Made by a program: the position numbers and the translations under genes. Shown here piece by piece: positions 1 to 64,000 of a stretch of 64,000 bases of DNA (position 1 is the first letter of the stretch; each line of letters opens with the position of its first letter). Origin of the DNA: Thermoplasmatota archaeon (GTDB taxonomy: Archaea; Thermoplasmatota; Thermoplasmata; Thermoplasmatales; GCA-001856825); NCBI GenBank assembly GCA_023381415.1, contig JAMCUN010000026.1, forward strand, positions 1 through 64,000, given 5' to 3'. The notes under the pieces were generated by a model. It had not been told where the DNA came from. It did not search any database and was given only the letters and a program-made list of their open reading frames with translations.

Positions 1-115
1 CATTGTGGTTAGCGTGGTGTACATATCCCTAGAATTGACGATTTGATTCATGTTCCGATCTTTCTTAAGAATAGTACTATCCTCTCGTGAAGAGCATCCT
101 TTGGTCTTAGGTTAA
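1..115 (+). pseudogene. Decayed 3' part of a second tatC copy (cut by window edge)
   Basis: Bases 1-30 are the exact reverse complement of 1707-1736, which lie inside the intact tatC on the other strand. Read on the plus strand from base 2 they give IVVSVVYISL, identical to that tatC. The frame continues to resemble TatC (LTI, then F at 47, then R..L..RE at 68-91 against RTALYPRE), but it has an in-frame TGA at 44-46, about seven missing codons and a TAA at 113-115. I infer a broken tatC paralogue just upstream of tatA. Its 5' part lies outside the window. The 30-base match is directly visible; the homology after base 31 is weaker. Confidence 0.55.
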
Positions 116-126
116 CGGACCATTAC

Positions 127-136
127 ATTAATATAT
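127..136 (+). promoter_or_regulatory. TATA box of tatA
   Basis: The AT-rich stretch ATTAATATAT is centred 27 bases before the ATG at 158. This is the spacing expected of a leaderless archaeal transcript and supports 158 over the upstream ATG at 146. Confidence 0.5.
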
Positions 137-157
137 TGGACTTAAATGCAAAGGCAG

Positions 158-355
158 ATGTTAGGAAGTCCAACAGACTGGATCATACTCATAGTCGTCG
201 TATTGCTCGTCCTAGGTGGATCGAAGAAGATTCCGGAGATAGCGAGGGCAATGGGCAGGTCCATGGGTGAATTCAAGAAAGGAAGAATGGAAGTCGAGAG
301 GGAAATTAACGAAGCAGTGAAGACTGATCCCGCTCCTGGCGCTTCCCAAAAGTGA
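158..355 (+). CDS. tatA: Sec-independent translocase TatA
   Basis: This is the small membrane component of the twin-arginine translocon, which exports folded proteins. The protein of about 65 residues begins MLGSPTDW, then has one hydrophobic helix (residues 7-20), a short hinge (GGSKKIPE), an amphipathic helix (IARAMGRSMGEFKKG) and a charged tail, which is the complete TatA plan. An in-frame ATG exists at 146, but the one at 158 sits at the right distance from a TATA box and gives a typical short N-terminus. tatC lies about 0.8 kb downstream on the opposite strand, separated by a crotonase-like gene. A decayed tatC copy lies immediately upstream. Confidence 0.9.
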   Translation: MLGSPTDWIILIVVVLLVLGGSKKIPEIARAMGRSMGEFKKGRMEVEREINEAVKTDPAPGASQK

Positions 356-374
356 GCTTGAACGTATTTGACGC

Positions 375-1103
375 TCAGGTCCGAGACTTGTCATTAGAAG
401 TGGTTTTGTCTTCTTTGTTACGTCCATCCAGTTCCTCCGCACACCCTTCGCACCAAAGATAGAAGTCCAGAAAATCTAATTCCTCTTGTAGGAGAACCCT
501 TTCAGTTTCGGGGAATCTCTTCCTTCTTGCCCTGTGGAAACTCACGTTCTGAAGCTGCTTAGTTCTTTTGAACGCATCCTCCATCATGGACTCCTTTCCT
601 GTTTCTATTCCATCTATCTTCAATTCCCCATCGACCATCCTTATTCTTTCAGGAACGGTGACAGTGCCCATCAGAACTGTCGGTTCTTCATTGTCCAGGA
701 TTATCTTGCTGTTATCCGAGTAGAACACCTCGTCAGCAAGCAATGCAAGAGACAGTCCGTTGTCAGTAACCGTTCCATTTATTGCTGAGAATATCGGTTT
801 CTCAAGTGCCATGAAGAACAGCAAGAAACTCTGAATGCGCCTGTAGTAATCTCTAAAGTCAGCGTATATTCTGCTTCCTGGAACCTTGAGCCCCCGCGAG
901 AAAATGTAGTTTGAACCTGTCACAAGGACAGACGTTACCTTTTCGTCGACAGCTGCGATTGAAAGTACTCGAATCATCTCATCCAGCATATCATTGTCAA
1001 TATATCCTGGTGCAAGGATGGTGATCACGCCCACTGACTCTTCTCTCCAGAAGGAAATCTTCCTGAATCCGTCCACGGTCGGTGCAGATGATTTATGAGT
1101 CAT
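375..1103 (-). CDS. Divergent enoyl-CoA hydratase/isomerase (crotonase) family protein
   Basis: The 242-residue protein has the crotonase-fold pattern: a strand ending VLVTGSN, a helix leading to ALEKPIFSAINGTVTDNGLSLALLADEVF, then a variable C-terminal region. In active crotonases the second oxyanion-hole segment usually reads GGG; here it is DNG, and no clear catalytic Glu pair is seen, so the reaction cannot be assigned. The C-terminal 70 residues are charged, with two Cys (WCEGC), and unlike standard crotonases. It lies between tatA and tatC, running with tatC and separated from it by 68 bases. A link to protein export is not implied by the sequence. Confidence 0.65.
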   Translation of the reverse strand: MTHKSSAPTVDGFRKISFWREESVGVITILAPGYIDNDMLDEMIRVLSIAAVDEKVTSVLVTGSNYIFSRGLKVPGSRIYADFRDYYRRIQSFLLFFMALEKPIFSAINGTVTDNGLSLALLADEVFYSDNSKIILDNEEPTVLMGTVTVPERIRMVDGELKIDGIETGKESMMEDAFKRTKQLQNVSFHRARRKRFPETERVLLQEELDFLDFYLWCEGCAEELDGRNKEDKTTSNDKSRT

Positions 1104-1171
1104 TCATTGAACCCCCAGATTCACTTTTTGACACATATTTCTGCAAACTAATACTTTGTGCAATCACACTA

Positions 1172-2002
1172 TCAACTGACTGCCGGTTTCTTCTCAACGT
1201 TGATTTTCTTGCTGAGAGCCCATCTGGCAAGAAGGGCTCCTGAGAAGTAGAGGGCGATTATGATCATAGCTATCGTCGTTTCCATTATCCCTCCTGTTGC
1301 ACCGGGAGAAATCAGAAGAGCGACGAAGAAGGCACCTATTACCGCATACCTCCAGTTCTTGAGCCACGTCGACGGCGGAACCAGACCTATGTAAGATAAG
1401 GAGAATACTATCACAGGGGTCTCGAATACCGCTCCCATACCTGCAGTGATCAGTACAACTATGGAGACAAACTGGGCAACCCCCAGGTACGGCGCAACTC
1501 CAACTACCGTTGTAAATACGTAGATGAAATGGAATAGCAGAGGAAGGATGAGTTTAAGGGAGAAAATCGCCCCTACCACGAACAGTATAATTGTGGGGAC
1601 TATTGAGAGTGTAACTGCCTTTCTTTCCCTTGGATACAGTGCTGTCCTTGAGAAACTGATAAGTTGAAATGCGATTATCGGAATTATGAATGAAATTGAA
1701 ATTGCCAGGGATATGTACACCACGCTAACCACAATGTCGAAAGGGGCAACCTGAATGAGAGTCATCTTGTGTGGAACAAGATATATCCTCATAAGTTCCA
1801 GGATGTGGACAGAAAAACTGCCGTAGAATGAAGGAAAGGGATAGTAGAGGGTCAATCCGTCGAACCTGACAGATATTGGTCCAAGAAGGAAGAAACTGAA
1901 GAATATCACTACGAACGCTATTATCGTCTTCCTCAGTCTTCCCAGAAGTTCGTCAATGTATTCGAAGAGCTTACCTCCAAGGATTCCACTGTCTTGACTC
2001 AT
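1172..2002 (-). CDS. tatC: Sec-independent translocase TatC
   Basis: TatC is the receptor of the Tat translocon and binds twin-arginine signal peptides. The 276-residue protein starts MSQDSGILGGKLFEYIDELLGRLRKTII, where the ELLGRLR segment matches the conserved cytoplasmic E-L-R motif, and then shows six hydrophobic helices. The family motif at the third helix region (FSRTALYPRERKAV) and the second periplasmic region (FETPVIVFSLSYIG) are present. The length is normal. A stretch of 30 bases (1707-1736) is repeated in inverted orientation at the left edge of the window. Confidence 0.93.
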   Translation of the reverse strand: MSQDSGILGGKLFEYIDELLGRLRKTIIAFVVIFFSFFLLGPISVRFDGLTLYYPFPSFYGSFSVHILELMRIYLVPHKMTLIQVAPFDIVVSVVYISLAISISFIIPIIAFQLISFSRTALYPRERKAVTLSIVPTIILFVVGAIFSLKLILPLLFHFIYVFTTVVGVAPYLGVAQFVSIVVLITAGMGAVFETPVIVFSLSYIGLVPPSTWLKNWRYAVIGAFFVALLISPGATGGIMETTIAMIIIALYFSGALLARWALSKKINVEKKPAVS

Positions 2003-2127
2003 TATTAATTTCTCAGAAGGACATTTAAATCTGCTAAAATAGTTATCGTATTTGCGAACTCTTCCCTTCTTTTCAGAATATTGATTTAATGGAACAAAGT
2101 TTTATTTTGAAACGGAATGCGCACGGG

Positions 2128-2745
2128 ATGGAGAGCAACATAATACTTGCGCTAGATGTTGAGGATAGGGAAAAGGCGCTCAAAATTGCAGGAAGCGTAT
2201 CCGGATATGTGGCAGCGTACAAGGTAGGTTATCCGCTATTACTGAACTATGGAGTGGAGGTGATACGTGACGTCGCAAATCTCGGAACGGTGATTGTAGA
2301 CATAAAGATAGCAGATATTCCTGATGTGTCTAGGAATATCGCGAGAATTCTCACTGACAGGGGTGCAACAGGTGTAATAATCCAGGGTTTTGTCGGCAGG
2401 GACGTCATGAGGGAGGTCAGGAAGGAGGCAAAGAACCTCTATGTAGTGGCAGAAATGTCCCATCCCGGAAATGCTGACTTTATCTCAGAATCATCGGAGA
2501 AGATAGCTATGATGGCAAAGGAGGAGAAGGCAGACGGCATCGTTGCTCCTGCGACGCACCCTGAGAGGATAAGCGTACTGAAGCGCATATCTGGACTAAA
2601 GGTCCTATCCCCAGGCGTGGGAACCCAGGGGGGAAGCTACAAGGAAGCGGTAGAAAGAGGGGCGGACTACCTGATCATTGGAAGGACTATTACGATGTCT
2701 TCCGATCCAAAACAAAAGATTAAAGAATTATTATCTCAAAGGTGA
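2128..2745 (+). CDS. pyrF: Orotidine 5'-phosphate decarboxylase
   Basis: The enzyme makes UMP from OMP, the last step of pyrimidine synthesis. From ATG 2128 the protein (205 residues) begins MESNIILALDVEDREKALKI and contains the signature VIVDIKIADIPDVSRN, the catalytic D-K-x-x-D cluster of the family, followed by GATGVIIQGFVG and SPGVGTQGG with the phosphate-binding GRTIT near the end. An in-frame ATG at 2089 would add 13 residues not typical of PyrF, while a TATA-like box (about 2099-2107) fits a leaderless start at 2128. Its TGA overlaps the GTG start of the aconitase-X gene by four bases, so the two are probably translated together. Confidence 0.92.
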   Translation: MESNIILALDVEDREKALKIAGSVSGYVAAYKVGYPLLLNYGVEVIRDVANLGTVIVDIKIADIPDVSRNIARILTDRGATGVIIQGFVGRDVMREVRKEAKNLYVVAEMSHPGNADFISESSEKIAMMAKEEKADGIVAPATHPERISVLKRISGLKVLSPGVGTQGGSYKEAVERGADYLIIGRTITMSSDPKQKIKELLSQR

Positions 2746-3923
2746 CTGAATTGCAACTTTCCAAAGACGAAGAGAGGATATTCGACGGGGAAGCAGGAGA
2801 AGGACCGAAGATAGCGATAAGACTGCTAAATTCTCTAGGCGAACTTGGAGGGGCTGAAAGACTGATACCAGTCAAGTCAGCCCATATATCCGGAGTATCG
2901 TATAAGAATGTGGGAGAAGGAGGGATACAGTTCCTGAGGAAGATCTCCCATCGAGTTAACGTTCCTACTTCTTTGAATCCACTGGGATTTGACATAGATA
3001 ACGGAGGGCCAGTGGATATTGATGACACTTTCAGGAAAAAACAGATGGAAATCGTAGAGATATACAGGGAAATGGGGGTGATGGATAGTTTCACCTGCAC
3101 CCCCTACTACTATTACAATGAGCCATCTTTCGGAGACCACATTTCCTGGGCCGAAAGTTCTGCAATCATATACGTCAATTCCCTCATCGGGGCCCGGACA
3201 AATCGTGAAAGCGGCCCATCTGCCCTGGCTGCTGCCATAATAGGGAAGACGCCAGACCACGGTCTCCACAGGAAGGATGGGAGAAGAGCTTCAGTTGTCG
3301 TTAATGCTGAAGGTCCTTTGGATTACACAAAATTTGCTGCTCTTGGCCTCTTTCTCGGTCCTAAGTTGAATAGGAATATACCAATTATAAAGGGGCAGAA
3401 GGGGGCAAAAGGAATAGAGCTGAAGGCCCTGTCTGCGGCTCTGTCGGCAACATCCTCCATCCCTATGTTCCACGTTGAAGGTGTTACAAGAGAATCCGAC
3501 CTAGTAGAGGATTCACCGGAGGTCATGGAAGTCGGTATAAAGGAAATTGAAGAGACAATAGGCAAAAGCTCATCTCAGCAGGAGCCAGAACTTATCGCCA
3601 TAGGATGCCCGCATCTTTCATCAGAGGAACTGGACTACATTGCAGGCCTCGTGAAGGGAAAGAAGAAGGTTGGACCAGATCTCTTCCTCTTCACTTCAAG
3701 AGAGGTTAAGGCTAAGTCAGCAGGTGCAGTGAAAACAATAGAGAATTTTGGCGGGAAGGTCTTTTCTGATACGTGCATGGTCGTTTCTCCCCTGAGCAAC
3801 AATTACAAGAGTACGGGTACAAACTCCGGGAAGGCAAGCTTTTACCTCCCGCTGAAAGGATATGGAAATCAGAAGGTTGCGTTCATGGGGATTATGGACC
3901 TCCTAAGGTGGGTGATAGCTTGA
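2742..3923 (+). CDS. Aconitase X catalytic (large) subunit, probable phosphomevalonate dehydratase
   Basis: The 393-residue protein matches the DUF521/AcnX family: LSKDEERIFDGEAGEGPKIAIRLL at the N-terminus, then GGAERLIPVKSAHISGVSY, a Cys in DSFTCTPYY, GERTNRES-like GARTNRESGPSA, a Cys in AIGCPHLS and a Cys in FSDTCMVVSPL. These cysteines are candidate Fe-S ligands. In archaea the two-subunit AcnX is known as the phosphomevalonate dehydratase of the modified mevalonate pathway; bacterial relatives act on cis-3-hydroxyproline. The GTG start overlaps the pyrF stop, and its own TGA overlaps the TTG start of the small subunit, so the three genes form a coupled operon. The mevalonate role is inferred from family and subunit arrangement. 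Confidence 0.88.
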   Translation: MTELQLSKDEERIFDGEAGEGPKIAIRLLNSLGELGGAERLIPVKSAHISGVSYKNVGEGGIQFLRKISHRVNVPTSLNPLGFDIDNGGPVDIDDTFRKKQMEIVEIYREMGVMDSFTCTPYYYYNEPSFGDHISWAESSAIIYVNSLIGARTNRESGPSALAAAIIGKTPDHGLHRKDGRRASVVVNAEGPLDYTKFAALGLFLGPKLNRNIPIIKGQKGAKGIELKALSAALSATSSIPMFHVEGVTRESDLVEDSPEVMEVGIKEIEETIGKSSSQQEPELIAIGCPHLSSEELDYIAGLVKGKKKVGPDLFLFTSREVKAKSAGAVKTIENFGGKVFSDTCMVVSPLSNNYKSTGTNSGKASFYLPLKGYGNQKVAFMGIMDLLRWVIA

Positions 3924-4693
3924 TCAAGGGACGCGGCCTATCTCCTGGGACTGCCACTTCTGAAGTTGTAGTGTGCAACCAGCTCATCTCACCCCTTGGA
4001 GAAATAAGCAGGGAAGGTCTGGTGACCAGCGGCCCTTGTGAAAACGTGAACATCACTGGGAAAATCCTGGCATTCCTAGGAGGAAGAGGGTCCACTGTTG
4101 GGTCTTACACATTCCTGGAGCTGAAGAGCAGAAACATAGGACCTGCGGGACTGATAAACGAATCTGCCGAACAGATGGTTGTTACAGGAGCCATTATCTC
4201 AGACATACCAATGGTTGACCGCATACCGCTCGACATACTTTCAAATGGAGATGTCGTATACCTTAACGGGTCAAGCGGCGAAATTTCCATAAAGGGCGTT
4301 GAAGAGAAAAAGGTTGCCACAGTCTACCTCATGCACGGTGGAAAGGTCCTCCTCCTTACGAGGTCTGAGTCTGCTTCCTCCTATCCCGGCCAGGTGAGCG
4401 GCATTTCAGGTTTCATTGAGAAGGGAGAGTCACCTGAGCAGACTGGAAGGAGGGAAATGGAGGAAGAGTGTGGAATAAGGGATTCCGTTACAAAGAGGAT
4501 CGGGAGGGAGATTTACGTCAGAGACAAGAACATCATCTATGAAATTACTCCTATCCTTATGGAATCAAAATCTGATGAGGTCAAGCTGAACGATGAAAAT
4601 TCAGGTTACATCTGGATCGACCCATCAAAGATGCATAACTACGAGACTGTCCCAAAATTCAAAGAAACTTTCGTATCCCTTGTCTCGTCTTAG
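3920..4693 (+). CDS. Aconitase X small (swivel, DUF126) subunit fused to a Nudix hydrolase domain
   Basis: From the TTG at 3920 (TTGA overlap with the large-subunit stop) the protein has 257 residues. Residues 1 to about 130 are the DUF126 swivel domain: IKGRGLSPGTATSEVVV, then FLGGRGSTVGSYTFLELK, then GAIISDIPMVDR. Residues about 135-257 are a Nudix domain with a full Nudix box, GFIEKGESPEQTGRREMEEE then CGI, which fits G-x5-E-x7-RE-U-x-EE-x-G-U. AcnX small subunits are normally about 130-140 residues with no Nudix part. The Nudix domain suggests a phosphorylated or nucleotide-linked substrate, but its target cannot be read from the sequence. An open frame upstream to 3773 is inside the large subunit and is not needed. 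Confidence 0.85.
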   Translation: MIKGRGLSPGTATSEVVVCNQLISPLGEISREGLVTSGPCENVNITGKILAFLGGRGSTVGSYTFLELKSRNIGPAGLINESAEQMVVTGAIISDIPMVDRIPLDILSNGDVVYLNGSSGEISIKGVEEKKVATVYLMHGGKVLLLTRSESASSYPGQVSGISGFIEKGESPEQTGRREMEEECGIRDSVTKRIGREIYVRDKNIIYEITPILMESKSDEVKLNDENSGYIWIDPSKMHNYETVPKFKETFVSLVSS

Positions 4694-4758
4694 GCTGGCC
4701 TCATTTTGGATACCACAGAGGCACAAACAACGACACCATAGGTTATTGCTGAAATACA

Positions 4759-4770
4759 GTATTTATATGG
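4759..4770 (+). promoter_or_regulatory. TATA box of asnS
   Basis: GTATTTATATGG is centred about 25 bases before the asnS ATG, so asnS probably has its own leaderless transcript and is not simply the end of the pyrF operon. Confidence 0.5.
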
Positions 4771-4788
4771 CGATAAATTGAGGTCATC

Positions 4789-6075
4789 ATGCATATCAGC
4801 GAAATTCTGAACGATGCCCAAGTGGATTCGATTGTGACTGTGAGGGGATGGGTGTACAGATCCAGGGAATCAGGAAGATTGGTCTTTCTTGTGGTCAGAG
4901 ATTCTACTGGGATTGTTCAGGTAGTCGTGGAAAAGGGTGTTGTAACACCGGAGGAGTTCGAAGCTGCAAAGAAATGCACCATTGAAACCTCCATAGAAGT
5001 GGAAGGGAAGTGTACCAAAGAGCAGAAGGCAGTCACCGGCTATGAACTCCACGCCACGAAGATAAAGGTCTACCAGTTTGCTGAAAATTTCCCGATAACC
5101 AAGGACAAGAGCGATGAGTTTCTCCTCGACATAAGGCACTTGTGGCTGAGAAGCCGCGAAATGACTGCCATAATGAAGATGAGAGAATCAATACTGTATT
5201 CCATACGCAATTACATGAGGGAAAAGGGGTACCATGAGGTCCAGCCCCCGATGTTCGTTGGAGGAATGGTAGAAGGAGGTTCGACCCTTTTTGAAGTGCC
5301 GTACTTTGGGGAAAAGGCCTATCTTACACAATCATCGCAGTTCTACCTCGAGGCCTTCATGTTCTCCCTTGAAAATGTTTATACCATTTCCCCTTCGTTC
5401 AGGGCGGAGAAGTCCAGGACAAGGAGGCATCTGACAGAGTATTCACACTATGAGGCCGAGGCTGCATGGGTAGGAAACCAGGGGATGATGGACCTAGAAG
5501 AGGATATGATAGTATACATTGCACAGCACCTCCTTGAATCAAATAGGGAAGAGCTCGAAATTGTCAAACGCGACCCTGAGAAGATAAGAGGAATAGAGAA
5601 ACCTTTCTACAGGTACAGGTACGAAAAGGTCATAGAGATAGGGAGGGAGAAGGGGCTTCAACTAGATGACGCAGCTGATTTGGGAGAGAGCGAGGAGAGA
5701 ACAATAACAGAAGATTTTGACAGACCAATATTCGTATACAATTTCCCAACACAGCTCAAGCCATTCTACCACAGGCCTGATCCGGATGATCCCTCCCATG
5801 TCCTGAACCACGATGTCCTTGCCCCGGAGGGGTATGGAGAGGTGATAGGGGGAGGCGAAAGGATATGGAAGAAGGAAGAGTTGATCGCAAGGATGAAGAG
5901 CGAAAACCTCAATCCTGACGACTACAAATGGTATGTAGACCTGAGGAGCTATGGAAGCGTTCCTCACTCTGGATTCGGGCTGGGAGTCGACAGGGTCCTG
6001 ACCTGGCTTGCAGGGCTGGACCACATAAACAAGGCAGTCCCATTCCCCAGAACTATGCGAAGGCTGAAGCCATAG
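4789..6075 (+). CDS. asnS: Asparaginyl-tRNA synthetase
   Basis: This class IIb synthetase charges tRNA-Asn. The 428-residue protein has an N-terminal OB-fold anticodon-binding domain (VTVRGWVYRSRESGRLVFLVVRD), then motif 1 and the catalytic core with PPMFVGGMVEGGSTLFEV, AYLTQSSQFYLEAF (motif 2 area) and FRAEKSRTRRHLTEYSHYEAE, and motif 3 near the end (SGFGLGVDRVLTWL). The EGGSTLF segment and APEGYGEVIGGGERI favour AsnRS over the archaeal AspRS. If correct, the organism charges Asn directly and need not use tRNA-dependent amidation for it. Confidence 0.9.
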   Translation: MHISEILNDAQVDSIVTVRGWVYRSRESGRLVFLVVRDSTGIVQVVVEKGVVTPEEFEAAKKCTIETSIEVEGKCTKEQKAVTGYELHATKIKVYQFAENFPITKDKSDEFLLDIRHLWLRSREMTAIMKMRESILYSIRNYMREKGYHEVQPPMFVGGMVEGGSTLFEVPYFGEKAYLTQSSQFYLEAFMFSLENVYTISPSFRAEKSRTRRHLTEYSHYEAEAAWVGNQGMMDLEEDMIVYIAQHLLESNREELEIVKRDPEKIRGIEKPFYRYRYEKVIEIGREKGLQLDDAADLGESEERTITEDFDRPIFVYNFPTQLKPFYHRPDPDDPSHVLNHDVLAPEGYGEVIGGGERIWKKEELIARMKSENLNPDDYKWYVDLRSYGSVPHSGFGLGVDRVLTWLAGLDHINKAVPFPRTMRRLKP

Positions 6076-6172
6076 GGCCAAACTCTGAAATCAGGAAAGG
6101 AGAGCCATCTGCTGATTGGGTATCAAGGTCAGGCTGAATTGTTTCGGTGTTAGTTTCCATCTTCCAAAATAC

Positions 6173-6180
6173 TTTTTATT
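6173..6180 (+). promoter_or_regulatory. TATA box of the Cys-rich protein gene
   Basis: TTTTTATT is centred about 25 bases before the GTG at 6201 and decides that start over the upstream ATG at 6147. Confidence 0.45.
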
Positions 6181-6200
6181 CAACCTGCTTATCAACTCAC

Positions 6201-6449
6201 GTGAGATGCGTTTTCTCTGACCTAAAGGACATCTGCCATTTCAAGTACCCGGGATACAAGTGCATCCAGGAGGAGTGCGATGTATGGGGTCATTTTAACG
6301 CACTGGAAAACGAGTGCGTTTACCTTGATGCCCACGGATGCTCTAAACTTAACCTCCTTGCATGCAAGGGGAAGGATAACTGCGTGTTCTTCAGGGAATA
6401 TTTCGAATCTCCGATCGAAGTCCCCAAACCTGTTGAAAGGACAAAGTAA
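6201..6449 (+). CDS. Small cysteine-rich protein of unknown function
   Basis: I do not recognise this protein. From the GTG at 6201 it has 82 residues and eight cysteines, in VRCVF, DICHF, YKCIQEECDVWG, NECVYLD, GCSK, ACKG and NCVFF. They resemble metal ligands or disulfide partners rather than a standard zinc ribbon. The tail (SPIEVPKPVERTK) is probably flexible. It ends 26 bases before the apparent start of nmd3 and runs in the same direction, although a separate TATA-like box lies between them. Confidence 0.6.
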   Translation: MRCVFSDLKDICHFKYPGYKCIQEECDVWGHFNALENECVYLDAHGCSKLNLLACKGKDNCVFFREYFESPIEVPKPVERTK

Positions 6450-6454
6450 TTTTA
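6447..6454 (+). promoter_or_regulatory. TATA box of nmd3
   Basis: TAATTTTA, overlapping the stop codon of the preceding gene, is centred about 26 bases before the ACG at 6476. This supports initiation at or very near that ACG. Confidence 0.4.
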
Positions 6455-6475
6455 GCCAATTGATGATTCCCTTTT

Positions 6476-7447
6476 ACGAAGTGCATAGTCTGCGGGAAGG
6501 ATGTCGATCGATCGACAATCATTTGTGATGAGTGCAAGGGCGAAAGCGGTGGAGAAGAAAGCATCAAGTCCGTCAAGGTAAAGAGATGCCCCCACTGCGG
6601 CTCCGTCCTTCTTGGACAGTGGTCAGAAGGGCCAATGAGCGAGGGTGAAATGATAAGGTCTATCATAGAAAATCTGTTCGGCATAAGTGAGCCATCATTA
6701 GATGTGAGCGGTGATGAATACAACAGGAAGATTTCTTATGATGGAATTTCCAGCAAGAAAGGAGAACATGTTAAGGGACAGTTTTTCCTCCACACCTCCC
6801 TCTCAACCTGTCCAGTCTGTACAAGAAAACTTGGGAACTATTATGAGGCCATCCTCCAGCTCAGAGGGGAGAGAGGAGAGCACCTGGATTCTATTCTTAA
6901 GGTGTTGCTTGATGCGGTGGAAGAGGCTCCTTCGAAAAGCGTGTTTCTTACCAAGATGGAAAGGATCAAGGAAGGGTACGACCTTTTCCTTTCGGATAAA
7001 CAGTATACCAGGGCAATGGCAAGGAGGGTAGTGGAGAGGTACGGGGGGACGTTCAAGGAGACATCTCATCTCGTTGGGATGAAGAAGGGGACGGAACTGT
7101 ACAGGATAACTGTATCTATCCGTATACCTGACTTCGAGAAGAACGATGTCATAGGAGTTGGTAAGGAGCTTTACCTGGTGGTTGCAATAAAGACAGACTT
7201 GGCAACGCTAATTAATATCAGGACCAAATCGAGGGAAAAGATAAAGCTACAGGACATGAAGGATCACCTGGTCTACAGGAAAGGTGAAAGAGTAAGGGAG
7301 ACAGATGTGCTTTACAGGCAGGGGAATACCGCATATATTCTGGACCCATTCGATTTCAAGGAAAAGGCTGTCATTGCACCAAATGAGAAGGATCGGGTCA
7401 AAGTCCTGAAGATAGACGATGAGATATTTGTGGTCCCAGGTGAATGA
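6476..7447 (+). CDS. NMD3 family 60S/50S ribosomal export-type protein, apparent ACG start
   Basis: The frame open from 6467 to 7447 encodes an archaeal NMD3 homologue, a zinc-containing protein that binds the large ribosomal subunit. Its N-terminus reads (T)KCIVCGKDVDRSTIICDEC, then KRCPHCGSVLLGQW, giving Cys pairs typical of NMD3 zinc ribbons; a further pair is in STCPVCTRKLG. The C-terminal part (DILYRQG-like TDVLYRQGNTAYILDPFDFKEK) completes about 323 residues. The only standard start in frame is ATG 6635, which would remove the first two zinc motifs. ACG 6476 is exactly where the family Met would be, before K-C. Either ACG is used as the start or a base change has occurred. Confidence 0.75.
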   Translation, partial: TKCIVCGKDVDRSTIICDECKGESGGEESIKSVKVKRCPHCGSVLLGQWSEGPMSEGEMIRSIIENLFGISEPSLDVSGDEYNRKISYDGISSKKGEHVKGQFFLHTSLSTCPVCTRKLGNYYEAILQLRGERGEHLDSILKVLLDAVEEAPSKSVFLTKMERIKEGYDLFLSDKQYTRAMARRVVERYGGTFKETSHLVGMKKGTELYRITVSIRIPDFEKNDVIGVGKELYLVVAIKTDLATLINIRTKSREKIKLQDMKDHLVYRKGERVRETDVLYRQGNTAYILDPFDFKEKAVIAPNEKDRVKVLKIDDEIFVVPGE

Positions 7448-7490
7448 TAAACCGTCCTTTCTTTAAACGGAAATCATGCAATTCGGGTAA

Positions 7491-7497
7491 CTTTAAG
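7491..7497 (+). promoter_or_regulatory. TATA box of the small membrane protein gene
   Basis: CTTTAAG is centred 27 bases before the ATG at 7521, the spacing of a leaderless archaeal transcript. Confidence 0.4.
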
Positions 7498-7520
7498 TTT
7501 CAGGCAAGGTTCAGCGTTCC

Positions 7521-7898
7521 ATGGTAACAGGGTCCCTGGGGAACGTGTCCCAAGTCGTTTTAGTTGTCGTCTCAGTGCCGATACTATGGATAGTTGCCTC
7601 TTTCCCTCTTTACCTTGCATCAAAGCTTATAGTTCATGAAAGATCGGAGTTTGTCAGGGCCCTTCTTGCCACTTTTATTTCCTCAATCATATCCGTCCTG
7701 TTCCTCGTCTTATTCTCCTTCCTTTTCCCTCCATTCACCGCAATTGTGGGATTTGTGCTGATACTGTTGGTACTGATGGCTGTCTACAGTGTCGGGATCT
7801 TGAAAGGTTTCGCACTTGCCGTCTTGACGTTCGTAGTTCTCCTTGTAATTTTGTTTATCCTGTCCGTCATTGGATTGGTTATCCCATTAATCATCTGA
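7521..7898 (+). CDS. Small integral membrane protein, unknown function
   Basis: The 125-residue protein is almost wholly hydrophobic, with about four membrane segments (roughly residues 10-36, 46-69, 71-91 and 95-122) and a short charged loop (HERSEFVRA) between the first two. No motif points to a substrate. It stands alone: nmd3 ends 73 bases upstream and ileS converges on it from the other strand 38 bases downstream. Confidence 0.6.
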   Translation: MVTGSLGNVSQVVLVVVSVPILWIVASFPLYLASKLIVHERSEFVRALLATFISSIISVLFLVLFSFLFPPFTAIVGFVLILLVLMAVYSVGILKGFALAVLTFVVLLVILFILSVIGLVIPLII

Positions 7899-7936
7899 AG
7901 ATTGGAGAAGGGCCGCGATCTGGAGGGGGTAGTTCC

Positions 7937-10900
7937 CTAGCCAGTGATTCTCTTTATTCTCACCTTGAGTTCCAGCCCGGAAACATCCCATAATTTTTCA
8001 GTTCCACCCTCAATTTCATTTTCTTCAGCCTGCGTGCTGGAAAGTATGTAGTCCCTGAACTGGGAAAAGGCATCCAAAAGGGCTTCGTCCCCGCCCACTT
8101 GAACGTAGATCCTGTCGGTATAGTCCAGGTTTGCGTCCTTCCTCATGCTTTGAATCCTCCTTACCATCTCCCTTGCAAGTCCTTCCATATACAGGTTTTT
8201 GTCGAATTCCCTGTTTATTAGAACCGAAAACTTTGATACCTCGTCCGAAACGAACCTATCGTCAAGGCGCTCCTTCACAGATACGTCTTCCCCTCCAATC
8301 TCCTTTCCCATTATGCTGACTTTGCCAGATTTTCTGAATGTTTCCTGTATCTCAGATCTTCTGAACTCCTCCTCTGCTTTGGCAAGGTCCCGCCCAAACA
8401 GCTTCCCTGCCGACTTCCTGTCAAGGAAGTAATCCTTCGACAGATAATCGTTCAGACTACCCATTGATACTGTCTTTGAGTTAAGCTCCTTCATAATCAG
8501 TTCCCTGTACTTCTCCACTACGCCCCTGTATTTTTCGTCCGTAACGACTATCTCCTTCACAGGTCTCCTCAGGATCAATCCGTTCTTCTGCCTTATTCTT
8601 CTTCCCTCCTCCACGATTTCCTTGACACTATTCATCTCTTCAATTATTGATGGATCAAATTCCTTCACATCTGGAAATCCGGAGAGGTGCACAGATTTCT
8701 CGTCCGTTAGTTTTCTGTATATATATTCTGAGAAGTAGGGTGTGAACGGTCCCAGCCCCTTGATTATGTTAACGATCGCGTTGTAAGTCACGTAGTATAG
8801 GGACTTCTTCTCCGGAGTCATCTCGTTGCTCCAGAAAGTGTCCCTAGAAAGTCTTAGGTACCACTGACTGAGGTCCAGGACGAGGTCCTTAAGGTCGTCA
8901 AGTGCCAGGTGGGGATCGTATTCATCCATGTGCCTTGTGACTGAGGCGATGCATTCGTTTGTCCTGTTTAGCAACCATCTATCAAGATCTGTCACCACCT
9001 CCTCTTCACCTGGCTTCCACCCGTCAAGGCGGGCATTTGTAGAGAACAGAAGATATGAATTGTACAGGGTGCCCAGTATCTTCCTTGAGAAATCTAGGGC
9101 AACATCCTCTGAGAATCTCTTCGGTTTCCACGGAGGTCCCTGGAAAAAGAACAGCCTTAAGGAATCCGTCCCTATCTTATCCAGTATCTCTCGTGGGTCT
9201 ACCTTGTCCCCCCTCGACTTGCTCATCTTCTCCCCGTTCGAGTTGAGCACGAACTCCATTACAACGACATTCTTGTACGCATTCCTGTCAAATAGCAGGG
9301 ATGATATCACATGGAGGGAATAGAACCAGCCTCTGGTCTGGTCTATTGCCTCGCTTATGAAGTCTACTGGATTGTTTTCCGAGAAAAGTTCATGATTCTC
9401 GAAAGGATAATGGAACTGGGCGAAAAAGGCAGAGCCGGAATCGAACCACGTGTCTATAGGATAAGGCTCCCTCACCATGTCCGTCCCGCAGACGCTGCAT
9501 TTCACCTTCACTTCGTCCACCATCGGGCGATGGAGCTCAAAGTTTTCAGGAACGAATGTTGCGTTTTCTAGCAATTCCTTCTTGCTGCCCGGAACAAAGA
9601 AGTGATTGTTCTTGCACGTCCAGACTGGAAGCGGTGTCCCCCAGAATCTGTTCCTAGAAAGTGCCCAGTCCTTTCCCTCCTCCAGGAAGTTCCCGAACCG
9701 GCCATCTCTTATGTGTTCTGGTTTCCAGTTTACTCTCTGATTGTATCTTACTACCTTGTCCCTTGCCTTCGAGACACCGATGTACCATGATTCCACCGGG
9801 TAGAATATGAGCCTTGTATCACATCTCCAGCAGAACGGGTATGAGTGCTCCGACTTCTCCGTCTTGAGAAGTTTGTGAGTTTCCTTCAGATATTCTATGA
9901 TACTGTCGCTTGCCTTCAGGACATCCATTCCCTTCCACGGGGATTCTAGCGATACCTTCCCGCTCTCGTCTACTGTGACATACAGTTCTCCTCCCTCCTT
10001 CTTCAGAACAGCGTAGTCGTCTGCCCCGAATGCGGGTGCAACATGAACAATACCAGAACCGTCTTCCTTTGTCACGAAATCACCGGCAACCACGTAGAGT
10101 CCGTTCTTGATCTTCAGGAAAGGTATGAGTTGCTCGTACTCGGTTCCGACAAACTCCGATCCTTTGCGAGCGTCCAGTACCTCGTACTTCTTGAGCACTG
10201 TCTTTGCCCTCTCCTCAACCACCCATATTTTATCTCCACCGTGGCTAACGAGGACGTAATTGAATTCCGGGTTGACTGCAAGGTATTCGTTTGCAGGAAG
10301 GGTCCATGGAGTGGTGGTCCAGACAAGGAAGTATTCATCTCTCCCCCTTATCTTGAATTTCACGTATATGGAAAAATCCTCAACCTCTTTGTAACCCTGA
10401 GAAACCTCGTGAGCGCTCAATGTAGTACCGCATCTTGGACAGTAAGGGGAGATTCTGAAATCCTTGAAAAGTAGGCCTTTCTTGTAGAGTTCCTTGAGTG
10501 CCCACCATTCGCTCTCAATGTACTCGTCCTTCATTGTGATGTATGCGTTATCATAATCCACCCAGAATCCAAGCCTTTTGGACACATCCTCCCATACCTT
10601 GACATATTCAAACACGCTCTCTTTGCATAGCTGGTTGAACTTTGAGAGGCCTAGTTTCTCTATCTCCGTCTTGTTCCTTATCCCTAGTTTCTTTTCAACT
10701 TCTATTTCCACTGGAAGCCCGTGGCAGTCCCATCCTGCAATCCTTGGATGAATGTCGAACCCCTTCATGGTCTTGTAGCGCAGGAACAGGTCCTTCATTG
10801 CCCTTGTCTCTGCGTGGCCTATGTGAGGCGGCCCATTAGCAGTCGGTGGACCTTCGACGAAAGAGAACCTTGGTTTCCCCCTGTTCACCACGAAAGATTG

Positions 10901-10987
10901 CTTCATGATGTTCTCCCTTTCCCAGTATTCGGAAACCTCCTTCTCAATCTTCAGCGAATCGAAGGATTGTGGGACTTCGTCCAGCAT
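7937..10987 (-). CDS. ileS: Isoleucyl-tRNA synthetase
   Basis: This is a class Ia synthetase for tRNA-Ile. From the ATG at 10987 (MLDEVPQSFDSLKIEKEV) it has 1016 residues, a normal archaeal length. It shows the HIGH-like motif GPPHIGHAE near residue 50, the CP1 editing domain with WTTTPWTLPANEYLAV, paired cysteines (CPRCG, CSVCGTDM), and the KMSKS motif near residue 600 (GEKMSKSRGDKVDP). The frame is open to 11092, but those residues are not family-like, and an AT-rich box at about 11012-11021 lies 26-33 bases before 10987 on this strand. ATG 11005 is a second possible start. Confidence 0.95.
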   Translation of the reverse strand: MLDEVPQSFDSLKIEKEVSEYWERENIMKQSFVVNRGKPRFSFVEGPPTANGPPHIGHAETRAMKDLFLRYKTMKGFDIHPRIAGWDCHGLPVEIEVEKKLGIRNKTEIEKLGLSKFNQLCKESVFEYVKVWEDVSKRLGFWVDYDNAYITMKDEYIESEWWALKELYKKGLLFKDFRISPYCPRCGTTLSAHEVSQGYKEVEDFSIYVKFKIRGRDEYFLVWTTTPWTLPANEYLAVNPEFNYVLVSHGGDKIWVVEERAKTVLKKYEVLDARKGSEFVGTEYEQLIPFLKIKNGLYVVAGDFVTKEDGSGIVHVAPAFGADDYAVLKKEGGELYVTVDESGKVSLESPWKGMDVLKASDSIIEYLKETHKLLKTEKSEHSYPFCWRCDTRLIFYPVESWYIGVSKARDKVVRYNQRVNWKPEHIRDGRFGNFLEEGKDWALSRNRFWGTPLPVWTCKNNHFFVPGSKKELLENATFVPENFELHRPMVDEVKVKCSVCGTDMVREPYPIDTWFDSGSAFFAQFHYPFENHELFSENNPVDFISEAIDQTRGWFYSLHVISSLLFDRNAYKNVVVMEFVLNSNGEKMSKSRGDKVDPREILDKIGTDSLRLFFFQGPPWKPKRFSEDVALDFSRKILGTLYNSYLLFSTNARLDGWKPGEEEVVTDLDRWLLNRTNECIASVTRHMDEYDPHLALDDLKDLVLDLSQWYLRLSRDTFWSNEMTPEKKSLYYVTYNAIVNIIKGLGPFTPYFSEYIYRKLTDEKSVHLSGFPDVKEFDPSIIEEMNSVKEIVEEGRRIRQKNGLILRRPVKEIVVTDEKYRGVVEKYRELIMKELNSKTVSMGSLNDYLSKDYFLDRKSAGKLFGRDLAKAEEEFRRSEIQETFRKSGKVSIMGKEIGGEDVSVKERLDDRFVSDEVSKFSVLINREFDKNLYMEGLAREMVRRIQSMRKDANLDYTDRIYVQVGGDEALLDAFSQFRDYILSSTQAEENEIEGGTEKLWDVSGLELKVRIKRITG

Positions 10988-11320
10988 AAGCAACTTTATG
11001 TGCATCAGATTGATAATTTTTGTCCAGGCCTCTACATTCATTCTGATGCTTGCGATACATGTCTTTGACGTGGATACTGGAGCACAAATCACTTATCATT
11101 GAACCCCTAATTGGCCTATCCATAGAAGAATGCCACTCCGTCATTTCAGGGAGGATTATGCGTGCAGATGCATTCGGCACCTCGATTCAGCTAAAGCATC
11201 AATAGTACTGATTCTATGCGATGGAGGCGGAAATTGCGGCATGATGACACACTTTCGGGCTGGCCTGAATAAACCCTTAAATATGCAGTTCAAATTCCCT
11301 TTGCAACACCGGTGATATAA
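10988..11320 (+). other. Intergenic region between ileS and the L44e operon
   Basis: This 333-base gap separates two divergent transcription units. It holds the ileS TATA-like box (about 11012-11021, minus strand) and the L44e TATA box (11276-11285). Open frames within it have no family resemblance. I see no RNA gene in the middle part (11022-11270). Confidence 0.5.
11276..11285 (+). promoter_or_regulatory. TATA box of the L44e operon
   Basis: CTTAAATATG lies about 40 bases before the TTG start. The transcript would have a short leader of about 15 bases that includes a Shine-Dalgarno GGTGAT at 11311-11316, so this operon is not leaderless. Confidence 0.5.
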
Positions 11321-11608
11321 TTGAAGTTACCTAGAAAGGTTATGAGATATTGTCCTCACTGTAAGAAACATACTGAGCAGGAGATAGAGAGGGTTAAGAA
11401 GAAGAAGGCAAGCGAGCTCAGGAAGGGCCAGAGGAGGTTCAGGAGGGTTACTTCTGGTTATGGTGGATTCCCCAGGCCAGTTTACGAAGGCAGGGAGAAA
11501 CCTACGAAGAGAATAAACATAAGGTACAGGTGCCTTGAATGCAAGAAGGCTTACCACACCCCAACCTGGAGGGCGAAGAAGTTCGAACTGGCAGAGGTGG
11601 AAGCGTAA
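11321..11608 (+). CDS. rpl44e: Large ribosomal subunit protein L44e
   Basis: The 95-residue protein matches eukaryotic/archaeal L44e (eL42): MKLPRKVMRYCPHCKKHTEQ, then KKKASELRKGQRRFRRVTSGYGGFP, then RYRCLECKKAYHTP. The two CxxC pairs form its zinc site. TTG 11321 is preferred because the MKLP start aligns with the family and GGTGAT precedes it by five bases; ATG 11342 would lose seven residues. It is the first gene of the L44e-S27e-aIF2alpha-Nop10-PAC2 operon, an order widely conserved in archaea. Confidence 0.95.
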   Translation: MKLPRKVMRYCPHCKKHTEQEIERVKKKKASELRKGQRRFRRVTSGYGGFPRPVYEGREKPTKRINIRYRCLECKKAYHTPTWRAKKFELAEVEA

Positions 11609-11797
11609 ATGCCTGAGAAGATCAAGGGAATGGACAAGTCGTTCGTAAAGATCAAGTGCCCCGACTGCGGAACAGAGACAATTACCTACGCAAGGGGCTC
11701 CACGGAGGTCAAGTGCTCCGTATGCAACACAGTGCTTGCAAAGCCGACCGGCGGCAAGTTCGAGATAAACGGACAAATAACCGGAGAATTTAAATGA
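11609..11797 (+). CDS. rps27e: Small ribosomal subunit protein S27e
   Basis: The 62-residue protein has the S27e zinc finger: FVKIKCPDCGTETITYARGS followed by VKCSVCNTVLAKPTGGKF. It starts directly after the L44e stop codon and its stop overlaps the aIF2-alpha ATG by four bases (ATGA), which points to translational coupling. Confidence 0.95.
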   Translation: MPEKIKGMDKSFVKIKCPDCGTETITYARGSTEVKCSVCNTVLAKPTGGKFEINGQITGEFK

Positions 11798-12552
11798 AGA
11801 AGAGGGACCCAGAGATTGGGGATCTTGTAGTCTGCACAGTGAAGGATGTCCGCGATTTCGGTGTAGTCTGCAGCCTTGACGAGTATACTGGAAAGGAAGG
11901 TTTCATTCATATAACAGAAGTGTCATCCGGCTGGATAAAGTACATAAGGGACTATGTAAGGGAAGGCAAAAGGATAGTATGCAAGGTCCTGGATGCCAAC
12001 CCATCAAGGGGAAGGTTTGACCTTTCCCTCAGGAGAGTTAATGACCATCAGAAGAGGGAAAAACTGAAAGAGTGGAAGAACGAGCAAAGAGCAGAAAAGA
12101 TCATCGCGAACCTTCTGACTCAGTTTCAGGGTAAGCTTGACAATGCAGCCATAATGGACGAGATGGAGGAGAAGTTTGGGTCTCTGTCCTACGCCCTGGA
12201 AACGGCTGCGGCAGACCCTGAACAGTTTTCTTCTGAAATGAAGAACAAGGAGTGGGCTTCAGCAGTAGTGGCTTATGCAAAGGAGAATCTGAAACCTCCA
12301 GTTGCAGAAGTGAGGGGCATAATAAAGCTGAAGCATAGCTCTGGCGATGGCATCGAGATAATCAAGAAGGCGCTCCACGCTGGAGAGAAGGAAGGGATTG
12401 AGATAACATACCTAGGAGCTCCACAATACAGGATAATATCCAGGGCAGAGGACGCGAAGATTGCAGAGGAGAATATGAGGAAGAGCGGGGAGGAGATTGT
12501 CGCATACATAGAGAAACACGGCGGAACTGGAGAAGGGCCGGTGAAAGAGTGA
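11794..12552 (+). CDS. Translation initiation factor aIF2 alpha subunit
   Basis: aIF2-alpha is part of the heterotrimer that brings initiator Met-tRNA to the small subunit. The 252-residue protein has an N-terminal S1/OB domain (PEIGDLVVCTVKDVRDFGVVCSLDEYTGKEGFIHITEVSSGWIKYIRDYVREGKRIVCKVL, then GRFDLSLRRV), a central helical region and a C-terminal alpha/beta domain (YLGAPQYRIISRAEDAKIAEE). Length is normal. The start overlaps S27e and the stop overlaps Nop10. Confidence 0.95.
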   Translation: MKKRDPEIGDLVVCTVKDVRDFGVVCSLDEYTGKEGFIHITEVSSGWIKYIRDYVREGKRIVCKVLDANPSRGRFDLSLRRVNDHQKREKLKEWKNEQRAEKIIANLLTQFQGKLDNAAIMDEMEEKFGSLSYALETAAADPEQFSSEMKNKEWASAVVAYAKENLKPPVAEVRGIIKLKHSSGDGIEIIKKALHAGEKEGIEITYLGAPQYRIISRAEDAKIAEENMRKSGEEIVAYIEKHGGTGEGPVKE

Positions 12553-12710
12553 AGAGCCTGATATATAAATGCACAACATGCGGCAACTATACGCTTGAAA
12601 GCAGATGCCCCAAATGCGGTTCCCAGACAATTTCTACAATCCCTCCAAGGTTTTCTCCCCAGGACAAATACGGGAAGTACAGGATGAAGATGCTTTACGG
12701 GAAGGAATGA
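12549..12710 (+). CDS. nop10: H/ACA ribonucleoprotein component Nop10
   Basis: This 53-residue protein is a core subunit of H/ACA guide RNPs, which pseudouridylate rRNA together with Cbf5, L7Ae and Gar1. It starts GTG at 12549 (GTGA overlap with aIF2-alpha) and reads MKSLIYKCTTCGNYTLESRC, then PKCGSQT, then PPRFSPQDKYGKYR, which is the full archaeal Nop10 signature with four zinc cysteines. Cbf5 is encoded about 2.4 kb downstream on the other strand. Confidence 0.93.
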   Translation: MKSLIYKCTTCGNYTLESRCPKCGSQTISTIPPRFSPQDKYGKYRMKMLYGKE

Positions 12711-12714
12711 GAAT

Positions 12715-13467
12715 ATGGAAAGTGTAATAGTTAGAATGGCTGACAATGTGAAGTTGAAGAATTCAGTGCTCATAGTTGGACTTCCAGGAATTGGGAACGT
12801 TGGAAAGATAACTGCTGACTTCCTGATAGAAACACTCAAGGCAAAGAAACTTGCTGACGTTTTTTCCCACCATCTACCACCACAGGTCCTGATGAATGAG
12901 GATGCTATGGCCAGACTGGTGAGGAATGAACTGTACTACAAGAAGAGGAAGGAAGGGGATGTTATTTTTTTCACTGGAGATTTCCAGGGTCTGACTTCAC
13001 AGGGACAGTACGAGATATGCTACAAAGTGCTGGAACTTGGAACAAAGTTTGACGTGAGAAGGATAATCACCCTCGGAGGTTACCAGATAGGAAAACTTAT
13101 GGAGGTTCCGAGGGTACTGGGCGCTTACACTTCAAAAGAGGTGAAGGAGGAAGTGGAAAAGCTCGGCGTGATATTTTCAAAGAATGAGCCAGGAGGGGGA
13201 ATAGTGGGGGGAGCGGGTCTTTTCCTAGGAATGGGTATGGAACTTTTCGACCTTCCTGGGGTATGCCTCATGGGGGAGACTTCAGGCTACTTCACTGACC
13301 CTAAATCTGCCAAGCAGGTGGCAAAAGTCCTAGTAGATTACCTGAAACTTGGAACTGACACTTCAGGACTCGATGAGAGAATCAAGGAAATTGAAGACAT
13401 AACCAGCAGGATGATAGAGACCCCGCAGCAAGAGGAAAGGAAAGAGGACCTTGGATATTTTGGATGA
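12715..13467 (+). CDS. PAC2 family proteasome assembly chaperone-like protein
   Basis: The 250-residue protein belongs to the PAC2 family (COG2047). It has SVLIVGLPGIGNVGKITADFLIETL near the N-terminus, HHLPPQVLMNEDAMARL, FTGDFQGLTSQGQYEICYKVLEL and GGYQIGKL, then GGGIVGGAGLFLGMG and LMGETSGYFTDPKSAKQV. Archaeal relatives include PbaB-type chaperones implicated in proteasome assembly. It is the last gene of the L44e operon, four bases after nop10, a placement shared by many archaea. The C-terminal 35 residues are charged and may bind a partner. Confidence 0.88.
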   Translation: MESVIVRMADNVKLKNSVLIVGLPGIGNVGKITADFLIETLKAKKLADVFSHHLPPQVLMNEDAMARLVRNELYYKKRKEGDVIFFTGDFQGLTSQGQYEICYKVLELGTKFDVRRIITLGGYQIGKLMEVPRVLGAYTSKEVKEEVEKLGVIFSKNEPGGGIVGGAGLFLGMGMELFDLPGVCLMGETSGYFTDPKSAKQVAKVLVDYLKLGTDTSGLDERIKEIEDITSRMIETPQQEERKEDLGYFG

Positions 13468-13620
13468 TTTCTGCAAAAGAATGAACCCGTCCAGTGGAAA
13501 AGATCACCATCCATGCTTGCCTTAAATGGCATCGAATGGTGGTCACAGCTGCAATCAACCCTTGGTCGCTTTCCGGGTGTGATGATCAGCCATTTTCTTT
13601 GAGCCTGCCGAGACGTTAAT

Positions 13621-13628
13621 GATATATA
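13621..13628 (+). promoter_or_regulatory. TATA box of the 54-residue protein gene
   Basis: GATATATA lies about 25 bases before ATG 13649 and supports a leaderless start there rather than the upstream ATG in frame at 13619. Confidence 0.45.
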
Positions 13629-13648
13629 GGTCTGGTTTATCAGCAAAT

Positions 13649-13813
13649 ATGGAAGAGCTTCTTGTTCACTTCGACATTTTCCTCGAAAACTCGAAATTCT
13701 ATGCAAAGGTAAAGAGCGAAATGGGAGGTTTGAGGGAATTCTCTGCAAGAAACATAGACAAACTGATGGAGCAGGTTATAATAGATATCAGTGAGGAGTT
13801 CGAGAATATCTAA
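13649..13813 (+). CDS. Small acidic hypothetical protein
   Basis: I do not recognise this 54-residue protein (MEELLVHFDIFLENSKFYAK, then VKSEMGGLREFSARNIDKLM, then EQVIIDISEEFENI). It looks like two or three amphipathic helices with no metal site or signal. A TATA box at the leaderless distance makes expression likely. It lies alone between the PAC2 operon and the convergent antiporter gene. Confidence 0.5.
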   Translation: MEELLVHFDIFLENSKFYAKVKSEMGGLREFSARNIDKLMEQVIIDISEEFENI

Positions 13814-13859
13814 ACTCTTCGTTTTCGCCAGACCCGCGCCAGCGATCCAAGGGGAATTC

Positions 13860-15095
13860 CTATACCTCTTCCTTGTGCAGGGCCCTGTATATGCGTCCCA
13901 TTAGGAGGGGTTGGACCGTTAGAGACGTGAATATTATTATCAGGACAATAGCTTCTATCGCCTGCCCCCAGTACTGAAGGAGAACGTTACCCGTATCCGT
14001 ACCTATGATCAGCACAGTGGGTGCCAGGATTGCTGGAAATATACCTCTCGTTCCCTCCAGTCCTACGAAAAGCAGGTCACCATATTTCATGTTCAGGTCT
14101 ACCGACCCCGCCAGAACCACCGCGAACGGCCTCACCACGAATATGAGTATAAGCGAGATCAGAACACCTGGTATCAGGAAAGAGATGAGGATAGAGAGGT
14201 TGATTGATGCCCCGAGGAAGACGAATATCAGTATAGCTGCGAAGGTGGATATGTTATCCATGAACGATTTGTAGCTCTCAAATTCAGTGTCCCTCGGCAT
14301 GAAATTCCCTGACAGAACACCGAATATTGCAGCAGCCATGTACCCGGAACCACCGGCCACTACCGTTATTGAGTACGCAGAGAGGCCGAACAGCAGGAAC
14401 ATTGCTGTATAATACTCCTTGAAATCCTTTGGGAGTTTTACTCTCAGGAGGTAGAGCAGGCCGAAGAGGGCTCCGGAAATCAGTATCGGAAATAGCCCCT
14501 GCGTGAAGAGGACGTACAGGAATATGCTGTTGAATGAGAAGGAAGGTGATTGGATGTAAGATATGTTACCGGGAAGGAATATCAGTATCACTATCACAAG
14601 GAACAGGTACGAGAACGGATCGTTGAACACAGACTCCGTTATTAGAAGCGTCGAAGGCACCTCTGAAACCTTGGTCTTTCTCAAGGAAGTGATCACGGAT
14701 GCCGGGTCAGTCGAGGATATTATCGCACCGACAACAAATCCGACCCACACCGGGGCCTTAAGGAGAAAAACTAGGATCACTCCTGTCGTGATACCTGTCA
14801 CGAACAGGACGAACGTCAGCATCATAGATAGAGGCTTGACAATCCTCCTGAGAAGGTACCTTGGAATCTTCGCCGATTCCGCAAGTATCACAAATGCGGC
14901 CCCTATTGGACCAACGTAGTTGTAGAAGAGGAGATACGCCTCGGACGGCTTTATCAGGGCCAGGACGGGCCCGACAACGATTCCAAGGGCCAGAAGGTAA
15001 GGGATGTACACAGTTCCTGTAAGCCTCGCTATCAGCGTTGCGAGGTAGCCAAGCGTCAACGCTATCAAGATGGGAGCGAGGAAACTGCTGTACAC
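13860..15095 (-). CDS. CPA1-type Na+(K+)/H+ antiporter
   Basis: The 411-residue protein has about 12-13 membrane helices and the landmarks of cation/proton antiporters of the NhaP type: GAIISSTDPASVITSLRK (unwound helix with the conserved D) and TESVFNDPFSYLFLV, where the ND pair is the expected ion-binding site of electroneutral members. GLEGTRGIFPAILAP near the C-terminus matches the GxRG segment. There is no cytosolic regulatory domain. In an acidophile such antiporters help ion and pH balance, but the ion is not evident here. It is downstream of cbf5 in the reverse orientation order, 30 bases after it is expected to start independently. Confidence 0.85.
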   Translation of the reverse strand: MYSSFLAPILIALTLGYLATLIARLTGTVYIPYLLALGIVVGPVLALIKPSEAYLLFYNYVGPIGAAFVILAESAKIPRYLLRRIVKPLSMMLTFVLFVTGITTGVILVFLLKAPVWVGFVVGAIISSTDPASVITSLRKTKVSEVPSTLLITESVFNDPFSYLFLVIVILIFLPGNISYIQSPSFSFNSIFLYVLFTQGLFPILISGALFGLLYLLRVKLPKDFKEYYTAMFLLFGLSAYSITVVAGGSGYMAAAIFGVLSGNFMPRDTEFESYKSFMDNISTFAAILIFVFLGASINLSILISFLIPGVLISLILIFVVRPFAVVLAGSVDLNMKYGDLLFVGLEGTRGIFPAILAPTVLIIGTDTGNVLLQYWGQAIEAIVLIIIFTSLTVQPLLMGRIYRALHKEEV

Positions 15096-15125
15096 TTATG
15101 TATATAAGCTGATGATTAAAATATT

Positions 15126-15974
15126 TTATATAGAAGTACCCTGGCTCTTCCACCCCTTGGGATAGACGCCCCTGTCAACAAGCACAACCTCTGGCTTTAC
15201 GTTCTCCCCGACCCTGGTACCCATCGCAAGGAGCTCCCCCTTCGGGCTCATTATCCTGACAGTCTTCCCTTCCCCGTAATCCTCTAATATCCCCTTCCTG
15301 AACACGCTTGCACCGTGGGCAATTGCATCTATGGCGCTCTCCTTGACTATGACCCTGGGGTAGTCCTTCGTTACCTGCTCCGGGTCTAGAATCATTTCTG
15401 AAAGCATCTTGCTGTTTCCCTCTTTGTGGAGAGTGAAGGCGTCCTTCAGCCTCTGGAGCGTGGTGAGGTAAGATTCGTCAAGCGGCCCGCTCCTAGTTCT
15501 CCTGAGTTCCACCATGTTAGCTCCGACAAGCAAGGCATCTCCCATGTCCCTGCAGAGGGTCCTCACATATACCCCGGACTCCACATTTGCCTTGAACAGG
15601 ACGTACCTTTCCTTCATCTCAATCACCCTGAGCGAATATATCTCCCTCTTCCTCAGGTTCCTCGCAACCGCGGACCTCAGCGGAGGGAACTGGAATATCT
15701 GACCTGTGAACTCCTTCATAATTTCCTCAACCCTAACCCTGTCGACCTGCTTGTGGAGAAGCATCAGGGAAACGTACTCCTTCCCCTGTTCGTGAAGGAA
15801 ATCTGCGAGCCTTGTAGCCTTCTCCAGTCCGACCGGGAGCACGCCCGTCACGTTCGGATCGAGAGTCCCTACATGACCTGCCTTGGATATTCCCAGTATC
15901 TCCTTCACCCAAGCCGACACCTGGTGCGAAGTTGGACCCCGGGGTTTGTCTATAACTACGAACCCGAAGTTCAA
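15126..15974 (-). CDS. cbf5: Pseudouridine synthase Cbf5 / TruB family
   Basis: Cbf5 is the catalytic subunit of archaeal H/ACA RNPs and also makes Psi55 in tRNA. The 282-residue protein begins NFGFVVIDKPRGPTSHQVSAW, has the catalytic Asp in GHVGTLDPNVTGVLPVGLEKATRL, ESGVYVRTLCRDMGDAL and a C-terminal PUA domain (IVKESAIDAIAHGASVFRKG to EVVLVDRGVYPKGW). The TTG at 15974 begins close to the first family-conserved residues and follows the cmk stop by seven bases. It is slightly shorter at the N-terminus than Cbf5 of Methanogens and Thermococci. It is the last gene of the long ribosomal cluster. Confidence 0.92.
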   Translation of the reverse strand: MNFGFVVIDKPRGPTSHQVSAWVKEILGISKAGHVGTLDPNVTGVLPVGLEKATRLADFLHEQGKEYVSLMLLHKQVDRVRVEEIMKEFTGQIFQFPPLRSAVARNLRKREIYSLRVIEMKERYVLFKANVESGVYVRTLCRDMGDALLVGANMVELRRTRSGPLDESYLTTLQRLKDAFTLHKEGNSKMLSEMILDPEQVTKDYPRVIVKESAIDAIAHGASVFRKGILEDYGEGKTVRIMSPKGELLAMGTRVGENVKPEVVLVDRGVYPKGWKSQGTSI

Positions 15975-15981
15975 TCTTTCT

Positions 15982-16548
15982 TCAATGGTCCTTTCCGCCG
16001 GTTCCTTTCCGAATATCGAGCCCGTTGATTATCACCTCCGCAACCCCTTCTGCGCTGTCGTTGCTTGAGTCTACCACAAGGTCATATATGGACGTGTCCC
16101 TGTAGTCTATGCCGTAGTACTTCTTGTATCGTTCCCACTCGCTCTCCTCCCTCTCCCTCATCTGGAAAAGGACGTTATCTCCATTTTCACCGACCCTGTA
16201 ATGGAGGGATCCCCTTATCCTCCCAAGCCTCACATCCTCCCTCGCATCCACGAAAACCTTGAATGCGTCTATACCGTTCAGATGGCACAGCCACCCGGAG
16301 AGCCTTGATTCAACAATTACGTTCTCCTTCCCTCTCAGTATCTCGAGGAGGAAGTCGTCTAGCATCCTGTCGTACCTGCCGTCCTTCTCAGCTTCGCTGC
16401 CAAGTTGAGCAAGGGAGATGTTCATCTCTTTTGCCCTCTCACGGAAAATCTTACCTCCGGTGACCAGTTCATAGGACAGCCTGTTACTGACGATTTCAGC
16501 AACAGTAGTCTTACCGCTGCCCGGCGGGCCTGATATAGTTATCCTCAT
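15982..16548 (-). CDS. cmk: Cytidylate kinase
   Basis: The enzyme phosphorylates CMP/dCMP. The 188-residue protein has an N-terminal P-loop (RITISGPPGSGKTTVAEIVSNRL), YELVTGGKIFRERAKEMNISLAQL, and the ESRLSGWLCH segment typical of archaeal Cmk, followed by a lid with RIRGSLHYR. The start lies 38 bases inside the end of the DUF106 gene, one of the longest overlaps in this cluster. The order secY-adk-DUF106-cmk-cbf5 is a conserved archaeal arrangement. Confidence 0.92.
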   Translation of the reverse strand: MRITISGPPGSGKTTVAEIVSNRLSYELVTGGKIFRERAKEMNISLAQLGSEAEKDGRYDRMLDDFLLEILRGKENVIVESRLSGWLCHLNGIDAFKVFVDAREDVRLGRIRGSLHYRVGENGDNVLFQMREREESEWERYKKYYGIDYRDTSIYDLVVDSSNDSAEGVAEVIINGLDIRKGTGGKDH

Positions 16549-17239
16549 TCCTTACCTTCCTCGACATGTACCACAGTTTCAGTCCGTACTGGAGCGGATA
16601 GAGGAAAGTCACCGAGAAAGTCAGGTAGAGCAGCATCCATACCGGGAATCCTCCGTATATGGGGTGCATCAGACTACCCTGGGCCACCCCGAACGGGTAT
16701 GAAATCAACAGATAGCTGCTCAGCTTTGCGCTTGATTCGATGTAATACATGAATTTTATCAGCCACGCATATATTAGCACAGAAATCAACATTGTTACCA
16801 TTGTAGGTTTCATCTGCTGCTGGGTGAGCTTCATTGAGTCTTGCATCGACTTCGACTGTTCAGCCCTCACTGCATCCATTTCCGATTTGTTCCTTGTCCT
16901 TATGGCTTCCCTGTACCGTTGCTGGAGCTTCCTGTTCTTGTGCTGCATCTCCGCCATGCCAAAGTAATCGGTGAAGAAGTGCCTTGCAATGGTGTTGATA
17001 AACCCAGTGACCAAGGCAGCCGACAGTATGGTGAACAGGGGATACTTGAAATTGAATCCTACTACAGGCTGGAGGATGTATGTCATTGGGATTGCAAATG
17101 CATTTCTTATCGCAGGGATGCTGTAAACAAATATCACCAGGAACATCAGGACCATGTAAAGCATCTGAGTCCTCATTCCAGAAGACATCGCCTGTTGCTG
17201 TTCGCGCGTCTGTGGAATCGACCCCGGCCTCTGGCTCAT
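16511..17239 (-). CDS. DUF106 family YidC/EMC3-like membrane insertase
   Basis: DUF106 proteins are the archaeal relatives of YidC/Oxa1, EMC3 and TMCO1 and are thought to help membrane-protein insertion next to SecY. The 242-residue protein has a first membrane helix at about 27-45, a second at 65-85, a charged coiled coil at about 96-140 (MQHKNRKLQQRYREAIRTRN) and further helices at about 145-165 and 203-222. It overlaps adkA by four bases upstream and cmk by 38 bases downstream, within the secY operon. Confidence 0.87.
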   Translation of the reverse strand: MSQRPGSIPQTREQQQAMSSGMRTQMLYMVLMFLVIFVYSIPAIRNAFAIPMTYILQPVVGFNFKYPLFTILSAALVTGFINTIARHFFTDYFGMAEMQHKNRKLQQRYREAIRTRNKSEMDAVRAEQSKSMQDSMKLTQQQMKPTMVTMLISVLIYAWLIKFMYYIESSAKLSSYLLISYPFGVAQGSLMHPIYGGFPVWMLLYLTFSVTFLYPLQYGLKLWYMSRKVRNEDNYIRPAGQR

Positions 17240-17799
17240 TTCATTCCTCCATCATTAGGCCTTATCGCCTGGCTTATCCTCTGGGATGCCTCCTTGACCT
17301 TTCCATTCTCGTTCATCACGACCAGGAGAGGAGAGCCTGTCATAGCTGAATAAGTTATCCCATAATTCCTGTTTGCCTCCATGTGTGCCCTTATCCTTTC
17401 AAGAGAGTCCCTGTCTCTGTTCCTCCTCGGATCGTTCTTTCTCCTCTCGAACACCTCGAGCGGATCTGCTTCCACTGAAATGAACAGATCTGGCTTAAGT
17501 GCCTCCAGAACAGAAACAGGTAGCCCAGGAAGATATCCTCCGCTTGTGTTTATGGAGAAGTGCGTGTCAATTATCACGTCACTGAATCTTGACAGCTTCT
17601 CAGCCGCTATCTTCTGTATCTCCTTCTGCTTCTCTATCGGAAGTTTCCTGAGTTCGTCCCTGTTCTTCGCATAATCGAGGGAGATTGCCTCCTTCAGCAT
17701 GGCATCTCCATAGTTCTCGACCCTGAACCCCTCCTTCACGAGCTCATCCAGGACAGTGGTCTTCCCGACTCCAGGTATTCCTCCTATTATGACCCTCAA
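17236..17799 (-). CDS. adkA: Archaeal adenylate kinase AdkA
   Basis: This short archaeal-type adenylate kinase interconverts AMP, ADP and ATP. The 187-residue protein starts (TTG) RVIIGGIPGVGKTTVLDELV with the P-loop, and has DVIIDTHFSINTSGGYLPGLP, PDLFISVEADPLEVFERRKNDPRRNRD and a GITYSAMTGSPLLVV C-terminal segment, all typical of the trimeric archaeal family. It begins directly after the secY stop codon. Confidence 0.92.
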   Translation of the reverse strand: MRVIIGGIPGVGKTTVLDELVKEGFRVENYGDAMLKEAISLDYAKNRDELRKLPIEKQKEIQKIAAEKLSRFSDVIIDTHFSINTSGGYLPGLPVSVLEALKPDLFISVEADPLEVFERRKNDPRRNRDRDSLERIRAHMEANRNYGITYSAMTGSPLLVVMNENGKVKEASQRISQAIRPNDGGMK

Positions 17800-19557
17800 T
17801 CACAACCCTCCGAAGAAATCCCTCATGAAAGGATACATCTCTGTCAGCTGCTCCTTCCCCATCGCCTGGTATAACTGGATCACTATGCCCACTGTCAGTA
17901 GAACGCCAGTCCCTGATGCGTTCCCCACCGTTCCTATCAGGTCAGCTCCCGAAGCGAGAGCGCCGACAGCTGCTCCGCTGAATACAGTTATTGCGGGTAT
18001 GTACTTGTCCAGCACCCTCTTCAGCACCCTTGGGTCCCTCCTGAAACCCGGGATCTGCATGCCAGAGCTCTGGATCTGCCTTGCCACCCCCTCAGAGTTC
18101 ATGTTTGTGGTCTCTATCCAGAATTTTGCGAACATTATGGAGGCGCCCACCATGAAGGTTACGTATGCCAGGACATGGACGGCCATTTCCCACGGAGGGT
18201 GGCCTATTAGTTCTGCCTGGTACACAGATGGCTGCAGTATAGGAAAGAGCCAGTTTGATATGCCGTTGGGGTTTGCCAGGTACCAGGCCAGGCCACCTAT
18301 TGGAGTGGTCTGCTGGATGTTGAGCTGGGTTGCAAGAGAAGACGAGGGGTATGCTCCGAAGAAGAAATCATGTCCCAGGATGGGAACATGCGCCAGAGAT
18401 GGGTTCGTCCAGAACACCAGCGACCACATTGAAAGGTTGGCAAGCACTGCGGTCGCAAGTATGACCGGTATGTTGGATGCATACATCAGCTGTATGGGAT
18501 ATCTGCCCCTCGCTCCCCTTGCCCGTTCATGGGCCAGCGGGAGTTCCACCTTGACGTTCTGTGCCCAGACGACGAGGAAGAATATGAATATGGTCCCGGC
18601 CAGAGCAATGAGGGGATTAGGTGCCGCGAATATTATTCTCTCCAGTCCGCCAGAGAAAAGCTGTGCTGAGCTGAAGTGTCCAAGAAGGTAGAATGTCTTC
18701 GGGAGCGCTCCGCTAGGTGGGTTGAGTATAGAGAGGGCGCTGGTCGTGCTTGTCGGAACCCAGTTCAGCGTGCCAAGGACAAGAGCCTGGGAGACGCCAG
18801 CTGCAATGAACAGCGAAACGCCCGAACCTATGCCCCACTTTGAAACCAGTTCGTCCATGAAGAAAAGCAGGTACGAACCCATGAATATCTGCAGGACTAT
18901 AGCCATTCTTGCCAGAAGCAGGCCGTAGCCCGGGGCGACACCGTTTAGTGCACCTACGAAAGCAGGATCAGGAGGCAGGTACCCGAAGACCTGGGGCACC
19001 GCCTCAACGAATATCATTATTATCACCAGAAGCTTCTGTGCACCCTGATAGAGCGCCTTATCTTCCCCCTTCGTTAGGTCTATGTTTATTATCTTTGCAC
19101 CCGCGAAGAGCTGCATTATTATGCTTGCTGTGACGATCGGACCTATGCCCAGGTCCATTATCGACCCGGCCTGCCCCGCGAATATCGTTCTGAACTGCGC
19201 AAATACGTCTATGATCTGGCTCTTTTCCAGGCCATAGACAAATATGTTTGACAGTGCGAAATAAATTATAACTACGAGCGCCGTCCAGAGGAATTTCTCC
19301 TTGAAGCGAACGTGCCTGCCCGGCCTCTTGACCGCAGGCAGCCTTTCCACAAGGTTCTTCCAGCCGTAGAGCCTGGAGCCTTCCCCCTTGTACGAAAGGA
19401 GAAGGTATCCCAGGTAGTAGAGCGGCGAGAAGAAGAGCGAAAGGATCGTTGTATAGACAAGGTTGTAATGGGTATACCTGTAGTCTATGTATACGTTCAG
19501 CGCGAATACGAGAATCAGAGGTATGGAAACTAATCTATTCCTCTTTATCTCCGCCAT
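17800..19557 (-). CDS. secY: Preprotein translocase subunit SecY
   Basis: SecY is the channel of the Sec translocon. The 585-residue protein starts MAEIKRNRLVSIPLILVFAL and shows about ten membrane helices, with the plug region near FRTIFAGQAGSIMDLGIGPIVTASIIMQL and YPIQLMYASNIPVILA later. It is longer than the usual 430-490 residues: extra sequence forms a long external loop between helices 7 and 8 (WTNPSLAHVPILGHDFFFGA to QAELIGHPPWEMAV). Its ATG lies inside the rpl15 tail (23-base overlap). It is followed by adkA. Confidence 0.94.
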   Translation of the reverse strand: MAEIKRNRLVSIPLILVFALNVYIDYRYTHYNLVYTTILSLFFSPLYYLGYLLLSYKGEGSRLYGWKNLVERLPAVKRPGRHVRFKEKFLWTALVVIIYFALSNIFVYGLEKSQIIDVFAQFRTIFAGQAGSIMDLGIGPIVTASIIMQLFAGAKIINIDLTKGEDKALYQGAQKLLVIIMIFVEAVPQVFGYLPPDPAFVGALNGVAPGYGLLLARMAIVLQIFMGSYLLFFMDELVSKWGIGSGVSLFIAAGVSQALVLGTLNWVPTSTTSALSILNPPSGALPKTFYLLGHFSSAQLFSGGLERIIFAAPNPLIALAGTIFIFFLVVWAQNVKVELPLAHERARGARGRYPIQLMYASNIPVILATAVLANLSMWSLVFWTNPSLAHVPILGHDFFFGAYPSSSLATQLNIQQTTPIGGLAWYLANPNGISNWLFPILQPSVYQAELIGHPPWEMAVHVLAYVTFMVGASIMFAKFWIETTNMNSEGVARQIQSSGMQIPGFRRDPRVLKRVLDKYIPAITVFSGAAVGALASGADLIGTVGNASGTGVLLTVGIVIQLYQAMGKEQLTEMYPFMRDFFGGL

Positions 19558-19975
19558 CAGTTTCTACCTCTCCCCCCGCGCTCTTAACTTTCTCTACTGC
19601 CTTCTCTGTCGCCTTACCTACTTTTATTATGAATGGTCTGCCGACCTGCCCTCCTCCCAGGAGGACGTCGTAGCCCATCTTACCAAGGTCAACGGTGACC
19701 TTGTCCTCGTTCACCTTCGCCACTCCTGCCTCTATGAGTCTGTCCAATGTCCTGTCTATGTCGCCTACGTTTATGGCACTGACTTCTGTCTTCTGTGCAT
19801 GCCTGACGAATCCGTGTCCGCCGTAGTGATCCGGCATGTTTATCTGCATCCAGATCCACCTGTGCTTTCCAAGGCCAGCCATTCCCTTCCCTCCCCTCTT
19901 TCCCTTCCCCCTTCCGGCCTTGTGCCCTCTGCCGTAGGAGCCACCTCTCAGCTTCTTAGTTTTCTCCCTGACCAT
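19535..19975 (-). CDS. rpl15: Large ribosomal subunit protein L15
   Basis: From the ATG at 19975 the protein has 146 residues and starts [20 protein letters not shown], followed by GRGKGKRGGKGMAGLGKHRW and a C-terminal domain with VDLGKMGYDVLLGGGQVG. This is the archaeal L15 (uL15) plan. The frame is open nine residues further upstream, but those lie in the rpl30 end and are not family-like. A short acidic tail (GGEVETDGGDKEE) overlaps the start of secY. Confidence 0.94.
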   Translation of the reverse strand: MVREKTKKLRGGSYGRGHKAGRGKGKRGGKGMAGLGKHRWIWMQINMPDHYGGHGFVRHAQKTEVSAINVGDIDRTLDRLIEAGVAKVNEDKVTVDLGKMGYDVLLGGGQVGRPFIIKVGKATEKAVEKVKSAGGEVETDGGDKEE

Positions 19976-20438
19976 TCTTACCACCTTCCAGCATAGCGTC
20001 AATGAGTTTGTTTATGTCCTTCCCCCTGTACCCGAGGGCACCCTTTAGGTTGAACGTCCTCTTTGTTGAATGGTACCCCCTTCTCGGCGGGTTCATTCTG
20101 AAGACAGGTTTCATGCTCTCTATGTCCCTGACCTTGATACTGCCGTCAAGCAGCTTTGAAGCTAGATCGTTCAGGCTTGCAAAACCCCTCTCCTTCAGGA
20201 ACGATTCGTCCAGTGGCTTGTTCCCTGTTATCCTGCCCCTCTCGTGGAGTAGCTTTACAAGGTGTTCCTCGTCTATCTCGCCCCACGTGACGTAGTCCTT
20301 CGCCTTCCTTATCTGCCCTATCTGCGATTCGTCGACCAGCACAAGGTGGTTGTTCTTGTTGAGCCTGAGCTCCTTGAAGGCCATCCTTATTCCGGGTTCT
20401 GTCTTATTGCTTCCCCTGACTTTTATCACTGCTAACAT
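19956..20438 (-). CDS. rpl30: Large ribosomal subunit protein L30
   Basis: The 160-residue protein is archaeal L30 (uL30), which carries a C-terminal extension compared with the 60-residue bacterial form. It starts [20 protein letters not shown], then [20 protein letters not shown], and ends in the domain [20 protein letters not shown]. Its start lies 35 bases inside rps5 and its end 20 bases inside rpl15. Confidence 0.94.
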
Positions 20439-21090
20439 TCATCACACCTCCCTTGTATATCGGGGTACTCAGGGTCAGCTTCTCGTTGATCTTGAACTTG
20501 GCCGTTTCCTTGAGTGCGTTGAACGTCGCGTATGCGAAGTTCACAGTACTCTTTGTGTGCCCTTCAGAGAAACCCCACGTGTCCTGTATTCCGGCCATTG
20601 ATAGCACCTTCTTGGGAATATCCCCGATCGCGAGCCCAACTCCCTGCGGAGCAGGCTTCAGATAAACACGTACAGAACCTGACTTCCCCATCACCTGGAA
20701 GGGTACTGTGTGGCTCCTGCCACAACCGCATTCCCATGAACCGCAACCCCTCTTGATCTCAATCAGGTTGATCTTTGCATTCTCTATCGCCTTCTCTATC
20801 GCATCCCCCTTCTCCTTCGCCTTACCGTGCCCCATGCCAACGTATCCGTCCCGGTTCCCTATCACTACCGTTGCTGCGAACTTGACCTTCCTTCCTGAAT
20901 CGGACATTTTCTGAACCATCTTCACTTCTATAACCTCATCCTCGATATTCGATACCAGCGTGTCAACTATACCTGGTTCCCTTATCGGCATGTGCGTTCC
21001 AAGCACATCTGAAATCGACTTGATCTTCCCTTCCTTTACCATCTTTCCCAGCCTTGTCCTGGGAATCCATTCAATAGCTTCCTTTGTCAC
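20404..21090 (-). CDS. rps5: Small ribosomal subunit protein S5
   Basis: The 228-residue protein is archaeal S5 (uS5). The double-stranded RNA-binding S5 domain starts at about residue 57 ([20 protein letters not shown]), continuing with [20 protein letters not shown], and the C-terminal domain holds [20 protein letters not shown]. The last 25 residues extend into the rpl30 reading frame by 35 bases. The start overlaps the rpl18 stop by four bases. Confidence 0.95.
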
Positions 21091-21584
21091 AGTGATTCCT
21101 CCATAGCTTTCTTCACCTGCTCTATTGCATTCTCCTTGATCGTCTTCAGGTGCTTGCCCGCCAGCCTGTCCTTGTGCGGCAGGAACTTCTTGTCGACAGG
21201 CACCTTTATTCCAGAATCCACGAGGCCCTGAACGCTCGCCATCAGCTTACCCCCCTTCACGACCTTCTGCCTACCAAGGTCGACAATGACCTTCTTGACC
21301 CCCTTCTTCTTTGCCTTCAGGCCAACCAGGTAACCGGCAAGGTATGCGGACGGAGTGTTGCCCGTTGGGCTCTCCCATCCAAATTTCTTCAGTTCTACTG
21401 TGGATGCGTGTGCTATTATCCTGTCCCCCTTGGTCTCATACTCTGCAATGTCCACAAGCATGTTCTTGATTGATTTCCTGATTACCGCCCTCGGCATTCC
21501 GCTCTTCACCAGTGCGAGTCTCTTCCTGTAGTCTGTCTTCTTCAATCTTCTCCTCTTGAGGGGCATGATGTACCTTGATTTCAT
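21087..21584 (-). CDS. rpl18: Large ribosomal subunit protein L18
   Basis: From the ATG at 21584 the protein has 165 residues and reads [20 protein letters not shown], then [20 protein letters not shown], then [20 protein letters not shown]. This is archaeal L18 (uL18), which sits with 5S rRNA. A GGTGA lies just before this ATG; the frame is open three residues further, but that start would be inside rpl19. Confidence 0.94.
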
Positions 21585-21585
21585 G

Positions 21586-22044
21586 TCATTCACCCTTGAG
21601 GACTCCCTCTTCCCTCATGTGGAGGAGCAGTGCGTTCTTGCTTCTGAATGCCCCTCCCTTGATCTTCTTGTAGAAGACCCTGTAATCTGACCTTGTAATC
21701 TTGCCGGAATCCTTCATCTCCTTCAGCGCGTTCCTCATTGCCCTGATCCCCCTGATCCACCTTCTCTTCCTCGGGTCTCTGGCGTTCTTCGTACCTTTCC
21801 TCGACCCCTGCCCTTTCCTCCTCCCCTTGTTTCTCTGCGCCTTCACGACCTTGAATCTTCCCCTGGAATTTCCCTTCTTTGCCTTCTTCTGTATCACATT
21901 CCTCTTGATCAGCTTCCTGATATCGTCCCTCGTGACGGCCTCCGCTATGTCCTCTATGCTCTTCGTGTCCATCCATACCCTTGATGTGCCTGCCTTCAGT
22001 ATGGATGCTGCCATCCTTCTCTGCGGACTGAGTGTTGCCATCAT
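21586..22044 (-). CDS. rpl19e: Large ribosomal subunit protein L19e
   Basis: The 152-residue protein matches eukaryotic/archaeal L19e (eL19): LSPQRRMAASILKAGTSRVW, then IEDIAEAVTRDDIRKLIKRN, a very basic middle (RNKGRRKGQGSRKGTKNARD) and RSDYRVFYKKIKGGAFRS. The start overlaps the L32e stop (ATGA). Confidence 0.95.
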   Translation of the reverse strand: MMATLSPQRRMAASILKAGTSRVWMDTKSIEDIAEAVTRDDIRKLIKRNVIQKKAKKGNSRGRFKVVKAQRNKGRRKGQGSRKGTKNARDPRKRRWIRGIRAMRNALKEMKDSGKITRSDYRVFYKKIKGGAFRSKNALLLHMREEGVLKGE

Positions 22045-22436
22045 TTCACCTCGTTGAGGACCCTTATGCCTGCTGACCTTGCCTTTTCCTGGATAATCTT
22101 CCTCTTCCTCATTCCTACGTTCGAGCTAATTCTGGCAGCCTGAGTTTTTGAGTCTATCCGTTCCAGGTCTGCAAGGCTTGACACATATACCTCCTGGAAT
22201 CCGGATGGATGGAGATTCCTCACCCTTGAGGGTCCCCTGTAACCTGATTCTACCCACGCGTGCCTGTATCCTTTCTTCTCCCTGAGCTTCGAATGTTTTC
22301 CCCTTGGCTTCCTCCAGGCATTACCGAGCCTGACGTACCTGAACCATTCCTGCCTGTGGAACTCTGGCCTCCTCCTGTTCATCCTGTTCCTGATCGTCAG
22401 CAGTCTCTTTTCCTCCTGACCTAGTTCAGCCTTCAA
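22041..22436 (-). CDS. rpl32e: Large ribosomal subunit protein L32e
   Basis: The 131-residue protein matches L32e (eL32): RRPEFHRQEWFRYVRLGNAW, then RKPRGKHSKLREKKGYRHAW, then GYRGPSRVRNLHPSGFQEVY. The TTG start at 22436 follows GGTGAT by four bases and overlaps the end of rpl6. No N-terminal extension as in eukaryotes is seen. Confidence 0.94.
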   Translation of the reverse strand: MKAELGQEEKRLLTIRNRMNRRRPEFHRQEWFRYVRLGNAWRKPRGKHSKLREKKGYRHAWVESGYRGPSRVRNLHPSGFQEVYVSSLADLERIDSKTQAARISSNVGMRKRKIIQEKARSAGIRVLNEVK

Positions 22437-22959
22437 TTACATCACCCTTCCTGACTATGTATATCCCATCCTGGAACACCCTCGGGTCGAATCCTTTTAT
22501 CTTGCTCATTTTCTCTATCCTCGCAGCAGCGTTCCCTGTCGCTTCCAGGTCGCTACCTTCCACAGTGACGATATCACCCTTCACAGTGACCTTGGTGTCA
22601 GGTTCAAGCGTTATCTTCCTTGCGCTCTTCTCACCGAGGAAATTGTCGAGGTGAACCTCATTCCCCTTCACAGTTACCTTGACTGGGAAGTGGGCATATA
22701 CTATCTTCATCGTGTAAATGAACCCCTTAGTCACGCCTACGAAGGCGCTGTTGACTATGCTCTCCCACGTACCTACTACTGCAAGGTCGGTCTTCTTCTC
22801 CCTCTTCGTATATATCCTGATCTCTTTTTCCTTCATCTCCATCGCCACATATTCGTTCCTGAACGTCTTCTTCACCTTCCCCTTGGGTCCCTGTGCCTCG
22901 AAGTCGAAGCCGTTCAACTTCACAACAATACCCTGGGGTATTTCGATAGTTCTTTCCAT
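22426..22959 (-). CDS. rpl6: Large ribosomal subunit protein L6
   Basis: The 177-residue protein is archaeal L6 (uL6) with its two repeated domains: ERTIEIPQGIVVKLNGFDFE, continuing AQGPKGKVKKTFRN, and a second copy PVKVTVKGNEVHLDNFLGEK. GSDLEATGNAAARIEKMSK near the C-terminus is the conserved rRNA-contact segment. Confidence 0.95.
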   Translation of the reverse strand: MERTIEIPQGIVVKLNGFDFEAQGPKGKVKKTFRNEYVAMEMKEKEIRIYTKREKKTDLAVVGTWESIVNSAFVGVTKGFIYTMKIVYAHFPVKVTVKGNEVHLDNFLGEKSARKITLEPDTKVTVKGDIVTVEGSDLEATGNAAARIEKMSKIKGFDPRVFQDGIYIVRKGDVIEG

Positions 22960-22969
22960 TCATATCACC

Positions 22970-23353
22970 TCAGTAGATGAAGGCAAGTGCCTTTCCTCCA
23001 GTTCCTTTCTTCTTCGCTTCTGCATTGCTCATCACGCCTGAAGTCGTAGATATGACAAGTATCCCAATATCCTGGGCAGGAAGGTACCTAGATTCCCACT
23101 TCTCGAGTTCGTCCCTCTTTATTGAAAACCTTGGCTTGATGACTCCGCAGTTGTTAATTGTCTTCGCTACCTTTATCTTGAAGAGACCTCCTTTTCCGTT
23201 CTCAAGGTACTCGTACTCCTCTATGTATCCGTACTTCTGGAACACCCTCAGAACCCTTCCTACCAGATTTGATGCCCTCACATCAAGATCCTGCATCCCT
23301 AGCCTTGAGGCGTTCTTTATAGAAATCAATGCGTCGTTTAACGTATCTCCCAT
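22970..23353 (-). CDS. rps8: Small ribosomal subunit protein S8
   Basis: The 127-residue protein is archaeal S8 (uS8): GDTLNDALISIKNASRLGMQ at the N-terminus and DIGILVISTTSGVMSNAEAK, then KKGTGGKALAFIY, at the C-terminus, the classic rRNA-binding end. It lies 10 bases before rpl6. Confidence 0.95.
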   Translation of the reverse strand: MGDTLNDALISIKNASRLGMQDLDVRASNLVGRVLRVFQKYGYIEEYEYLENGKGGLFKIKVAKTINNCGVIKPRFSIKRDELEKWESRYLPAQDIGILVISTTSGVMSNAEAKKKGTGGKALAFIY

Positions 23354-23365
23354 ATTTCTTTCACC

Positions 23366-23527
23366 TCACGAATACTTCTCGAACCCGAGCTCCGGGGCTA
23401 TCTCCCTGAAGCACTGCCGGCAGAGGTGCAGGTTGTACCTCCTGACGAGCCCCCTCTTCCTTCCGCATCTCTCGCAACCATCCTTCCTTCCGTACTTCTT
23501 CTTCGGAGCAAGTTTTGTCTGTGCCAT
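23366..23527 (-). CDS. rps14: Small ribosomal subunit protein S14 (zinc-binding type)
   Basis: This 53-residue gene lies in the gap between rpl5 and rps8. It reads [20 protein letters not shown], then [20 protein letters not shown], then [13 protein letters not shown]. The CxxC pairs (CERC and CRQC) give the zinc site of type Z S14 (uS14). Start and stop sit tightly between the flanking genes. Confidence 0.95.
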
Positions 23528-24046
23528 TCACCCCACCTCTAGTATATCAACGTCATAGTTTTCCTTCATGAATTTCATCATTTCTTCCCTTTTTACCCTG
23601 ATCTTCTTGGGGACCGGCCTGGGCGATATCCATCTCCTCGAAACCCTGTACCCTCCCCTTCTCTTGAATGTGACGACGACGTCCATCCCGAATATTCCCA
23701 GTTCTGGGTTGTATTTCATCCCCTTGAAGTCCGTGTAATCTGCTATTCCGAAGCTGTAGCTCCCCTGCTCGGAGAACGAATAGCTGAGGCACTTGTTGTT
23801 CTTGACCCAGAGGGCAGCCCTCAGGAACCTGTCCATCTCCTCTCCCTTCAGCGTAACTTTCACCCCTATCGGCTGGTCCTGCCTTATGCCGAACTCCCTG
23901 CTTGTCCTCTTGGCCTTGGTGACTGTCGGCTTTCCTGTCGTCAGGAGCTTGATGACACTCTTTGCCTTCTCTATCTTCTCACCAGCCTCTCCGACACCTA
24001 TGTTTACTGTCACCTTGTCGATCACGACATCGCTCATGTTAGTCAT
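23528..24046 (-). CDS. rpl5: Large ribosomal subunit protein L5
   Basis: From ATG 24046 the protein has 172 residues: MTNMSDVVIDKVTVNIGVGE, then AKRTSREFGIRQDQPIGVKV, and GIFGMDVVVTFKRRGGYRVS near the C-terminus. This is archaeal L5 (uL5), a 5S rRNA partner. GGAGGTG lies seven bases upstream of this ATG. The frame is open to 24091, but that part is inside rps4e. Confidence 0.94.
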   Translation of the reverse strand: MTNMSDVVIDKVTVNIGVGEAGEKIEKAKSVIKLLTTGKPTVTKAKRTSREFGIRQDQPIGVKVTLKGEEMDRFLRAALWVKNNKCLSYSFSEQGSYSFGIADYTDFKGMKYNPELGIFGMDVVVTFKRRGGYRVSRRWISPRPVPKKIRVKREEMMKFMKENYDVDILEVG

Positions 24047-24047
24047 T

Positions 24048-24752
24048 TCAGGCACCTCCCGGTATTGAAATCTCCCCCTTCGACTTGCCAAGCACGAATA
24101 TGTTTGACATTGTCGTAGTGAAGTTGTCGTTGCTCTCGACCGTGTTCTCCTGGTAGCTTCTTGACACGTTTATGTCCTTGATCGTTGTGATCGTGCCCCT
24201 GTGGGCACCCCCTGTCACGTAGACAGATGTTTCCTTTGCCATAGGGTAAATTTCCTGTATCTTCTGATCGGGTATGCTGATCTTCAGCGTATCCCCTCTC
24301 CTTATCCCCTTCTCTGTGGTGAGTATCACCCTTCCGTCGTGTGTGGATATCTGAATCTTCCCCCCCTTTGCCATTGACTTGCCAGTGACCTTTACCAGCT
24401 TCCATCCCGCTTCCTGCTGAGGAAGGTCTGCAAGAACAAGTATTCCCTTCCTGTCCATGAGCACCCTCTTTGTAATTCCTGCTTCCTTCACTGAAAGGAC
24501 ATCCATGAATCCTACCGGCCTCTGGTAGTCCTTGACCACCCTTCCGTCCACCTCTACTTTCCCTCTTGATATTATGTTTCTTGCTTCTTTTGACGTGTCC
24601 GCGAACTTCAGTATGTCCCTCACGACTACCATCAGAGGAACGCTTTCCATCAGGGGATGCGGTCCTGCCCTGGATCTTACTGACCAGGGGAACATCTTCC
24701 TCGGCTGCTTCCAGGTGACAGGCGAAGCAAGTCTCTTGATATGCTTACTCAT
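24048..24752 (-). CDS. rps4e: Small ribosomal subunit protein S4e
   Basis: The protein of about 234 residues is archaeal/eukaryotic S4e (eS4): MSKHIKRLASPVTWKQPRKM, then an S4-like RNA-binding part (ISRGKVEVDGRVVKDYQRPV, GFMDVLSV) and a KOW-type end (YVTGGAHRGTITTIKDI). ATG 24752 fits the family; a GTG at 24761 is three codons upstream inside rpl24. Confidence 0.94.
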   Translation of the reverse strand: MSKHIKRLASPVTWKQPRKMFPWSVRSRAGPHPLMESVPLMVVVRDILKFADTSKEARNIISRGKVEVDGRVVKDYQRPVGFMDVLSVKEAGITKRVLMDRKGILVLADLPQQEAGWKLVKVTGKSMAKGGKIQISTHDGRVILTTEKGIRRGDTLKISIPDQKIQEIYPMAKETSVYVTGGAHRGTITTIKDINVSRSYQENTVESNDNFTTTMSNIFVLGKSKGEISIPGGA

Positions 24753-25218
24753 CCTTCTCACCCTCCCCTTCCGATTCCACCGCTTTTCCTTCCTTCTCCT
24801 CCGGGGCTTCCTTGTTATCCATTTCCTCCTTCTTCTCTTCCTCTACTGCGGGCTCTGCTGCAGGTTCAGGCTCCTCTTCCACAACCTTGTTCCTCAAAGA
24901 AGCGAGCTTCGTCAGCCTCTCCCTCCTCTTCTTGTCCTCGAGAACGAGCTTCGTGAGGATCATTGCATTCGGAGCCATCTTCCTGGGCTTCATCTTCCCG
25001 TCTGCCTTTGCTGTGTTTATGTTCTCTATCACTACCTTTCCCTCGTCTGTGTATATCTTTATGACCTTCCCTTCCCTTCCAACTATGTTCAGTTTATCGT
25101 CCTTATCCGCATCTCCCCTGACTATCCGTACCATATCCCCTTTCCTCACTGGGAAGCTCTTTATACCGTACTTCGAAATCAGATCCTTCGACAGATGGAC
25201 GTTAATGTTCTTCACCAT
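24745..25218 (-). CDS. rpl24: Large ribosomal subunit protein L24 with acidic C-terminal tail
   Basis: The 157-residue protein is archaeal L24 (uL24) with the KOW motif VRKGDMVRIVRGDADKDDKL, then VGREGKVIKIYTDEGKVVIE, and NINTAKADGKMKPRKMAPNA. After residue about 112 it runs into a low-complexity Glu/Lys/Ala tail (EEEPEPAAEPAVEEEKKEEM and onward). That tail is unlike the core of the protein and is longer than the normal end of L24. Confidence 0.94.
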   Translation of the reverse strand: MVKNINVHLSKDLISKYGIKSFPVRKGDMVRIVRGDADKDDKLNIVGREGKVIKIYTDEGKVVIENINTAKADGKMKPRKMAPNAMILTKLVLEDKKRRERLTKLASLRNKVVEEEPEPAAEPAVEEEKKEEMDNKEAPEEKEGKAVESEGEGEKDE

Positions 25219-25224
25219 TTCACC

Positions 25225-25623
25225 TCACACTATTGAACTGGCCAGGGCGGCAACCCTTGGCCACCTCTCGGCTGCCTCCTTCGCAACCGGCCCCTTTATC
25301 TCGGTCCCTCTCGTTTCCCCGTTGTCCTGAACCAGAACTGCAGCGTTATCCTCAAATTCCACCATGAGTCCGTCCTGTCTTCTGAAGGTCTTTCTCTGCC
25401 TGATCACGACTGCGTAGACAACCTTCCTCCTCATCTCAGGGGATCCCTTTTTCACTGATGCTATTATCATGTCGCCGACTGAAGCGGCTGGAACCCTGCT
25501 CTTGGTGTTGTGGTATGCCTTGACGTTTATGAGGGATATGATCTTGGCACCTGAATTATCCGCACACTCCAGATTCGCACCCAGGGGGAGACCCCTGATC
25601 TGAGTGCCTGCGAGTCCCTTCAT
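25225..25623 (-). CDS. rpl14: Large ribosomal subunit protein L14
   Basis: The 132-residue protein is archaeal L14 (uL14): MKGLAGTQIRGLPLGANLEC, then ADNSGAKIISLINVKAYHNT, then VGDMIIASVKKGSPEMRRKV and EFEDNAAVLVQDNGETRGTE. Length and motifs are normal. It overlaps rps17 by four bases. Confidence 0.95.
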   Translation of the reverse strand: MKGLAGTQIRGLPLGANLECADNSGAKIISLINVKAYHNTKSRVPAASVGDMIIASVKKGSPEMRRKVVYAVVIRQRKTFRRQDGLMVEFEDNAAVLVQDNGETRGTEIKGPVAKEAAERWPRVAALASSIV

Positions 25624-25946
25624 TGCCCTCCCTCCTTTTCGATGACTACGAACGATACCGACTTGGCAAGCGGTCTCGCATACGCTATCTTTACCACATC
25701 ACCGAGTTTCACGTGAATGCACCCGGGCAGGTGGGCGTGATACCTCTTCCTCCTCTTCTCGTACCTCTCGTACTTAGGGTTCTTCTTCAGGTATTCCCTC
25801 ACTACCGTCACCGTTCCCTTCATCGCCACAGAAGTCACCTTTCCCTGGATTATTGGTGACTTCACCCCGAGTTCTCCGTGGAACGGACACTTCGAATCTG
25901 TACATACTTCCTTTGGTTCGTTAACCTCTATGCCTATGTTCCTCAT
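25620..25946 (-). CDS. rps17: Small ribosomal subunit protein S17
   Basis: The 108-residue protein is archaeal S17 (uS17). It has the archaeal N-terminal part with two cysteines (CTDSKCPFHGELGVKSPII) and the OB-fold core QGKVTSVAMKGTVTVVREYL, then GCIHVKLGDVVKIAYARPLA. It overlaps the Rpp29 gene by four bases. Confidence 0.95.
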   Translation of the reverse strand: MRNIGIEVNEPKEVCTDSKCPFHGELGVKSPIIQGKVTSVAMKGTVTVVREYLKKNPKYERYEKRRKRYHAHLPGCIHVKLGDVVKIAYARPLAKSVSFVVIEKEGGQ

Positions 25947-26200
25947 TGCCTTCCCTTCCTCCTTATCTTTTTCATCTTGTCCTCGGGCCTGAACCTCATG
26001 CTCCCAAGGTCGACCCTTTGATCGTTAATCAACAAAATACCGCTGGTCTTCGGCAGAGTCTTCAACCCCCTGCCCGTCTCCAGCTTCAGGATGTTCCTTC
26101 TCTCGTCCACTACCGTTCCAGTCATCCCGACCATCGATGGGTCTGTATGACTTATCACAACGACCTTTGATCCCAGGACATCCGTCAACGTAGGATTCAT
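25943..26200 (-). CDS. rnp1: Ribonuclease P protein component 1 (Rpp29/Pop4)
   Basis: The 85-residue protein is the archaeal Rpp29 homologue, which supports RNase P RNA in tRNA 5' maturation. It reads VLGSKVVVISHTDPSMVGMT, then GTVVDERRNILKLETGRGLK, then RVDLGSMRFRPEDKMKKIRR; this matches the Sm-like barrel and basic tail. Its place between aIF1/SUI1 and S17 is the conserved archaeal position. Confidence 0.9.
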   Translation of the reverse strand: MNPTLTDVLGSKVVVISHTDPSMVGMTGTVVDERRNILKLETGRGLKTLPKTSGILLINDQRVDLGSMRFRPEDKMKKIRRKGRQ

Positions 26201-26487
26201 TCTGTTACCTCTACCTTGAACCCCATCTCTTCGAGGACCTTCTTTGCCCTGTCCCTCTGGTCCCCCTGCAGCTCTATCTTCTCATCCTTGACTGTTCCGC
26301 CAGTGGCGGTCTTCTTCTTCAGGGTCTTAGCCAACTCCTTTATGTCCTCCGTGTGTGAATCGAACCCGGAGACTATGGTCACCCACTTGCCGTACCTCCT
26401 CTTGTCTGTCTCTATGGTTATGACCTGAGACTCCCTCGCAATCTCGTCCAGCGGCGTAAGGTCCCTCAAAATCTTGTCGTCCTTCAT
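26197..26487 (-). CDS. Translation initiation factor aIF1 (SUI1/YciH family)
   Basis: The 96-residue protein is a SUI1-domain protein involved in start-codon selection: VITIETDKRRYGKWVTIVSG, then FDSHTEDIKELAKTLKKKTA, then TGGTVKDEKIELQGDQRDRA. The TGGTVK and ELQGD segments are signature parts. It lies between rpl29 and Rpp29 with four-base overlaps on each side. Confidence 0.93.
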   Translation of the reverse strand: MKDDKILRDLTPLDEIARESQVITIETDKRRYGKWVTIVSGFDSHTEDIKELAKTLKKKTATGGTVKDEKIELQGDQRDRAKKVLEEMGFKVEVTE

Positions 26488-26675
26488 CTCTCTGACTCCC
26501 TCATTACGGTCTCTATCCTTGCGATCTGCCTCCGGAGGGACTCTATCTTCCCCGGGCTAGGAGGAGCTCCTCCCATGGCCGATATTCCCCTCTCCCTCAT
26601 CAGTTCCTCCCTGAGGTCCGCATATTTCTTGTCTATCTCTTCCTTACTCATTTTGCGTATCGACTTTGCCTTCAT
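26484..26675 (-). CDS. rpl29: Large ribosomal subunit protein L29
   Basis: The 63-residue helical protein is L29 (uL29): MKAKSIRKMSKEEIDKKYAD, then LREELMRERG, and SPGKIESLRRQIARIETVMR. The start with MKAKSIRKMS aligns with the family, so the 32-base overlap with rps3 is probably real. A second ATG eight codons later would leave an overlap of only eight bases. Confidence 0.93.
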   Translation of the reverse strand: MKAKSIRKMSKEEIDKKYADLREELMRERGISAMGGAPPSPGKIESLRRQIARIETVMRESER

Positions 26676-27294
26676 TTCCTCTTATAAAGGTGGAAGGAAC
26701 CAGCTTGATCTTTCCAACCTTTATGTCATCCGGCAGCTTCACGTCGTTCCTGAGGATCTTTACGTATACCCCTATTATACCTGGTTTTGTGAGCGCAACC
26801 GCGAACCCTTTCTCTATCTTCTCTGATGGGAATCCTGACGAGATGACCTTTCCTGCGGTGTACTTTACGCTCCTTGATCTTTCACCTGTCAGCTTCCCTC
26901 CCATTCTGACCTGCCCGCCTCTTGCCCCTGAGTCCATGATCCGCTTCAGGATGCTGTGCCCCGCCCTCCTGAAGTGCCATCCCTTCTCTATAGACCGGGC
27001 AAGCTTCTGAGCCATGATCTGGGCATTCAGTCCGGGCTGCTCGGTTCCTTCCACCTTTATAAGAGGACTGGTGAGGTTGAACCTCTTTTCCAGCGTGGTC
27101 TCCATGTTCTTAATCTTCGATCCCCTTCTTCCTATGACAAGTCCAGGCCTCTCCACCTTCAGCATCACTATCGTGTTCTGCGGTGTCCTCTGGATCTCGA
27201 CTCCTCCAAAGCCTGCATCACCTATCTCGCTTATCAGGTACTCCTTGATCAGCTGCCTTCTTATGTTCTCCTTGAGAAACTTAAGTTCCTTCAT
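26644..27294 (-). CDS. rps3: Small ribosomal subunit protein S3
   Basis: The 216-residue protein is archaeal S3 (uS3) with an N-terminal KH domain (VERPGLVIGRRGSKIKNMET) and the C-terminal S3 domain (ARGGQVRMGGKLTGERSRSV, KYTAGKVISSG). Its end carries a short charged tail that overlaps rpl29. Confidence 0.95.
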   Translation of the reverse strand: MKELKFLKENIRRQLIKEYLISEIGDAGFGGVEIQRTPQNTIVMLKVERPGLVIGRRGSKIKNMETTLEKRFNLTSPLIKVEGTEQPGLNAQIMAQKLARSIEKGWHFRRAGHSILKRIMDSGARGGQVRMGGKLTGERSRSVKYTAGKVISSGFPSEKIEKGFAVALTKPGIIGVYVKILRNDVKLPDDIKVGKIKLVPSTFIRGNEGKVDTQNE

Positions 27295-27749
27295 TCTGAT
27301 TCCTCCGCCTCTATCTCTTCCAGGATTATCTGGATGTGCACCCTCTCCCTGTAGAATTTGCCGCTGGACCCGAAAGCCTTGTAGGTGTAGAATTTTATCG
27401 GTGGGGCAGGTTGAGCCACTGCGCTCCTGACAGTCAGCTTGTCAGAGTCGAGCTGCTTGAACTCAGCATTGTTCTCTGCGTTAGTCAGTGCCTCGAGCAC
27501 ATACTTTGCGGCCCTTACCGGGTACCTTCCTGGACCAGTTCCCCTCTTGTGGGAGACGGAATCAAGGAACTTTCTGTAAGGTACCGCGCTCTTCTTGTTG
27601 ATGACCTCTTCAAGGTAGTCTTTCGCGTGATTTAGTTTCATTCCCTTTATTGTCCTCACTATCTCCAGCGCATCCCTCGGCGAGATTGGAGTGTTCACTG
27701 ATGTTGCCCTTGCGGTTTTCTTCTTGTCGGTTTCCATCACATACTTCAT
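27291..27749 (-). CDS. rpl22: Large ribosomal subunit protein L22
   Basis: The 152-residue protein is archaeal L22 (uL22): TSVNTPISPRDALEIVRTIK, then RKFLDSVSHKRGTGPGRYPV, and FYTYKAFGSSGKFYRERVHI at the C-terminus. The GRYPV loop region is the part that lines the exit tunnel. It overlaps rps3 by four bases. Confidence 0.94.
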   Translation of the reverse strand: MKYVMETDKKKTARATSVNTPISPRDALEIVRTIKGMKLNHAKDYLEEVINKKSAVPYRKFLDSVSHKRGTGPGRYPVRAAKYVLEALTNAENNAEFKQLDSDKLTVRSAVAQPAPPIKFYTYKAFGSSGKFYRERVHIQIILEEIEAEESE

Positions 27750-27758
27750 ATCAAGACC

Positions 27759-28214
27759 TCACTTCAGCGGCAGGAACTTCGATCCTCTGGTTGCCCCCAC
27801 TCCAGGACCTGAGTGTTTGACTTCTTTCCTTGTCTGGGAGTATTCGCCTAGGTAATGCCCGATCATCTCTTCCTTGATAGTGAATGTCTGGTAAAGGTGG
27901 CCGTTGTAGACTGATACGGTCTTTCCAACGTACTGAGGTATGATGATCAGGTCCCTTACCCTGGTCTTCACCGAGTCTTCCTCCAGGAGCCTCTCGTGAA
28001 GCCTCTGCTGCTCAATGTTATACCCTCTCTTCAGGGACCTTCTTGCCCTAGCTGGGATGAGATTCATCAGACCCTGGAGGTCCAGTGAGAGAAGCTGTTC
28101 CATGGTCTTCCCCTTGTATAGTATCTCCTTTCCTCTCTCGGCTATTGCCTTCGTCGCCTTCCTCTTGGACCTCTTTATCGCCTTCTGTGATCTAAGTCTT
28201 CTATCTTCAGGCAT
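27759..28214 (-). CDS. rps19: Small ribosomal subunit protein S19
   Basis: The 151-residue protein is archaeal S19 (uS19), with a long N-terminal helical extension followed by LIIIPQYVGKTVSVYNGHLY, TIKEEMIGHYLGEYSQTRKE and VKHSGPGVGATRGSKFLPLK. The GATRGSKF end is diagnostic. Confidence 0.95.
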   Translation of the reverse strand: MPEDRRLRSQKAIKRSKRKATKAIAERGKEILYKGKTMEQLLSLDLQGLMNLIPARARRSLKRGYNIEQQRLHERLLEEDSVKTRVRDLIIIPQYVGKTVSVYNGHLYQTFTIKEEMIGHYLGEYSQTRKEVKHSGPGVGATRGSKFLPLK

Positions 28215-28914
28215 TTATCTTCACCTTCTTCCTAGGGGAGAGTCTCCCAACCTTCCTTCCTGGTGGAGTGTTCCTTCCGACGGTGGATGGCCTGCCAACG
28301 TGCTGGTGGTTTCCTCCTCCGTGTGGGTGATTCGCGGCATTCATTGCAATACCCCTGACTGTGTATGGCCTCTTCGCCCTGCTCTGGTATGCGTGTATTC
28401 TCTTCCCTGCCTTCAGGAACGGTTTTGTGTTCCTTCCTCCTCCGCCCGTCACGCCTATGGTTGCTAGACAGGAAGGTTTAATGTCCCTCATCTTGCCTGA
28501 CGGCAACTTGAGCGTAACATTCTCTCCATGTGCAACCACCGTGCAGAACGACCCTGGGGTCCTGGCTATGTTCCCGCCGGATCCTGGCTTTATTTCGACG
28601 TTGTAAACAATCGATCCATCTGGAATCAATCCGAGAGGAAGGGTATTTCCAACCATCGACGGCACCTCTGCTCCTCCCCTGATCCTCTGGCCCTCGAACA
28701 TGCCCGTGTGAGCTATGAAATTCCTGCTGCTACTGTCATTCATCCTCACGACCGCTACAGGAGCATAGTGCCCTGGGTCCCTGACCAGCCTCTCGACCTT
28801 TCCTTCCCAGTTCTTTTCCGATGGATACCTGATTTGACCATAATGTCTGTGGCTAGGGCTCTTGTACATGAGCCCTCCCTTTCCTCTCCTCTGAACAACT
28901 ATTCTCTTTCCCAT
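28207..28914 (-). CDS. rpl2: Large ribosomal subunit protein L2
   Basis: The 235-residue protein is archaeal L2 (uL2), needed for subunit joining. It has GKRIVVQRRGKGGLMYKSPS, MVGNTLPLGLIPDGSIVYNV, GSFCTVVAHGENVTLKLPSG, and the conserved loop RGIAMNAANHPHGGGNHQHV near the C-terminus. Confidence 0.95.
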   Translation of the reverse strand: MGKRIVVQRRGKGGLMYKSPSHRHYGQIRYPSEKNWEGKVERLVRDPGHYAPVAVVRMNDSSSRNFIAHTGMFEGQRIRGGAEVPSMVGNTLPLGLIPDGSIVYNVEIKPGSGGNIARTPGSFCTVVAHGENVTLKLPSGKMRDIKPSCLATIGVTGGGGRNTKPFLKAGKRIHAYQSRAKRPYTVRGIAMNAANHPHGGGNHQHVGRPSTVGRNTPPGRKVGRLSPRKKVKINA

Positions 28915-28923
28915 ATTTTCACC

Positions 28924-29184
28924 TTAGAATATTCCCAGCTTGGTAGCCAGCTCCTCCGCAGAAAAATCCTTTGATATTTTCACTATTGCCTTCTTCCCTT
29001 CCTTGTCCCTCAATATATTGACGTTGCTTACCTTCATTTCTGATATCTCCTCGACCGCCCTCTTCACCTGGTCCCTTGTTGCCCTTTCGTTGACTATGAA
29101 CCATATCTTGTTGTCCCTCTCTATCTGCAGCATTGATTTCTCTGTGACGAATGGCTTCAGCAGAATATCGTACGGACTCTTCAT
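28924..29184 (-). CDS. rpl23: Large ribosomal subunit protein L23
   Basis: The 86-residue protein is L23 (uL23): MKSPYDILLKPFVTEKSMLQ, then NKIWFIVNERATRDQVKRAV, and EISEMKVSNVNILRDKEGKK. It docks at the tunnel exit. ATG 29184 overlaps the rpl4 stop as ATGA; an ATG at 29193 three codons upstream is possible. Confidence 0.93.
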   Translation of the reverse strand: MKSPYDILLKPFVTEKSMLQIERDNKIWFIVNERATRDQVKRAVEEISEMKVSNVNILRDKEGKKAIVKISKDFSAEELATKLGIF

Positions 29185-29939
29185 ATCTTCCACCCCCTGA
29201 CATCGTTCAGTGCCCCCTCTGTCATTACAAGGAGCCTGCCTGGATGTCCTCCTGGTGCAAGCACGTAAGCGTTCAGTTCTTCGGGTTTGACTATGTCCAC
29301 TCCTGGCAGGTTGCTCAGCGCCTTATAGATGTGCGACTTGTCCTTTACCACGAACAGGATGCTCTTCGGGGTGACATACTTTCTCCCCCTGCTCTTCCCC
29401 CTGCCAGCCCTTATCTTAGTCCCTTCTTTGGACCTAATTATGTCGCTGAACACTCCGACCTTCTCCAGGACGGCGCTTGCTTCACTTGTTTTCTCGATCT
29501 GTTCGAACCTGTCTTCGAGGATGACAGGAAGGGATTCTGCCGTGAACCTGTGACCCCTCTGCTTCACTAGTTCTGGAGACACCGTTGAAGATAGTGCAGA
29601 CAACTTCGCATACATTCTCTCCTTCCTGTTGACCTTCATGTTCCAATTCTTTGCCGTTACCGGGTGATGGGCAGACCTGCCTCCCCTTGCATTGCTCAGT
29701 AGCACGCCCCTGGAACTTCCTGCGACCCTCGGATATCTTGAAATGCCGTGATTTGGACCCATGTTGTGACCTACCCTTCTGTTGCCTGCGAACCAGTAGC
29801 TCCCATACGGAGTCCTTCCATTGGACTGGTAGGCGTTCGTGAACCTGACTATCAGATCGTTCCTGATCGGGAACTTGAAGGCATCAGGCAAATCTATGGT
29901 CCTCACGATCTTTCCATCAATTGAGAAAAGATTAGTCAT
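29181..29939 (-). CDS. rpl4: Large ribosomal subunit protein L4
   Basis: The 252-residue protein is archaeal L4 (uL4): LFSIDGKIVRTIDLPDAFKF, then NHGISRYPRVAGSSRGVLLS, NARGGRSAHHPVTAKNWNMK and GRGKSRGRKYVTPKSILFVV. L4 also acts as an autoregulator of this operon in bacteria, but nothing here shows that. It directly follows rpl3. Confidence 0.95.
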   Translation of the reverse strand: MTNLFSIDGKIVRTIDLPDAFKFPIRNDLIVRFTNAYQSNGRTPYGSYWFAGNRRVGHNMGPNHGISRYPRVAGSSRGVLLSNARGGRSAHHPVTAKNWNMKVNRKERMYAKLSALSSTVSPELVKQRGHRFTAESLPVILEDRFEQIEKTSEASAVLEKVGVFSDIIRSKEGTKIRAGRGKSRGRKYVTPKSILFVVKDKSHIYKALSNLPGVDIVKPEELNAYVLAPGGHPGRLLVMTEGALNDVRGWKI

Positions 29940-29940
29940 T

Positions 29941-30930
29941 TCACGCCCCCTGCTTGCTTTCTACCGATACGTATGTCATTCCTACCTTCTCCACATCCGG
30001 CACGAACTGTCTGGCCGGGTCTCTTAGCTTTATTATCCTCTTCGTAGATCCTGGGATTGAGCCATGGACGAGGATGTAGCTGTTGACCACCTCGCCGTAG
30101 TTCAGGAACCCACCCTTCGGAGTGATCGCCTTCTCCTCTGGTTTGCCGTAATAGAGAACCCTCTTGTTGAACTCTGTCCTCTGATGGAAACCCATCTGTC
30201 CGGCCTGAGGGACGGTGTTCCTGACCCAGTCCGGGTGCCATGGCCCCAGCGTACCGATCATTCTCCTGTGCTTCCTGTTCTTGTAGGGCAGAAGCTTCAC
30301 ACCCCACCTCTTAACGTGACCCTGGAACCCCTTGCCCTTCGTTATGGCTATAATGTCCACGAACTTTCCTGACTTGGAGAATGAATCGAAGGTAACTTCC
30401 TTACCTAGAATTGATTTAGCGTAATCTATCCTTTCTTTTATTGTTCCTCCGCCAATCCTTATCTCTGTTAGGTCTGGAACCTTCTTTGAAATCGCCTTCA
30501 CCTTCTCGTTCTGGATCAGAACCAGGACGTTCACATCATATGCATCCTTTCCGTCCAGCTCCTTTGGCTTGTACTCTTTTGAAATTGGGAGTATCTTCTT
30601 GAGCTCATTGATGGAGCCCGTATCGTATACCTCCCCTATCGTGTGCTCCCCGTAGGTGTCCCTTCCGTAGAGCCTTATTCCTACCACCTTGAGCGGAGGA
30701 ACCTCTATTACTGTAACAGAAGAAGCAACCTCCGACCCAGCGGTTGTGCTGCTCTTCCTGTAATCTACAAACAGCGCATGCGTCATTCCTGCCTTGAACC
30801 CAACGAAGCCCTGGAGCTTCGGTCCTTCCTTTATTTCAGGCCATGACCTGATGTGCGGTATGATCGATCTTGCCCTCTTCCTGGGATAGTATCCCATAGA
30901 CCCATGTCTCGAATGATTTGGTGTTGCCAT
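29941..30930 (-). CDS. rpl3: Large ribosomal subunit protein L3
   Basis: From ATG 30930 the protein has 329 residues: MATPNHSRHGSMGYYPRKRA, then FVGFKAGMTHALFVDYRKSS, ITKGKGFQGHVKRWGVKLLP and RMIGTLGPWHPDWVRNTVPQ. This is archaeal L3 (uL3) with its long central extension. The frame is open three codons further (GTG 30939), but the M-A-T-P start fits the family and GTGAT lies just upstream. It is the first gene of the minus-strand ribosomal cluster. Confidence 0.95.
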   Translation of the reverse strand: MATPNHSRHGSMGYYPRKRARSIIPHIRSWPEIKEGPKLQGFVGFKAGMTHALFVDYRKSSTTAGSEVASSVTVIEVPPLKVVGIRLYGRDTYGEHTIGEVYDTGSINELKKILPISKEYKPKELDGKDAYDVNVLVLIQNEKVKAISKKVPDLTEIRIGGGTIKERIDYAKSILGKEVTFDSFSKSGKFVDIIAITKGKGFQGHVKRWGVKLLPYKNRKHRRMIGTLGPWHPDWVRNTVPQAGQMGFHQRTEFNKRVLYYGKPEEKAITPKGGFLNYGEVVNSYILVHGSIPGSTKRIIKLRDPARQFVPDVEKVGMTYVSVESKQGA

Positions 30931-31253
30931 TCCTATCACTGCTGCACAGCCGTTGCGTCTTGATGCGTTCTAAATTCCTGAACCATCATTGGCACTATGG
31001 CCAGAGACGTGTGGCTAATGCTCTTTCGACAGAACTTGTTTGTATTTAAATCGATCGCAACCCCTATTTACGATTTCTGGTCAGGTCCCCAGCTGAAAAT
31101 TTGGATTGGCCAGGGCTGCCTCCATTGACCTCTCCTCTCTGACATTTTAGCCATCCTTGGTCTATGAGGAAGTGGAGAGTTTAACGTATCCCATTGTTGC
31201 TATTCCGTTTCTCTGCATTTCCCCTGTAAAACTGAAAAGGGGACTCAATGCTT
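30931..31253 (-). other. Leader and upstream region of the rpl3 cluster
   Basis: This 323-base gap holds the cluster promoter (31041-31052) and a leader of about 90 bases before rpl3. Within the leader a 17-codon open frame (30989 to 30936) ends six bases before the rpl3 ATG. From 31053 to 31253 I see no gene or clear structure. Confidence 0.45.
31041..31052 (-). promoter_or_regulatory. TATA box of the rpl3 ribosomal cluster
   Basis: GATTTAAATACA read on the minus strand is the strongest TATA-like element upstream of rpl3. It predicts transcription from about 31020, leaving a leader of about 90 bases, unlike the leaderless genes elsewhere in the window. Confidence 0.45.
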
Positions 31254-31490
31254 TCAGATCCCCCTTATCTGAAGAGCATTCAAGTATGATCCATTCCCCT
31301 GCCTGCTTTCTGTCAAGACTATCTCAAGCTTATTCCCCTCTCCTGATTGCACCTTCAATCTTCCCCTGTGACCGCAGTCATCGCAGATGAATGACACAAC
31401 GCAGATGCCTTTGAAGACAATCTCGCTGACGTCTTCTAACCTTATCCTGTCTGATCCGCAACTTGGGCATTCGACTATCATTTTGTTCAT
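31254..31490 (-). CDS. Small zinc-ribbon protein
   Basis: The 78-residue protein has a classic zinc ribbon, VECPSCGSDRIRL and SFICDDCGHRGRLKVQ, and a polar C-terminus. Proteins of this kind often join transcription or translation complexes, but this one has no further diagnostic feature. ATG 31490 or the ATG three codons later may be the start. It is downstream of the DUF981 gene, separated by a T-rich stretch on its strand. Confidence 0.6.
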   Translation of the reverse strand: MNKMIVECPSCGSDRIRLEDVSEIVFKGICVVSFICDDCGHRGRLKVQSGEGNKLEIVLTESRQGNGSYLNALQIRGI

Positions 31491-31500
31491 AAATAAAAGG

Positions 31501-31508
31501 AAAAAAAA
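31501..31508 (-). terminator. Poly-T stretch after the DUF981 gene
   Basis: Eight consecutive A bases on the plus strand give T8 on the minus strand, starting three bases after the DUF981 stop codon. Oligo-T runs are typical archaeal terminators. A second T-rich patch (CCTTTTATTT) follows immediately. Confidence 0.45.
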
Positions 31509-31511
31509 TGT

Positions 31512-32105
31512 TTATGGTGGGCTTGCAAGGTGTCCGTTAAGCGCAATGTAGCCTATTAACAGCGAGAATACGGTGCCTATGCCGAGCAGCACGAACTCGA
31601 GATAGTAAAGGTATTTTCCTGCGGTCTTGTTCGGTCTTATGTACGCCAATGGGGAGAGAACAGCACCTATTCCGTCAAACAGGTACAGTCCCATCGCTGT
31701 TATGAGGTTCTGTCCGGTCTCAAGCTTCAACTGAACTATGCTGTAGGCTCCCACCAGTACGTAGATGCCCAGCAACATCAACAGGATAGGCACGATTCCA
31801 AGATTCACGTTCTTAGGGTCCCTGTAAACCAATACCGCAAGCACCATCAGAAGCAGGCCAAAGAGAAGGAGGGGATCCCCGAAGAGCATATTGTATGACG
31901 CAACGAAAGACGGAAATGGCCAGAACATTGACATATAGAAACCGCTCATGAAGTCAAACGCCCCAACCCCTATTGCAGGAATCACGAGGGCCCTGACCTG
32001 TTCTGTCATCCCTCTCGCAGAGAACAGGAAATAGAACGCCCCTATTGCTGTTCCGAAGGAGAGACCGATCAACATGACGGCCAGTGGGTCAACAAACGTC
32101 GCCAT
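31512..32105 (-). CDS. DUF981 family integral membrane protein
   Basis: The 197-residue protein has about six membrane helices: MATFVDPLAVMLIGLSFGTA, GVGAFDFMSGFYMSMFWPFP, FGDPLLLFGLLLMVLAVLVY, and three more, ending LLGIGTVFSLLIGYIALNGH. The MFWPFP and YNMLFGDPLLLFG segments are typical of DUF981 membrane proteins, whose function is unknown. GGTGA lies eight bases before the ATG, and a TATA-like box (about 32136-32144) lies further upstream. Confidence 0.7.
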   Translation of the reverse strand: MATFVDPLAVMLIGLSFGTAIGAFYFLFSARGMTEQVRALVIPAIGVGAFDFMSGFYMSMFWPFPSFVASYNMLFGDPLLLFGLLLMVLAVLVYRDPKNVNLGIVPILLMLLGIYVLVGAYSIVQLKLETGQNLITAMGLYLFDGIGAVLSPLAYIRPNKTAGKYLYYLEFVLLGIGTVFSLLIGYIALNGHLASPP

Positions 32106-32335
32106 AATTTAGGTCACCATTTCAGTATCGCTAGAAATTATATTACATATCATATGCCTAGCCGCTCACATTAACACCGGATAACGCATCAAGCCACACT
32201 GTTGCTCAGCCCTTTCAAATGCGATCGACTGGCCACCTCTACCGTACAGCGGAAGGCTCAACGATTTCTCTAAAATTTGCAGGAAATACTGGGGAATATA
32301 TAATAAAAAATGGAATAATTAGTTGGAGGTACAGT

Positions 32336-32713
32336 TCATCTCTTTGTGATCTCTTCCTTCATCCTCTTGTATTCTTCCTCAGTTATGGATCCGTTTGCAT
32401 AGCGCCTGTTCAGTATCTCCATTGCGTCTTCCCCTTCCCTCACGAAATGCTCATGCCCATTGTGCCCTTTAGTGACTTCAACTATCCAGAGCACGAACAG
32501 TATCAGGAGAGCTAGAGGTATGAGCATCATCAGTGCGCCGAACCCCCAGAACGGACCATACCCTCCCCAGAAGCCCATCATACCGTAGTAGGGATAGGTT
32601 CCTGCAGGATTGTAGCTGCGAACGAATATCGCATTGAGCACGACCGATAACACCACTACTGCCGCTATTATCCCAATGAAGACCCAGAAGAATCTCATTA
32701 CATGATTTCTCAA
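32336..32713 (-). CDS. Membrane protein with C-terminal SHOCT domain
   Basis: The 125-residue protein has two membrane helices (about residues 6-28 and 55-80) with an aromatic, glycine-rich loop between them (YYGMMGFWGGYGPFWGFGAL). A C-terminal SHOCT motif follows (AMEILNRRYANGSITEEEYK). SHOCT proteins are common small accessory proteins of unknown function. The promoter region upstream carries a TATA box (32747-32756) flanked by two inverted repeats, and the next gene upstream encodes a membrane-anchored winged-helix protein, so regulation by it is a reasonable guess. Confidence 0.65.
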   Translation of the reverse strand: MRNHVMRFFWVFIGIIAAVVVLSVVLNAIFVRSYNPAGTYPYYGMMGFWGGYGPFWGFGALMMLIPLALLILFVLWIVEVTKGHNGHEHFVREGEDAMEILNRRYANGSITEEEYKRMKEEITKR

Positions 32714-32730
32714 TTTTTCACCCTACATTC

Positions 32731-32742
32731 TTCAATGTTGAA
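32731..32742. promoter_or_regulatory. Inverted repeat TTCAA-TG-TTGAA near the SHOCT gene start
   Basis: Two five-base arms with a two-base centre lie between the TATA box and the SHOCT ATG, where a bound protein would block transcription. Confidence 0.35.
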
Positions 32743-32746
32743 AATG

Positions 32747-32756
32747 CTTATAAACG
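32747..32756 (-). promoter_or_regulatory. TATA box of the SHOCT gene
   Basis: Read on the minus strand, GTTTATAAGC lies about 37 bases before the ATG at 32713. Confidence 0.4.
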
Positions 32757-32761
32757 TATTC

Positions 32762-32775
32762 TGAAACATGTTTCA
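32762..32775. promoter_or_regulatory. 14-base palindrome TGAAACATGTTTCA, candidate operator
   Basis: The sequence equals its own reverse complement. It lies directly upstream of the SHOCT TATA box. The half-site TGAAAC also occurs at 32794-32799 and, on the minus strand, at 33375-33380 upstream of the regulator gene. Confidence 0.45.
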
Positions 32776-32787
32776 ATCTTATTAAAT

Positions 32788-33339
32788 CTATTTTGAAACT
32801 CTTTTCAGGACTATTCTGTTCGTGGTTCCGTGGCGCATTCTTTCGATGATCCCCTTTGATTCTAGCCTGTTGAGTATCCTCGTTATTGTCGCCTTTGAGT
32901 ACCCGTCTATGCTTGCAATGTCCCTCTGCAGAACACTCCCGCCGGCATCGACGATTATAGAATATATTTCCCTCTCTCCACCGTCGAGATATTTCAATAT
33001 CGCATCTTCCGAACCACCGTAGTTTTGATCTGTTTCTGGATGTTTTGCCGTTCCTGTCTCCAAAGAAATCTTAACTACGTTCCTGAAAAGGAAAATCAAA
33101 GACAGGACTAGAAGAACTGAAGAGGCAATGATTGCAGTAATTAGGTAGTAAGAATATGGAATCACTGGAAGGTTCTTGAAGAATGAGCTGTCCACCAGAA
33201 GGAAAAGGGTGAAAGAGAACAGTATCGTTAGTATCACGGATGCTACTGCTAAAACAGCTGAAACGATCGCATTCATAAGTGTCCTGTTTATCGGACGCGA
33301 ATTACCCTCCTCTTTCACAGCATGCAGAATAAAATGCAT
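32788..33339 (-). CDS. Membrane-anchored winged-helix transcriptional regulator
   Basis: From ATG 33339 the protein has 183 residues. Two membrane helices (LMNAIVSAVLAVASVILTIL with its continuation FSFTLFLLV, and YYLITAIIASSVLLVLSLIF) are followed by a linker and a C-terminal winged helix of MarR type: GEREIYSIIVDAGGSVLQRD, then IASIDGYSKATITRILNRLE, then SKGIIERMRHGTTNRIVLKR. The plan matches archaeal membrane-linked wHTH regulators. The frame is open to a TTG at 33381. A TGAAAC half-site and the palindrome ACAAATTTGT (33367-33376) lie upstream and may serve autoregulation. The SHOCT gene follows 74 bases downstream. Confidence 0.7.
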   Translation of the reverse strand: MHFILHAVKEEGNSRPINRTLMNAIVSAVLAVASVILTILFSFTLFLLVDSSFFKNLPVIPYSYYLITAIIASSVLLVLSLIFLFRNVVKISLETGTAKHPETDQNYGGSEDAILKYLDGGEREIYSIIVDAGGSVLQRDIASIDGYSKATITRILNRLESKGIIERMRHGTTNRIVLKRVSK

Positions 33340-33397
33340 TCTATTAGCTTTTGAGTGTGCTGCTCCACAAATTTGTTTCAAACCTCCTGACCTGATC

Positions 33398-33592
33398 CTA
33401 TTCGAATTGTTCTTGTAACGTCATGTGACGATAAACCTTGCCACTACTCCTGACTTCCATTCCCTGATTCTGAAAGGAGGTAGAGATAATATCCAGTATA
33501 CTTGCATTTCTAACTTCATGAAGCTCTTCAACCTTTTCCAGAAACCCCTGCCTACCCCTTCGACGGCGACCAGGTTTTCTTTCTAGAATCAT
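33398..33592 (-). CDS. Possible small basic protein
   Basis: This 64-codon frame (MILERKPGRRRRGRQGFLEK, then VEELHEVRNASILDIISTSF) fills the gap between nrdJ and the regulator gene. A TATA-like box at about 33624-33633 is 33-40 bases upstream on this strand. I recognise no family. It may be a real basic protein or a remnant. Confidence 0.3.
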   Translation of the reverse strand: MILERKPGRRRRGRQGFLEKVEELHEVRNASILDIISTSFQNQGMEVRSSGKVYRHMTLQEQFE

Positions 33593-33663
33593 ATGTACAG
33601 ACTATCTCCTTCCAGATATTCACGTATTTATTCTGCAGATGTGGACCCTGATATCCTACTGAA

Positions 33664-35985
33664 TCACTCGCATTTCGAATATCCGCATGTCTTGCAGGTA
33701 AGGCAGCCGTTCTCCATTGCCAGAGTATCGTTACCGCACTTCGGACAGGTTGAAAATGTCTTTTCTTTCTTCTCCTTCTTCTCTTCTGTCTTGATTGCAG
33801 TAACTAGGAATCCTCCCTGACCAACTAGGGTTGACTGTGGAGGTTCCCCCTTCATAGCTATGTCTATTGCCTTGGCCACGCCATCAGGAACAGAAGTTAT
33901 CTTCGTTCCCCCGACGAAAGTAGTAGATTTTCCCTTTATACCTGTGAGAGCCCTGACCACCTTGGATATGTCCCCACCCTGCTGCAGGTAGAGTGATAGA
34001 AGCCTGCCTATTGCCTCCGAGTATGCCTTTTCCTCCGATCCAGACTTACCCACATTCACGAATATTTCCACTGGATTCCCGGATTCATCGAAGTTTATGG
34101 TGGTATAGAGTTTGCCCGTTTCAACGAGAGGGAAGACTATCGTTCTACCCGTGAGTATTGTCGACCTCTCGAATTCCCTGTGTTCTTTTTTCTTGGTTGC
34201 CTCATTTGTGATGAGTATCCCTTCCCTGGAGCCTTCCCTGTAGACTGTGACTCCCTTGCATCCGGCTTTCCATGCCTCCAAATATATCTTCCCAACTTCG
34301 TCAGTAGTCACAGACGAAGCCAGGTTCACAGTAGACGAAATTGAATGATCGACATACTTCTGTATAGTAGCCTGCAGCTTGATCCTGAACATAGGATCAA
34401 TCTTGTGTGCTTCTACGAAATATTCCGGAAGGTCTTTCTCATCCTTCACACCATACAGGTCCATGTATTCCCTCACCAGAGGATGGTATACCTTGAAGGT
34501 CTGTTTAGAGAGGGATTCGCTCCTCCTCGTGTATGAGAAGGCAAAGACCGGTTCGATTCCGCTGGATGTGCCTGCAAGTGCGGAACCGCTCCCAACAGGG
34601 GGAACTGTAATAAGGGCAACATTCCTCAATCCATTCTTCTTGATCTTTCCCTGGAGTTCCTGATTGAGCCTTCCGATGAATGGGGATTTAAGGTGTTTTT
34701 CCAGGTCGAATGCAGGGAATGTCCCTTTCTCTGCCGCTATCCTGGTACTTTCATCGTATATCTCTTCCATTATCTTCTTGAATAGCGAATCTACGAACTT
34801 AATGGACTCCGGAGTGTCGTACTTGATCTTCAATTTTATGAGCATGTCTCCCAGACCCGTGAATCCTACTCCTATCCTCCTGCTCTTCCCTGCCTCATCA
34901 GTCTGGCCCTTGAGAGGGTGCTTGTACATGTTGTAATCGACAACATCATCAAGGAATCTCACTGTGTACCTCACTGCCTTCTCCAGACCATCCCAGTCCA
35001 CTTCAGCATTTTCGAACGGATTCTTTACAAAGACTGAAAGGTTCACGTTACCCAAATTGCAAGCGCCGTATGCCTCCAACGGGATTTCGGAGCAGGGGTT
35101 GGTAGTCAGAATTTCCATTCCATTGTATTCAGAGGTGCTTTCCCTTTTCATTGTATCCCAGAATATAAGTCCTGGTTCCGCCCAGTTTCTGGCAGAATCT
35201 ATGAGCTCGTTCCAGAGTTCCCTAGCCCTGACAACCTTTTCTATCCTTTTAACCTTGTTGCTCTCATAGTGCAGGACAAAATCCTCATCGTCCTCTACCC
35301 TCTTCATGAATTCGTCTGTGATCTTGACGGATATGTTTGCGTGCCTTACGTGATTCAGGTCTCTTTTTACTTTAATGAAGTCCAGTATGTCTGGATGGTC
35401 TACCCTGAGCGTAATCATCAATGCTCCACGTCTTCCAGACTGCCCGATCGTACCCGTCGTCTCGGACATTATGTTCATGAAAGACACGCTTCCCGTCGAC
35501 TTCAGGGCAGCATTGTTCACTGGAGCGCCCTTCGGCCTAAGTATGCTTATGTCTGTACCGACCCCCCCTCCGAGAGAGTAAGTTCTTGCAGCTTCCTTTG
35601 TCCATTCGAATATTGATTCGAGAGAGTCGTCCTTAATGGGTATAACGTAACAGTTGTTCAGCGTAACTCTCCTCATGAACTTCTCCTGTCCGGCTCCAAA
35701 CAGAATCCTCCCCCCGGGCACCATTCTGAAATTTTCAAGTAACCAATAGAACTTGCCCTCCCATTCAGCCCGAAGAGACTCACTCTCAACAGATGAGATT
35801 TCCCTCGCTACCCTCCTCCACATTTCCTCAGGAACCTTCTCAAGCAAGACCCCATCATTGTCCCTCATTGCGTACTTATCTACAAATACTCTAGCCCTAA
35901 GCTCATCGTTATTAAACCTAACAAGGGTCTCTGCAGGAACTTCAGCTGGAATTTCTTTCAAAACATCATCACTCTCGACCGTCAT
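33664..35985 (-). CDS. nrdJ: Class II (adenosylcobalamin-dependent) ribonucleotide reductase
   Basis: The enzyme makes deoxyribonucleotides with a B12 cofactor and does not need oxygen. The 773-residue protein has NNCYVIPIKDDSLESIFEWT, YSLGGGVGTDISILRPKGAP, TTNPCSEIPLEAYGACNLGN with the catalytic NPCSE motif, and VPPVGSGSALAGTSSGIEPV. The C-terminus ends in a zinc-ribbon-like cluster (CPKCGNDTLAMENGCLTCKT, CGYSKCE) as in many NrdJ proteins, which includes the redox-active Cys pair. No NrdB partner is near. Length is normal for a class II enzyme of this group. The start MTVESDDVLKEIPAEVPAET lies next to a 0.25-kb AT-rich upstream region. Confidence 0.94.
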   Translation of the reverse strand: MTVESDDVLKEIPAEVPAETLVRFNNDELRARVFVDKYAMRDNDGVLLEKVPEEMWRRVAREISSVESESLRAEWEGKFYWLLENFRMVPGGRILFGAGQEKFMRRVTLNNCYVIPIKDDSLESIFEWTKEAARTYSLGGGVGTDISILRPKGAPVNNAALKSTGSVSFMNIMSETTGTIGQSGRRGALMITLRVDHPDILDFIKVKRDLNHVRHANISVKITDEFMKRVEDDEDFVLHYESNKVKRIEKVVRARELWNELIDSARNWAEPGLIFWDTMKRESTSEYNGMEILTTNPCSEIPLEAYGACNLGNVNLSVFVKNPFENAEVDWDGLEKAVRYTVRFLDDVVDYNMYKHPLKGQTDEAGKSRRIGVGFTGLGDMLIKLKIKYDTPESIKFVDSLFKKIMEEIYDESTRIAAEKGTFPAFDLEKHLKSPFIGRLNQELQGKIKKNGLRNVALITVPPVGSGSALAGTSSGIEPVFAFSYTRRSESLSKQTFKVYHPLVREYMDLYGVKDEKDLPEYFVEAHKIDPMFRIKLQATIQKYVDHSISSTVNLASSVTTDEVGKIYLEAWKAGCKGVTVYREGSREGILITNEATKKKEHREFERSTILTGRTIVFPLVETGKLYTTINFDESGNPVEIFVNVGKSGSEEKAYSEAIGRLLSLYLQQGGDISKVVRALTGIKGKSTTFVGGTKITSVPDGVAKAIDIAMKGEPPQSTLVGQGGFLVTAIKTEEKKEKKEKTFSTCPKCGNDTLAMENGCLTCKTCGYSKCE

Positions 35986-36221
35986 TCAAATCACTGTATT
36001 TCGTAGCTAACCTCGGGTGTACTAAAATGTTTCTGTGAATACGTCTTTATCAAACCCCACTGGTTTATTACTAATCTAAATTAATACATTACTACCTAAA
36101 TGACCATGGTATTCCAAAAGACTATTTTCACCTTCCAGAGCCCCAAATAGAGAATGGATGAAAATCACCTTTCATCGAATATAAAGAAGACATAAAAATA
36201 AGCTAAATAAATTTGATAAAA

Positions 36222-36229
36222 TATAAATA
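36222..36229 (+). promoter_or_regulatory. TATA box of the COG3355-like regulator gene
   Basis: TATAAATA is centred 27 bases before ATG 36252 but only about 15 before the first ATG in frame (36240). The region around it is very AT-rich, so other boxes are possible. Confidence 0.4.
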
Positions 36230-36251
36230 TTGAATTTTTATGATGAATTGT

Positions 36252-36614
36252 ATGATGGATGGATTTACCGCTGAGGATGAGAAACTCGCTGGATTATTAA
36301 TCCAGATGGGAGTCCCACGAAATGTTTCCAAGGCACTTGTGTATATGAAGGGACGGCCGGAAACAACCTCAGTAGAGATCGAGAAAAATGCCAACTTAAG
36401 GCAGCCTGAAGTCTCTATCGCAATGAGAATCTTGAAAGAGCACGGTTGGATAATGAAAAGGGATATCAAGAAAGAGGGGAAGGGAAGACCGGTACATGGT
36501 TATAGGCTTGCCAAACCCTTCAACGAAATTGTAAAGGAACTTGAAGAAGAGCAAAGAAAGAAGATTTCGGATATGCAGAATGTCCTAGGTCAGATTCAAA
36601 ATCTTGTGCTATAG
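36252..36614 (+). CDS. Predicted winged-helix transcriptional regulator (COG3355-like)
   Basis: The protein of about 120 residues has an archaeal winged helix: LLIQMGVPRNVSKALVYMKG, then RPETTSVEIEKNANLRQPEV, then SIAMRILKEHGWIMKRDIKK, with the wing KGRPVHGYRLAKPFNEIVKE and a final coiled coil (LEEEQRKKISDMQNVLGQIQ). This matches the COG3355 type, often found in Thermoplasmata. It lies divergent from nrdJ across a 266-base gap; a regulatory link to nrdJ is possible but not shown. Confidence 0.75.
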   Translation: MMDGFTAEDEKLAGLLIQMGVPRNVSKALVYMKGRPETTSVEIEKNANLRQPEVSIAMRILKEHGWIMKRDIKKEGKGRPVHGYRLAKPFNEIVKELEEEQRKKISDMQNVLGQIQNLVL

Positions 36615-36629
36615 TACCTCCACTGACTA

Positions 36630-37280
36630 TCATTTCAAGGCTTTTACTTCAATACCATCTGAAACTAATACGACCTTCCTCCCACCGAGGAAAAGCCCTG
36701 TTTCTATAACGCCGGTAATCAATTTTATCTGTTGGTCCAACTTATTAAGATCGCTCCTTTCCTCCATTTTACAATCGTAGATTATATTCCCATTGTCTGT
36801 TACAAAACCTTCCCTCAGTTTGCACTTCAATCCAAGAGATTCCATCTCTTTCACGGTGGTCCTGTTGCCAAACGGCAATACCTCTACAGGTATGGGTAAT
36901 CTTTCCGGGATTGCCTCAACAATCTTCTCGTCTGATACTATTATCAGGTAGTTCTTTGACTTATTCCTGACCTTCTTCTCCCTTGTGAGCTGACCTCCCC
37001 CTCCCTTCAATATATTAAGCTCCTTGTCAACTTCATCTGCCCCGTCCACCGTGATATCTATCCATTCAATCGAATCTATATCAACTGTCTTGATGCCGAC
37101 CTCCCTTGCTAATTTGTCGGATGAGATTGAAGTTGCCACTCCTACAACCTCATCCCTTAAGCTGCTTTCCCCCAGTAACTTGATGAAATGAGATGCTGTC
37201 GTACCTGATCCTAGACCCACGACGTTCCCAGAGGAAATGTATCCTAGAGCTGCTCTGGCGACCTGTTCCTTCTTGTCCAT
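36630..37280 (-). CDS. rpiA: Ribose-5-phosphate isomerase A
   Basis: The enzyme interconverts ribose 5-phosphate and ribulose 5-phosphate. The 216-residue protein has VGLGSGTTASHFIKLLGESS (phosphate loop), WIDITVDGADEVDKELNILK and GGGGQLTREKKVRNKSKNYL with the catalytic residues, and VEVLPFGNRTTVKEMESLGL. A TATA box (37301-37310 on the minus strand) lies 26 bases before the ATG, so it is probably leaderless. Confidence 0.94.
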   Translation of the reverse strand: MDKKEQVARAALGYISSGNVVGLGSGTTASHFIKLLGESSLRDEVVGVATSISSDKLAREVGIKTVDIDSIEWIDITVDGADEVDKELNILKGGGGQLTREKKVRNKSKNYLIIVSDEKIVEAIPERLPIPVEVLPFGNRTTVKEMESLGLKCKLREGFVTDNGNIIYDCKMEERSDLNKLDQQIKLITGVIETGLFLGGRKVVLVSDGIEVKALK

Positions 37281-37491
37281 TGTTGAACCCCGATTTGGAT
37301 GTTATAAAGGTATTATTATGTTTTTATCTGCTTTAAGTGAGCGATAAGTCTAAAAATAGCAGCATCTCCTTTACTTGATTTCCGTTCACCGTTTCCTGGT
37401 GCCCAAACAGTGAACATCTTTCGTACCTGGGCTTTCACTCTAGTTACTGGTAACTGCTTTCTCTAAAAGATGCTATATGTGAAGGAAATTT

Positions 37492-38355
37492 TCAGTAGCT
37501 TGGAATGAACTTTTCGTAGCCGAGCTTCAGGGCTCTGTCATCAACGTGCGTGTAGATCTGAGTCGTGCTGATGCTTGAGTGTCCCAGCAGAAGCTGGATG
37601 ATCCTTAGGTCTGCACCATTCCTTAAGAGGGAGGTTGCGAATGTGTGCCTGAAAGTGTGCGGAGTGACCTTCTTTGGAATCCCTGACCTCCTAACAATAT
37701 TCCTGATGACCCTTTCAATTGTGACCGGGGAGACCCTCTTGCTCTTGGTCGTGGGGAAAAGGAAGTCAGCCCTCCCCCTGCCGTTTTTCATCTCCGTGAG
37801 GTAAAGTCTGAGATCGGAGACTACCTTATCGCTGAATACGACGAGCCTGTCCTTATCGCCCTTGCCGCTTCTTATCTTGAGGGTCTTACTGTTTATGTCT
37901 ATGTCCTGTACCCTGATAGAGCAGAGTTCTGATACTCTTATACCGGTATAGACTAATAGCTTCACGATCAGACGTTCTTTCAAGCTCCTGCAGTTCGTTA
38001 TTATTGCAGTTACCTCATCATTCATCAGGTAATTCGGAACCTTTTGTGGCCTCTTCGGTGCCTTCAGATGCCCAAGGTTGTCCATTCCCAAGTAGGAAAG
38101 GAATGACTGGAGGGCCCTTATGTAAAGATATATGGTTGATTTGGAATACCCCTTGTCTATTGAGAGATATTCTTTGAATGACTCAATTTTATCTGCAGTT
38201 ATGGCATTCCTATCGTATTTAACAAATTCTAGAAACTGGTCTACTATGTAGCCGTACATCTTGACAGTGTTCCTGCTTTTCCCATTTGCAAGTAACCTAT
38301 TTCTAAAGTTGTCTGTCACTCCGCTGTCCAATTGTTCAGACATCATTTCGCTCAT
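37492..38355 (-). CDS. xerA: Tyrosine recombinase XerA
   Basis: XerA resolves chromosome dimers at a dif site in archaea. The 287-residue protein has an N-terminal SAM-like core-binding domain (NRLLANGKSRNTVKMYGYIV) and a catalytic domain with all expected residues: Arg in VYTGIRVSELCSIRVQDIDI, Lys in IRSGKGDKDRLVVF, HxxR in TPHTFRHTFATSLLRNGADL, His in QLLLGHSSISTTQIYTHVDD, whose Tyr is the nucleophile. It stands alone, not next to mobile elements, which supports a housekeeping role. The promoter region holds a dif-like inverted repeat centred on the TATA box. Confidence 0.92.
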   Translation of the reverse strand: MSEMMSEQLDSGVTDNFRNRLLANGKSRNTVKMYGYIVDQFLEFVKYDRNAITADKIESFKEYLSIDKGYSKSTIYLYIRALQSFLSYLGMDNLGHLKAPKRPQKVPNYLMNDEVTAIITNCRSLKERLIVKLLVYTGIRVSELCSIRVQDIDINSKTLKIRSGKGDKDRLVVFSDKVVSDLRLYLTEMKNGRGRADFLFPTTKSKRVSPVTIERVIRNIVRRSGIPKKVTPHTFRHTFATSLLRNGADLRIIQLLLGHSSISTTQIYTHVDDRALKLGYEKFIPSY

Positions 38356-38369
38356 TTTTGAATATATAC

Positions 38370-38398
38370 ATAAGACAAATATAAGACTTTTGTCATAT
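38370..38398. promoter_or_regulatory. Inverted repeat over the xerA promoter (operator or dif-like site)
   Basis: Arms ATAAGACAAA and TTTGTCATAT match at nine of ten positions when one is reversed, with a nine-base centre (38380-38388). The centre overlaps the xerA TATA box (CTTATATTTG on the minus strand, 27 bases before the start codon). Archaeal dif sites have two roughly 11-base arms around a short centre, so this resembles one in size, although the spacer is longer than the usual six. Confidence 0.4.
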
Positions 38399-38414
38399 CA
38401 TCAAAAATAGGGAA

Positions 38415-38424
38415 GATTAATTTT
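38415..38424 (+). promoter_or_regulatory. TATA box of the acyl-CoA dehydrogenase gene
   Basis: GATTAATTTT is centred 27 bases before the ATG at 38446, consistent with a leaderless transcript. Confidence 0.45.
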
Positions 38425-38445
38425 CAAAGTCCAATACCGAATGGA

Positions 38446-39579
38446 ATGAACCTAGGAACCCTTGAAATGGAAAAATTGAAACAGGTAGAGGATTTCGCAA
38501 AAACCAAGGTCAGGAGCAGGGCCGCAGATATAGACGAAGGATCTTCCTTTCCCACCGACCTTGTGGAGGAAATGGGAAGGATCGGAGTCTTCGCTTCTTA
38601 CATCCCGAGGGAATACGGAGGACTCGGACTATCACTTTCTACCCTAATGGAAAGCATCAGGATAATTTCAAGGGAATGCGCATCCACCTCCCTGATTCCT
38701 GATGTCGCTGTGTCGCTGTTTGGTGAGCCGATACTTAAATATGGCTCGGAAGCACTCAAGAAGAGATACCTGTCAAGGATAGCTGATGGCACTATCGGCG
38801 CACTCGCGATTACGGAGCCAGGAACTGGGTCAGATGCTGCGGGGATAAAGACAACAGCTCTCAAGAAGGGGGAAAAGTATATCCTGAATGGAGGGAAAAC
38901 GTTCATAACAAACGGTGCTGAAGCACAATTCTTCCTTGCATCCGCTGTTACTGAGCCAGAGCTGAAGCATCATGGGATAACCCTCTTTGCTCTCGATAGA
39001 GAGATGAGCGGACTATCCATAGGGAATGAGTTTAGGAAGATGGGCATAAGGGGGACTAGCACGACAGAAGTGCTCATGAACAACGTTGAAGTCGGAGAAG
39101 AGCAGGTAGTGGGGGAGATAAACGAAGGTTTCAAGATAGAGATGGATACCCTGAATGTCGGCAGGATAGGGATAGCGTCTCAGGCGATAGGTATTTCAGA
39201 GGGAGCAATCAGGGATGTCGTGAACTTCTGGAAAGAACACAAAGAAAATAGCAAGGAGGGGGCGTTGTTCAAGCTCGCAGACATGGTGAACATGCTCCAC
39301 TCCTCCGTCTCCAAATACTATGAATCTGTGGGAATGGTGGAGGGAGGGATGGACACAACGCTGCTGAGCTCCCTTTCAAAACTTCAGGCGGGAGACTCGG
39401 CGGTCAAAATTACCTCATCTGCAGTAGAAATACTGGGGCACCTGTCAATGTCAGAGAAATACCCTGCAGAAAGGAGATATAGGGAGGCAAAGATAACCCA
39501 GATTTACGAAGGGACTAATGAAATACAGAGACTGATAATCGGTCGTGAAATCCTGAAGTCGGGCGGCCCACACTTTTAG
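38446..39579 (+). CDS. Acyl-CoA dehydrogenase
   Basis: This FAD enzyme oxidises acyl-CoA to the 2-enoyl form. The 377-residue protein shows the N-terminal helical domain (VFASYIPREYGGLGLSLSTL), the signature ALAITEPGTGSDAAGIKTTA, the beta domain (GEKYILNGGKTFITNGAEAQ) and the C-terminal domain with RYREAKITQIYEGTNEIQRL, where the first Glu after IY is the usual catalytic base. Chain-length preference is not visible. It stands alone between xerA and an MBL-fold gene, so no beta-oxidation operon is evident. Confidence 0.9.
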   Translation: MNLGTLEMEKLKQVEDFAKTKVRSRAADIDEGSSFPTDLVEEMGRIGVFASYIPREYGGLGLSLSTLMESIRIISRECASTSLIPDVAVSLFGEPILKYGSEALKKRYLSRIADGTIGALAITEPGTGSDAAGIKTTALKKGEKYILNGGKTFITNGAEAQFFLASAVTEPELKHHGITLFALDREMSGLSIGNEFRKMGIRGTSTTEVLMNNVEVGEEQVVGEINEGFKIEMDTLNVGRIGIASQAIGISEGAIRDVVNFWKEHKENSKEGALFKLADMVNMLHSSVSKYYESVGMVEGGMDTTLLSSLSKLQAGDSAVKITSSAVEILGHLSMSEKYPAERRYREAKITQIYEGTNEIQRLIIGREILKSGGPHF

Positions 39580-40403
39580 ATCGTTAAACTCTGAAGGCGG
39601 TAGTTTTCCAAGTCAACCAGCTGTGCGACCGGAACAGAAGGATCGTGTTCGAAGAAGAGCGTCCACTTCTCCTCAAATGCACGTTCGAGGAGTTCCTTCT
39701 TCCTTGTAAATGTATCCATGGGATAAAGATCGTAGGCCATTACGTAAGCAGGCTTAATGTGCGCAGATGTGGGAATCAGGTCTCCGAAATATACGAACGT
39801 CCTGTTACCGACCCTCAGAAGTACCAGCTGATGCCCCTTGGTATGCCCTCCAGACTTCACGAGCTCCACCCCTGGAAATATCTCCTCGTCTCCGTTCAGA
39901 AGCTCCAGCCTTTCTTCAATGTTTTCGAAGTTCAAATAATTGTAGTTTGGTTTCGTCTTCTGGTTTGGTTCCCTTATCTCTTTCCAAGTATCTTCCTGCA
40001 TGTAGTACCTTGCGTTCGGGAAGGTCGGTTCTATCTTGTCGTGATTATACATGGTTGCCCACCCTGTGTGGTCCAGATGACCGTGGGTGATGAAAACATG
40101 AGTAACATCGCTTCTGTCTACCCCTTTTTCACTGAGGTCTTGAAGCAAATTCTTTTTCCTATTTATCTCATAGATCTCCTCGAGACGCTTATCGAACTTG
40201 TTCCCTATTCCGATGTCAACCAGAGCAACCTTCTTCTCGCTTTTAATCACCAGGACGTTCGTACCAAGGGTAATCTTGTTCTTTTCGTCCGATTTAAAGT
40301 ACTTCTCCCAGACGGTCTTTGGAACGATCCCAAACATTGCACCGCCATCAAGTTTGAACGTACCGTCACTTACCAAAAACAGCTCAAACCCGTTTATCTT
40401 CAC
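39576..40403 (-). CDS. MBL-fold metallo-hydrolase
   Basis: The 275-residue protein has the metallo-beta-lactamase signature HVFITHGHLDHTGWATMYNH (HxHxDH), VELVKSGGHTKGHQLVLLRV and VYFGDLIPTSAHIKPAYVMA. It resembles the lactonase-like and glyoxalase II-like MBL group, but the substrate is unknown. The GTG start at 40403 has a TATA box (40421-40431, minus strand) about 24 bases upstream. The gene converges with the acyl-CoA dehydrogenase, overlapping by four bases. Confidence 0.82.
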   Translation of the reverse strand: MKINGFELFLVSDGTFKLDGGAMFGIVPKTVWEKYFKSDEKNKITLGTNVLVIKSEKKVALVDIGIGNKFDKRLEEIYEINRKKNLLQDLSEKGVDRSDVTHVFITHGHLDHTGWATMYNHDKIEPTFPNARYYMQEDTWKEIREPNQKTKPNYNYLNFENIEERLELLNGDEEIFPGVELVKSGGHTKGHQLVLLRVGNRTFVYFGDLIPTSAHIKPAYVMAYDLYPMDTFTRKKELLERAFEEKWTLFFEHDPSVPVAQLVDLENYRLQSLTI

Positions 40404-40483
40404 GACTCACTCAATAGAATGTTCATATAAATCAGTTGGTGTTCCCGACGACTGGGAAGATGCTTAATATTGTTTATCTCGAA

Positions 40484-41419
40484 TCAAGAGATGAAATCCA
40501 GCATGGTGTCCGCTTTACCAAATTTCCTTCCGTCCAGGGTTACTCCCTTTCCCTTCTTTTCTATTTCAAAGAATGGCCATGAATTTCCTGTGGCTTCCGC
40601 TTCGAACTCGTCCCTTCTCCCTGAGTCTACAGATACAACCAGAGAGCCGGAAGAACTGGAGGAGAATATTCTGTTACCATACTCCTTAACTTCTATTGGT
40701 GTAACTGACCTCAGATCGCGAGACGTCACGTTGAACCCGGAATTGACAAGATGAGAGATTTCGTTGAGGCCCCTCTCCAGACCACCTTCTGAAAGGTCGT
40801 GAACGAAATGAACCGCACGCCTCATCTTCAGAAATTTGGAAACGTATGGCTCTAATGATAGATCATTTGGCGACCTGCTCCTGTCACCCATCTTCCGACC
40901 TCTGAAGAAGGACATTTCGTCCCCCAGAAGGCCGACTGAATAAAATGAATCTGTCTCCCTGATCCTCTTGAAGTTGAAAACTGGTTTCTTCATTCCTATG
41001 AAGGCCATGGTTCCTGCCACTCCGTACCCAAGATTCCCATAATTTCCTGTATGACCAGAGGCTACCTTTATCCTCCTTTCCCTCAGGACATCGAGCACAG
41101 AGTCGACAAACTTGTAGAATTCTATTCCTGCTCCTTTAGGACGTTCAAAATCTATCATTGCGATGGTCGGCCAGGTACCAGAAGTCACAAAGTCATTAAG
41201 AGGAAATATAACCGATAGAATCGCGTTTTCCTCTACAGAAAGGTGCTTGTAAAATACCATTGGCTCGATCTTGAGTACAAGATGAGCCCCTCCCTTCTGC
41301 AGGTAAGAGAAATCTGAACCAATGACATTGCTACTAAGCATCACATCCGCATTCCTTTCTAGGATCCCCTTTATATCCTTCAGTGCCACCTTTCCTATTT
41401 CCACTGATTGATGATGCAA
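40484..41419 (-). CDS. PurM/ThiL/HypE superfamily (AIR synthase-related) protein
   Basis: The 311-residue protein has the two-domain plan of ATP-dependent PurM-like enzymes: a substrate-binding half with VIGSDFSYLQKGGAHLVLKI and VASGHTGNYGNLGYGVAGTM, and a C-terminal half with VHFVHDLSEGGLERGLNEIS, the D-x-S-x-GG-L motif of AIR synthase C-terminal domains. The usual N-terminal acidic D-D-A pattern of ThiL is missing, so the substrate is unclear. The TTG start has a TATA box centred 25 bases upstream. It is divergent from a QueG-like gene with only 31 bases between the two start codons. Confidence 0.65.
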   Translation of the reverse strand: MHHQSVEIGKVALKDIKGILERNADVMLSSNVIGSDFSYLQKGGAHLVLKIEPMVFYKHLSVEENAILSVIFPLNDFVTSGTWPTIAMIDFERPKGAGIEFYKFVDSVLDVLRERRIKVASGHTGNYGNLGYGVAGTMAFIGMKKPVFNFKRIRETDSFYSVGLLGDEMSFFRGRKMGDRSRSPNDLSLEPYVSKFLKMRRAVHFVHDLSEGGLERGLNEISHLVNSGFNVTSRDLRSVTPIEVKEYGNRIFSSSSSGSLVVSVDSGRRDEFEAEATGNSWPFFEIEKKGKGVTLDGRKFGKADTMLDFIS

Positions 41420-41423
41420 TTTA

Positions 41424-41449
41424 TCAATATAAGCATCATTAAATTTTAA
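41424..41449. promoter_or_regulatory. Back-to-back promoters of the PurM-like and QueG-like genes
   Basis: TCAATATAAG (41424-41433) lies about 23 bases before the GTG of queG, and TTTAAAATTTAAT on the minus strand (about 41438-41450) lies about 25 bases before the TTG of the PurM-like gene. Each TATA box sits almost on the start codon of the other gene. Confidence 0.45.
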
Positions 41450-41450
41450 A

Positions 41451-42467
41451 GTGTGGATTCCATCATCTTCTGTGCTATTGGACCCGGATCTGAATGTTCC
41501 TCCGTACCTGAAGGTGTCTTCTGTCCGGGTCGGGATAGACGATCGTGAAGGAATGTTGAGATGGCTGGCTCAAGGATACGGGGCCTCTATGTCCTACCTC
41601 TCAAAGGAAGAGCGACTGAGGAAAGTCAATGACACTTCCCTTCTTTTGCGCGACTCAAAATCAGTGATGGTCTTCCTGCTGAACTACAGGAGAGCGAACG
41701 GATCCAGGTCTGGATACGGGAGGATAGCAACCTACGCTGGCTTCAGGGACTATCATGATTTCTTCAAGAAGATGATCGATTGTTTCATGATAGAAAACGG
41801 CCTGTTCTCACGTGAGTTCAGAAGCTACGTTGACACAGGTCCCATACTTGAAAGGGGCCTTGCCTTTAAATCTGGACTCGGATGGATCGGCAGGAACTCC
41901 ATGTTGATTAACCCTTCTTTCGGTTCCTTCACATTCTTGGGGACCGCAGTGAGCGACGAGCGACTGGACTCTTCCTTCATACCATCCCCCGGCTCTTGCG
42001 GGAGCTGCACCAAATGTATCGATAGCTGCCCAACAGGAGCAATAAATCCAGACAGGACAGTCGACTCAAATCTGTGCATATCCTACCACACCATAGAAAA
42101 CAGGGGAGTCATCCCAAGACACATTTCCGAAATGATGGGAGACATGGTCTTTGGATGTGACATATGCAACGAAGTTTGTCCGTGGAACAGGGAAATTAAG
42201 GGTTCTACTTTTGAGCCAGTTCGTGAATCACAGTATTTCAACAGATTGAAACTGGAGGAGATTGCATTTATCGAGAGTGAGGCGTTCAACAGGACATACA
42301 AGGAAAGTGCGATAAGGAGGTCAACATTCAGCGGTTTCGCAAGAAACGCTGTCGTAGCACTGTTCAACGAGGGAAGAACTGATATCGTAAAAGAGGTTTC
42401 CAAGATGTTCGACGATATTAGGAAGGATCAGGCGTTACTTCTTCTCAATGAGGATCAACACCAATAG
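41451..42467 (+). CDS. queG: Epoxyqueuosine reductase family (QueG-like) iron-sulfur protein
   Basis: The 338-residue protein has the QueG plan: a cobalamin-binding N-terminal part (YGASMSYLSKEERLRKVNDT, LGWIGRNSMLINPSFGSFTF), two 4Fe-4S sites (GSCGSCTKCIDSCPTGAINP and FGCDICNEVCPWNREIKG) and the C-terminal segment YKESAIRRSTFSGFARNAVV. In bacteria QueG makes queuosine in tRNA. Archaea normally make archaeosine, so the substrate here is uncertain. It starts GTG at 41451 and shares a promoter region with a PurM-like gene. Confidence 0.83.
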   Translation: MWIPSSSVLLDPDLNVPPYLKVSSVRVGIDDREGMLRWLAQGYGASMSYLSKEERLRKVNDTSLLLRDSKSVMVFLLNYRRANGSRSGYGRIATYAGFRDYHDFFKKMIDCFMIENGLFSREFRSYVDTGPILERGLAFKSGLGWIGRNSMLINPSFGSFTFLGTAVSDERLDSSFIPSPGSCGSCTKCIDSCPTGAINPDRTVDSNLCISYHTIENRGVIPRHISEMMGDMVFGCDICNEVCPWNREIKGSTFEPVRESQYFNRLKLEEIAFIESEAFNRTYKESAIRRSTFSGFARNAVVALFNEGRTDIVKEVSKMFDDIRKDQALLLLNEDQHQ

Positions 42468-42474
42468 GCTACTT

Positions 42475-42529
42475 TTATCCCGGAAATTAGATCAACGAAG
42501 TTGTGGGTCTTACATCTTTTCCGGGATAA
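42475..42529. repeat. 12-base perfect inverted repeat after queG
   Basis: TTATCCCGGAAA (42475-42486) and TTTCCGGGATAA (42518-42529) are exact reverse complements with a 31-base spacer. They start eight bases after the queG stop codon. They could form a hairpin in the transcript or be ends of a small decayed element. Confidence 0.6.
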
Positions 42530-42979
42530 CATAAAGAAGCGCATGATCCGAAATCTCCAGAACGTATGACTGTTCTGAATCTGAGACAGATAAATGTCAA
42601 TCCTAGAGAAATCCGGGCCTCAAGGATTACCGGTTCAAAGTTTGTTCCTGTCCTACTGCTTTTCAGTAGCACCCCTTTACCGGAATTTATCTGCATGGAA
42701 TCAGAAGGCTCTTCAATGGTTCCAGCACCTGCATTCTGGGAGCCCATCGAGAAATTATGCTATCGACTTTTCACAAATGTTGCGCAACGACCCTCTTCAG
42801 TCAGTGCCTATCCATAATGCAGTATTTCATCGTGCTCCGTTGAATGTTTTCACACATCCCCCAGCTTTCCGTTTTAGATCATTTGAAAATTTACTTCAAT
42901 ACTGAACTGAGCTGTTCGCCATGATGCAAGTTATGTTCTATAGTTGATACGAATTTTAGTGGCCTCCCAAAACAACTTC

Positions 42980-42987
42980 TTTATATC
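42980..42987 (+). promoter_or_regulatory. TATA box of the 108-residue protein gene
   Basis: TTTATATC is centred about 23 bases before the ATG at 43006. Confidence 0.4.
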
Positions 42988-43005
42988 AATTTACGTTGCA
43001 GATTC

Positions 43006-43332
43006 ATGCTGAGCAAGAAAGTGATGGTCATTAATATATCATCTTTTTACGATCAGGAGACCAGGACTAGAGGAAGAGAGATAGACCTGGATGAGTATGT
43101 AACAGAGAAGGACAGGGCGGTGCAGAGTTTCACATTCGGACCTGATTTCGTTAACGACCTGATGAAGGGGATTTCTCAAACTGTCGGAATCCAGTCGAGG
43201 CCAAACCAGAAGCTAATCCTGAGACTGACGGATGAGGAGTACGAATCGCTTGGGATCAAGTTCGAAGTCAACGACATCTACTCACTGACCTTTGAAGAGG
43301 GAAGAATAGAGTTCAGAAGGGACAGTATCTGA
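43006..43332 (+). CDS. Conserved-looking hypothetical protein
   Basis: I do not recognise this 108-residue soluble protein. It begins LSKKVMVINISSFYDQETRT, has a patch rich in charged residues (GREIDLDEYVTEKDRAVQSF), and ends with a strand-rich part (KLILRLTDEEYESLGIKFEV, then NDIYSLTFEEGRIEFRR). No membrane segment, signal or metal site is seen. A TATA box at the leaderless distance supports expression. A TPR gene follows 95 bases downstream with its own promoter. Confidence 0.6.
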   Translation: MLSKKVMVINISSFYDQETRTRGREIDLDEYVTEKDRAVQSFTFGPDFVNDLMKGISQTVGIQSRPNQKLILRLTDEEYESLGIKFEVNDIYSLTFEEGRIEFRRDSI

Positions 43333-43397
43333 TATTCAGTTTTCAGTTTTACAAAAGAATGGTAGTAAAATAAATCAATTTAATCTTGTACGAAATC

Positions 43398-43406
43398 TTT
43401 TAATAT
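43398..43406 (+). promoter_or_regulatory. TATA box of the first TPR gene
   Basis: TTTAATATC is centred 26 bases before the ATG at 43428, as expected for a leaderless transcript. Confidence 0.45.
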
Positions 43407-43427
43407 CCTAATTCCAATAATTACATA

Positions 43428-43964
43428 ATGAAGGATGGGGAGCACCAAACTTTAGCCACTGCTTTAAACCCTGAGAGAATGGAGAGGGCTCTTGAAAGGG
43501 ATAGGCAAGAAATAGAGATAGAGAACCAGATAGAAAAATTCAGAAACTTGAGCACATCATCCGTAGACAAGAAAGAAAAGGATGACATGATATGGAAGAT
43601 CTCTAGGAGATATTACGAACTTGCCAATGGGATGGTCGAGGACGCCCTATATTCTGAAGCAGTCGATCTTTATTCCAAGTCCATAACAATATTGAAGAAA
43701 GGAAGCAACAGGAAAGCAGTAGATTCGTATTTTAATCGTGCAATCACGCTTGCAATGCTCGGATATCCGAAGATGGCACTGGATGACCTCAGGGCAATCT
43801 CAAGGATCAAGCCTGAAAAGGCAGATGTATACTTCGTCAAGGGACAGATATTCGAAAGTCTGGGGAAGGATAGGCTTGCAGAAAGGATGTACAGCAGAAG
43901 CCTTAGCATCGATCCGTCGTTCTACCGGGCAGCTCACAGTTTGGAGCACATCAGGCTTAGATAG
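43428..43964 (+). CDS. Tetratricopeptide repeat protein
   Basis: The 178-residue protein has an N-terminal charged helix (LERDRQEIEIENQIEKFRNL) and about three TPR units from residue 60 on: YYELANGMVEDALYSEAVDL with YSKSITILKK, SYFNRAITLAMLGYPKMALD with DLRAISRIKP, and DVYFVKGQIFESLGKDRLAE with RMYSRSLSID. TPRs bind protein partners, but the partner is unknown. A second TPR gene lies at 57330-57992; the two share only the repeat pattern. Confidence 0.8.
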   Translation: MKDGEHQTLATALNPERMERALERDRQEIEIENQIEKFRNLSTSSVDKKEKDDMIWKISRRYYELANGMVEDALYSEAVDLYSKSITILKKGSNRKAVDSYFNRAITLAMLGYPKMALDDLRAISRIKPEKADVYFVKGQIFESLGKDRLAERMYSRSLSIDPSFYRAAHSLEHIRLR

Positions 43965-44080
43965 TTGCTCTTAAGATTTGGCAAACAGCTGAAGGAATGC
44001 GCATGCGAAAACGGTGTCGGATGCGCTGGGCTGTTGATGCAATCAATCTTACCTCCAATCGGAAATATACGTAGAAAATA

Positions 44081-44088
44081 ATTTTATT
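44081..44088 (+). promoter_or_regulatory. TATA box upstream of the GltD-like gene
   Basis: ATTTTATT predicts transcription from about 44110, which is just before the TTG start (44121) and on top of an 18-codon frame that begins at 44108. Confidence 0.4.
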
Positions 44089-44120
44089 ACCGTAAGAACT
44101 GTAGTAAATGGTGGACCTAT

Positions 44121-45563
44121 TTGAACTATGTGAATTACTCGAGAGTACCTATAAAACATTATGAACCGGAGAGCAGAGTAAGGAGCTTAGATATTCAAAC
44201 ACTCGTGCCTTACACGCTCGAAGAAGTGACAGCAGAGGCTTCGAGGTGTCTCGGTTGTGGCCTATGTATAGAAGGCTGCCCAGCGAGAATAGATGTACCT
44301 GGTTTCCAGATAGCAGTCAGGAACGGTAACCTGGCGGAAGGGCTCAAGATCAACTTCGAGAAACTTCCTTTCGTCGGTGTATGCGGGAATGTCTGTCCCC
44401 CGAGGTCATTAGACGAGTGTGTTCTTGACGACAACAAAGGCCCGGTAGCAACCAGGCACATCAAGAGATTCATTTCAGATAACGTGGAAGATTACAGAAG
44501 CACTTTAGGGGTAGTGGTCAATGACCTCGGGGGACATCCCAGAGTCGCGATAATAGGCGGTGGACCCTCAGGGTTGTCAACAGCATTCTATCTTTCCATA
44601 AACGGAATCCAAGTAGATGTTTATGAGCAGACGGACAGACCTGGCGGAATGATGGTTCACGGCATTCCAGACTTCAGGCTTTCCAGAAGCACTGTTCAGA
44701 AGGAAGCCGACCACGTGCTTTCCTATGGAGCCCACATATATTACAACAAGAAGATAGGCAGGGACATAAAGTTCGAGGACCTCCTGCAGAAGTATGATGC
44801 AGTCTACATTGCCATAGGTAACTGGAGGCCATCCAGGACTAGAACCCCGGGAGCGGATCTCAAAGGAGTCTATCACGCACTCGATTTCCTTGGACAGATA
44901 AATAACGGGCATAAAATAGACGTCGGAGACACTGTAGCAATAATCGGAGGGGGATTCACTGCCTTCGATGCTGCAAGGATATCCCTTAGAAGCGGAGCTA
45001 AGAAGGTTATAGTTATGTACAGGAGGGCTGTCACAGACAGACCAGGTTATCCTTCGAGTAATGCAGAGGAAGAACTGGAAGAGGCAGAAGAAGAGAAGGT
45101 CGAGTTCATGTGGGAGGTTACACCGATACAGTACTATGGAGTTGATGGGAAGGTAAAGGGGATCAAGTACTGGAAAAACCAAATGGTAGACACAGGGAAG
45201 GGGAGGAGGGAACCTGTACCGATAAAGGACAAGGAGTATTCGGTCGAAGTGGACACTGTTGTCGAGGCGACCGGGCAGAAAGGTGATCTGTCATTCATAC
45301 CAGAAGAGATAATGAAGAGGATTAGTCTGACACCTTCAGGGGATGTAATTGTAAATCAGTACAACATGACGACCTACCCAGGCATATTCGCCGGAGGGGA
45401 CGTGACAAATGCAAGGAAGGATATCATAAGCGGCGTTGCCGACTCTGGGAGAGCCAGCATGGGAATACTCTTCTATTTCAAGGAGACTGGAAAGATAGAG
45501 AAAGTCCCTGCAAAGCTGGTAAACTTCGAAAGCGGCCCTTATGCAGAAAACTTCTACGCATAG
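44121..45563 (+). CDS. GltD-like NAD(P)H-dependent Fe-S flavoprotein oxidoreductase
   Basis: The 480-residue protein matches the glutamate synthase small chain/GltA group: an N-terminal Fe-S part with SRCLGCGLCIEGCPARIDVP and VGVCGNVCPPRSLDECVLDD, an FAD site (VAIIGGGPSGLSTAFYLSIN), an NAD(P) site (TVAIIGGGFTAFDAARISLR) and the end ATYPGIFAGGDV-like TTYPGIFAGGDVTNARKDII. No large glutamate synthase chain or NfnA-like partner is next to it, so it may act alone, as in archaeal GltA. The start is TTG 44121, or GTG 44130 three codons later. A short overlapping frame precedes it. Confidence 0.82.
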   Translation: MNYVNYSRVPIKHYEPESRVRSLDIQTLVPYTLEEVTAEASRCLGCGLCIEGCPARIDVPGFQIAVRNGNLAEGLKINFEKLPFVGVCGNVCPPRSLDECVLDDNKGPVATRHIKRFISDNVEDYRSTLGVVVNDLGGHPRVAIIGGGPSGLSTAFYLSINGIQVDVYEQTDRPGGMMVHGIPDFRLSRSTVQKEADHVLSYGAHIYYNKKIGRDIKFEDLLQKYDAVYIAIGNWRPSRTRTPGADLKGVYHALDFLGQINNGHKIDVGDTVAIIGGGFTAFDAARISLRSGAKKVIVMYRRAVTDRPGYPSSNAEEELEEAEEEKVEFMWEVTPIQYYGVDGKVKGIKYWKNQMVDTGKGRREPVPIKDKEYSVEVDTVVEATGQKGDLSFIPEEIMKRISLTPSGDVIVNQYNMTTYPGIFAGGDVTNARKDIISGVADSGRASMGILFYFKETGKIEKVPAKLVNFESGPYAENFYA

Positions 45564-45596
45564 GAGACCGACCCTTTAGCAGCAAAGGACAGAGGA

Positions 45597-45606
45597 AAAT
45601 ATATAA
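45597..45606 (+). promoter_or_regulatory. TATA box of the small gene pair
   Basis: AAATATATAA lies about 20 bases before TTG 45622 and about 27 before 45629. No in-frame ATG or GTG lies exactly at that point. Confidence 0.4.
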
Positions 45607-45621
45607 CCCCATAACAGATTT

Positions 45622-45828
45622 TTGGAAAGGAGATGGGATCCTCCTGAGCCGGCACGGCCGAACCTTCTAACGAATGACGATTCCTACCTAGGAGAGATAT
45701 TGATGGATGATACAATAAATGTGTTGGAACAGAGAAAGGAGTACCTGAGAGTTTTGAGGGACAAGATCCGGGCGGCAAAAATGGATCGGGACCTCTTCAC
45801 CAAGAAACTTGAGGAGGTGGAGGGATGA
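45622..45828 (+). CDS. Small coiled-coil protein
   Basis: I do not recognise this protein. From the TTG it has 68 residues, a Pro-rich start (RRWDPPEPARPNLLTNDDSY) and a helical, charged C-terminus (NVLEQRKEYLRVLRDKIRAA, KMDRDLFTKKLEEVEG). An ATG at 45703, preceded by GGAGAG, could also be the start and would keep only the coiled coil. Its stop overlaps the next gene by four bases, so the two are translated together. Confidence 0.5.
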   Translation: MERRWDPPEPARPNLLTNDDSYLGEILMDDTINVLEQRKEYLRVLRDKIRAAKMDRDLFTKKLEEVEG

Positions 45829-46025
45829 ATGATTATGAAGCAAAGAGGGAACTTTGGATCACAGAAATGGAGTTGGCATCTCTTAGGTTTGAATACTATG
45901 GTCTGATCACTGGAAACAGGATAATGGCGATTAAATTGTTCGGTTACAGGTCTCAGAAACCGGAAGATTTTCCAGAAGAGCTTACCAGGAGAATGGAATT
46001 CTACCTTAAGGATGGGAGAGAGTAG
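45825..46025 (+). CDS. Small helical protein, paired with the coiled-coil protein
   Basis: The 66-residue protein (MNDYEAKRELWITEMELASL, then RFEYYGLITGNRIMAIKLFG) has no family I know. It begins ATGA over the stop codon of the previous gene. Tight coupling of two tiny proteins suggests that they form a complex. It converges with the S9 peptidase gene 10 bases downstream. Confidence 0.5.
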   Translation: MNDYEAKRELWITEMELASLRFEYYGLITGNRIMAIKLFGYRSQKPEDFPEELTRRMEFYLKDGRE

Positions 46026-46035
46026 CAACTTAATT

Positions 46036-47904
46036 TCATTTTGACCTGATGATTTTTGACTCAAACCAGCCGGTGATTTCCTCAAGTCTTTTCACCCTGT
46101 TCTTGGGCTTACCACCCCTTGACAGGTCGTGATTTTCCCCCTTGAATGATATCATCCTCACTTCCGAACCCTGTTTTCTCAACTGAGTGAAAAGTTCGTA
46201 AGCCTGCCATATGGGACATCTGTAATCCTCCTCTGAATGTACTATAAGCAGGGGGGTCTTCACGTTAGTAGCAAATTTCAGAGGAGACTTGTTCCAGAAG
46301 TGTTGCAGGTCTTCGTATGGAGTCCCCCCTATCTGGTCAGAGTTGAACCTTGGGCCAATGTCGCTGGAAAAGTAAAATGAAATCTGGTCACTTATGGACC
46401 TGTCAGTTACTGCGGCCCTGAACCTGTCGGTATGACCTACAATCCAGTTCACCATGAACCCACCGTACGATCCCCCTATCACTCCCATTCCTTCCCTGCT
46501 CACACCGAAGTTGTTTATTGCAAAATCTGCAATCTCCATGATGTCCTGGTAGTCTCTCTCTCCGTAATGCCCCTTGATTTCCAGTGCGAAATTATCCCCG
46601 TAACTGTCGCTCCCCCTTGGATTTGAGTAGATTACGCTGAATCCCAAGGAATTCAGAAGGTGAAATTCAAACATGAATGCCTCCCCGTACGACGTCCTTG
46701 GACCGCCGTGAATCTCCAGAATGCTTGCGTCTTTCCTTCCTTTGAGGAACCAACCTTCGATTTCCATTCCGTCACTCGCCTTCATCTTGAAATTCCTTGC
46801 CTTTCTAAGTTCCCTCCTCTCCACCCTAGAATTTATAGTAGTAATCCTCCTGCTCTTCCCATCAAATTCGTATATTTCCTGAGGGAGGTTAGACGACTGG
46901 GCAATGTAGTAGATAGCATCACCTTTGAAGTCAAATGTGTCAACAGAAAAATCACCGCATACTATGGCCTTGAGCTCTTCCCCGATACCAACCCTGTAAA
47001 TGCCTGCCCTGCCTCCGACCGTTGCCAAGAAGAATATGCTTCCGTCATGGGGAAGCATCGTCCTTGAATTGCCCATCCTTGAATCAGAGTTGACGGAGTT
47101 CTCTGGTGAGATGTCATATTTTTCCAGTAAGTTGGTGAGTTTCCTCCCTCTATAGGCATATATCTTTGAGCTCTCGAATATGCTGCGTTTCTGCTTGCGG
47201 AACTGGAAGTATAAAGTTCCATCTCTGTCGTACACCGGGTCGCTTACCCCTCCCTTCACATCCTCCATGAACCTGATTTCCCTGCTTGCGGTGGAAAGTA
47301 TACCGATCCTGTTATCATATACATCCCAGTTTTCTGGTCTCACCACGACCGCGATGTCCCTTGTTGCAGGATCTACGGCAAAATCTACTATCTCGTCCTC
47401 CCCTTCCAGGATTGTTTGAACCCTTCCGTTGGGTCTTAGGTATACCAACTTGGACCCCACGCCTGGAAAGAAACCTTCACCGTTGAAATAAATTGGATAC
47501 TTTTCAATTATCTTGAAATCTTCTGACTTTGGCTTATCCTGCGCCATCACATATAGCCCCTTTGAAGAACTGTCCCATTGCATCTTCTTCACAGTCATTT
47601 CAGTTTCCCAAACGGTTCTTTCACGACCTGACTCTATGTCCTTTACCAGTATTGTCGTCTTCTTTTCTTCCTTTACTGCATAAGCCATCCTGAATCCCGT
47701 CTGATCTATTACTGAATCTCTGTCCTCTCTGCCCCTCGTGTATTTTACGGCACCTGTCCCTTTCAGTTCCATGATCTCAGATTCGTATTTGTTAGCCTTT
47801 TCGATTGGCCTGAATTCTTCGAAGAATATTCTTCCGTTTGCCACATTCAAGTTTCCAAGAAATTTCATATCGTAGAAATCTTCCACTTTCAGCGAGGACA
47901 TCAT
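46036..47904 (-). CDS. S9 family peptidase (acylaminoacyl peptidase-like)
   Basis: The 622-residue protein has an N-terminal beta-propeller region and a C-terminal alpha/beta hydrolase with the catalytic Ser in GMGVIGGSYGGFMVNWIVGH, the Asp in TPLLIVHSEEDYRCPIWQAY and the His in MISFKGENHDLSRGGKPKNR. The order and spacing match the S9C acylaminoacyl peptidases. It probably degrades short peptides in the cytoplasm; no signal peptide is present. A TATA box (about 47924-47935, minus strand) lies about 27 bases before the ATG. Confidence 0.9.
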   Translation of the reverse strand: MMSSLKVEDFYDMKFLGNLNVANGRIFFEEFRPIEKANKYESEIMELKGTGAVKYTRGREDRDSVIDQTGFRMAYAVKEEKKTTILVKDIESGRERTVWETEMTVKKMQWDSSSKGLYVMAQDKPKSEDFKIIEKYPIYFNGEGFFPGVGSKLVYLRPNGRVQTILEGEDEIVDFAVDPATRDIAVVVRPENWDVYDNRIGILSTASREIRFMEDVKGGVSDPVYDRDGTLYFQFRKQKRSIFESSKIYAYRGRKLTNLLEKYDISPENSVNSDSRMGNSRTMLPHDGSIFFLATVGGRAGIYRVGIGEELKAIVCGDFSVDTFDFKGDAIYYIAQSSNLPQEIYEFDGKSRRITTINSRVERRELRKARNFKMKASDGMEIEGWFLKGRKDASILEIHGGPRTSYGEAFMFEFHLLNSLGFSVIYSNPRGSDSYGDNFALEIKGHYGERDYQDIMEIADFAINNFGVSREGMGVIGGSYGGFMVNWIVGHTDRFRAAVTDRSISDQISFYFSSDIGPRFNSDQIGGTPYEDLQHFWNKSPLKFATNVKTPLLIVHSEEDYRCPIWQAYELFTQLRKQGSEVRMISFKGENHDLSRGGKPKNRVKRLEEITGWFESKIIRSK

Positions 47905-48022
47905 CCATCCAACTGTTTTCCTTATAAAAAATATACCTTAACTTCAAGAACTTCAGACCAAGGATGTTGACGAATTTCTTCTTTTGTTATAACGGAAATG
48001 TTATTAGTCTAAGATACCATTC

Positions 48023-48844
48023 GTGGCTGCTATAGAAGGGGAAAATATGGATTGGGGAATGAGTAACAGGCTGTCAAGGATGATAAAACCGTCGACTGGG
48101 AGGTCAGTTATGCTAGCAGCGGATCATGGGTATTTCATGGGCCCTACTCACAAGCTAGAGAACCCGAGAAGAATGCTGGAACCTCTACTGCCTTATGCTG
48201 ACACCGTCGCTGTGACAAGAGGAGTTCTGAGGACATCAATAGATCCAAAATGGGATACCCCCATACTCCTGAGAGTATCGGGAGGGGCTAGTGTCCTCAA
48301 GGAGGACTTGAGTGATGAGGAGATCACGACGTCGATGCAGGATGCAGTACGTCTCAACGTCTCCGCTGTAGCAATTTCGATATTTGTAGGAACGGCGCAC
48401 GAGAAACAGTCACTAGTAAATCTGTCAAAGCTCGTCAACGATGGAGAGGAGTATGGAATGCCGGTGATGGCTATCACTGCGGTGGGAAAGGAACTTGAGA
48501 AGAGGGATGCAAAATATCTGGCACTTGCCTGCAGGCTTGGCGCAGAGATAGGAGCCCACATAGTGAAGACTTACTACTGCGAGAATTTCAGGAAAGTCGC
48601 GGATGGAAGCCCCGTTCCTCTTGTTGTGGCGGGTGGACCAAAACTGAACACAGAACTGGACGTTTTCAATCTTGTGTACAACGCCCTCCAAGAAGGTGCA
48701 GTTGGGGTTGATATGGGAAGGAACATCTGGCAGCACGAATATCCAGTTGCGATGATCAAATCCATCAGAGCCATTGTTCACGAGAAGGCTACGGTCAAAG
48801 AGGCACTTGACATATTTCAGGAGAGCAAAGGGAAATCAAAGTAA
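48023..48844 (+). CDS. LsrF/DeoC-like class I aldolase
   Basis: The 273-residue protein resembles the archaeal class I aldolases grouped with LsrF and archaeal fructose-bisphosphate aldolase: SVMLAADHGYFMGPTHKLEN, AVTRGVLRTSIDPKWDTPIL, the likely Schiff-base Lys in GAHIVKTYYCENFRKVADGS, and the phosphate site VVAGGPKLNTELDVFNLVYN and GAVGVDMGRNIWQHEYPVAM. The GTG at 48023 gives the longest frame. ATG 48047, which follows GAAGGGG, is an alternative. The substrate cannot be set from sequence alone. Confidence 0.8.
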   Translation: MAAIEGENMDWGMSNRLSRMIKPSTGRSVMLAADHGYFMGPTHKLENPRRMLEPLLPYADTVAVTRGVLRTSIDPKWDTPILLRVSGGASVLKEDLSDEEITTSMQDAVRLNVSAVAISIFVGTAHEKQSLVNLSKLVNDGEEYGMPVMAITAVGKELEKRDAKYLALACRLGAEIGAHIVKTYYCENFRKVADGSPVPLVVAGGPKLNTELDVFNLVYNALQEGAVGVDMGRNIWQHEYPVAMIKSIRAIVHEKATVKEALDIFQESKGKSK

Positions 48845-48904
48845 ATTCTCCGTTCGGTGCGAGAGGAGGTACTCCACTTCCAACTCCCACTGAATTATGC
48901 CTGC

Positions 48905-50470
48905 TCAGGCGTTTTTTAATTTTATTTCCTTTCTAAGCTCAGCCCTCAACCGCCCAAGTTCTTCATCCCTTTCGTTGAGGAACCTGAACACACCACCAAC
49001 TGATGGGTTCACCTGCTTTACTAGTCTCACCATCTCCCTGCTTATGTGCCTCAGGTCAAAATGAGCTTGAGGCGTTGACCTCAGCTCAGTAAGGTACACC
49101 AGTTCCCTCAGATTGATGGTCAAAATAGAAGGGTGCTTGTGGGCAAAAAGGACCACATATTGAGCCGATCTAGGGTCCTCGGAATATATCTCATTGAACA
49201 GCTTGTTCGATTCCTTCACTGCCCTGTGGTACTCCTTCGATAGATCCTCAATCTTTGAAATGATCGGAGGTACGTCGTAGCCATATCGTGTGCTGAGCGG
49301 CTTCCTCTGGATAGTCAGCGAACGGTGCCTCTGCAGGTCTCTGAAGGCTCCAAAATTGGTGTTTACCTCATACGAGTAATTGACATGCTCGAACGATCTG
49401 TCCAGCTTGTTCCTCCTGTTTCTCCTGAGGGATGCTATCTTGTCTATAATCTCCTTCTTATTTGATATCGCAAGTGAAGAGAAATAGCTTTTCAGGGATT
49501 CGTAATCGCCTCCTGTTCTTTCGAAGTGGTAAGCTGATACGACCTTGTTCAAAACTGTTTCATCTTCCTCCCATCCTACAAGCTTAACGACATTGCTGAA
49601 AGATGCAGTTGAAACGTCAGGACTTACAGGAACGAAGTTCTTCATGCCCTTAAGGTAATTCACGTTCTCTAAACCGTGGGGATTTTCAACATTCTCTATC
49701 AGCCTTGGAAAGGAGAGCTTCAACTCCGCAAGTAATTCATCGTAAAGGATATCCGCCTCATTGAGCCCTGAAACCCTTAGCCTTTCAAGGAGGTGAGAGA
49801 AGGCACGCGCGTTTCCGCTTATTCCCACGTTTGTGAGGGTGGAAGCTGGTAGGAGGAAACGTGTCTCATCCAGGGCCCTGCTACGAACAGAACTGTCATA
49901 GGCCTTTCTCATAACTTCTTCAGTAATATCCTCCTCGCCTGGCTTTGCCTCCTTACCGTCTGGAAGATAGAATTTCGTTTCCTCGAATGGATTGCTTTCC
50001 TTGATGTACTTTGTGACTCCAGAAAATACTGTACTGTAAAGCTCAAAGAGTGAGTTGTTGAACTCTTCATACCTTGATCGGAATCTTTCTGGAATACCCG
50101 CACGATCAGCCTCCAGGAAGAGATACCTTCCGTTCCTCTTTTCCCTGTAGGAGACGTACCTTGAACTCTTCTCAAGATATGAAAGCCCTAACCTGCTCTC
50201 TTCCAAAACTTTTGAGAGGACATTGCTCACGTTCTGAATCCCAACCTGGGCAGTCGCAAGTTCAGCAACTGACTCGTCCCCATATTCCAGGAATACCCTC
50301 TCGTAGAATTTCTCTGCTCTGTCCTCAACGCCCGCAAACTCCTTGTCCCACAGGTTCCTGAGGTCCAGCTCCCGCGTCCTGCTGTATCGTGACATCAGCG
50401 CCCCCCTGTCTATCATTTTCTCGCAAGTGATCAGGAATACGTCTTTGTCCCTATTGGAAAAAGGGTCCAT
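48905..50470 (-). CDS. Tandem ThyX-like (thymidylate synthase complementing) protein
   Basis: The 521-residue protein contains two ThyX-related halves. The first has VFLEYGDESVAELATAQVGI and a degenerate motif near LSYLEKSSRYVSYREKRNGR, and closes with RALDETRFLLPASTLTNVGI and SGNARAFSHLLERL. The second has FRDLQRHRSLTIQRKPLSTR, which resembles RHRxxx...SxRY but carries two extra residues before the S-x-R-Y, and closes with AHFDLRHISREMVRLVKQVN. ThyX makes dTMP with FAD; here the motifs are altered, so activity is uncertain. A TATA box (about 50491-50500, minus strand) fits a leaderless ATG at 50470. Confidence 0.78.
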   Translation of the reverse strand: MDPFSNRDKDVFLITCEKMIDRGALMSRYSRTRELDLRNLWDKEFAGVEDRAEKFYERVFLEYGDESVAELATAQVGIQNVSNVLSKVLEESRLGLSYLEKSSRYVSYREKRNGRYLFLEADRAGIPERFRSRYEEFNNSLFELYSTVFSGVTKYIKESNPFEETKFYLPDGKEAKPGEEDITEEVMRKAYDSSVRSRALDETRFLLPASTLTNVGISGNARAFSHLLERLRVSGLNEADILYDELLAELKLSFPRLIENVENPHGLENVNYLKGMKNFVPVSPDVSTASFSNVVKLVGWEEDETVLNKVVSAYHFERTGGDYESLKSYFSSLAISNKKEIIDKIASLRRNRRNKLDRSFEHVNYSYEVNTNFGAFRDLQRHRSLTIQRKPLSTRYGYDVPPIISKIEDLSKEYHRAVKESNKLFNEIYSEDPRSAQYVVLFAHKHPSILTINLRELVYLTELRSTPQAHFDLRHISREMVRLVKQVNPSVGGVFRFLNERDEELGRLRAELRKEIKLKNA

Positions 50471-50547
50471 GCAAGTATAAGTTCAATTCCGATTTATTTT
50501 TTCTCTTTTGACTTCCCTGTTATAAGCGTATCAAATTCCTTCCTCCC

Positions 50548-50556
50548 TTTATAAAT
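50548..50556 (+). promoter_or_regulatory. TATA box of the aldolase/SDR gene
   Basis: TTTATAAAT is centred about 34 bases before ATG 50586, giving either a very short leader or no leader. Confidence 0.45.
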
Positions 50557-50585
50557 CTATTTTATTGTGTGTGCATTTGCAGTTC

Positions 50586-52550
50586 ATGAAGTTTAGCTTG
50601 GATGAGAATGAAAAGAGGATGCTGGACAAGAGGGTGAAAACTTCAAGATATCTTGGTGCAGACGAAAATCTTGTTCTTCATGGAGGGGGAAACACTAGCG
50701 TTAAGCTCAAGGTACGCAACATGATAGGAAAGGAGGTTCCTGCTCTATTCGTCAAGAGCTCCGGATCGAACCTTGCAACCATCAGCCCTGAGGATTTCAC
50801 CGCTATTGACATGGATCACCTCCTTGAGGCAAAATTGCTGAAGAGCATGAACGACGAGGATATGTCGTCCTTCATCAGGAGTTGCATGCTGGATCAGGAT
50901 CAGGCTTTTCCATCCGTCGAGGTCTTCATGCACGCGTTCATATCTTCGAGGTTTGTAGATCATTCACACGCTGATTTCATCGTTGCGTTGACAAACACGG
51001 AAATGGACGACAAAGAAATCTCGGACATCTTTAATGAAAAAATTCTGGTTATACCATACGTTCAGCCGGGGTTCCAGCTTGCAAGGTATTTTCTTGACAC
51101 AATCGAGGAAAAGGACCTTTCAAATTTTGCAGGGGTGATACTGAGAAATCATGGCCTGTTCACGTGGGGTAACTCGGCAAGTGAGAGCTATGACATGCAC
51201 ATTAAGATCGTGAAAGAAGCTCAGGATTTCATACAGAGTAAGTGGAATGGGGTTAAGCTCTCCTCACTGGAGAAGAAGAAAGAAGAAGAAATGATAGAAT
51301 TCCTTCCGAAGCTGCGAGGACTTCTCGGCAAGAAGGGGAAGAAAATACTCACATGGGACAGCTCTCCGGAAGCAGTAGGATTCTCCCTGAGCCCAGATGC
51401 TGGGAAATTTTGTTCCCTGGGCCCGGCAACCCCTGACATGCTTGTAAGGATGAAGAAGAACTACCTCTACATAGATGATCTCTCAAAGACAGAAGAAATG
51501 ATTGCAGACTTTGTAGAGGCCTACCAGGAGGAGTTCAAAAGATTTGTCAGCCCTGAAAGGAGCATGCATGACCCCAGCCCATCAGTCATGGTTCTGAAAG
51601 GATATGGGATAGTGACCGCTGCGCCAACAAAGAGGGAAGCGGACATACTCAGAGATGAGGCTATCCATTCATTCAGGGTAGCTTCTGCAGCCAAAGCGAT
51701 ATCAAAGAACAGATTCATATCAGACCAGCAGTGCTATGACATGGAGTACTGGCCCTTCCAGGAGGCAAAGCTTGCAAAAATCAAGAGGAGCGAACTTGAA
51801 GGATTTGTGGGTCTTGTAACAGGTGCCGCTAGTGGTATAGGTAAGGTTACTCTTGCCAGGTTCTCGAAGGAAGGCATCCAGGGGATAGGCAGTGACATAG
51901 ATCCAAAGATTTCAGAAGTTTGCAAGGAAATTGGGAACAAGGCTTATCCACTCAACTTTGACATCTCCAGTGAAGATGCAGTAAGACAGGCATTCAGGGA
52001 CATCGTCAGGAACTTCGGAGGGATAGATGTAGTTTTCAACAATGCGGGATACCTCAAACCTTCCCCTCTGGATGAAACAACCATTCAAGATCTCAGGAAG
52101 CACGTGGAAATCAACTCTATCGGTACTTTCATTGTTACTAGAGAGGCATTCAAGATCATGAAGAAGCAGGGGACTGGGGGAAGTTTTGTTTTCAATGTGA
52201 CCAAGAATGTTACCAATCCAGGAGATGGGATGATGTCATACGGTACTTCGAAGGCATTTGCAGCTCAGCTGTCAAGGTACGTAGCACTGGAAGGGGGAAA
52301 GTTCGGCATAAGGAGTAATGTCGTGAACCCGGACAAGATATTTAGGGAGTCCAGGATATGGGAGGGCGGCGTGCTCGAAAACAGAGCCAAGGCCAAGGGA
52401 ATCACCCCTGAAGAATACAAAAAAGGGAACCTTCTCCGTGTCGAGGTACTTCCAGAACACGTTGCGAACGTGGTAGTTGAACTGATCAAGGATGACGTTT
52501 TTGGTGCCACAACTGGAACAATGATACCGATAGACGGGGGTATAAAGTGA
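50586..52550 (+). CDS. Bifunctional class II aldolase / short-chain dehydrogenase (RhaD/SDR fusion)
   Basis: From ATG 50586 the protein has 654 residues. The N-terminal half is a class II aldolase: LVLHGGGNTSVKLKVRN, the His pair in SRFVDHSHADFIVALTN and ILRNHGLFTWGNSASESYDM. The C-terminal half is an SDR with the cofactor loop GLVTGAASGIGKVTLARFSK, DVVFNNAGYLKPSPLDETTI and the catalytic Y-x-x-x-K in MMSYGTSKAFAAQLSRYVAL. Such fusions act on rhamnulose- or fuculose-phosphate-like sugars, or on lactaldehyde, in other organisms. Here the substrate is not fixed by neighbours. The frame is open to 50565, seven codons further upstream. Confidence 0.88.
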   Translation: MKFSLDENEKRMLDKRVKTSRYLGADENLVLHGGGNTSVKLKVRNMIGKEVPALFVKSSGSNLATISPEDFTAIDMDHLLEAKLLKSMNDEDMSSFIRSCMLDQDQAFPSVEVFMHAFISSRFVDHSHADFIVALTNTEMDDKEISDIFNEKILVIPYVQPGFQLARYFLDTIEEKDLSNFAGVILRNHGLFTWGNSASESYDMHIKIVKEAQDFIQSKWNGVKLSSLEKKKEEEMIEFLPKLRGLLGKKGKKILTWDSSPEAVGFSLSPDAGKFCSLGPATPDMLVRMKKNYLYIDDLSKTEEMIADFVEAYQEEFKRFVSPERSMHDPSPSVMVLKGYGIVTAAPTKREADILRDEAIHSFRVASAAKAISKNRFISDQQCYDMEYWPFQEAKLAKIKRSELEGFVGLVTGAASGIGKVTLARFSKEGIQGIGSDIDPKISEVCKEIGNKAYPLNFDISSEDAVRQAFRDIVRNFGGIDVVFNNAGYLKPSPLDETTIQDLRKHVEINSIGTFIVTREAFKIMKKQGTGGSFVFNVTKNVTNPGDGMMSYGTSKAFAAQLSRYVALEGGKFGIRSNVVNPDKIFRESRIWEGGVLENRAKAKGITPEEYKKGNLLRVEVLPEHVANVVVELIKDDVFGATTGTMIPIDGGIK

Positions 52551-52610
52551 TCTGTAAAACTCACTGCAGTCAGTTTGAAATCTGGTTTGAAGCGCGGCAG
52601 GTCAGAAAAA

Positions 52611-52620
52611 GTATATAAAC
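52611..52620 (+). promoter_or_regulatory. TATA box of the peroxiredoxin gene
   Basis: GTATATAAAC, preceded by a run of A, is centred 25 bases before the ATG at 52640. This is one of the clearest leaderless promoters in the window. Confidence 0.55.
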
Positions 52621-52639
52621 CGAATCTGATTGAAAATCC

Positions 52640-53095
52640 ATGGCAAGCGAACTTAAAGTTGGGGACAGAGCTCCTGATTTTGAACTCCCCCCTGGTAGCG
52701 GAAAGGGAAAACTATCAGATCACAGGGGAAACGTGGTTGTTGTCTACTTCTACCCGAAAGACGACACACCTGGATGCACAACCGAGGCTTGTAACTTCAG
52801 GGACAACTATGAAGATTTCAAAGCCAAGGGAATTCAGGTTATTGGGGTGAGCGTTGACTCCGATAAATCCCACAAGAAGTTTGCCGAAAAATACGGACTG
52901 CCATTTGTGCTTGCACCTGATGTCTCAAAGGACATTTCAAAGAAATATAATGTGCTTGGACTCAGATCAGCCAACCGAGTCACGTTCATAATTGATAAGG
53001 AAGGGAAGATAGCGCACATCTTTCCCAAGGTGAGCCCAAAGGGGCATGCCGTAGAGGTTCTGGAGAAGATAACGGAGCTGGGCCTGGTTTCCTAG
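52640..53095 (+). CDS. bcp: Bcp/PrxQ-type peroxiredoxin
   Basis: This thiol peroxidase reduces peroxides. The 151-residue protein reads ELKVGDRAPDFELPPGSGKG, then VVVYFYPKDDTPGCTTEACN, with the peroxidatic Cys in PGC and the resolving Cys five residues later, typical of PrxQ. VIGVSVDSDKSHKKFAEKYG follows. There is no signal peptide. It converges with a membrane-protein gene, sharing four bases at the stops. Confidence 0.92.
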   Translation: MASELKVGDRAPDFELPPGSGKGKLSDHRGNVVVVYFYPKDDTPGCTTEACNFRDNYEDFKAKGIQVIGVSVDSDKSHKKFAEKYGLPFVLAPDVSKDISKKYNVLGLRSANRVTFIIDKEGKIAHIFPKVSPKGHAVEVLEKITELGLVS

Positions 53096-53910
53096 TTTTT
53101 GCGCTGTCCTAACCACCCTGAGTTTTGCTGACTTCCGTCTAAGGCCTGCTGATCGGTTCCAGATGGCGGAGGAGGCGTCTGGCCAGCATTCTTGTCCCTC
53201 CTCTTTCTTGACGTAGAAAGCGCCCTCGCGAAGAATGCGAACGCGAGGTAAAAGAGGAAAGTTATAAGGAGATAGCTCAGGATCAAACTCTCAGAAAGGT
53301 AGAGTATTACACTCGTCGAAGAGATCAGGACAGGTCCGAGAAACTCTGCATAAAAGGGTTTGGTTGAGTTGTTCTTGAGGAACAGGGTCATGTTCACTAC
53401 ATATGCGTGATTTGACAACTGTCCCGCATTCCAGGAATATGTGTAATTGGAAGCTGAGCTGCCGAATGTAATATTTTGCGATTGAATTGTGGACCCTGTG
53501 AATAAATCTACTAGCCTCAGCTTCCCGTTTGTTGATATGTTTGCCGATGGGAGACTGAAGTTGAAGAGGTAGTTCCCACTCTCATTGTAATATCCATAAT
53601 GAATGTCGTATGTCGTAGAATAGGCTTTGAGCGGCGCAGTTGTCTCGTGGGGGGCTCCTGTAAATGAGTCAGATATGCCTGCCATTGCAATGAAGAATGC
53701 CACGACGATTGCTATGAATCCATAGAATGTCCTGTCTGAAAAGCGCCAGAGTTTGGTATAATGGAATATCACCAACAGCAGTACCGGAATCAACAGATAA
53801 AGGAAAGTGATGTAAAATGACAGGTAGAGAAGGATTGCTGATACCACCATGCCTATCGCCATTCCATAGAGGCCATTCCTTCTCCGTTTGCCGGTGAGTC
53901 CTTCCCACAT
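53092..53910 (-). CDS. Membrane protein with a large glycosylatable external domain
   Basis: I do not recognise the family. From ATG 53910 the protein has 272 residues. It has three N-terminal hydrophobic helices (LYGMAIGMVVSAILLYLSFY, LLIPVLLLVIFHY, TFYGFIAIVVAFFIAMAGIS), then about 120 residues that look external and contain many N-x-S/T sites (YNESG, NFSL, ANIST, QNITF, NYTY, NMTL, NNST), one or two C-terminal helices and a cytoplasmic tail of Lys/Arg then Pro/Gln. The domain may bind something outside the cell. The frame is open six codons further (53928). A palindromic AT-box (53934-53945) serves both this gene and truD. Confidence 0.6.
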   Translation of the reverse strand: MWEGLTGKRRRNGLYGMAIGMVVSAILLYLSFYITFLYLLIPVLLLVIFHYTKLWRFSDRTFYGFIAIVVAFFIAMAGISDSFTGAPHETTAPLKAYSTTYDIHYGYYNESGNYLFNFSLPSANISTNGKLRLVDLFTGSTIQSQNITFGSSASNYTYSWNAGQLSNHAYVVNMTLFLKNNSTKPFYAEFLGPVLISSTSVILYLSESLILSYLLITFLFYLAFAFFARALSTSRKRRDKNAGQTPPPPSGTDQQALDGSQQNSGWLGQRKN

Positions 53911-53933
53911 TTGAATCTTGAAGGCCAAAGAGG

Positions 53934-53945
53934 CTAATTAATATT
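53934..53945. promoter_or_regulatory. AT-box shared by divergent genes
   Basis: CTAATTAATATT contains the palindrome ATTAAT. It is centred about 26 bases before the truD GTG (53966) on the plus strand and about 29 bases before the ATG (53910) of the membrane protein on the minus strand. Confidence 0.4.
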
Positions 53946-53965
53946 GTTGAAGCTGCTCATAGGTA

Positions 53966-55168
53966 GTGCATTTCACCATGATTGGCGTGAAGGGTTTTTA
54001 TTACGACCTTACACCATCTTCAGGGAAACTCAGGAAGGAAACTGATGATTTCTACGTCGAAGAAGTGTTCGACAACCTGGAGAAGAAGCAAGACGGAAAA
54101 GTACTCGTGCTCAAACTCAGGGCAAAAAACTGGGAGCATAACAGGTTAATAAGGTTCGTAGCAAGGAGCCTGCACGTTTCACCAAAGAGGGTCTATTTTG
54201 CAGGGACTAAGGACAGGCGAAGCGTCAAAGTCCAGTACCTGAGCATACCTGGAATAGAATACAGGGATTTCTCGTTGAACGACGTAGAGGTCCTCGAACA
54301 CTTCTACATGGATCGTCCTCTCACAATCGGCTCCCATAGGGGGAACAGGTTTGATATTAAAGTTTCCGACTGCCAACCAGATATATTCGGATTCAACTGT
54401 AATGTTGTCAGAACCAAGGGCATTGTACCAAATTACTATGGCCCCCAGAGGTTCGGCTCCCTGAGACCAGTAACTCACCTCGTCGGTAGAGAGCTACTGA
54501 AAGGGAATTACAGTGAGGCTGTAAGAATATTTGTCGGGTATCCCGGGGAGGACAGATTTGCGGAAATAAGGAAGGAGTATTTCGATAACCCTGACCCAGT
54601 GAAGGGTCTCCAAGATTTCCCGACCTCACTTGACATCGAAAGGAAGATGATGGAGCATCTTGTGACCCATCCCGAAGACTATTCTGGGGCAATAAAGCAA
54701 CTTCCAGAAAATCTAGTCTCCATGTTCATCCATGCATATCAAGGATTCATTTTCAACATGATACTGAGCAGGAGACTTGAAATTGACAAATCGATCATGA
54801 TAGGGGACATTTACAACATGAAGGAAGGTGTCGTGAGGGTCAATAACCTGAATAGAGAGCGAATAATCTCTGCATTTGAAAGGGGGGATGGTTCCCCCAC
54901 AGGTCTTGTTGCTGGATACGATACGGAATTTGCTGGTGGAACTCCTGGGGAAATAGAAAAGGAGGTAATATCAAGTGAGGGAGTGAAAACGACAGATTTC
55001 AAATTGCCTTTTGGGCTCAGTTCCAGGGGGGAAAGAAGGGACCTGTTCCTTAGGATCCAAGACATGGATTGCGTGGAATCTCATGTCAGATTCATGTTGC
55101 CGCCAGGAGGGTATGCGACGTCTGTGCTCAGGGAGATAATGAGGGTGGATGAGATGGGAAATTACTAG
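53966..55168 (+). CDS. truD: tRNA pseudouridine synthase TruD
   Basis: TruD makes pseudouridine 13 in tRNA. The 400-residue protein has LRKETDDFYVEEVFDNLEKK, the catalytic Asp in VYFAGTKDRRSVKVQYLSIP, NYYGPQRFGSLRPVTHLVGR (the R-F-G substrate motif) and LPPGGYATSVLREIMRV at the C-terminus, all diagnostic. GTG 53966 is at the leaderless distance from the AT-box; ATG 53978 is an alternative. It converges with the CPBP gene, overlapping by four bases. Confidence 0.93.
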   Translation: MHFTMIGVKGFYYDLTPSSGKLRKETDDFYVEEVFDNLEKKQDGKVLVLKLRAKNWEHNRLIRFVARSLHVSPKRVYFAGTKDRRSVKVQYLSIPGIEYRDFSLNDVEVLEHFYMDRPLTIGSHRGNRFDIKVSDCQPDIFGFNCNVVRTKGIVPNYYGPQRFGSLRPVTHLVGRELLKGNYSEAVRIFVGYPGEDRFAEIRKEYFDNPDPVKGLQDFPTSLDIERKMMEHLVTHPEDYSGAIKQLPENLVSMFIHAYQGFIFNMILSRRLEIDKSIMIGDIYNMKEGVVRVNNLNRERIISAFERGDGSPTGLVAGYDTEFAGGTPGEIEKEVISSEGVKTTDFKLPFGLSSRGERRDLFLRIQDMDCVESHVRFMLPPGGYATSVLREIMRVDEMGNY

Positions 55169-56280
55169 CTTTTCTTGTAGACGGTCCCGCATGAGTTGCA
55201 CCTATGGATATCGTCGTAGAGAAGATTTGAATCGAGAGACCCACATCTGGGACACTTCGAAGGACCGTTAGAATTGAGTTGACCGTATCCCGAACCCGTT
55301 GCAGAGGAAGCGGCCGGTGTTGCTTCTGCACCTACAGCTTTTCTCCTGTTTATGAGGTTCACCAGTTTCGCTATGTACATCACTGTTACTACCGCACCCG
55401 CAACAAGGAAAACAAGGATGAATACAGAATAAAGATCAGTCGTTCCTGCTGTAGCAAGTGGGCTCCCATAAACGTTTGTCATGACCACTCCAGGCGAATC
55501 AACTGAAAAATGGAAGAGCACGTCTGCATACAACCCGAACCTCATGTAGAGGACCCCCAGGAAAACACCTCCCAGAGCTGCCTGAGGTATCTTGGAGATG
55601 CTCCAAGAACCCGCGTGGGCTATTCCGAAAATTAGAGACGATATGACCAGGACAACTATTTCTGGCTTCCCAAATCTGTATCCTCCGCCCCATATAATCC
55701 TCCACCAAGGAAGCTTGTTTGGCCTCGATGGCGACCTCTTGCCGTGCACACTCCATGAATAATATATGAAAAGAGGGATTCCTACGTATGTCACCCTGGA
55801 AATCAGTTCTTCATAAAGGCCAGCATTAGTTACAGAGAAGAAGTAAGAGAGGAAGTGACCTGTCCCCGATGTGAACGGGGAAGTGATGGGGTGCCCCAAG
55901 TAAGCCACAACCACAATGTAAACGTAAGAGAGGAAGAGATTCAGGGCAAAAAACTCAGAAATTTTGTAGAGAGACGAATTAGCGTATTCCTGGACTGAGC
56001 CATACAACGAGATTATAAGAAATACAATCACCGCTGCTGTGACTACCCCTATCCAAACTGCCCAGAAGAGGTATGGCGGGTAGAACAGACCAACGGCTTC
56101 GGGCAGCCCTATTATAACGTATATCGGAAAAGCGGGATTGGCTGTCGGACCCTCGGTAAGACTTGCTATCGCACCGAATTTGGAAGGATAGATTGAAAGG
56201 GTCATGACTATATCTACAATCATAGTGACGACCCAGAGTATACCTAGTACGGCTACAAATGCAACGTACCCCTTATTCAT
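55165..56280 (-). CDS. CPBP family intramembrane metalloprotease with C-terminal zinc ribbon
   Basis: The 371-residue protein has about eight membrane helices and the CPBP (Abi/CAAX protease) motifs: EExxxR in GLYEELISRVTYVGIPLFIY, a His in LIFGIAHAGSWSISKIPQAA, and a final His in YADVLFHFSVDSPGVV. A C-terminal zinc ribbon (CPRCGSLDSNLLYDDIHRCN, SCGTVYKKS) follows a flexible linker. Family members cleave prenylated proteins or act in immunity; the target here is unknown. Its ATG overlaps the stop codon of hom (TAATG), so they are cotranscribed. Confidence 0.8.
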   Translation of the reverse strand: MNKGYVAFVAVLGILWVVTMIVDIVMTLSIYPSKFGAIASLTEGPTANPAFPIYVIIGLPEAVGLFYPPYLFWAVWIGVVTAAVIVFLIISLYGSVQEYANSSLYKISEFFALNLFLSYVYIVVVAYLGHPITSPFTSGTGHFLSYFFSVTNAGLYEELISRVTYVGIPLFIYYSWSVHGKRSPSRPNKLPWWRIIWGGGYRFGKPEIVVLVISSLIFGIAHAGSWSISKIPQAALGGVFLGVLYMRFGLYADVLFHFSVDSPGVVMTNVYGSPLATAGTTDLYSVFILVFLVAGAVVTVMYIAKLVNLINRRKAVGAEATPAASSATGSGYGQLNSNGPSKCPRCGSLDSNLLYDDIHRCNSCGTVYKKS

Positions 56281-57248
56281 TAAGTTACCTTCGTTGACCT
56301 CGAGAGTAATATATCATTTAATACAGTTGCGGCAGATTCCATCGGGCCGTCGTGATCCGTGAATAGAGTTATGTGGTTCATGACGTCTGTATTGAACCTT
56401 ATGACCATTGCCGGTCCGACTGCATTTGAGTAGATGCCTTTTCCGTCAATCTTTCTGTATTCCACAGTAACCCCAGCCGAATTGACCTCAGTCACCTGTC
56501 TCACACCCACTGCGACCTCACTCTCCTTCGCCTCGATGCGGGCATCCTTGATATTTGCATCAGAACCGAAAATTCTCCTGTGAAGAATAGTCCCTTTTCT
56601 GGCCGAGTCTATTCCCGCCAAGTCATCCCTCTGGTCCTTTTCCGCTATCCCCAGTCTGGAAGCTTCTGCTCTTGCTGACATCTGAGTCTTCCCCAATTCC
56701 ATCTGTGATATCACAAAGGTGCTAGTTGCGTTGAAGATTCCATCCACTGAAACTATCTTTGCAGGTTTCATGCAATAGTCCATCAGATTGAATACGGGCA
56801 GGCCTCCGCAGACTGTAGCCTCATATCTCAGGGACATCTTCATCTCCCGTGCGGTACCAATCAAGTCTACGTCCGATACAAGAACACTCTTGTTTGCTGT
56901 TACGACCCCCTTCTCGTTCTCGAACGCTTTCAAGACGTGCGATATACCCGGCCGGCCGTCTTTGGTGCTTTGCGTGATCTCGACAACGATATCCGATTCA
57001 AGGTCGGAGATTGCGCTCAAGGCACTTATTTTTTCAAAAGATTCCAACGTGCGCAACCCTCCTCCTTCTTTTGCCTGGATGATCGTGGTGAGGGGCATAC
57101 CGTCAGTGATCACCGTCCCTGTGGTATCGCTCACCGAGACGACCTCTATTTTCTCCCCTATTTCCTGCCTTATCATGCTGCCCTTCTCGTTTATAAGTTT
57201 CAGTAGGTTCTTCCCTATTGAGCCCAAACCGATTAACTGGACTCGCAT
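56280..57248 (-). CDS. hom: Homoserine dehydrogenase
   Basis: This enzyme reduces aspartate semialdehyde to homoserine, for Thr and Met synthesis. The 322-residue protein has an N-terminal NAD(P)-binding site (VQLIGLGSIGKNLLKLINEK), the catalytic-domain segments GVVTANKSVLVSDVDLIGTA, YEATVCGGLPVFNLMDYCMK and AEKDQRDDLAGIDSARKGTI with the conserved Asp and Lys. No ACT domain or fused aspartokinase is present. It is followed by the CPBP gene. Confidence 0.9.
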   Translation of the reverse strand: MRVQLIGLGSIGKNLLKLINEKGSMIRQEIGEKIEVVSVSDTTGTVITDGMPLTTIIQAKEGGGLRTLESFEKISALSAISDLESDIVVEITQSTKDGRPGISHVLKAFENEKGVVTANKSVLVSDVDLIGTAREMKMSLRYEATVCGGLPVFNLMDYCMKPAKIVSVDGIFNATSTFVISQMELGKTQMSARAEASRLGIAEKDQRDDLAGIDSARKGTILHRRIFGSDANIKDARIEAKESEVAVGVRQVTEVNSAGVTVEYRKIDGKGIYSNAVGPAMVIRFNTDVMNHITLFTDHDGPMESAATVLNDILLSRSTKVT

Positions 57249-57329
57249 GCTTGTGTTATCTCGTTGGACATATTTACTTTTGTTAGCTACAAACAGAAAT
57301 GTTAAATCGTCGTAATTTAATGGTCCGTT

Positions 57330-57992
57330 ATGAGCGAAGACAGGGTGCTCCCCTCGCTAGCAAAGAGCACGGATGAGTACATGGCGGCGTTCGAGCTATC
57401 AGAAGACGGGTACCTTGAGGAAGCGGAAAAACACGCAAAGAAGTCAATTGAGATCAAGAAGAACATAGATGCCCTCATTCTCCTCATAGACCTGCTTGAA
57501 AGGCAGAACAAGGATTCTTCAGCGTACCGAAATATGCTCGTTGAAGAATATCCGACAAATCCGGATACTTACAGAAGGCTATTCCTGTCTAATTTCAATT
57601 CCAACAAGGAGGAGGCACTGTCCGATATCAACAGGGCGATAAATCTCCTCAAGAAGCCAGTCTATTATCACGACAAAGCGAGACTCCTTCTCTCGATGGG
57701 CAGGTATCTCGAGGCTCTTGCATCTGTGGACTTAGCCATAAAGATGGAAAGCAGGAATAAATCTTACTGGAACCTGAGAGCAGAAATACTCGTCAAACTT
57801 CAGAAGATAAACGATGCAAAGGAATCGTGCGAGGTTTCTTTGAAGATAGACCAGAGGGATAGAGACGCCATCGTCACGCTTTCTCGTATTTATATAGATT
57901 CTGGAGAGAAGGAGAAGGCTAGGGAATTGCTTCTCAGGGTAGAGAGAAGGGATGAAGAAATAAAAAGACTTCTGGAGGAGTGTATATCCTAA
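57330..57992 (+). CDS. Tetratricopeptide repeat protein
   Basis: The 220-residue protein is built of TPR-like helices throughout: EYMAAFELSEDGYLEEAEKH, AKKSIEIKKNIDALILLIDL, YHDKARLLLSMGRYLEALAS with VDLAIKMESR, SYWNLRAEILVKLQKINDAK with ESCEVSLKID, and AIVTLSRIYIDSGEKEKARE. A scaffold role is likely. It lies divergent from hom and converges with apgM, overlapping by four bases. GTTAAATC at 57301-57308 is a probable TATA box for a leaderless ATG at 57330. Confidence 0.82.
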   Translation: MSEDRVLPSLAKSTDEYMAAFELSEDGYLEEAEKHAKKSIEIKKNIDALILLIDLLERQNKDSSAYRNMLVEEYPTNPDTYRRLFLSNFNSNKEEALSDINRAINLLKKPVYYHDKARLLLSMGRYLEALASVDLAIKMESRNKSYWNLRAEILVKLQKINDAKESCEVSLKIDQRDRDAIVTLSRIYIDSGEKEKARELLLRVERRDEEIKRLLEECIS

Positions 57993-59206
57993 GCCCCATA
58001 CTTCTCAGCAAGGTTGGCTGAGCTGAGCAGGACATTCATCAGGTCACTTCCTCGAAGTCTAAGGTAACCGTCCTTCGCACTTATCTCGTCAAACTTCCCG
58101 ACTCCGTCCTTCCTGCAACCAGGATAACGAAGCAGAATGGGCACGGGATCAGATGTGTGTTCCTTGACGCTTGCAGGAGTTGAGTGATCGCCTGTGAAGC
58201 ATATGACCGTATTTTCCTTGACCTTCATTACAGTCTCACTCATCGCAGCATCTATCTTTTCTATGAAATCTCTCTTCTCCACACCGCTGCCATCATGTCC
58301 CGCTATATCAGTACCCTTGACATTAACTAGAACAAAATCCACCTCATTCAATGCCTTTATGGCCGATTCAAATTTGGCCTTTACGTTGGTATCAGTGGAA
58401 CCGGTTACTCCGCTTGGGGTGAAGTCCTTCAAACCGACCAGTCTGCATATCCCCGACACCAATGCAACTGCTGCAACATACCCTCCCTTTATGGAATACT
58501 TCTCATTAAAACTCGGCAGTCTCGGTACGGATCCTCCGCCCCTGAACAGAATTGCGTTTGCCTCCTTCAGACCCTCGGACTTTCTTTTCAAGTTAACCGG
58601 CTGCTCCTTCAGAATCTTCAAAGAACGTTTGTAAAATTCATTCAGTATTCTTGCTGTTTTCTTTCCATCCTCTGCAGTCGCGACGATCTCTTTCGGCTTA
58701 AGGTTTTCCGAGTGGGGGTCGTTATCCGACACGTTGGTTGTTATCCCTTCCCCTCTCAGTACTAGCGCGGCTCTATGCTCCGTCCCCTCCTTGAACAGTA
58801 TTTCAACATCCTCTATCCTCATATTGAGCGGTTTCGCCAGTTCCGACGTCCCCTCCCTAATTCTTCCTGCCCTTCTGTCCGTTACCACTCCATCGTCATC
58901 CACTGTTGCAAAATTTGCCCTGAAGGCAACATCTCCTCCCCTAAGCGTTAACCCTGTTCCCATTGCTTCAAAAGGCCCTCTTCCTGTGTAGTACTTAAAA
59001 GGATCATATCCTAGATAGTTCAGGTGTGACGTATCAGATCCTGGGATAACTCCTGGTGCAATAGGATCTATCAGGCCTATCATTCCCTCCTTAGCCAGGG
59101 TATTAAGATTTGGTTTATTTGCAGCCTCTAGCGAAGTCTTCCCGTTGAGTCCGCTGAAAGGCCTATCCCCGAGTCCGTCTGAGATGATCAGTAGAATTTT
59201 CATCAA
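57989..59206 (-). CDS. apgM: Archaeal cofactor-independent phosphoglycerate mutase
   Basis: The enzyme interconverts 3- and 2-phosphoglycerate in glycolysis and gluconeogenesis. The 405-residue protein has the alkaline-phosphatase-fold metal sites KILLIISDGLGDRPFSGLNG, the nucleophile Ser in GVIPGSDTSHLNYLGYDPFK, FVLVNVKGTDIAGHDGSGVE and VICFTGDHSTPASVKEHTSD. This matches the archaeal ApgM, not bacterial GpmI. DUF92 lies 28 bases upstream on the same strand. Confidence 0.93.
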   Translation of the reverse strand: MMKILLIISDGLGDRPFSGLNGKTSLEAANKPNLNTLAKEGMIGLIDPIAPGVIPGSDTSHLNYLGYDPFKYYTGRGPFEAMGTGLTLRGGDVAFRANFATVDDDGVVTDRRAGRIREGTSELAKPLNMRIEDVEILFKEGTEHRAALVLRGEGITTNVSDNDPHSENLKPKEIVATAEDGKKTARILNEFYKRSLKILKEQPVNLKRKSEGLKEANAILFRGGGSVPRLPSFNEKYSIKGGYVAAVALVSGICRLVGLKDFTPSGVTGSTDTNVKAKFESAIKALNEVDFVLVNVKGTDIAGHDGSGVEKRDFIEKIDAAMSETVMKVKENTVICFTGDHSTPASVKEHTSDPVPILLRYPGCRKDGVGKFDEISAKDGYLRLRGSDLMNVLLSSANLAEKYGA

Positions 59207-59233
59207 TCTATAATATAACTGAATAAAATAAGC

Positions 59234-59965
59234 TTACCGTAGATACACTGCGGCTGCAATAGCTGTCGCAAATACTGCAGACCAAAAGTTCACAGAAAAT
59301 TTGGTCATATAGCCTCTGTTTTCGAGAGTTTCTCCCAGCACCGAATCAAAGAGGCATCCCGCAAAGGCTAGAAGTCCTGAGGTCAGTATCACCTCTAATA
59401 ATGATACTATTGGAACGGAATACAGCACCCCATAGATGACAAAGCCGAGAAGTGAATAGAATATAGGAAATACTAATGCCACCGCCGTCCCGAGGATGGA
59501 AATTCCGCCGTTGATTCCTGTCTCCGCTGGTTTGAGCGTCAGAATCATATATGTGTTCTCGTCAAGCGAGCCTATTTCAGATGCAGCCGTATCAGAAAGA
59601 ATTGTTCCGAGGGCTACGATATACAGGAAGAATACCAGACCTGGATTTATGTTCCAGAATGTCATCAGCGATATTGCCGCCGGGAGAGCTCCTGCTGCAA
59701 GCACGTTCTTTGCCCCCCTCTCTCCTTTCAGTCCTTCTTGAAGGCTCCAGGACTTCTTCCTCTCGAATCCAGAAAGCGTTGAGATGTATGAAAGCCCGAG
59801 GAAAAGAAAGAGCATCACGAAATAGAGCCAGCCTCCCCCTATGATGATCAGCGAACCAACTACGCTGGCCGCTATTGCTCCTTCCCTGCTAAATGCCTTG
59901 ATCCTTAGACCCAGTACGAATAGCAGCGGAATCAATATTAAGAGGACAAAGTTGTATTCATCCAT
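59234..59965 (-). CDS. DUF92 family integral membrane protein
   Basis: The 243-residue protein has about seven membrane helices and the DUF92 segments: AFSREGAIAASVVGSLIIIG, ERKKSWSLQEGLKGERGAKN, and IVALGTILSDTAASEIGSLD. The D-T-x-A-S-E-I-G motif is the family mark. Plant VTE6, a relative, phosphorylates phytyl phosphate, so a lipid-phosphate kinase role is possible in archaeal isoprenoid metabolism. That is inference. It precedes apgM on the minus strand. Confidence 0.78.
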   Translation of the reverse strand: MDEYNFVLLILIPLLFVLGLRIKAFSREGAIAASVVGSLIIIGGGWLYFVMLFLFLGLSYISTLSGFERKKSWSLQEGLKGERGAKNVLAAGALPAAISLMTFWNINPGLVFFLYIVALGTILSDTAASEIGSLDENTYMILTLKPAETGINGGISILGTAVALVFPIFYSLLGFVIYGVLYSVPIVSLLEVILTSGLLAFAGCLFDSVLGETLENRGYMTKFSVNFWSAVFATAIAAAVYLR

Positions 59966-60046
59966 CTGAGACTTACAAATTCTGGCATTTTATTTAGCAT
60001 TTCTGATATTTTATAGATGCGGTTTCAAGGGTTGCACTCTGCAAAA

Positions 60047-60058
60047 GTGTTATAACAC
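60047..60058. promoter_or_regulatory. 12-base palindrome over the kptA TATA box
   Basis: GTGTTATAACAC equals its own reverse complement, and its TTATAA core is centred about 25 bases before the GTG start of kptA. It may be both promoter and operator. Confidence 0.45.
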
Positions 60059-60076
60059 CATTCACAATTTCTGCTA

Positions 60077-60817
60077 GTGCCCACCAACGAGATTCGAAAG
60101 TGCATGGTCCACGGCTACTACAGGGGGCATGACTGCCCATCCTGCGGAGAAGAGGGGAAATTCATCCTCTCGGACGAAGAAGTGGATATGCTCGGAAGAG
60201 TCATAACTGGGATACTGAGGCACAAACCAGAAAAATATCACCTCGAGATTTCTGATAAAGGATATGTTAACCTAGACGAAATGGTTCAGGAAATCCGTTT
60301 CTATTACAGGAGATTCCACTTTGTTGGTCCCTCTCACATATTCGCTATCGTATTGACGGACCAGAAGGGAAGGTATCAGCTGAGCGACAACAAAAGGTAC
60401 ATCAGGGCTACATACGGGCACTCGATAGATGTCGATCTTACTGATCTACCAACCGATGGTGTACCGGAAATCCTCTACTATCCAACGAACAAGGAAGAAT
60501 TTGAAATACTGAGGGAGAACGGCATACTCCCATCTGACAGAAGATGGATCCATCTGTCCAGCTCAAAAGAAAAGGCGTATATTGCCGGGTTGTACCATTT
60601 CGATTCTCCACTTGTTATTCCAATAATGAGCGGAGCTGTAAAGGAAGGAGGCGAAAACATATACCACGCAGGACAGGAAGTATTCATATGCAAGTTCGTG
60701 CCTCCGCAGAGCATGCAGGAGCCAGAAGAATACGACGGACAGATAGACGAAGAGACCTTGAAAGAAATCAAGATATCGAAGGAAAGAAAGACGAGAGTGA
60801 AACAAGAGGGCTGGTAG
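60077..60817 (+). CDS. kptA: RNA 2'-phosphotransferase (KptA/Tpt1)
   Basis: KptA moves a 2'-phosphate from RNA to NAD; in eukaryotes it finishes tRNA splicing. The 246-residue protein has an N-terminal zinc-binding part (CMVHGYYRGHDCPSCGEEGK), then the catalytic core VITGILRHKPEKYHLEISDK, RYIRATYGHSIDVDLTD, ILYYPTNKEEFEILRENGIL and RRWIHLSSSKEKAYIAGL. All four NAD- and RNA-binding motifs are visible. The last codons (G-W-stop) lie inside the tRNA-Ala gene. Confidence 0.92.
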   Translation: MPTNEIRKCMVHGYYRGHDCPSCGEEGKFILSDEEVDMLGRVITGILRHKPEKYHLEISDKGYVNLDEMVQEIRFYYRRFHFVGPSHIFAIVLTDQKGRYQLSDNKRYIRATYGHSIDVDLTDLPTDGVPEILYYPTNKEEFEILRENGILPSDRRWIHLSSSKEKAYIAGLYHFDSPLVIPIMSGAVKEGGENIYHAGQEVFICKFVPPQSMQEPEEYDGQIDEETLKEIKISKERKTRVKQEGW

Positions 60818-60879
60818 ATCAGCGGAAGATCGCCTGCTTTGCAAGCAGGAGGTCCGGGGTTCAAATCCCCGCCAGTCCA
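60808..60879 (+). tRNA. tRNA-Ala (anticodon TGC)
   Basis: The 72-base sequence folds as a tRNA. The acceptor stem GGGCTGG pairs with CCAGTCC (one G-U), the D stem is GATC/GATC, the anticodon stem is CCTGC/GCAGG around TTTGCAA (anticodon TGC), the variable loop is AGGTC, and the T stem CGGGG/CCCCG encloses TTCAAAT. CCA is not encoded and there is no intron. The first ten bases are also the end of kptA, whose TAG stop is bases 8-10 of the tRNA, so both are on one transcript or the tRNA has an internal start. Confidence 0.93.
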
Positions 60880-60908
60880 CTCAGAAATGTTAACAGATTT
60901 AAAAGAAG

Positions 60909-60922
60909 TTTTTATGATTTTT
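60909..60922 (+). terminator. T-rich stretch after tRNA-Ala
   Basis: Two T5 runs (60909-60913 and 60918-60922) start 30 bases after the tRNA. A further T7 run is at 61004-61010. These are typical of archaeal intrinsic termination sites. Confidence 0.4.
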
Positions 60923-61071
60923 ATACTCTCTGACTCGGCTGGCATCCCGTATTCTGCTTTATCCGGGAAGGGCATTCTATTCTAGGTTTATTGTTACATT
61001 TTGTTTTTTTAATTTTTCTAATTCCTGAAATTCGTATCTCGAAATGGCTCTTACTCTGTTGCGGTTTTAAG

Positions 61072-61938
61072 TTATTTCATCAAGAAATAATTATAGACTC
61101 TCTGGAGATGGAATTTGTGTCTTTGATAGAAACCATTAGTAGCCTCATTCATTGTCATATAATCAGCTATCGCCTTCTTCACGTTTCTTTGATATAGTGA
61201 GTTCAGTCCACTTAGGAGTAGTGCCGAACCTATTCCCTTCCTCAAATGTTCGGAAGCCACGGCAATGTCAAAATCACCAAATTCGTCATGCCGCCTCTCA
61301 GCTATAATATGTCCTGCGAAGCCGTTGGGAGTTTCTGCTATCAGAGTCTCGCATTCAGGCTTGTTTACCCATTCTCTATAAAACTCAGTGCCATGGTGGG
61401 TGTTGTAATAGAGCTCGTGAAGACCCTGTATGTCTTGCTCATCTCCCTCTTGATAAGGTCGGATATTGAAACCATCGGGAATTTTTACCTTTAGCGGTTT
61501 TGTAAGATTTCGCACAGCAAGTACCATTCCGTTTTGCCATTTGAGGCCTAGTTTCATCGCAAGGGCATTGGCAAAGCAATTATCTATAGGTGCGCGGATT
61601 CTTAGAGGTCTTTCAATATGTTCAAGTACCTTTTCAAATTCCGAAATCCTCCTGATGTCGTGATTTGAAAGGACGCCTTCTGGACCATACCACCCTTGAA
61701 TTGGGCACCATAGCTCTTCTATTGTCATTATTCCATAAACCCGTCGTGCAAGAGCGAATCCTCTTTTCATTCCATCTTCGCTGAATATCCAAGCTATCCC
61801 TCCTTGTCTTTTCATTTCTGTCGGAGATAATGAAGAATACTGCCAGAATATCTCATGAAGTCGTCCACTATTCCAACTCTCACACATGTCTATTATGGAT
61901 TGGAAATCGTCTGTTGCATCCCACCTCCATCTGGTCAT
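61072..61938 (-). CDS. GNAT family N-acetyltransferase
   Basis: From ATG 61938 the protein has 288 residues. It has an N-terminal GNAT-like half and a full C-terminal GNAT domain: FNIRPYQEGDEQDIQGLHEL, CETLIAETPNGFAGHIIAER and FDIAVASEHLRKGIGSALLL, where RKGIGSALL is the acetyl-CoA loop. The double-GNAT plan is common among enzymes acting on small molecules or protein N-termini; the substrate is unknown. Codon use looks more AT-rich than in the ribosomal genes. It lies just after tRNA-Ala on the opposite strand. Confidence 0.78.
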   Translation of the reverse strand: MTRWRWDATDDFQSIIDMCESWNSGRLHEIFWQYSSLSPTEMKRQGGIAWIFSEDGMKRGFALARRVYGIMTIEELWCPIQGWYGPEGVLSNHDIRRISEFEKVLEHIERPLRIRAPIDNCFANALAMKLGLKWQNGMVLAVRNLTKPLKVKIPDGFNIRPYQEGDEQDIQGLHELYYNTHHGTEFYREWVNKPECETLIAETPNGFAGHIIAERRHDEFGDFDIAVASEHLRKGIGSALLLSGLNSLYQRNVKKAIADYMTMNEATNGFYQRHKFHLQRVYNYFLMK

Positions 61939-62253
61939 CAAGAATCATTTGCCTCTTATAATAAAAGTTTCGCACCGCAATAGGAGGTACTTCAACAGCA
62001 ATGTTAACTTGCTTGGGGTCCATTCTCCTGGTAGTCTGGAGTTGAAACCTCCATGAGTCTACTACGGGTGATCCACAGTTCTCCTTGTTAATGCCTTCTT
62101 TTTTCCCTATTTGTCTCGTCTTGACTTTGAAACTCGTTCCTAGTCTGTCACCATTGGATCAGACGTATGCGATCACTTTGGACTCCTTTTGGCGATTGTT
62201 CGATGAACACTAACCTCAATAACCAAGTCGACATAACGAGGAGGTATAATTAG
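61939..62253. other. Intergenic region before the DEAD-box helicase
   Basis: This 315-base stretch between divergent genes holds a GNAT TATA-like box (about 61955-61965, minus strand) at its left end and a strong Shine-Dalgarno (GGAGGT) eight bases before the helicase ATG at its right end. A small hairpin (GGAG/CTCC) lies near 62038-62053. No gene or stable RNA is recognisable. Confidence 0.4.
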
Positions 62254-63504
62254 ATGAAATTTGAAGGACTGGGAATAAGGTCTGAACTCACCTCTTCCCT
62301 TAACAAAATGAGTTTTTTTAACCCAACTGAAGTTCAGGAGATAGCTATCCCCTTGATTTTAGATGGACAAGACATATCTGTAAGGTCAAAGACGGGATCG
62401 GGCAAGACAGGAGCATTCCTAATACCCATAATTAATAATTTAGGAAGCAGTAATTTGCTTGAGGCGATAATAATAGCCCCTACAAGGGAACTCACGCTTC
62501 AGGTCGCCGATGTAGCTAAAAAGATAGGAGCTGTATACAAAAAGAAAGTCGTTACGGTTTACGGTGGCTCTTCTATGAGTGCGCAGATAAACGCCCTAAG
62601 GAGTGGTGCTAACATAGTGGTTGGGACTCCTGGGAGAGTTCTAGACCTCATAGAAAGACGAGAGCTCCGCCTAAGTAACTTGAAATTTGTTGTACTGGAT
62701 GAAGCAGATGTAATGCTTGATATGGGGTTTATTGATGATGTAGAGATCATATTATCTCATACTCCTAAAAAGAAACAGGTACTCCTCTTTTCTGCGACAA
62801 TGCCGAAGGAAATTGTAGAATTGGCGGCAAAGTTCATGAATGAGAAAAGAAAGAGCATCATAGTTGGAGATGAAAAACAGGAGATAGTCGGCAATGTGTC
62901 TCACCTCTATGGCGTTGTCCAGCAAGATTACAAATTTTCACTCTTGATGGCATACTATTCAGAATACGAACCGAAAAAGTCTATCATATTTACGAATACG
63001 AAGAACATGGCTGACAGGATTGCTGGAACATTGAAAGAGAGAGGGCTACGGGTTTCACTTCTCCATGGTGGAAAATCACAATCAGAAAGGGAAAGGGCAC
63101 TCAATGCCTTCAGAGGTGGAGAAGACGTTTTAGTTGCAACTAACGTTGCGGCACGAGGTCTTGATTTTCCAGAGATCACGGACATAATAAATTACGATGC
63201 GCCTGACGATCCCGTTGCTTACATCCACAGAATCGGAAGGAGTGCAAGAATGGGCAAGAAAGGTAGGGCATTCACCATAATCAACGACACCCAAAGAATC
63301 TTGATTGCTGAGATAAAGAAGAGGGCTAATATAGAAATCAGGAGAGTGGAGATTGATATAGAGCCATTCAGAAACTTAAAAGTGGTCCCTCGTGGACGTC
63401 CTAGGCCCAACAGGAATGAATCTCTAGGCGAGAGACAGAAAGGGTACACCGGAAGAAGAGTGAGACAAAGAAATTCTATTCATAAGGGTCGCCCAAGATG
63501 GTAA
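62254..63504 (+). CDS. DEAD-box RNA helicase
   Basis: The 416-residue protein has the helicase motifs in order: Q motif (MSFFNPTEVQEIAIPLILDG), I (VRSKTGSGKTGAFLIPIINN), Ia (APTRELTLQVADVAKK), Ib (VGTPGRVLDLIERR), II (FVVLDEADVMLDMGFIDDVE), III (LLFSATMPKEIVELAAKFMN), IV (IFTNTKNMADRIAGTLKE), V (VATNVAARGLDFPEITDIIN) and VI (IHRIGRSARMGKKGRAFTII). The C-terminal tail is Arg-, Gly- and Asn-rich (RGRPRPNRNESLGERQKGYT), fitting an RNA-binding end. The strong GGAGGT suggests a translated leader, unlike most genes here. Confidence 0.93.
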   Translation: MKFEGLGIRSELTSSLNKMSFFNPTEVQEIAIPLILDGQDISVRSKTGSGKTGAFLIPIINNLGSSNLLEAIIIAPTRELTLQVADVAKKIGAVYKKKVVTVYGGSSMSAQINALRSGANIVVGTPGRVLDLIERRELRLSNLKFVVLDEADVMLDMGFIDDVEIILSHTPKKKQVLLFSATMPKEIVELAAKFMNEKRKSIIVGDEKQEIVGNVSHLYGVVQQDYKFSLLMAYYSEYEPKKSIIFTNTKNMADRIAGTLKERGLRVSLLHGGKSQSERERALNAFRGGEDVLVATNVAARGLDFPEITDIINYDAPDDPVAYIHRIGRSARMGKKGRAFTIINDTQRILIAEIKKRANIEIRRVEIDIEPFRNLKVVPRGRPRPNRNESLGERQKGYTGRRVRQRNSIHKGRPRW

Positions 63505-63688
63505 CCTTGACATCCTCCACAGGGACACTCTATTGAAGCTTCTGGTTCAGTGCATATTCCGTAGGATCGTTAATCTAAAGACTTAAGATAATGGTCTTGT
63601 GTCTTTTGAATTTCCTTCTATCGTAAATGTAATCATTCTTTTCCAGGGCTGATAAAGAGCTAAATATCCAGGAATATAACATTAAATT

Positions 63689-64000
63689 ATGAATGAGTCT
63701 ATAAATATTGACAGCATTCCTAAGGGTGGTCCATACTCTCACGCCGTAGTCTCAGGGAACTTTATATTCCTTTCTGGGCAGACGGGTCAGGTCCCAAATG
63801 AAGTACTGAACTTTGATCAGCAGTTTGAAAATGCAATCGACAAGATCAAGAAAGTACTGGAAGCCGCCAATTGCACCCTAGAGAATGTAGTAAAAATTTC
63901 AGTTTATCTTGCATACAAAGGTGATTTCCATAGAATGAATAATTTGTTTGGCAAGTATTTTCCAAACAATCCTCCAGCTAGGACAACTCTTGTGACCGGT
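63689..64000 (+). CDS. ridA: RidA/YjgF family protein (3' end outside window)
   Basis: The 104 visible residues start MNESINIDSIPKGGPYSHAV, then VSGNFIFLSGQTGQVPNEVL, and reach NNPPARTTLVTG at the window edge. This is RidA, which hydrolyses reactive enamine/imine intermediates. The GGPYSHAV and PARTT segments are the signature. The gene lacks only about 20 residues. The preceding gap (63505-63688) has a TATA-like TAAATAT near 63661 and no other gene. Confidence 0.93.
   Translation, partial: MNESINIDSIPKGGPYSHAVVSGNFIFLSGQTGQVPNEVLNFDQQFENAIDKIKKVLEAANCTLENVVKISVYLAYKGDFHRMNNLFGKYFPNNPPARTTLVTG

Follow-up and report, generated by a model that had tools for sequence, protein, structure and literature searches.

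A Nudix domain fused to the small subunit of a predicted mevalonate 5-phosphate dehydratase in a class of Thermoplasmatota

In a 64,000-nucleotide stretch of DNA from a Thermoplasmatota archaeon (the window), the gene for the small subunit of an aconitase-X (AcnX) pair continues in frame into a complete Nudix domain, and this fusion is real and old. The pair is predicted from its sequence to dehydrate mevalonate 5-phosphate (PMDh activity) in the archaea-type mevalonate pathway, which was described only recently and whose regulation is little known. Taken as a whole, the explanation that we consider probable is that of a PMDh pair, a fusion of single origin and a competent Nudix hydrolase with a function of its own. 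AcnX/PMDh and Nudix proteins were each known already; their fusion is apparently undescribed, and a ranked search of the open-access literature found no paper pairing AcnX or DUF126 with Nudix.

The gene pair and its predicted pathway

The locus contains the following features.

2089..2745, + strand: pyrF, orotidine 5'-phosphate decarboxylase, the upstream neighbour (NCBIfam PRK13813, 227.6 bits, above cut-off)
2742..3923, + strand: AcnX large subunit, predicted mevalonate 5-phosphate dehydratase (PMDh, type IIb; Pfam AcnX, 428 bits)
2892..2909, + strand: GVSYKN phosphate-binding loop of the large subunit, aligned with G48-N53 of the Thermococcus enzyme (TkPMDh)
3090..3107, + strand: first conserved Cys motif of the large subunit, FTCTPY (alignment with TkPMDh)
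3600..3614, + strand: second conserved Cys motif, IGCPH (same alignment)
3768..3782, + strand: third conserved Cys motif, DTCMV (same alignment)
3920..4300, + strand: small subunit, AcnX swivel domain, residues 1-127 (Pfam AcnX_swivel, 75 bits; fold match to 7cnr)
4088..4108, + strand: GSTVGSY, the signature of an intact swivel, invariant in A1 and missing from six degenerate-swivel proteins
4301..4693, + strand: Nudix hydrolase domain, in frame after the swivel, residues 128-257, stop included (Pfam NUDIX, 45.7 bits; AF2 model)
4409..4477, + strand: Nudix box, residues 164-186

A preliminary description had read an AcnX pair with a Nudix domain fused to its small subunit, and both its open reading frames and its domains stood up. 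The large-subunit frame (393 codons, starting at GTG 2742 or TTG 2751) matches Pfam AcnX over residues 4-387; the fused frame (3920-4693, 257 aa) matches AcnX_swivel (DUF126) over residues 24-99 and NUDIX over residues 134-249, all above curated cut-offs. The Nudix box, GFIEKGESPEQTGRREMEEECGI, is complete as described, catalytic Glu included. Two start-stop overlaps had also been reported. That between the subunit genes (TTGA, 3920-3923) is present, but the GTGA overlap of the large subunit with pyrF is in doubt. The large subunit more likely starts at TTG 2751, which lines up with the initial Met of homologues and has the Shine-Dalgarno-like sequence AAAGGTGA upstream; GTG 2742 would then be part of that sequence, and the two genes would lie 5 nt apart. 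Coupling to pyrF also found no support as a functional clue, since pyrF adjoins the fusion locus in family f1 only (9 loci), and other fusion lineages have other neighbours.

The closest PDB entry to the large subunit is 7cnr_A, T. kodakarensis AcnX (309 bits), with which it is 45% identical. Three conserved Fe-S cluster Cys are kept, as are, by alignment, eight of the MVA5P-contact residues listed for TkPMDh in PMC10040528 (G48, V49, S50, N53, N79, P80, S130 and K361); Thr63, also on that list, has no place in this alignment: the Tk large chain has Arg at position 63, so the residue may lie in the small subunit. An AcnX large subunit and a separate swivel small subunit in adjacent genes is the PMDh (AcnX type IIb) arrangement. 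The same genome encodes isopentenyl phosphate kinase (IPK, 209 bits), UbiX (195 bits) and an AMPD-like UbiD with an adjoining polyprenyl diphosphate synthase gene. This UbiD is 35-40% (mostly 34-41%) identical to UbiDs whose genes lie a few kb or less from AcnX in many archaea; homology and linkage suggest that it is an AMPD. The earlier assignment of the AcnX pair to the modified mevalonate pathway is thus supported by the contact residues and by the company of AMPD-like, IPK and UbiX genes. The pair would act as a PMDh with its Fe-S active site on the large subunit and the swivel closing over it.

The T. kodakarensis (PDB 7cnr, 7cns; PMC8184944) and Aeropyrum pernix (PMC10040528) enzymes are likewise two-subunit AcnX proteins with a swivel small subunit, to which the window's protein adds the C-terminal Nudix domain. 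Type I and IIa AcnX, the cis-3-hydroxy-L-proline dehydratases (PMC8184944), belong to the same family and have the same large and swivel domains, whereas the PMDh phosphate loop is found in the window pair. Type I has both domains on one chain, the swivel coming first, in contrast to the window's separate subunits, and a Nudix domain is described for neither type in the cited literature.

Because the Thermoplasmatales studied so far use a mevalonate 3-phosphate route, an AcnX here had seemed to need explaining. Within the order, only family f6 is consistently without AcnX above cut-off, and it has long UbiDs only; families f1-f4 keep archaea-type genes, with AcnX and a UbiD of about 415-450 aa, some incomplete MAGs excepted. 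There is therefore no puzzle in AcnX occurring here. Each f6 genome has several weak decarboxylase-family matches, as expected for M3K and MBD, and we take f6 to be the Thermoplasmataceae. Of a Thermoplasma-type route, the window's own genome (G000, 81% complete; searched for decarboxylase-family matches) yielded only a diphosphomevalonate-decarboxylase-like gene, the weak matches of the f6 type being absent. That gene (L272 1477-2502, + strand; contig C24:52976-53902) scores 260 bits, above cut-off, and shares the genome with AcnX, AMPD-like UbiD and IPK, so that two routes possibly exist in one genome.

Further members of these families were seen. The window's genome carries a second AcnX pair (contig C22, L118 1078-2711, - strand, and 52-1059, + strand) that has neither a Nudix domain nor the GVSYKN phosphate loop of PMDh; its large subunit shares 32% identity with that of the window pair. 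It adjoins a D-2-hydroxyacid dehydrogenase gene, a pairing repeated in G005, G006 and G015. A second UbiD-family protein, of 535 aa (contig C7, L114 780-2387, - strand), also occurs in other genomes of the genus. In G382 (contig C26, L315 3845-5323 and 5334-6623, both - strand), a single-chain AcnX of 492 aa, swivel then large domain, lies beside a UbiD that is 38% identical to the AMPD-like one of the window's genome. With its PMDh-type GVSYK loop, this chain is a candidate monomeric PMDh; its activity is uncertain because the NSGK motif reads SSAK.

Distribution and origin of the fusion

By hand count over the listed rows of a 390-genome sample of the phylum, the full-length fused gene is present in 76 of 140 genomes of the class and in 0 of 250 genomes of the other classes. 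It is open and full length in nine genomes of the genus, the window's own among them, in four genomes from other genera of the same family and in six genomes of f2 and f3; the fused gene had no match in G008 (52% complete). A named survey comprised 32 fusions, from Thermoplasmata, Methanomassiliicoccales, Ca. Saliniplasma and unclassified archaeal or Euryarchaeota bins. An AcnX large-subunit gene lies upstream of every fusion that has enough upstream sequence. Long stop-to-stop open reading frames in GC-rich loci had suggested that the large subunit, too, was fused to the swivel and Nudix domains; this was rejected, as it is encoded in a different frame.

Frameshifts do occur at this locus in some MAGs, as in G006, where nearby frameshifts, from sequencing error or real decay, break the fusion gene (L120 5664-6448 / L323), but an open full-length fusion in dozens of independently assembled genomes rules out, with next to no residual doubt, the initial worry that a sequencing or assembly frameshift had joined two genes.

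In a large-subunit tree of 69 rows, all fusion lineages together with f4 fall on one side of a branch with an SH-aLRT of 94, just under the starred level. Mapping of the fusion label onto this tree gives four changes. Two of them are spurious, one caused by the cutting of stretch L119 at window base 4000 and the other by the frameshifted copy in G006 (L120). What is left fits one gain of the fusion and one loss, in f4. We infer that an ancestral, separate Nudix hydrolase gene was fused once to the 3' end of the small-subunit gene in an ancestor of the class, most of which would have inherited the fusion.

The Nudix domain and its independence from the swivel

The AF2 model of the fused protein has a pLDDT of 94.5 and a pTM of 0.84 over the whole protein. 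Its swivel half matches the 7cnr small subunit (TM-score 0.92 by target), and its Nudix half matches NTP pyrophosphohydrolases by fold, with NudI, M. mazei MutT, Ap4A hydrolases and RppH as neighbours. In the box, E179 and E183 are invariant among 65 relatives and E182 is kept in 63 of 65. Nudix fold and box with catalytic Glu are thus both present, as in other Nudix hydrolases, and the domain would be a metal-dependent hydrolase of some diphosphate compound, carried as one copy per small subunit of an assembled PMDh complex.

None of the characterised Nudix subfamilies (NCBIfam equivalogs) scored above its curated cut-off; the closest were NudI, pyrimidine NTP diphosphatase and DHNTP diphosphatase. 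Type I IPP isomerase was rejected: its model scores only 18.1 bits where 127 is required, and the box is of the canonical hydrolase type. NudI and the M. mazei MutT-related protein (PDB 3grn) share fold and box with the window's domain, which differs from both in its own C-terminal signature, WEH..EYRW...TVP. Among the genomes searched, its orthologues are found in Thermoplasmatota only. The idea that members of this Nudix family are common across archaea found no support: in 14 non-Thermoplasmatota genomes reached via loci, the best match scored 51.5 bits, against 152-182 for fused members. Near stand-alone AcnX genes of other archaea, the search for a Nudix gene gave one weak match only (L165, 21.6 bits).

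The two halves also occur apart. Stand-alone Nudix orthologues of about 130-150 aa are found in families of other classes, which have a separate swivel; in nine loci (L241-L247, L252, L253) they abut or overlap a PIN-T2SSE-KH gene. In f7, f13 and f18, an intact Nudix domain with its catalytic glutamates follows a degenerate swivel without GSTVGSY. The evidence for homology of this region to the swivel is an hhalign comparison of 60 columns (95.6%, E 1.1e-8), because the swivel was not among the 50 Foldseek matches listed for the model, which were Nudix-containing. The Nudix parts of the degenerate proteins are 50% identical to each other and their swivels 26%; in intact fusions the values are 38% and 44%.

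Genomes with the degenerate swivel are mostly without AcnX or AMPD; in f13, AcnX is present elsewhere in the genome. Neither an AcnX above cut-off nor a short UbiD was found in G255, G365, G064, G363, G371 and G361, absences that rest on incomplete MAGs. Most of the degenerate-swivel genomes without AcnX have a mevalonate-diphosphate-decarboxylase-like gene, that of G361 scoring just under cut-off; none was found in G363. Conversely, f4 keeps PMDh and has no close Nudix relative (best 42 bits). Because the Nudix part is kept with a degenerate swivel and where AcnX and AMPD are gone, and is lost in f4 beside PMDh, it probably has a function of its own. The same pattern argues against a reaction tied to the PMDh step and favours a hydrolase with its own function, riding on the PMDh small subunit, over a coupled reaction. 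On the other hand, tethering may matter, given how long the fusion has been conserved across the class; independence alone does not account for that.

Possible substrates and significance

Which diphosphate the domain would hydrolyse divides three ways: nucleotides or their derivatives are a serious prospect at somewhat under even chances, while isoprenyl diphosphates such as IPP/DMAPP, and other substrates or regulatory binding, are each tentative options.

A nucleotide-sanitising or nucleotide-derivative hydrolase, whose fusion would carry no metabolic meaning, is plausible, if short of an even bet. It agrees with the closest curated families, all of them under their cut-offs, with the fold neighbours and with the genes nearby, pyrF in f1 and a GATase_5 protein and thymidylate kinase in f35. 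Such families are, however, the common background for any Nudix query, the neighbours vary between lineages, and most of a class has retained the fusion.

Alternatively, the domain may serve the isoprenoid pathway: by hydrolysing IPP/DMAPP, or prenyl diphosphates of greater length, to the monophosphates, it would counter IPK and set the balance between IP and IPP. We hold this possible but far from established. Its fusion partner is a mevalonate-pathway enzyme, and IPK was matched in 38 of 38 genomes searched, above cut-off in 36. Lipid genes lie within 3.6 kb of the stand-alone Nudix gene in 8 of 14 loci: six f24 loci are 0.9-3.6 kb from a GG-reductase-family gene and a GGGP synthase gene, and two f35 loci are near a UbiA prenyltransferase. 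The Nudix domain also persists where genomes have apparently switched to a decarboxylase-type route but keep IPK, and in plants cytosolic Nudix hydrolases oppose IPK (reviewed in PMC6779861). Against this stand the NTP pyrophosphohydrolases as best sequence and fold matches, the PIN-ATPase-KH gene rather than a lipid gene as tightest stand-alone partner (9 of 14 loci), and the loss of the domain in f4, where PMDh, AMPD-like UbiD and IPK are all still present. In the full form of this reading, a prenyl-diphosphate phosphohydrolase counteracts IPK, and a single complex would commit mevalonate 5-phosphate to isoprenoids as well as reset the IP/IPP pool; this is more speculative still, at perhaps one chance in a few.

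It is improbable that the domain provides UbiX with dimethylallyl monophosphate for making the prenylated FMN needed by AMPD. AMPD-like UbiD and UbiX do accompany the fusion in the window's genome and its relatives, but in G361 (95% complete) the Nudix protein persists with no UbiD match and no UbiX above cut-off, and f4 has AMPD-like UbiD and UbiX without it.

An enzyme for archaeal membrane lipids thus carries a second, enzyme-like domain in one large archaeal group. The class-wide PMDh-Nudix fusion, together with natural lineages that have one half only, offers ready-made test cases for the role of the Nudix domain. If that role is to oppose IPK, archaea would have a dedicated equivalent of the IPK-Nudix switch of plants.
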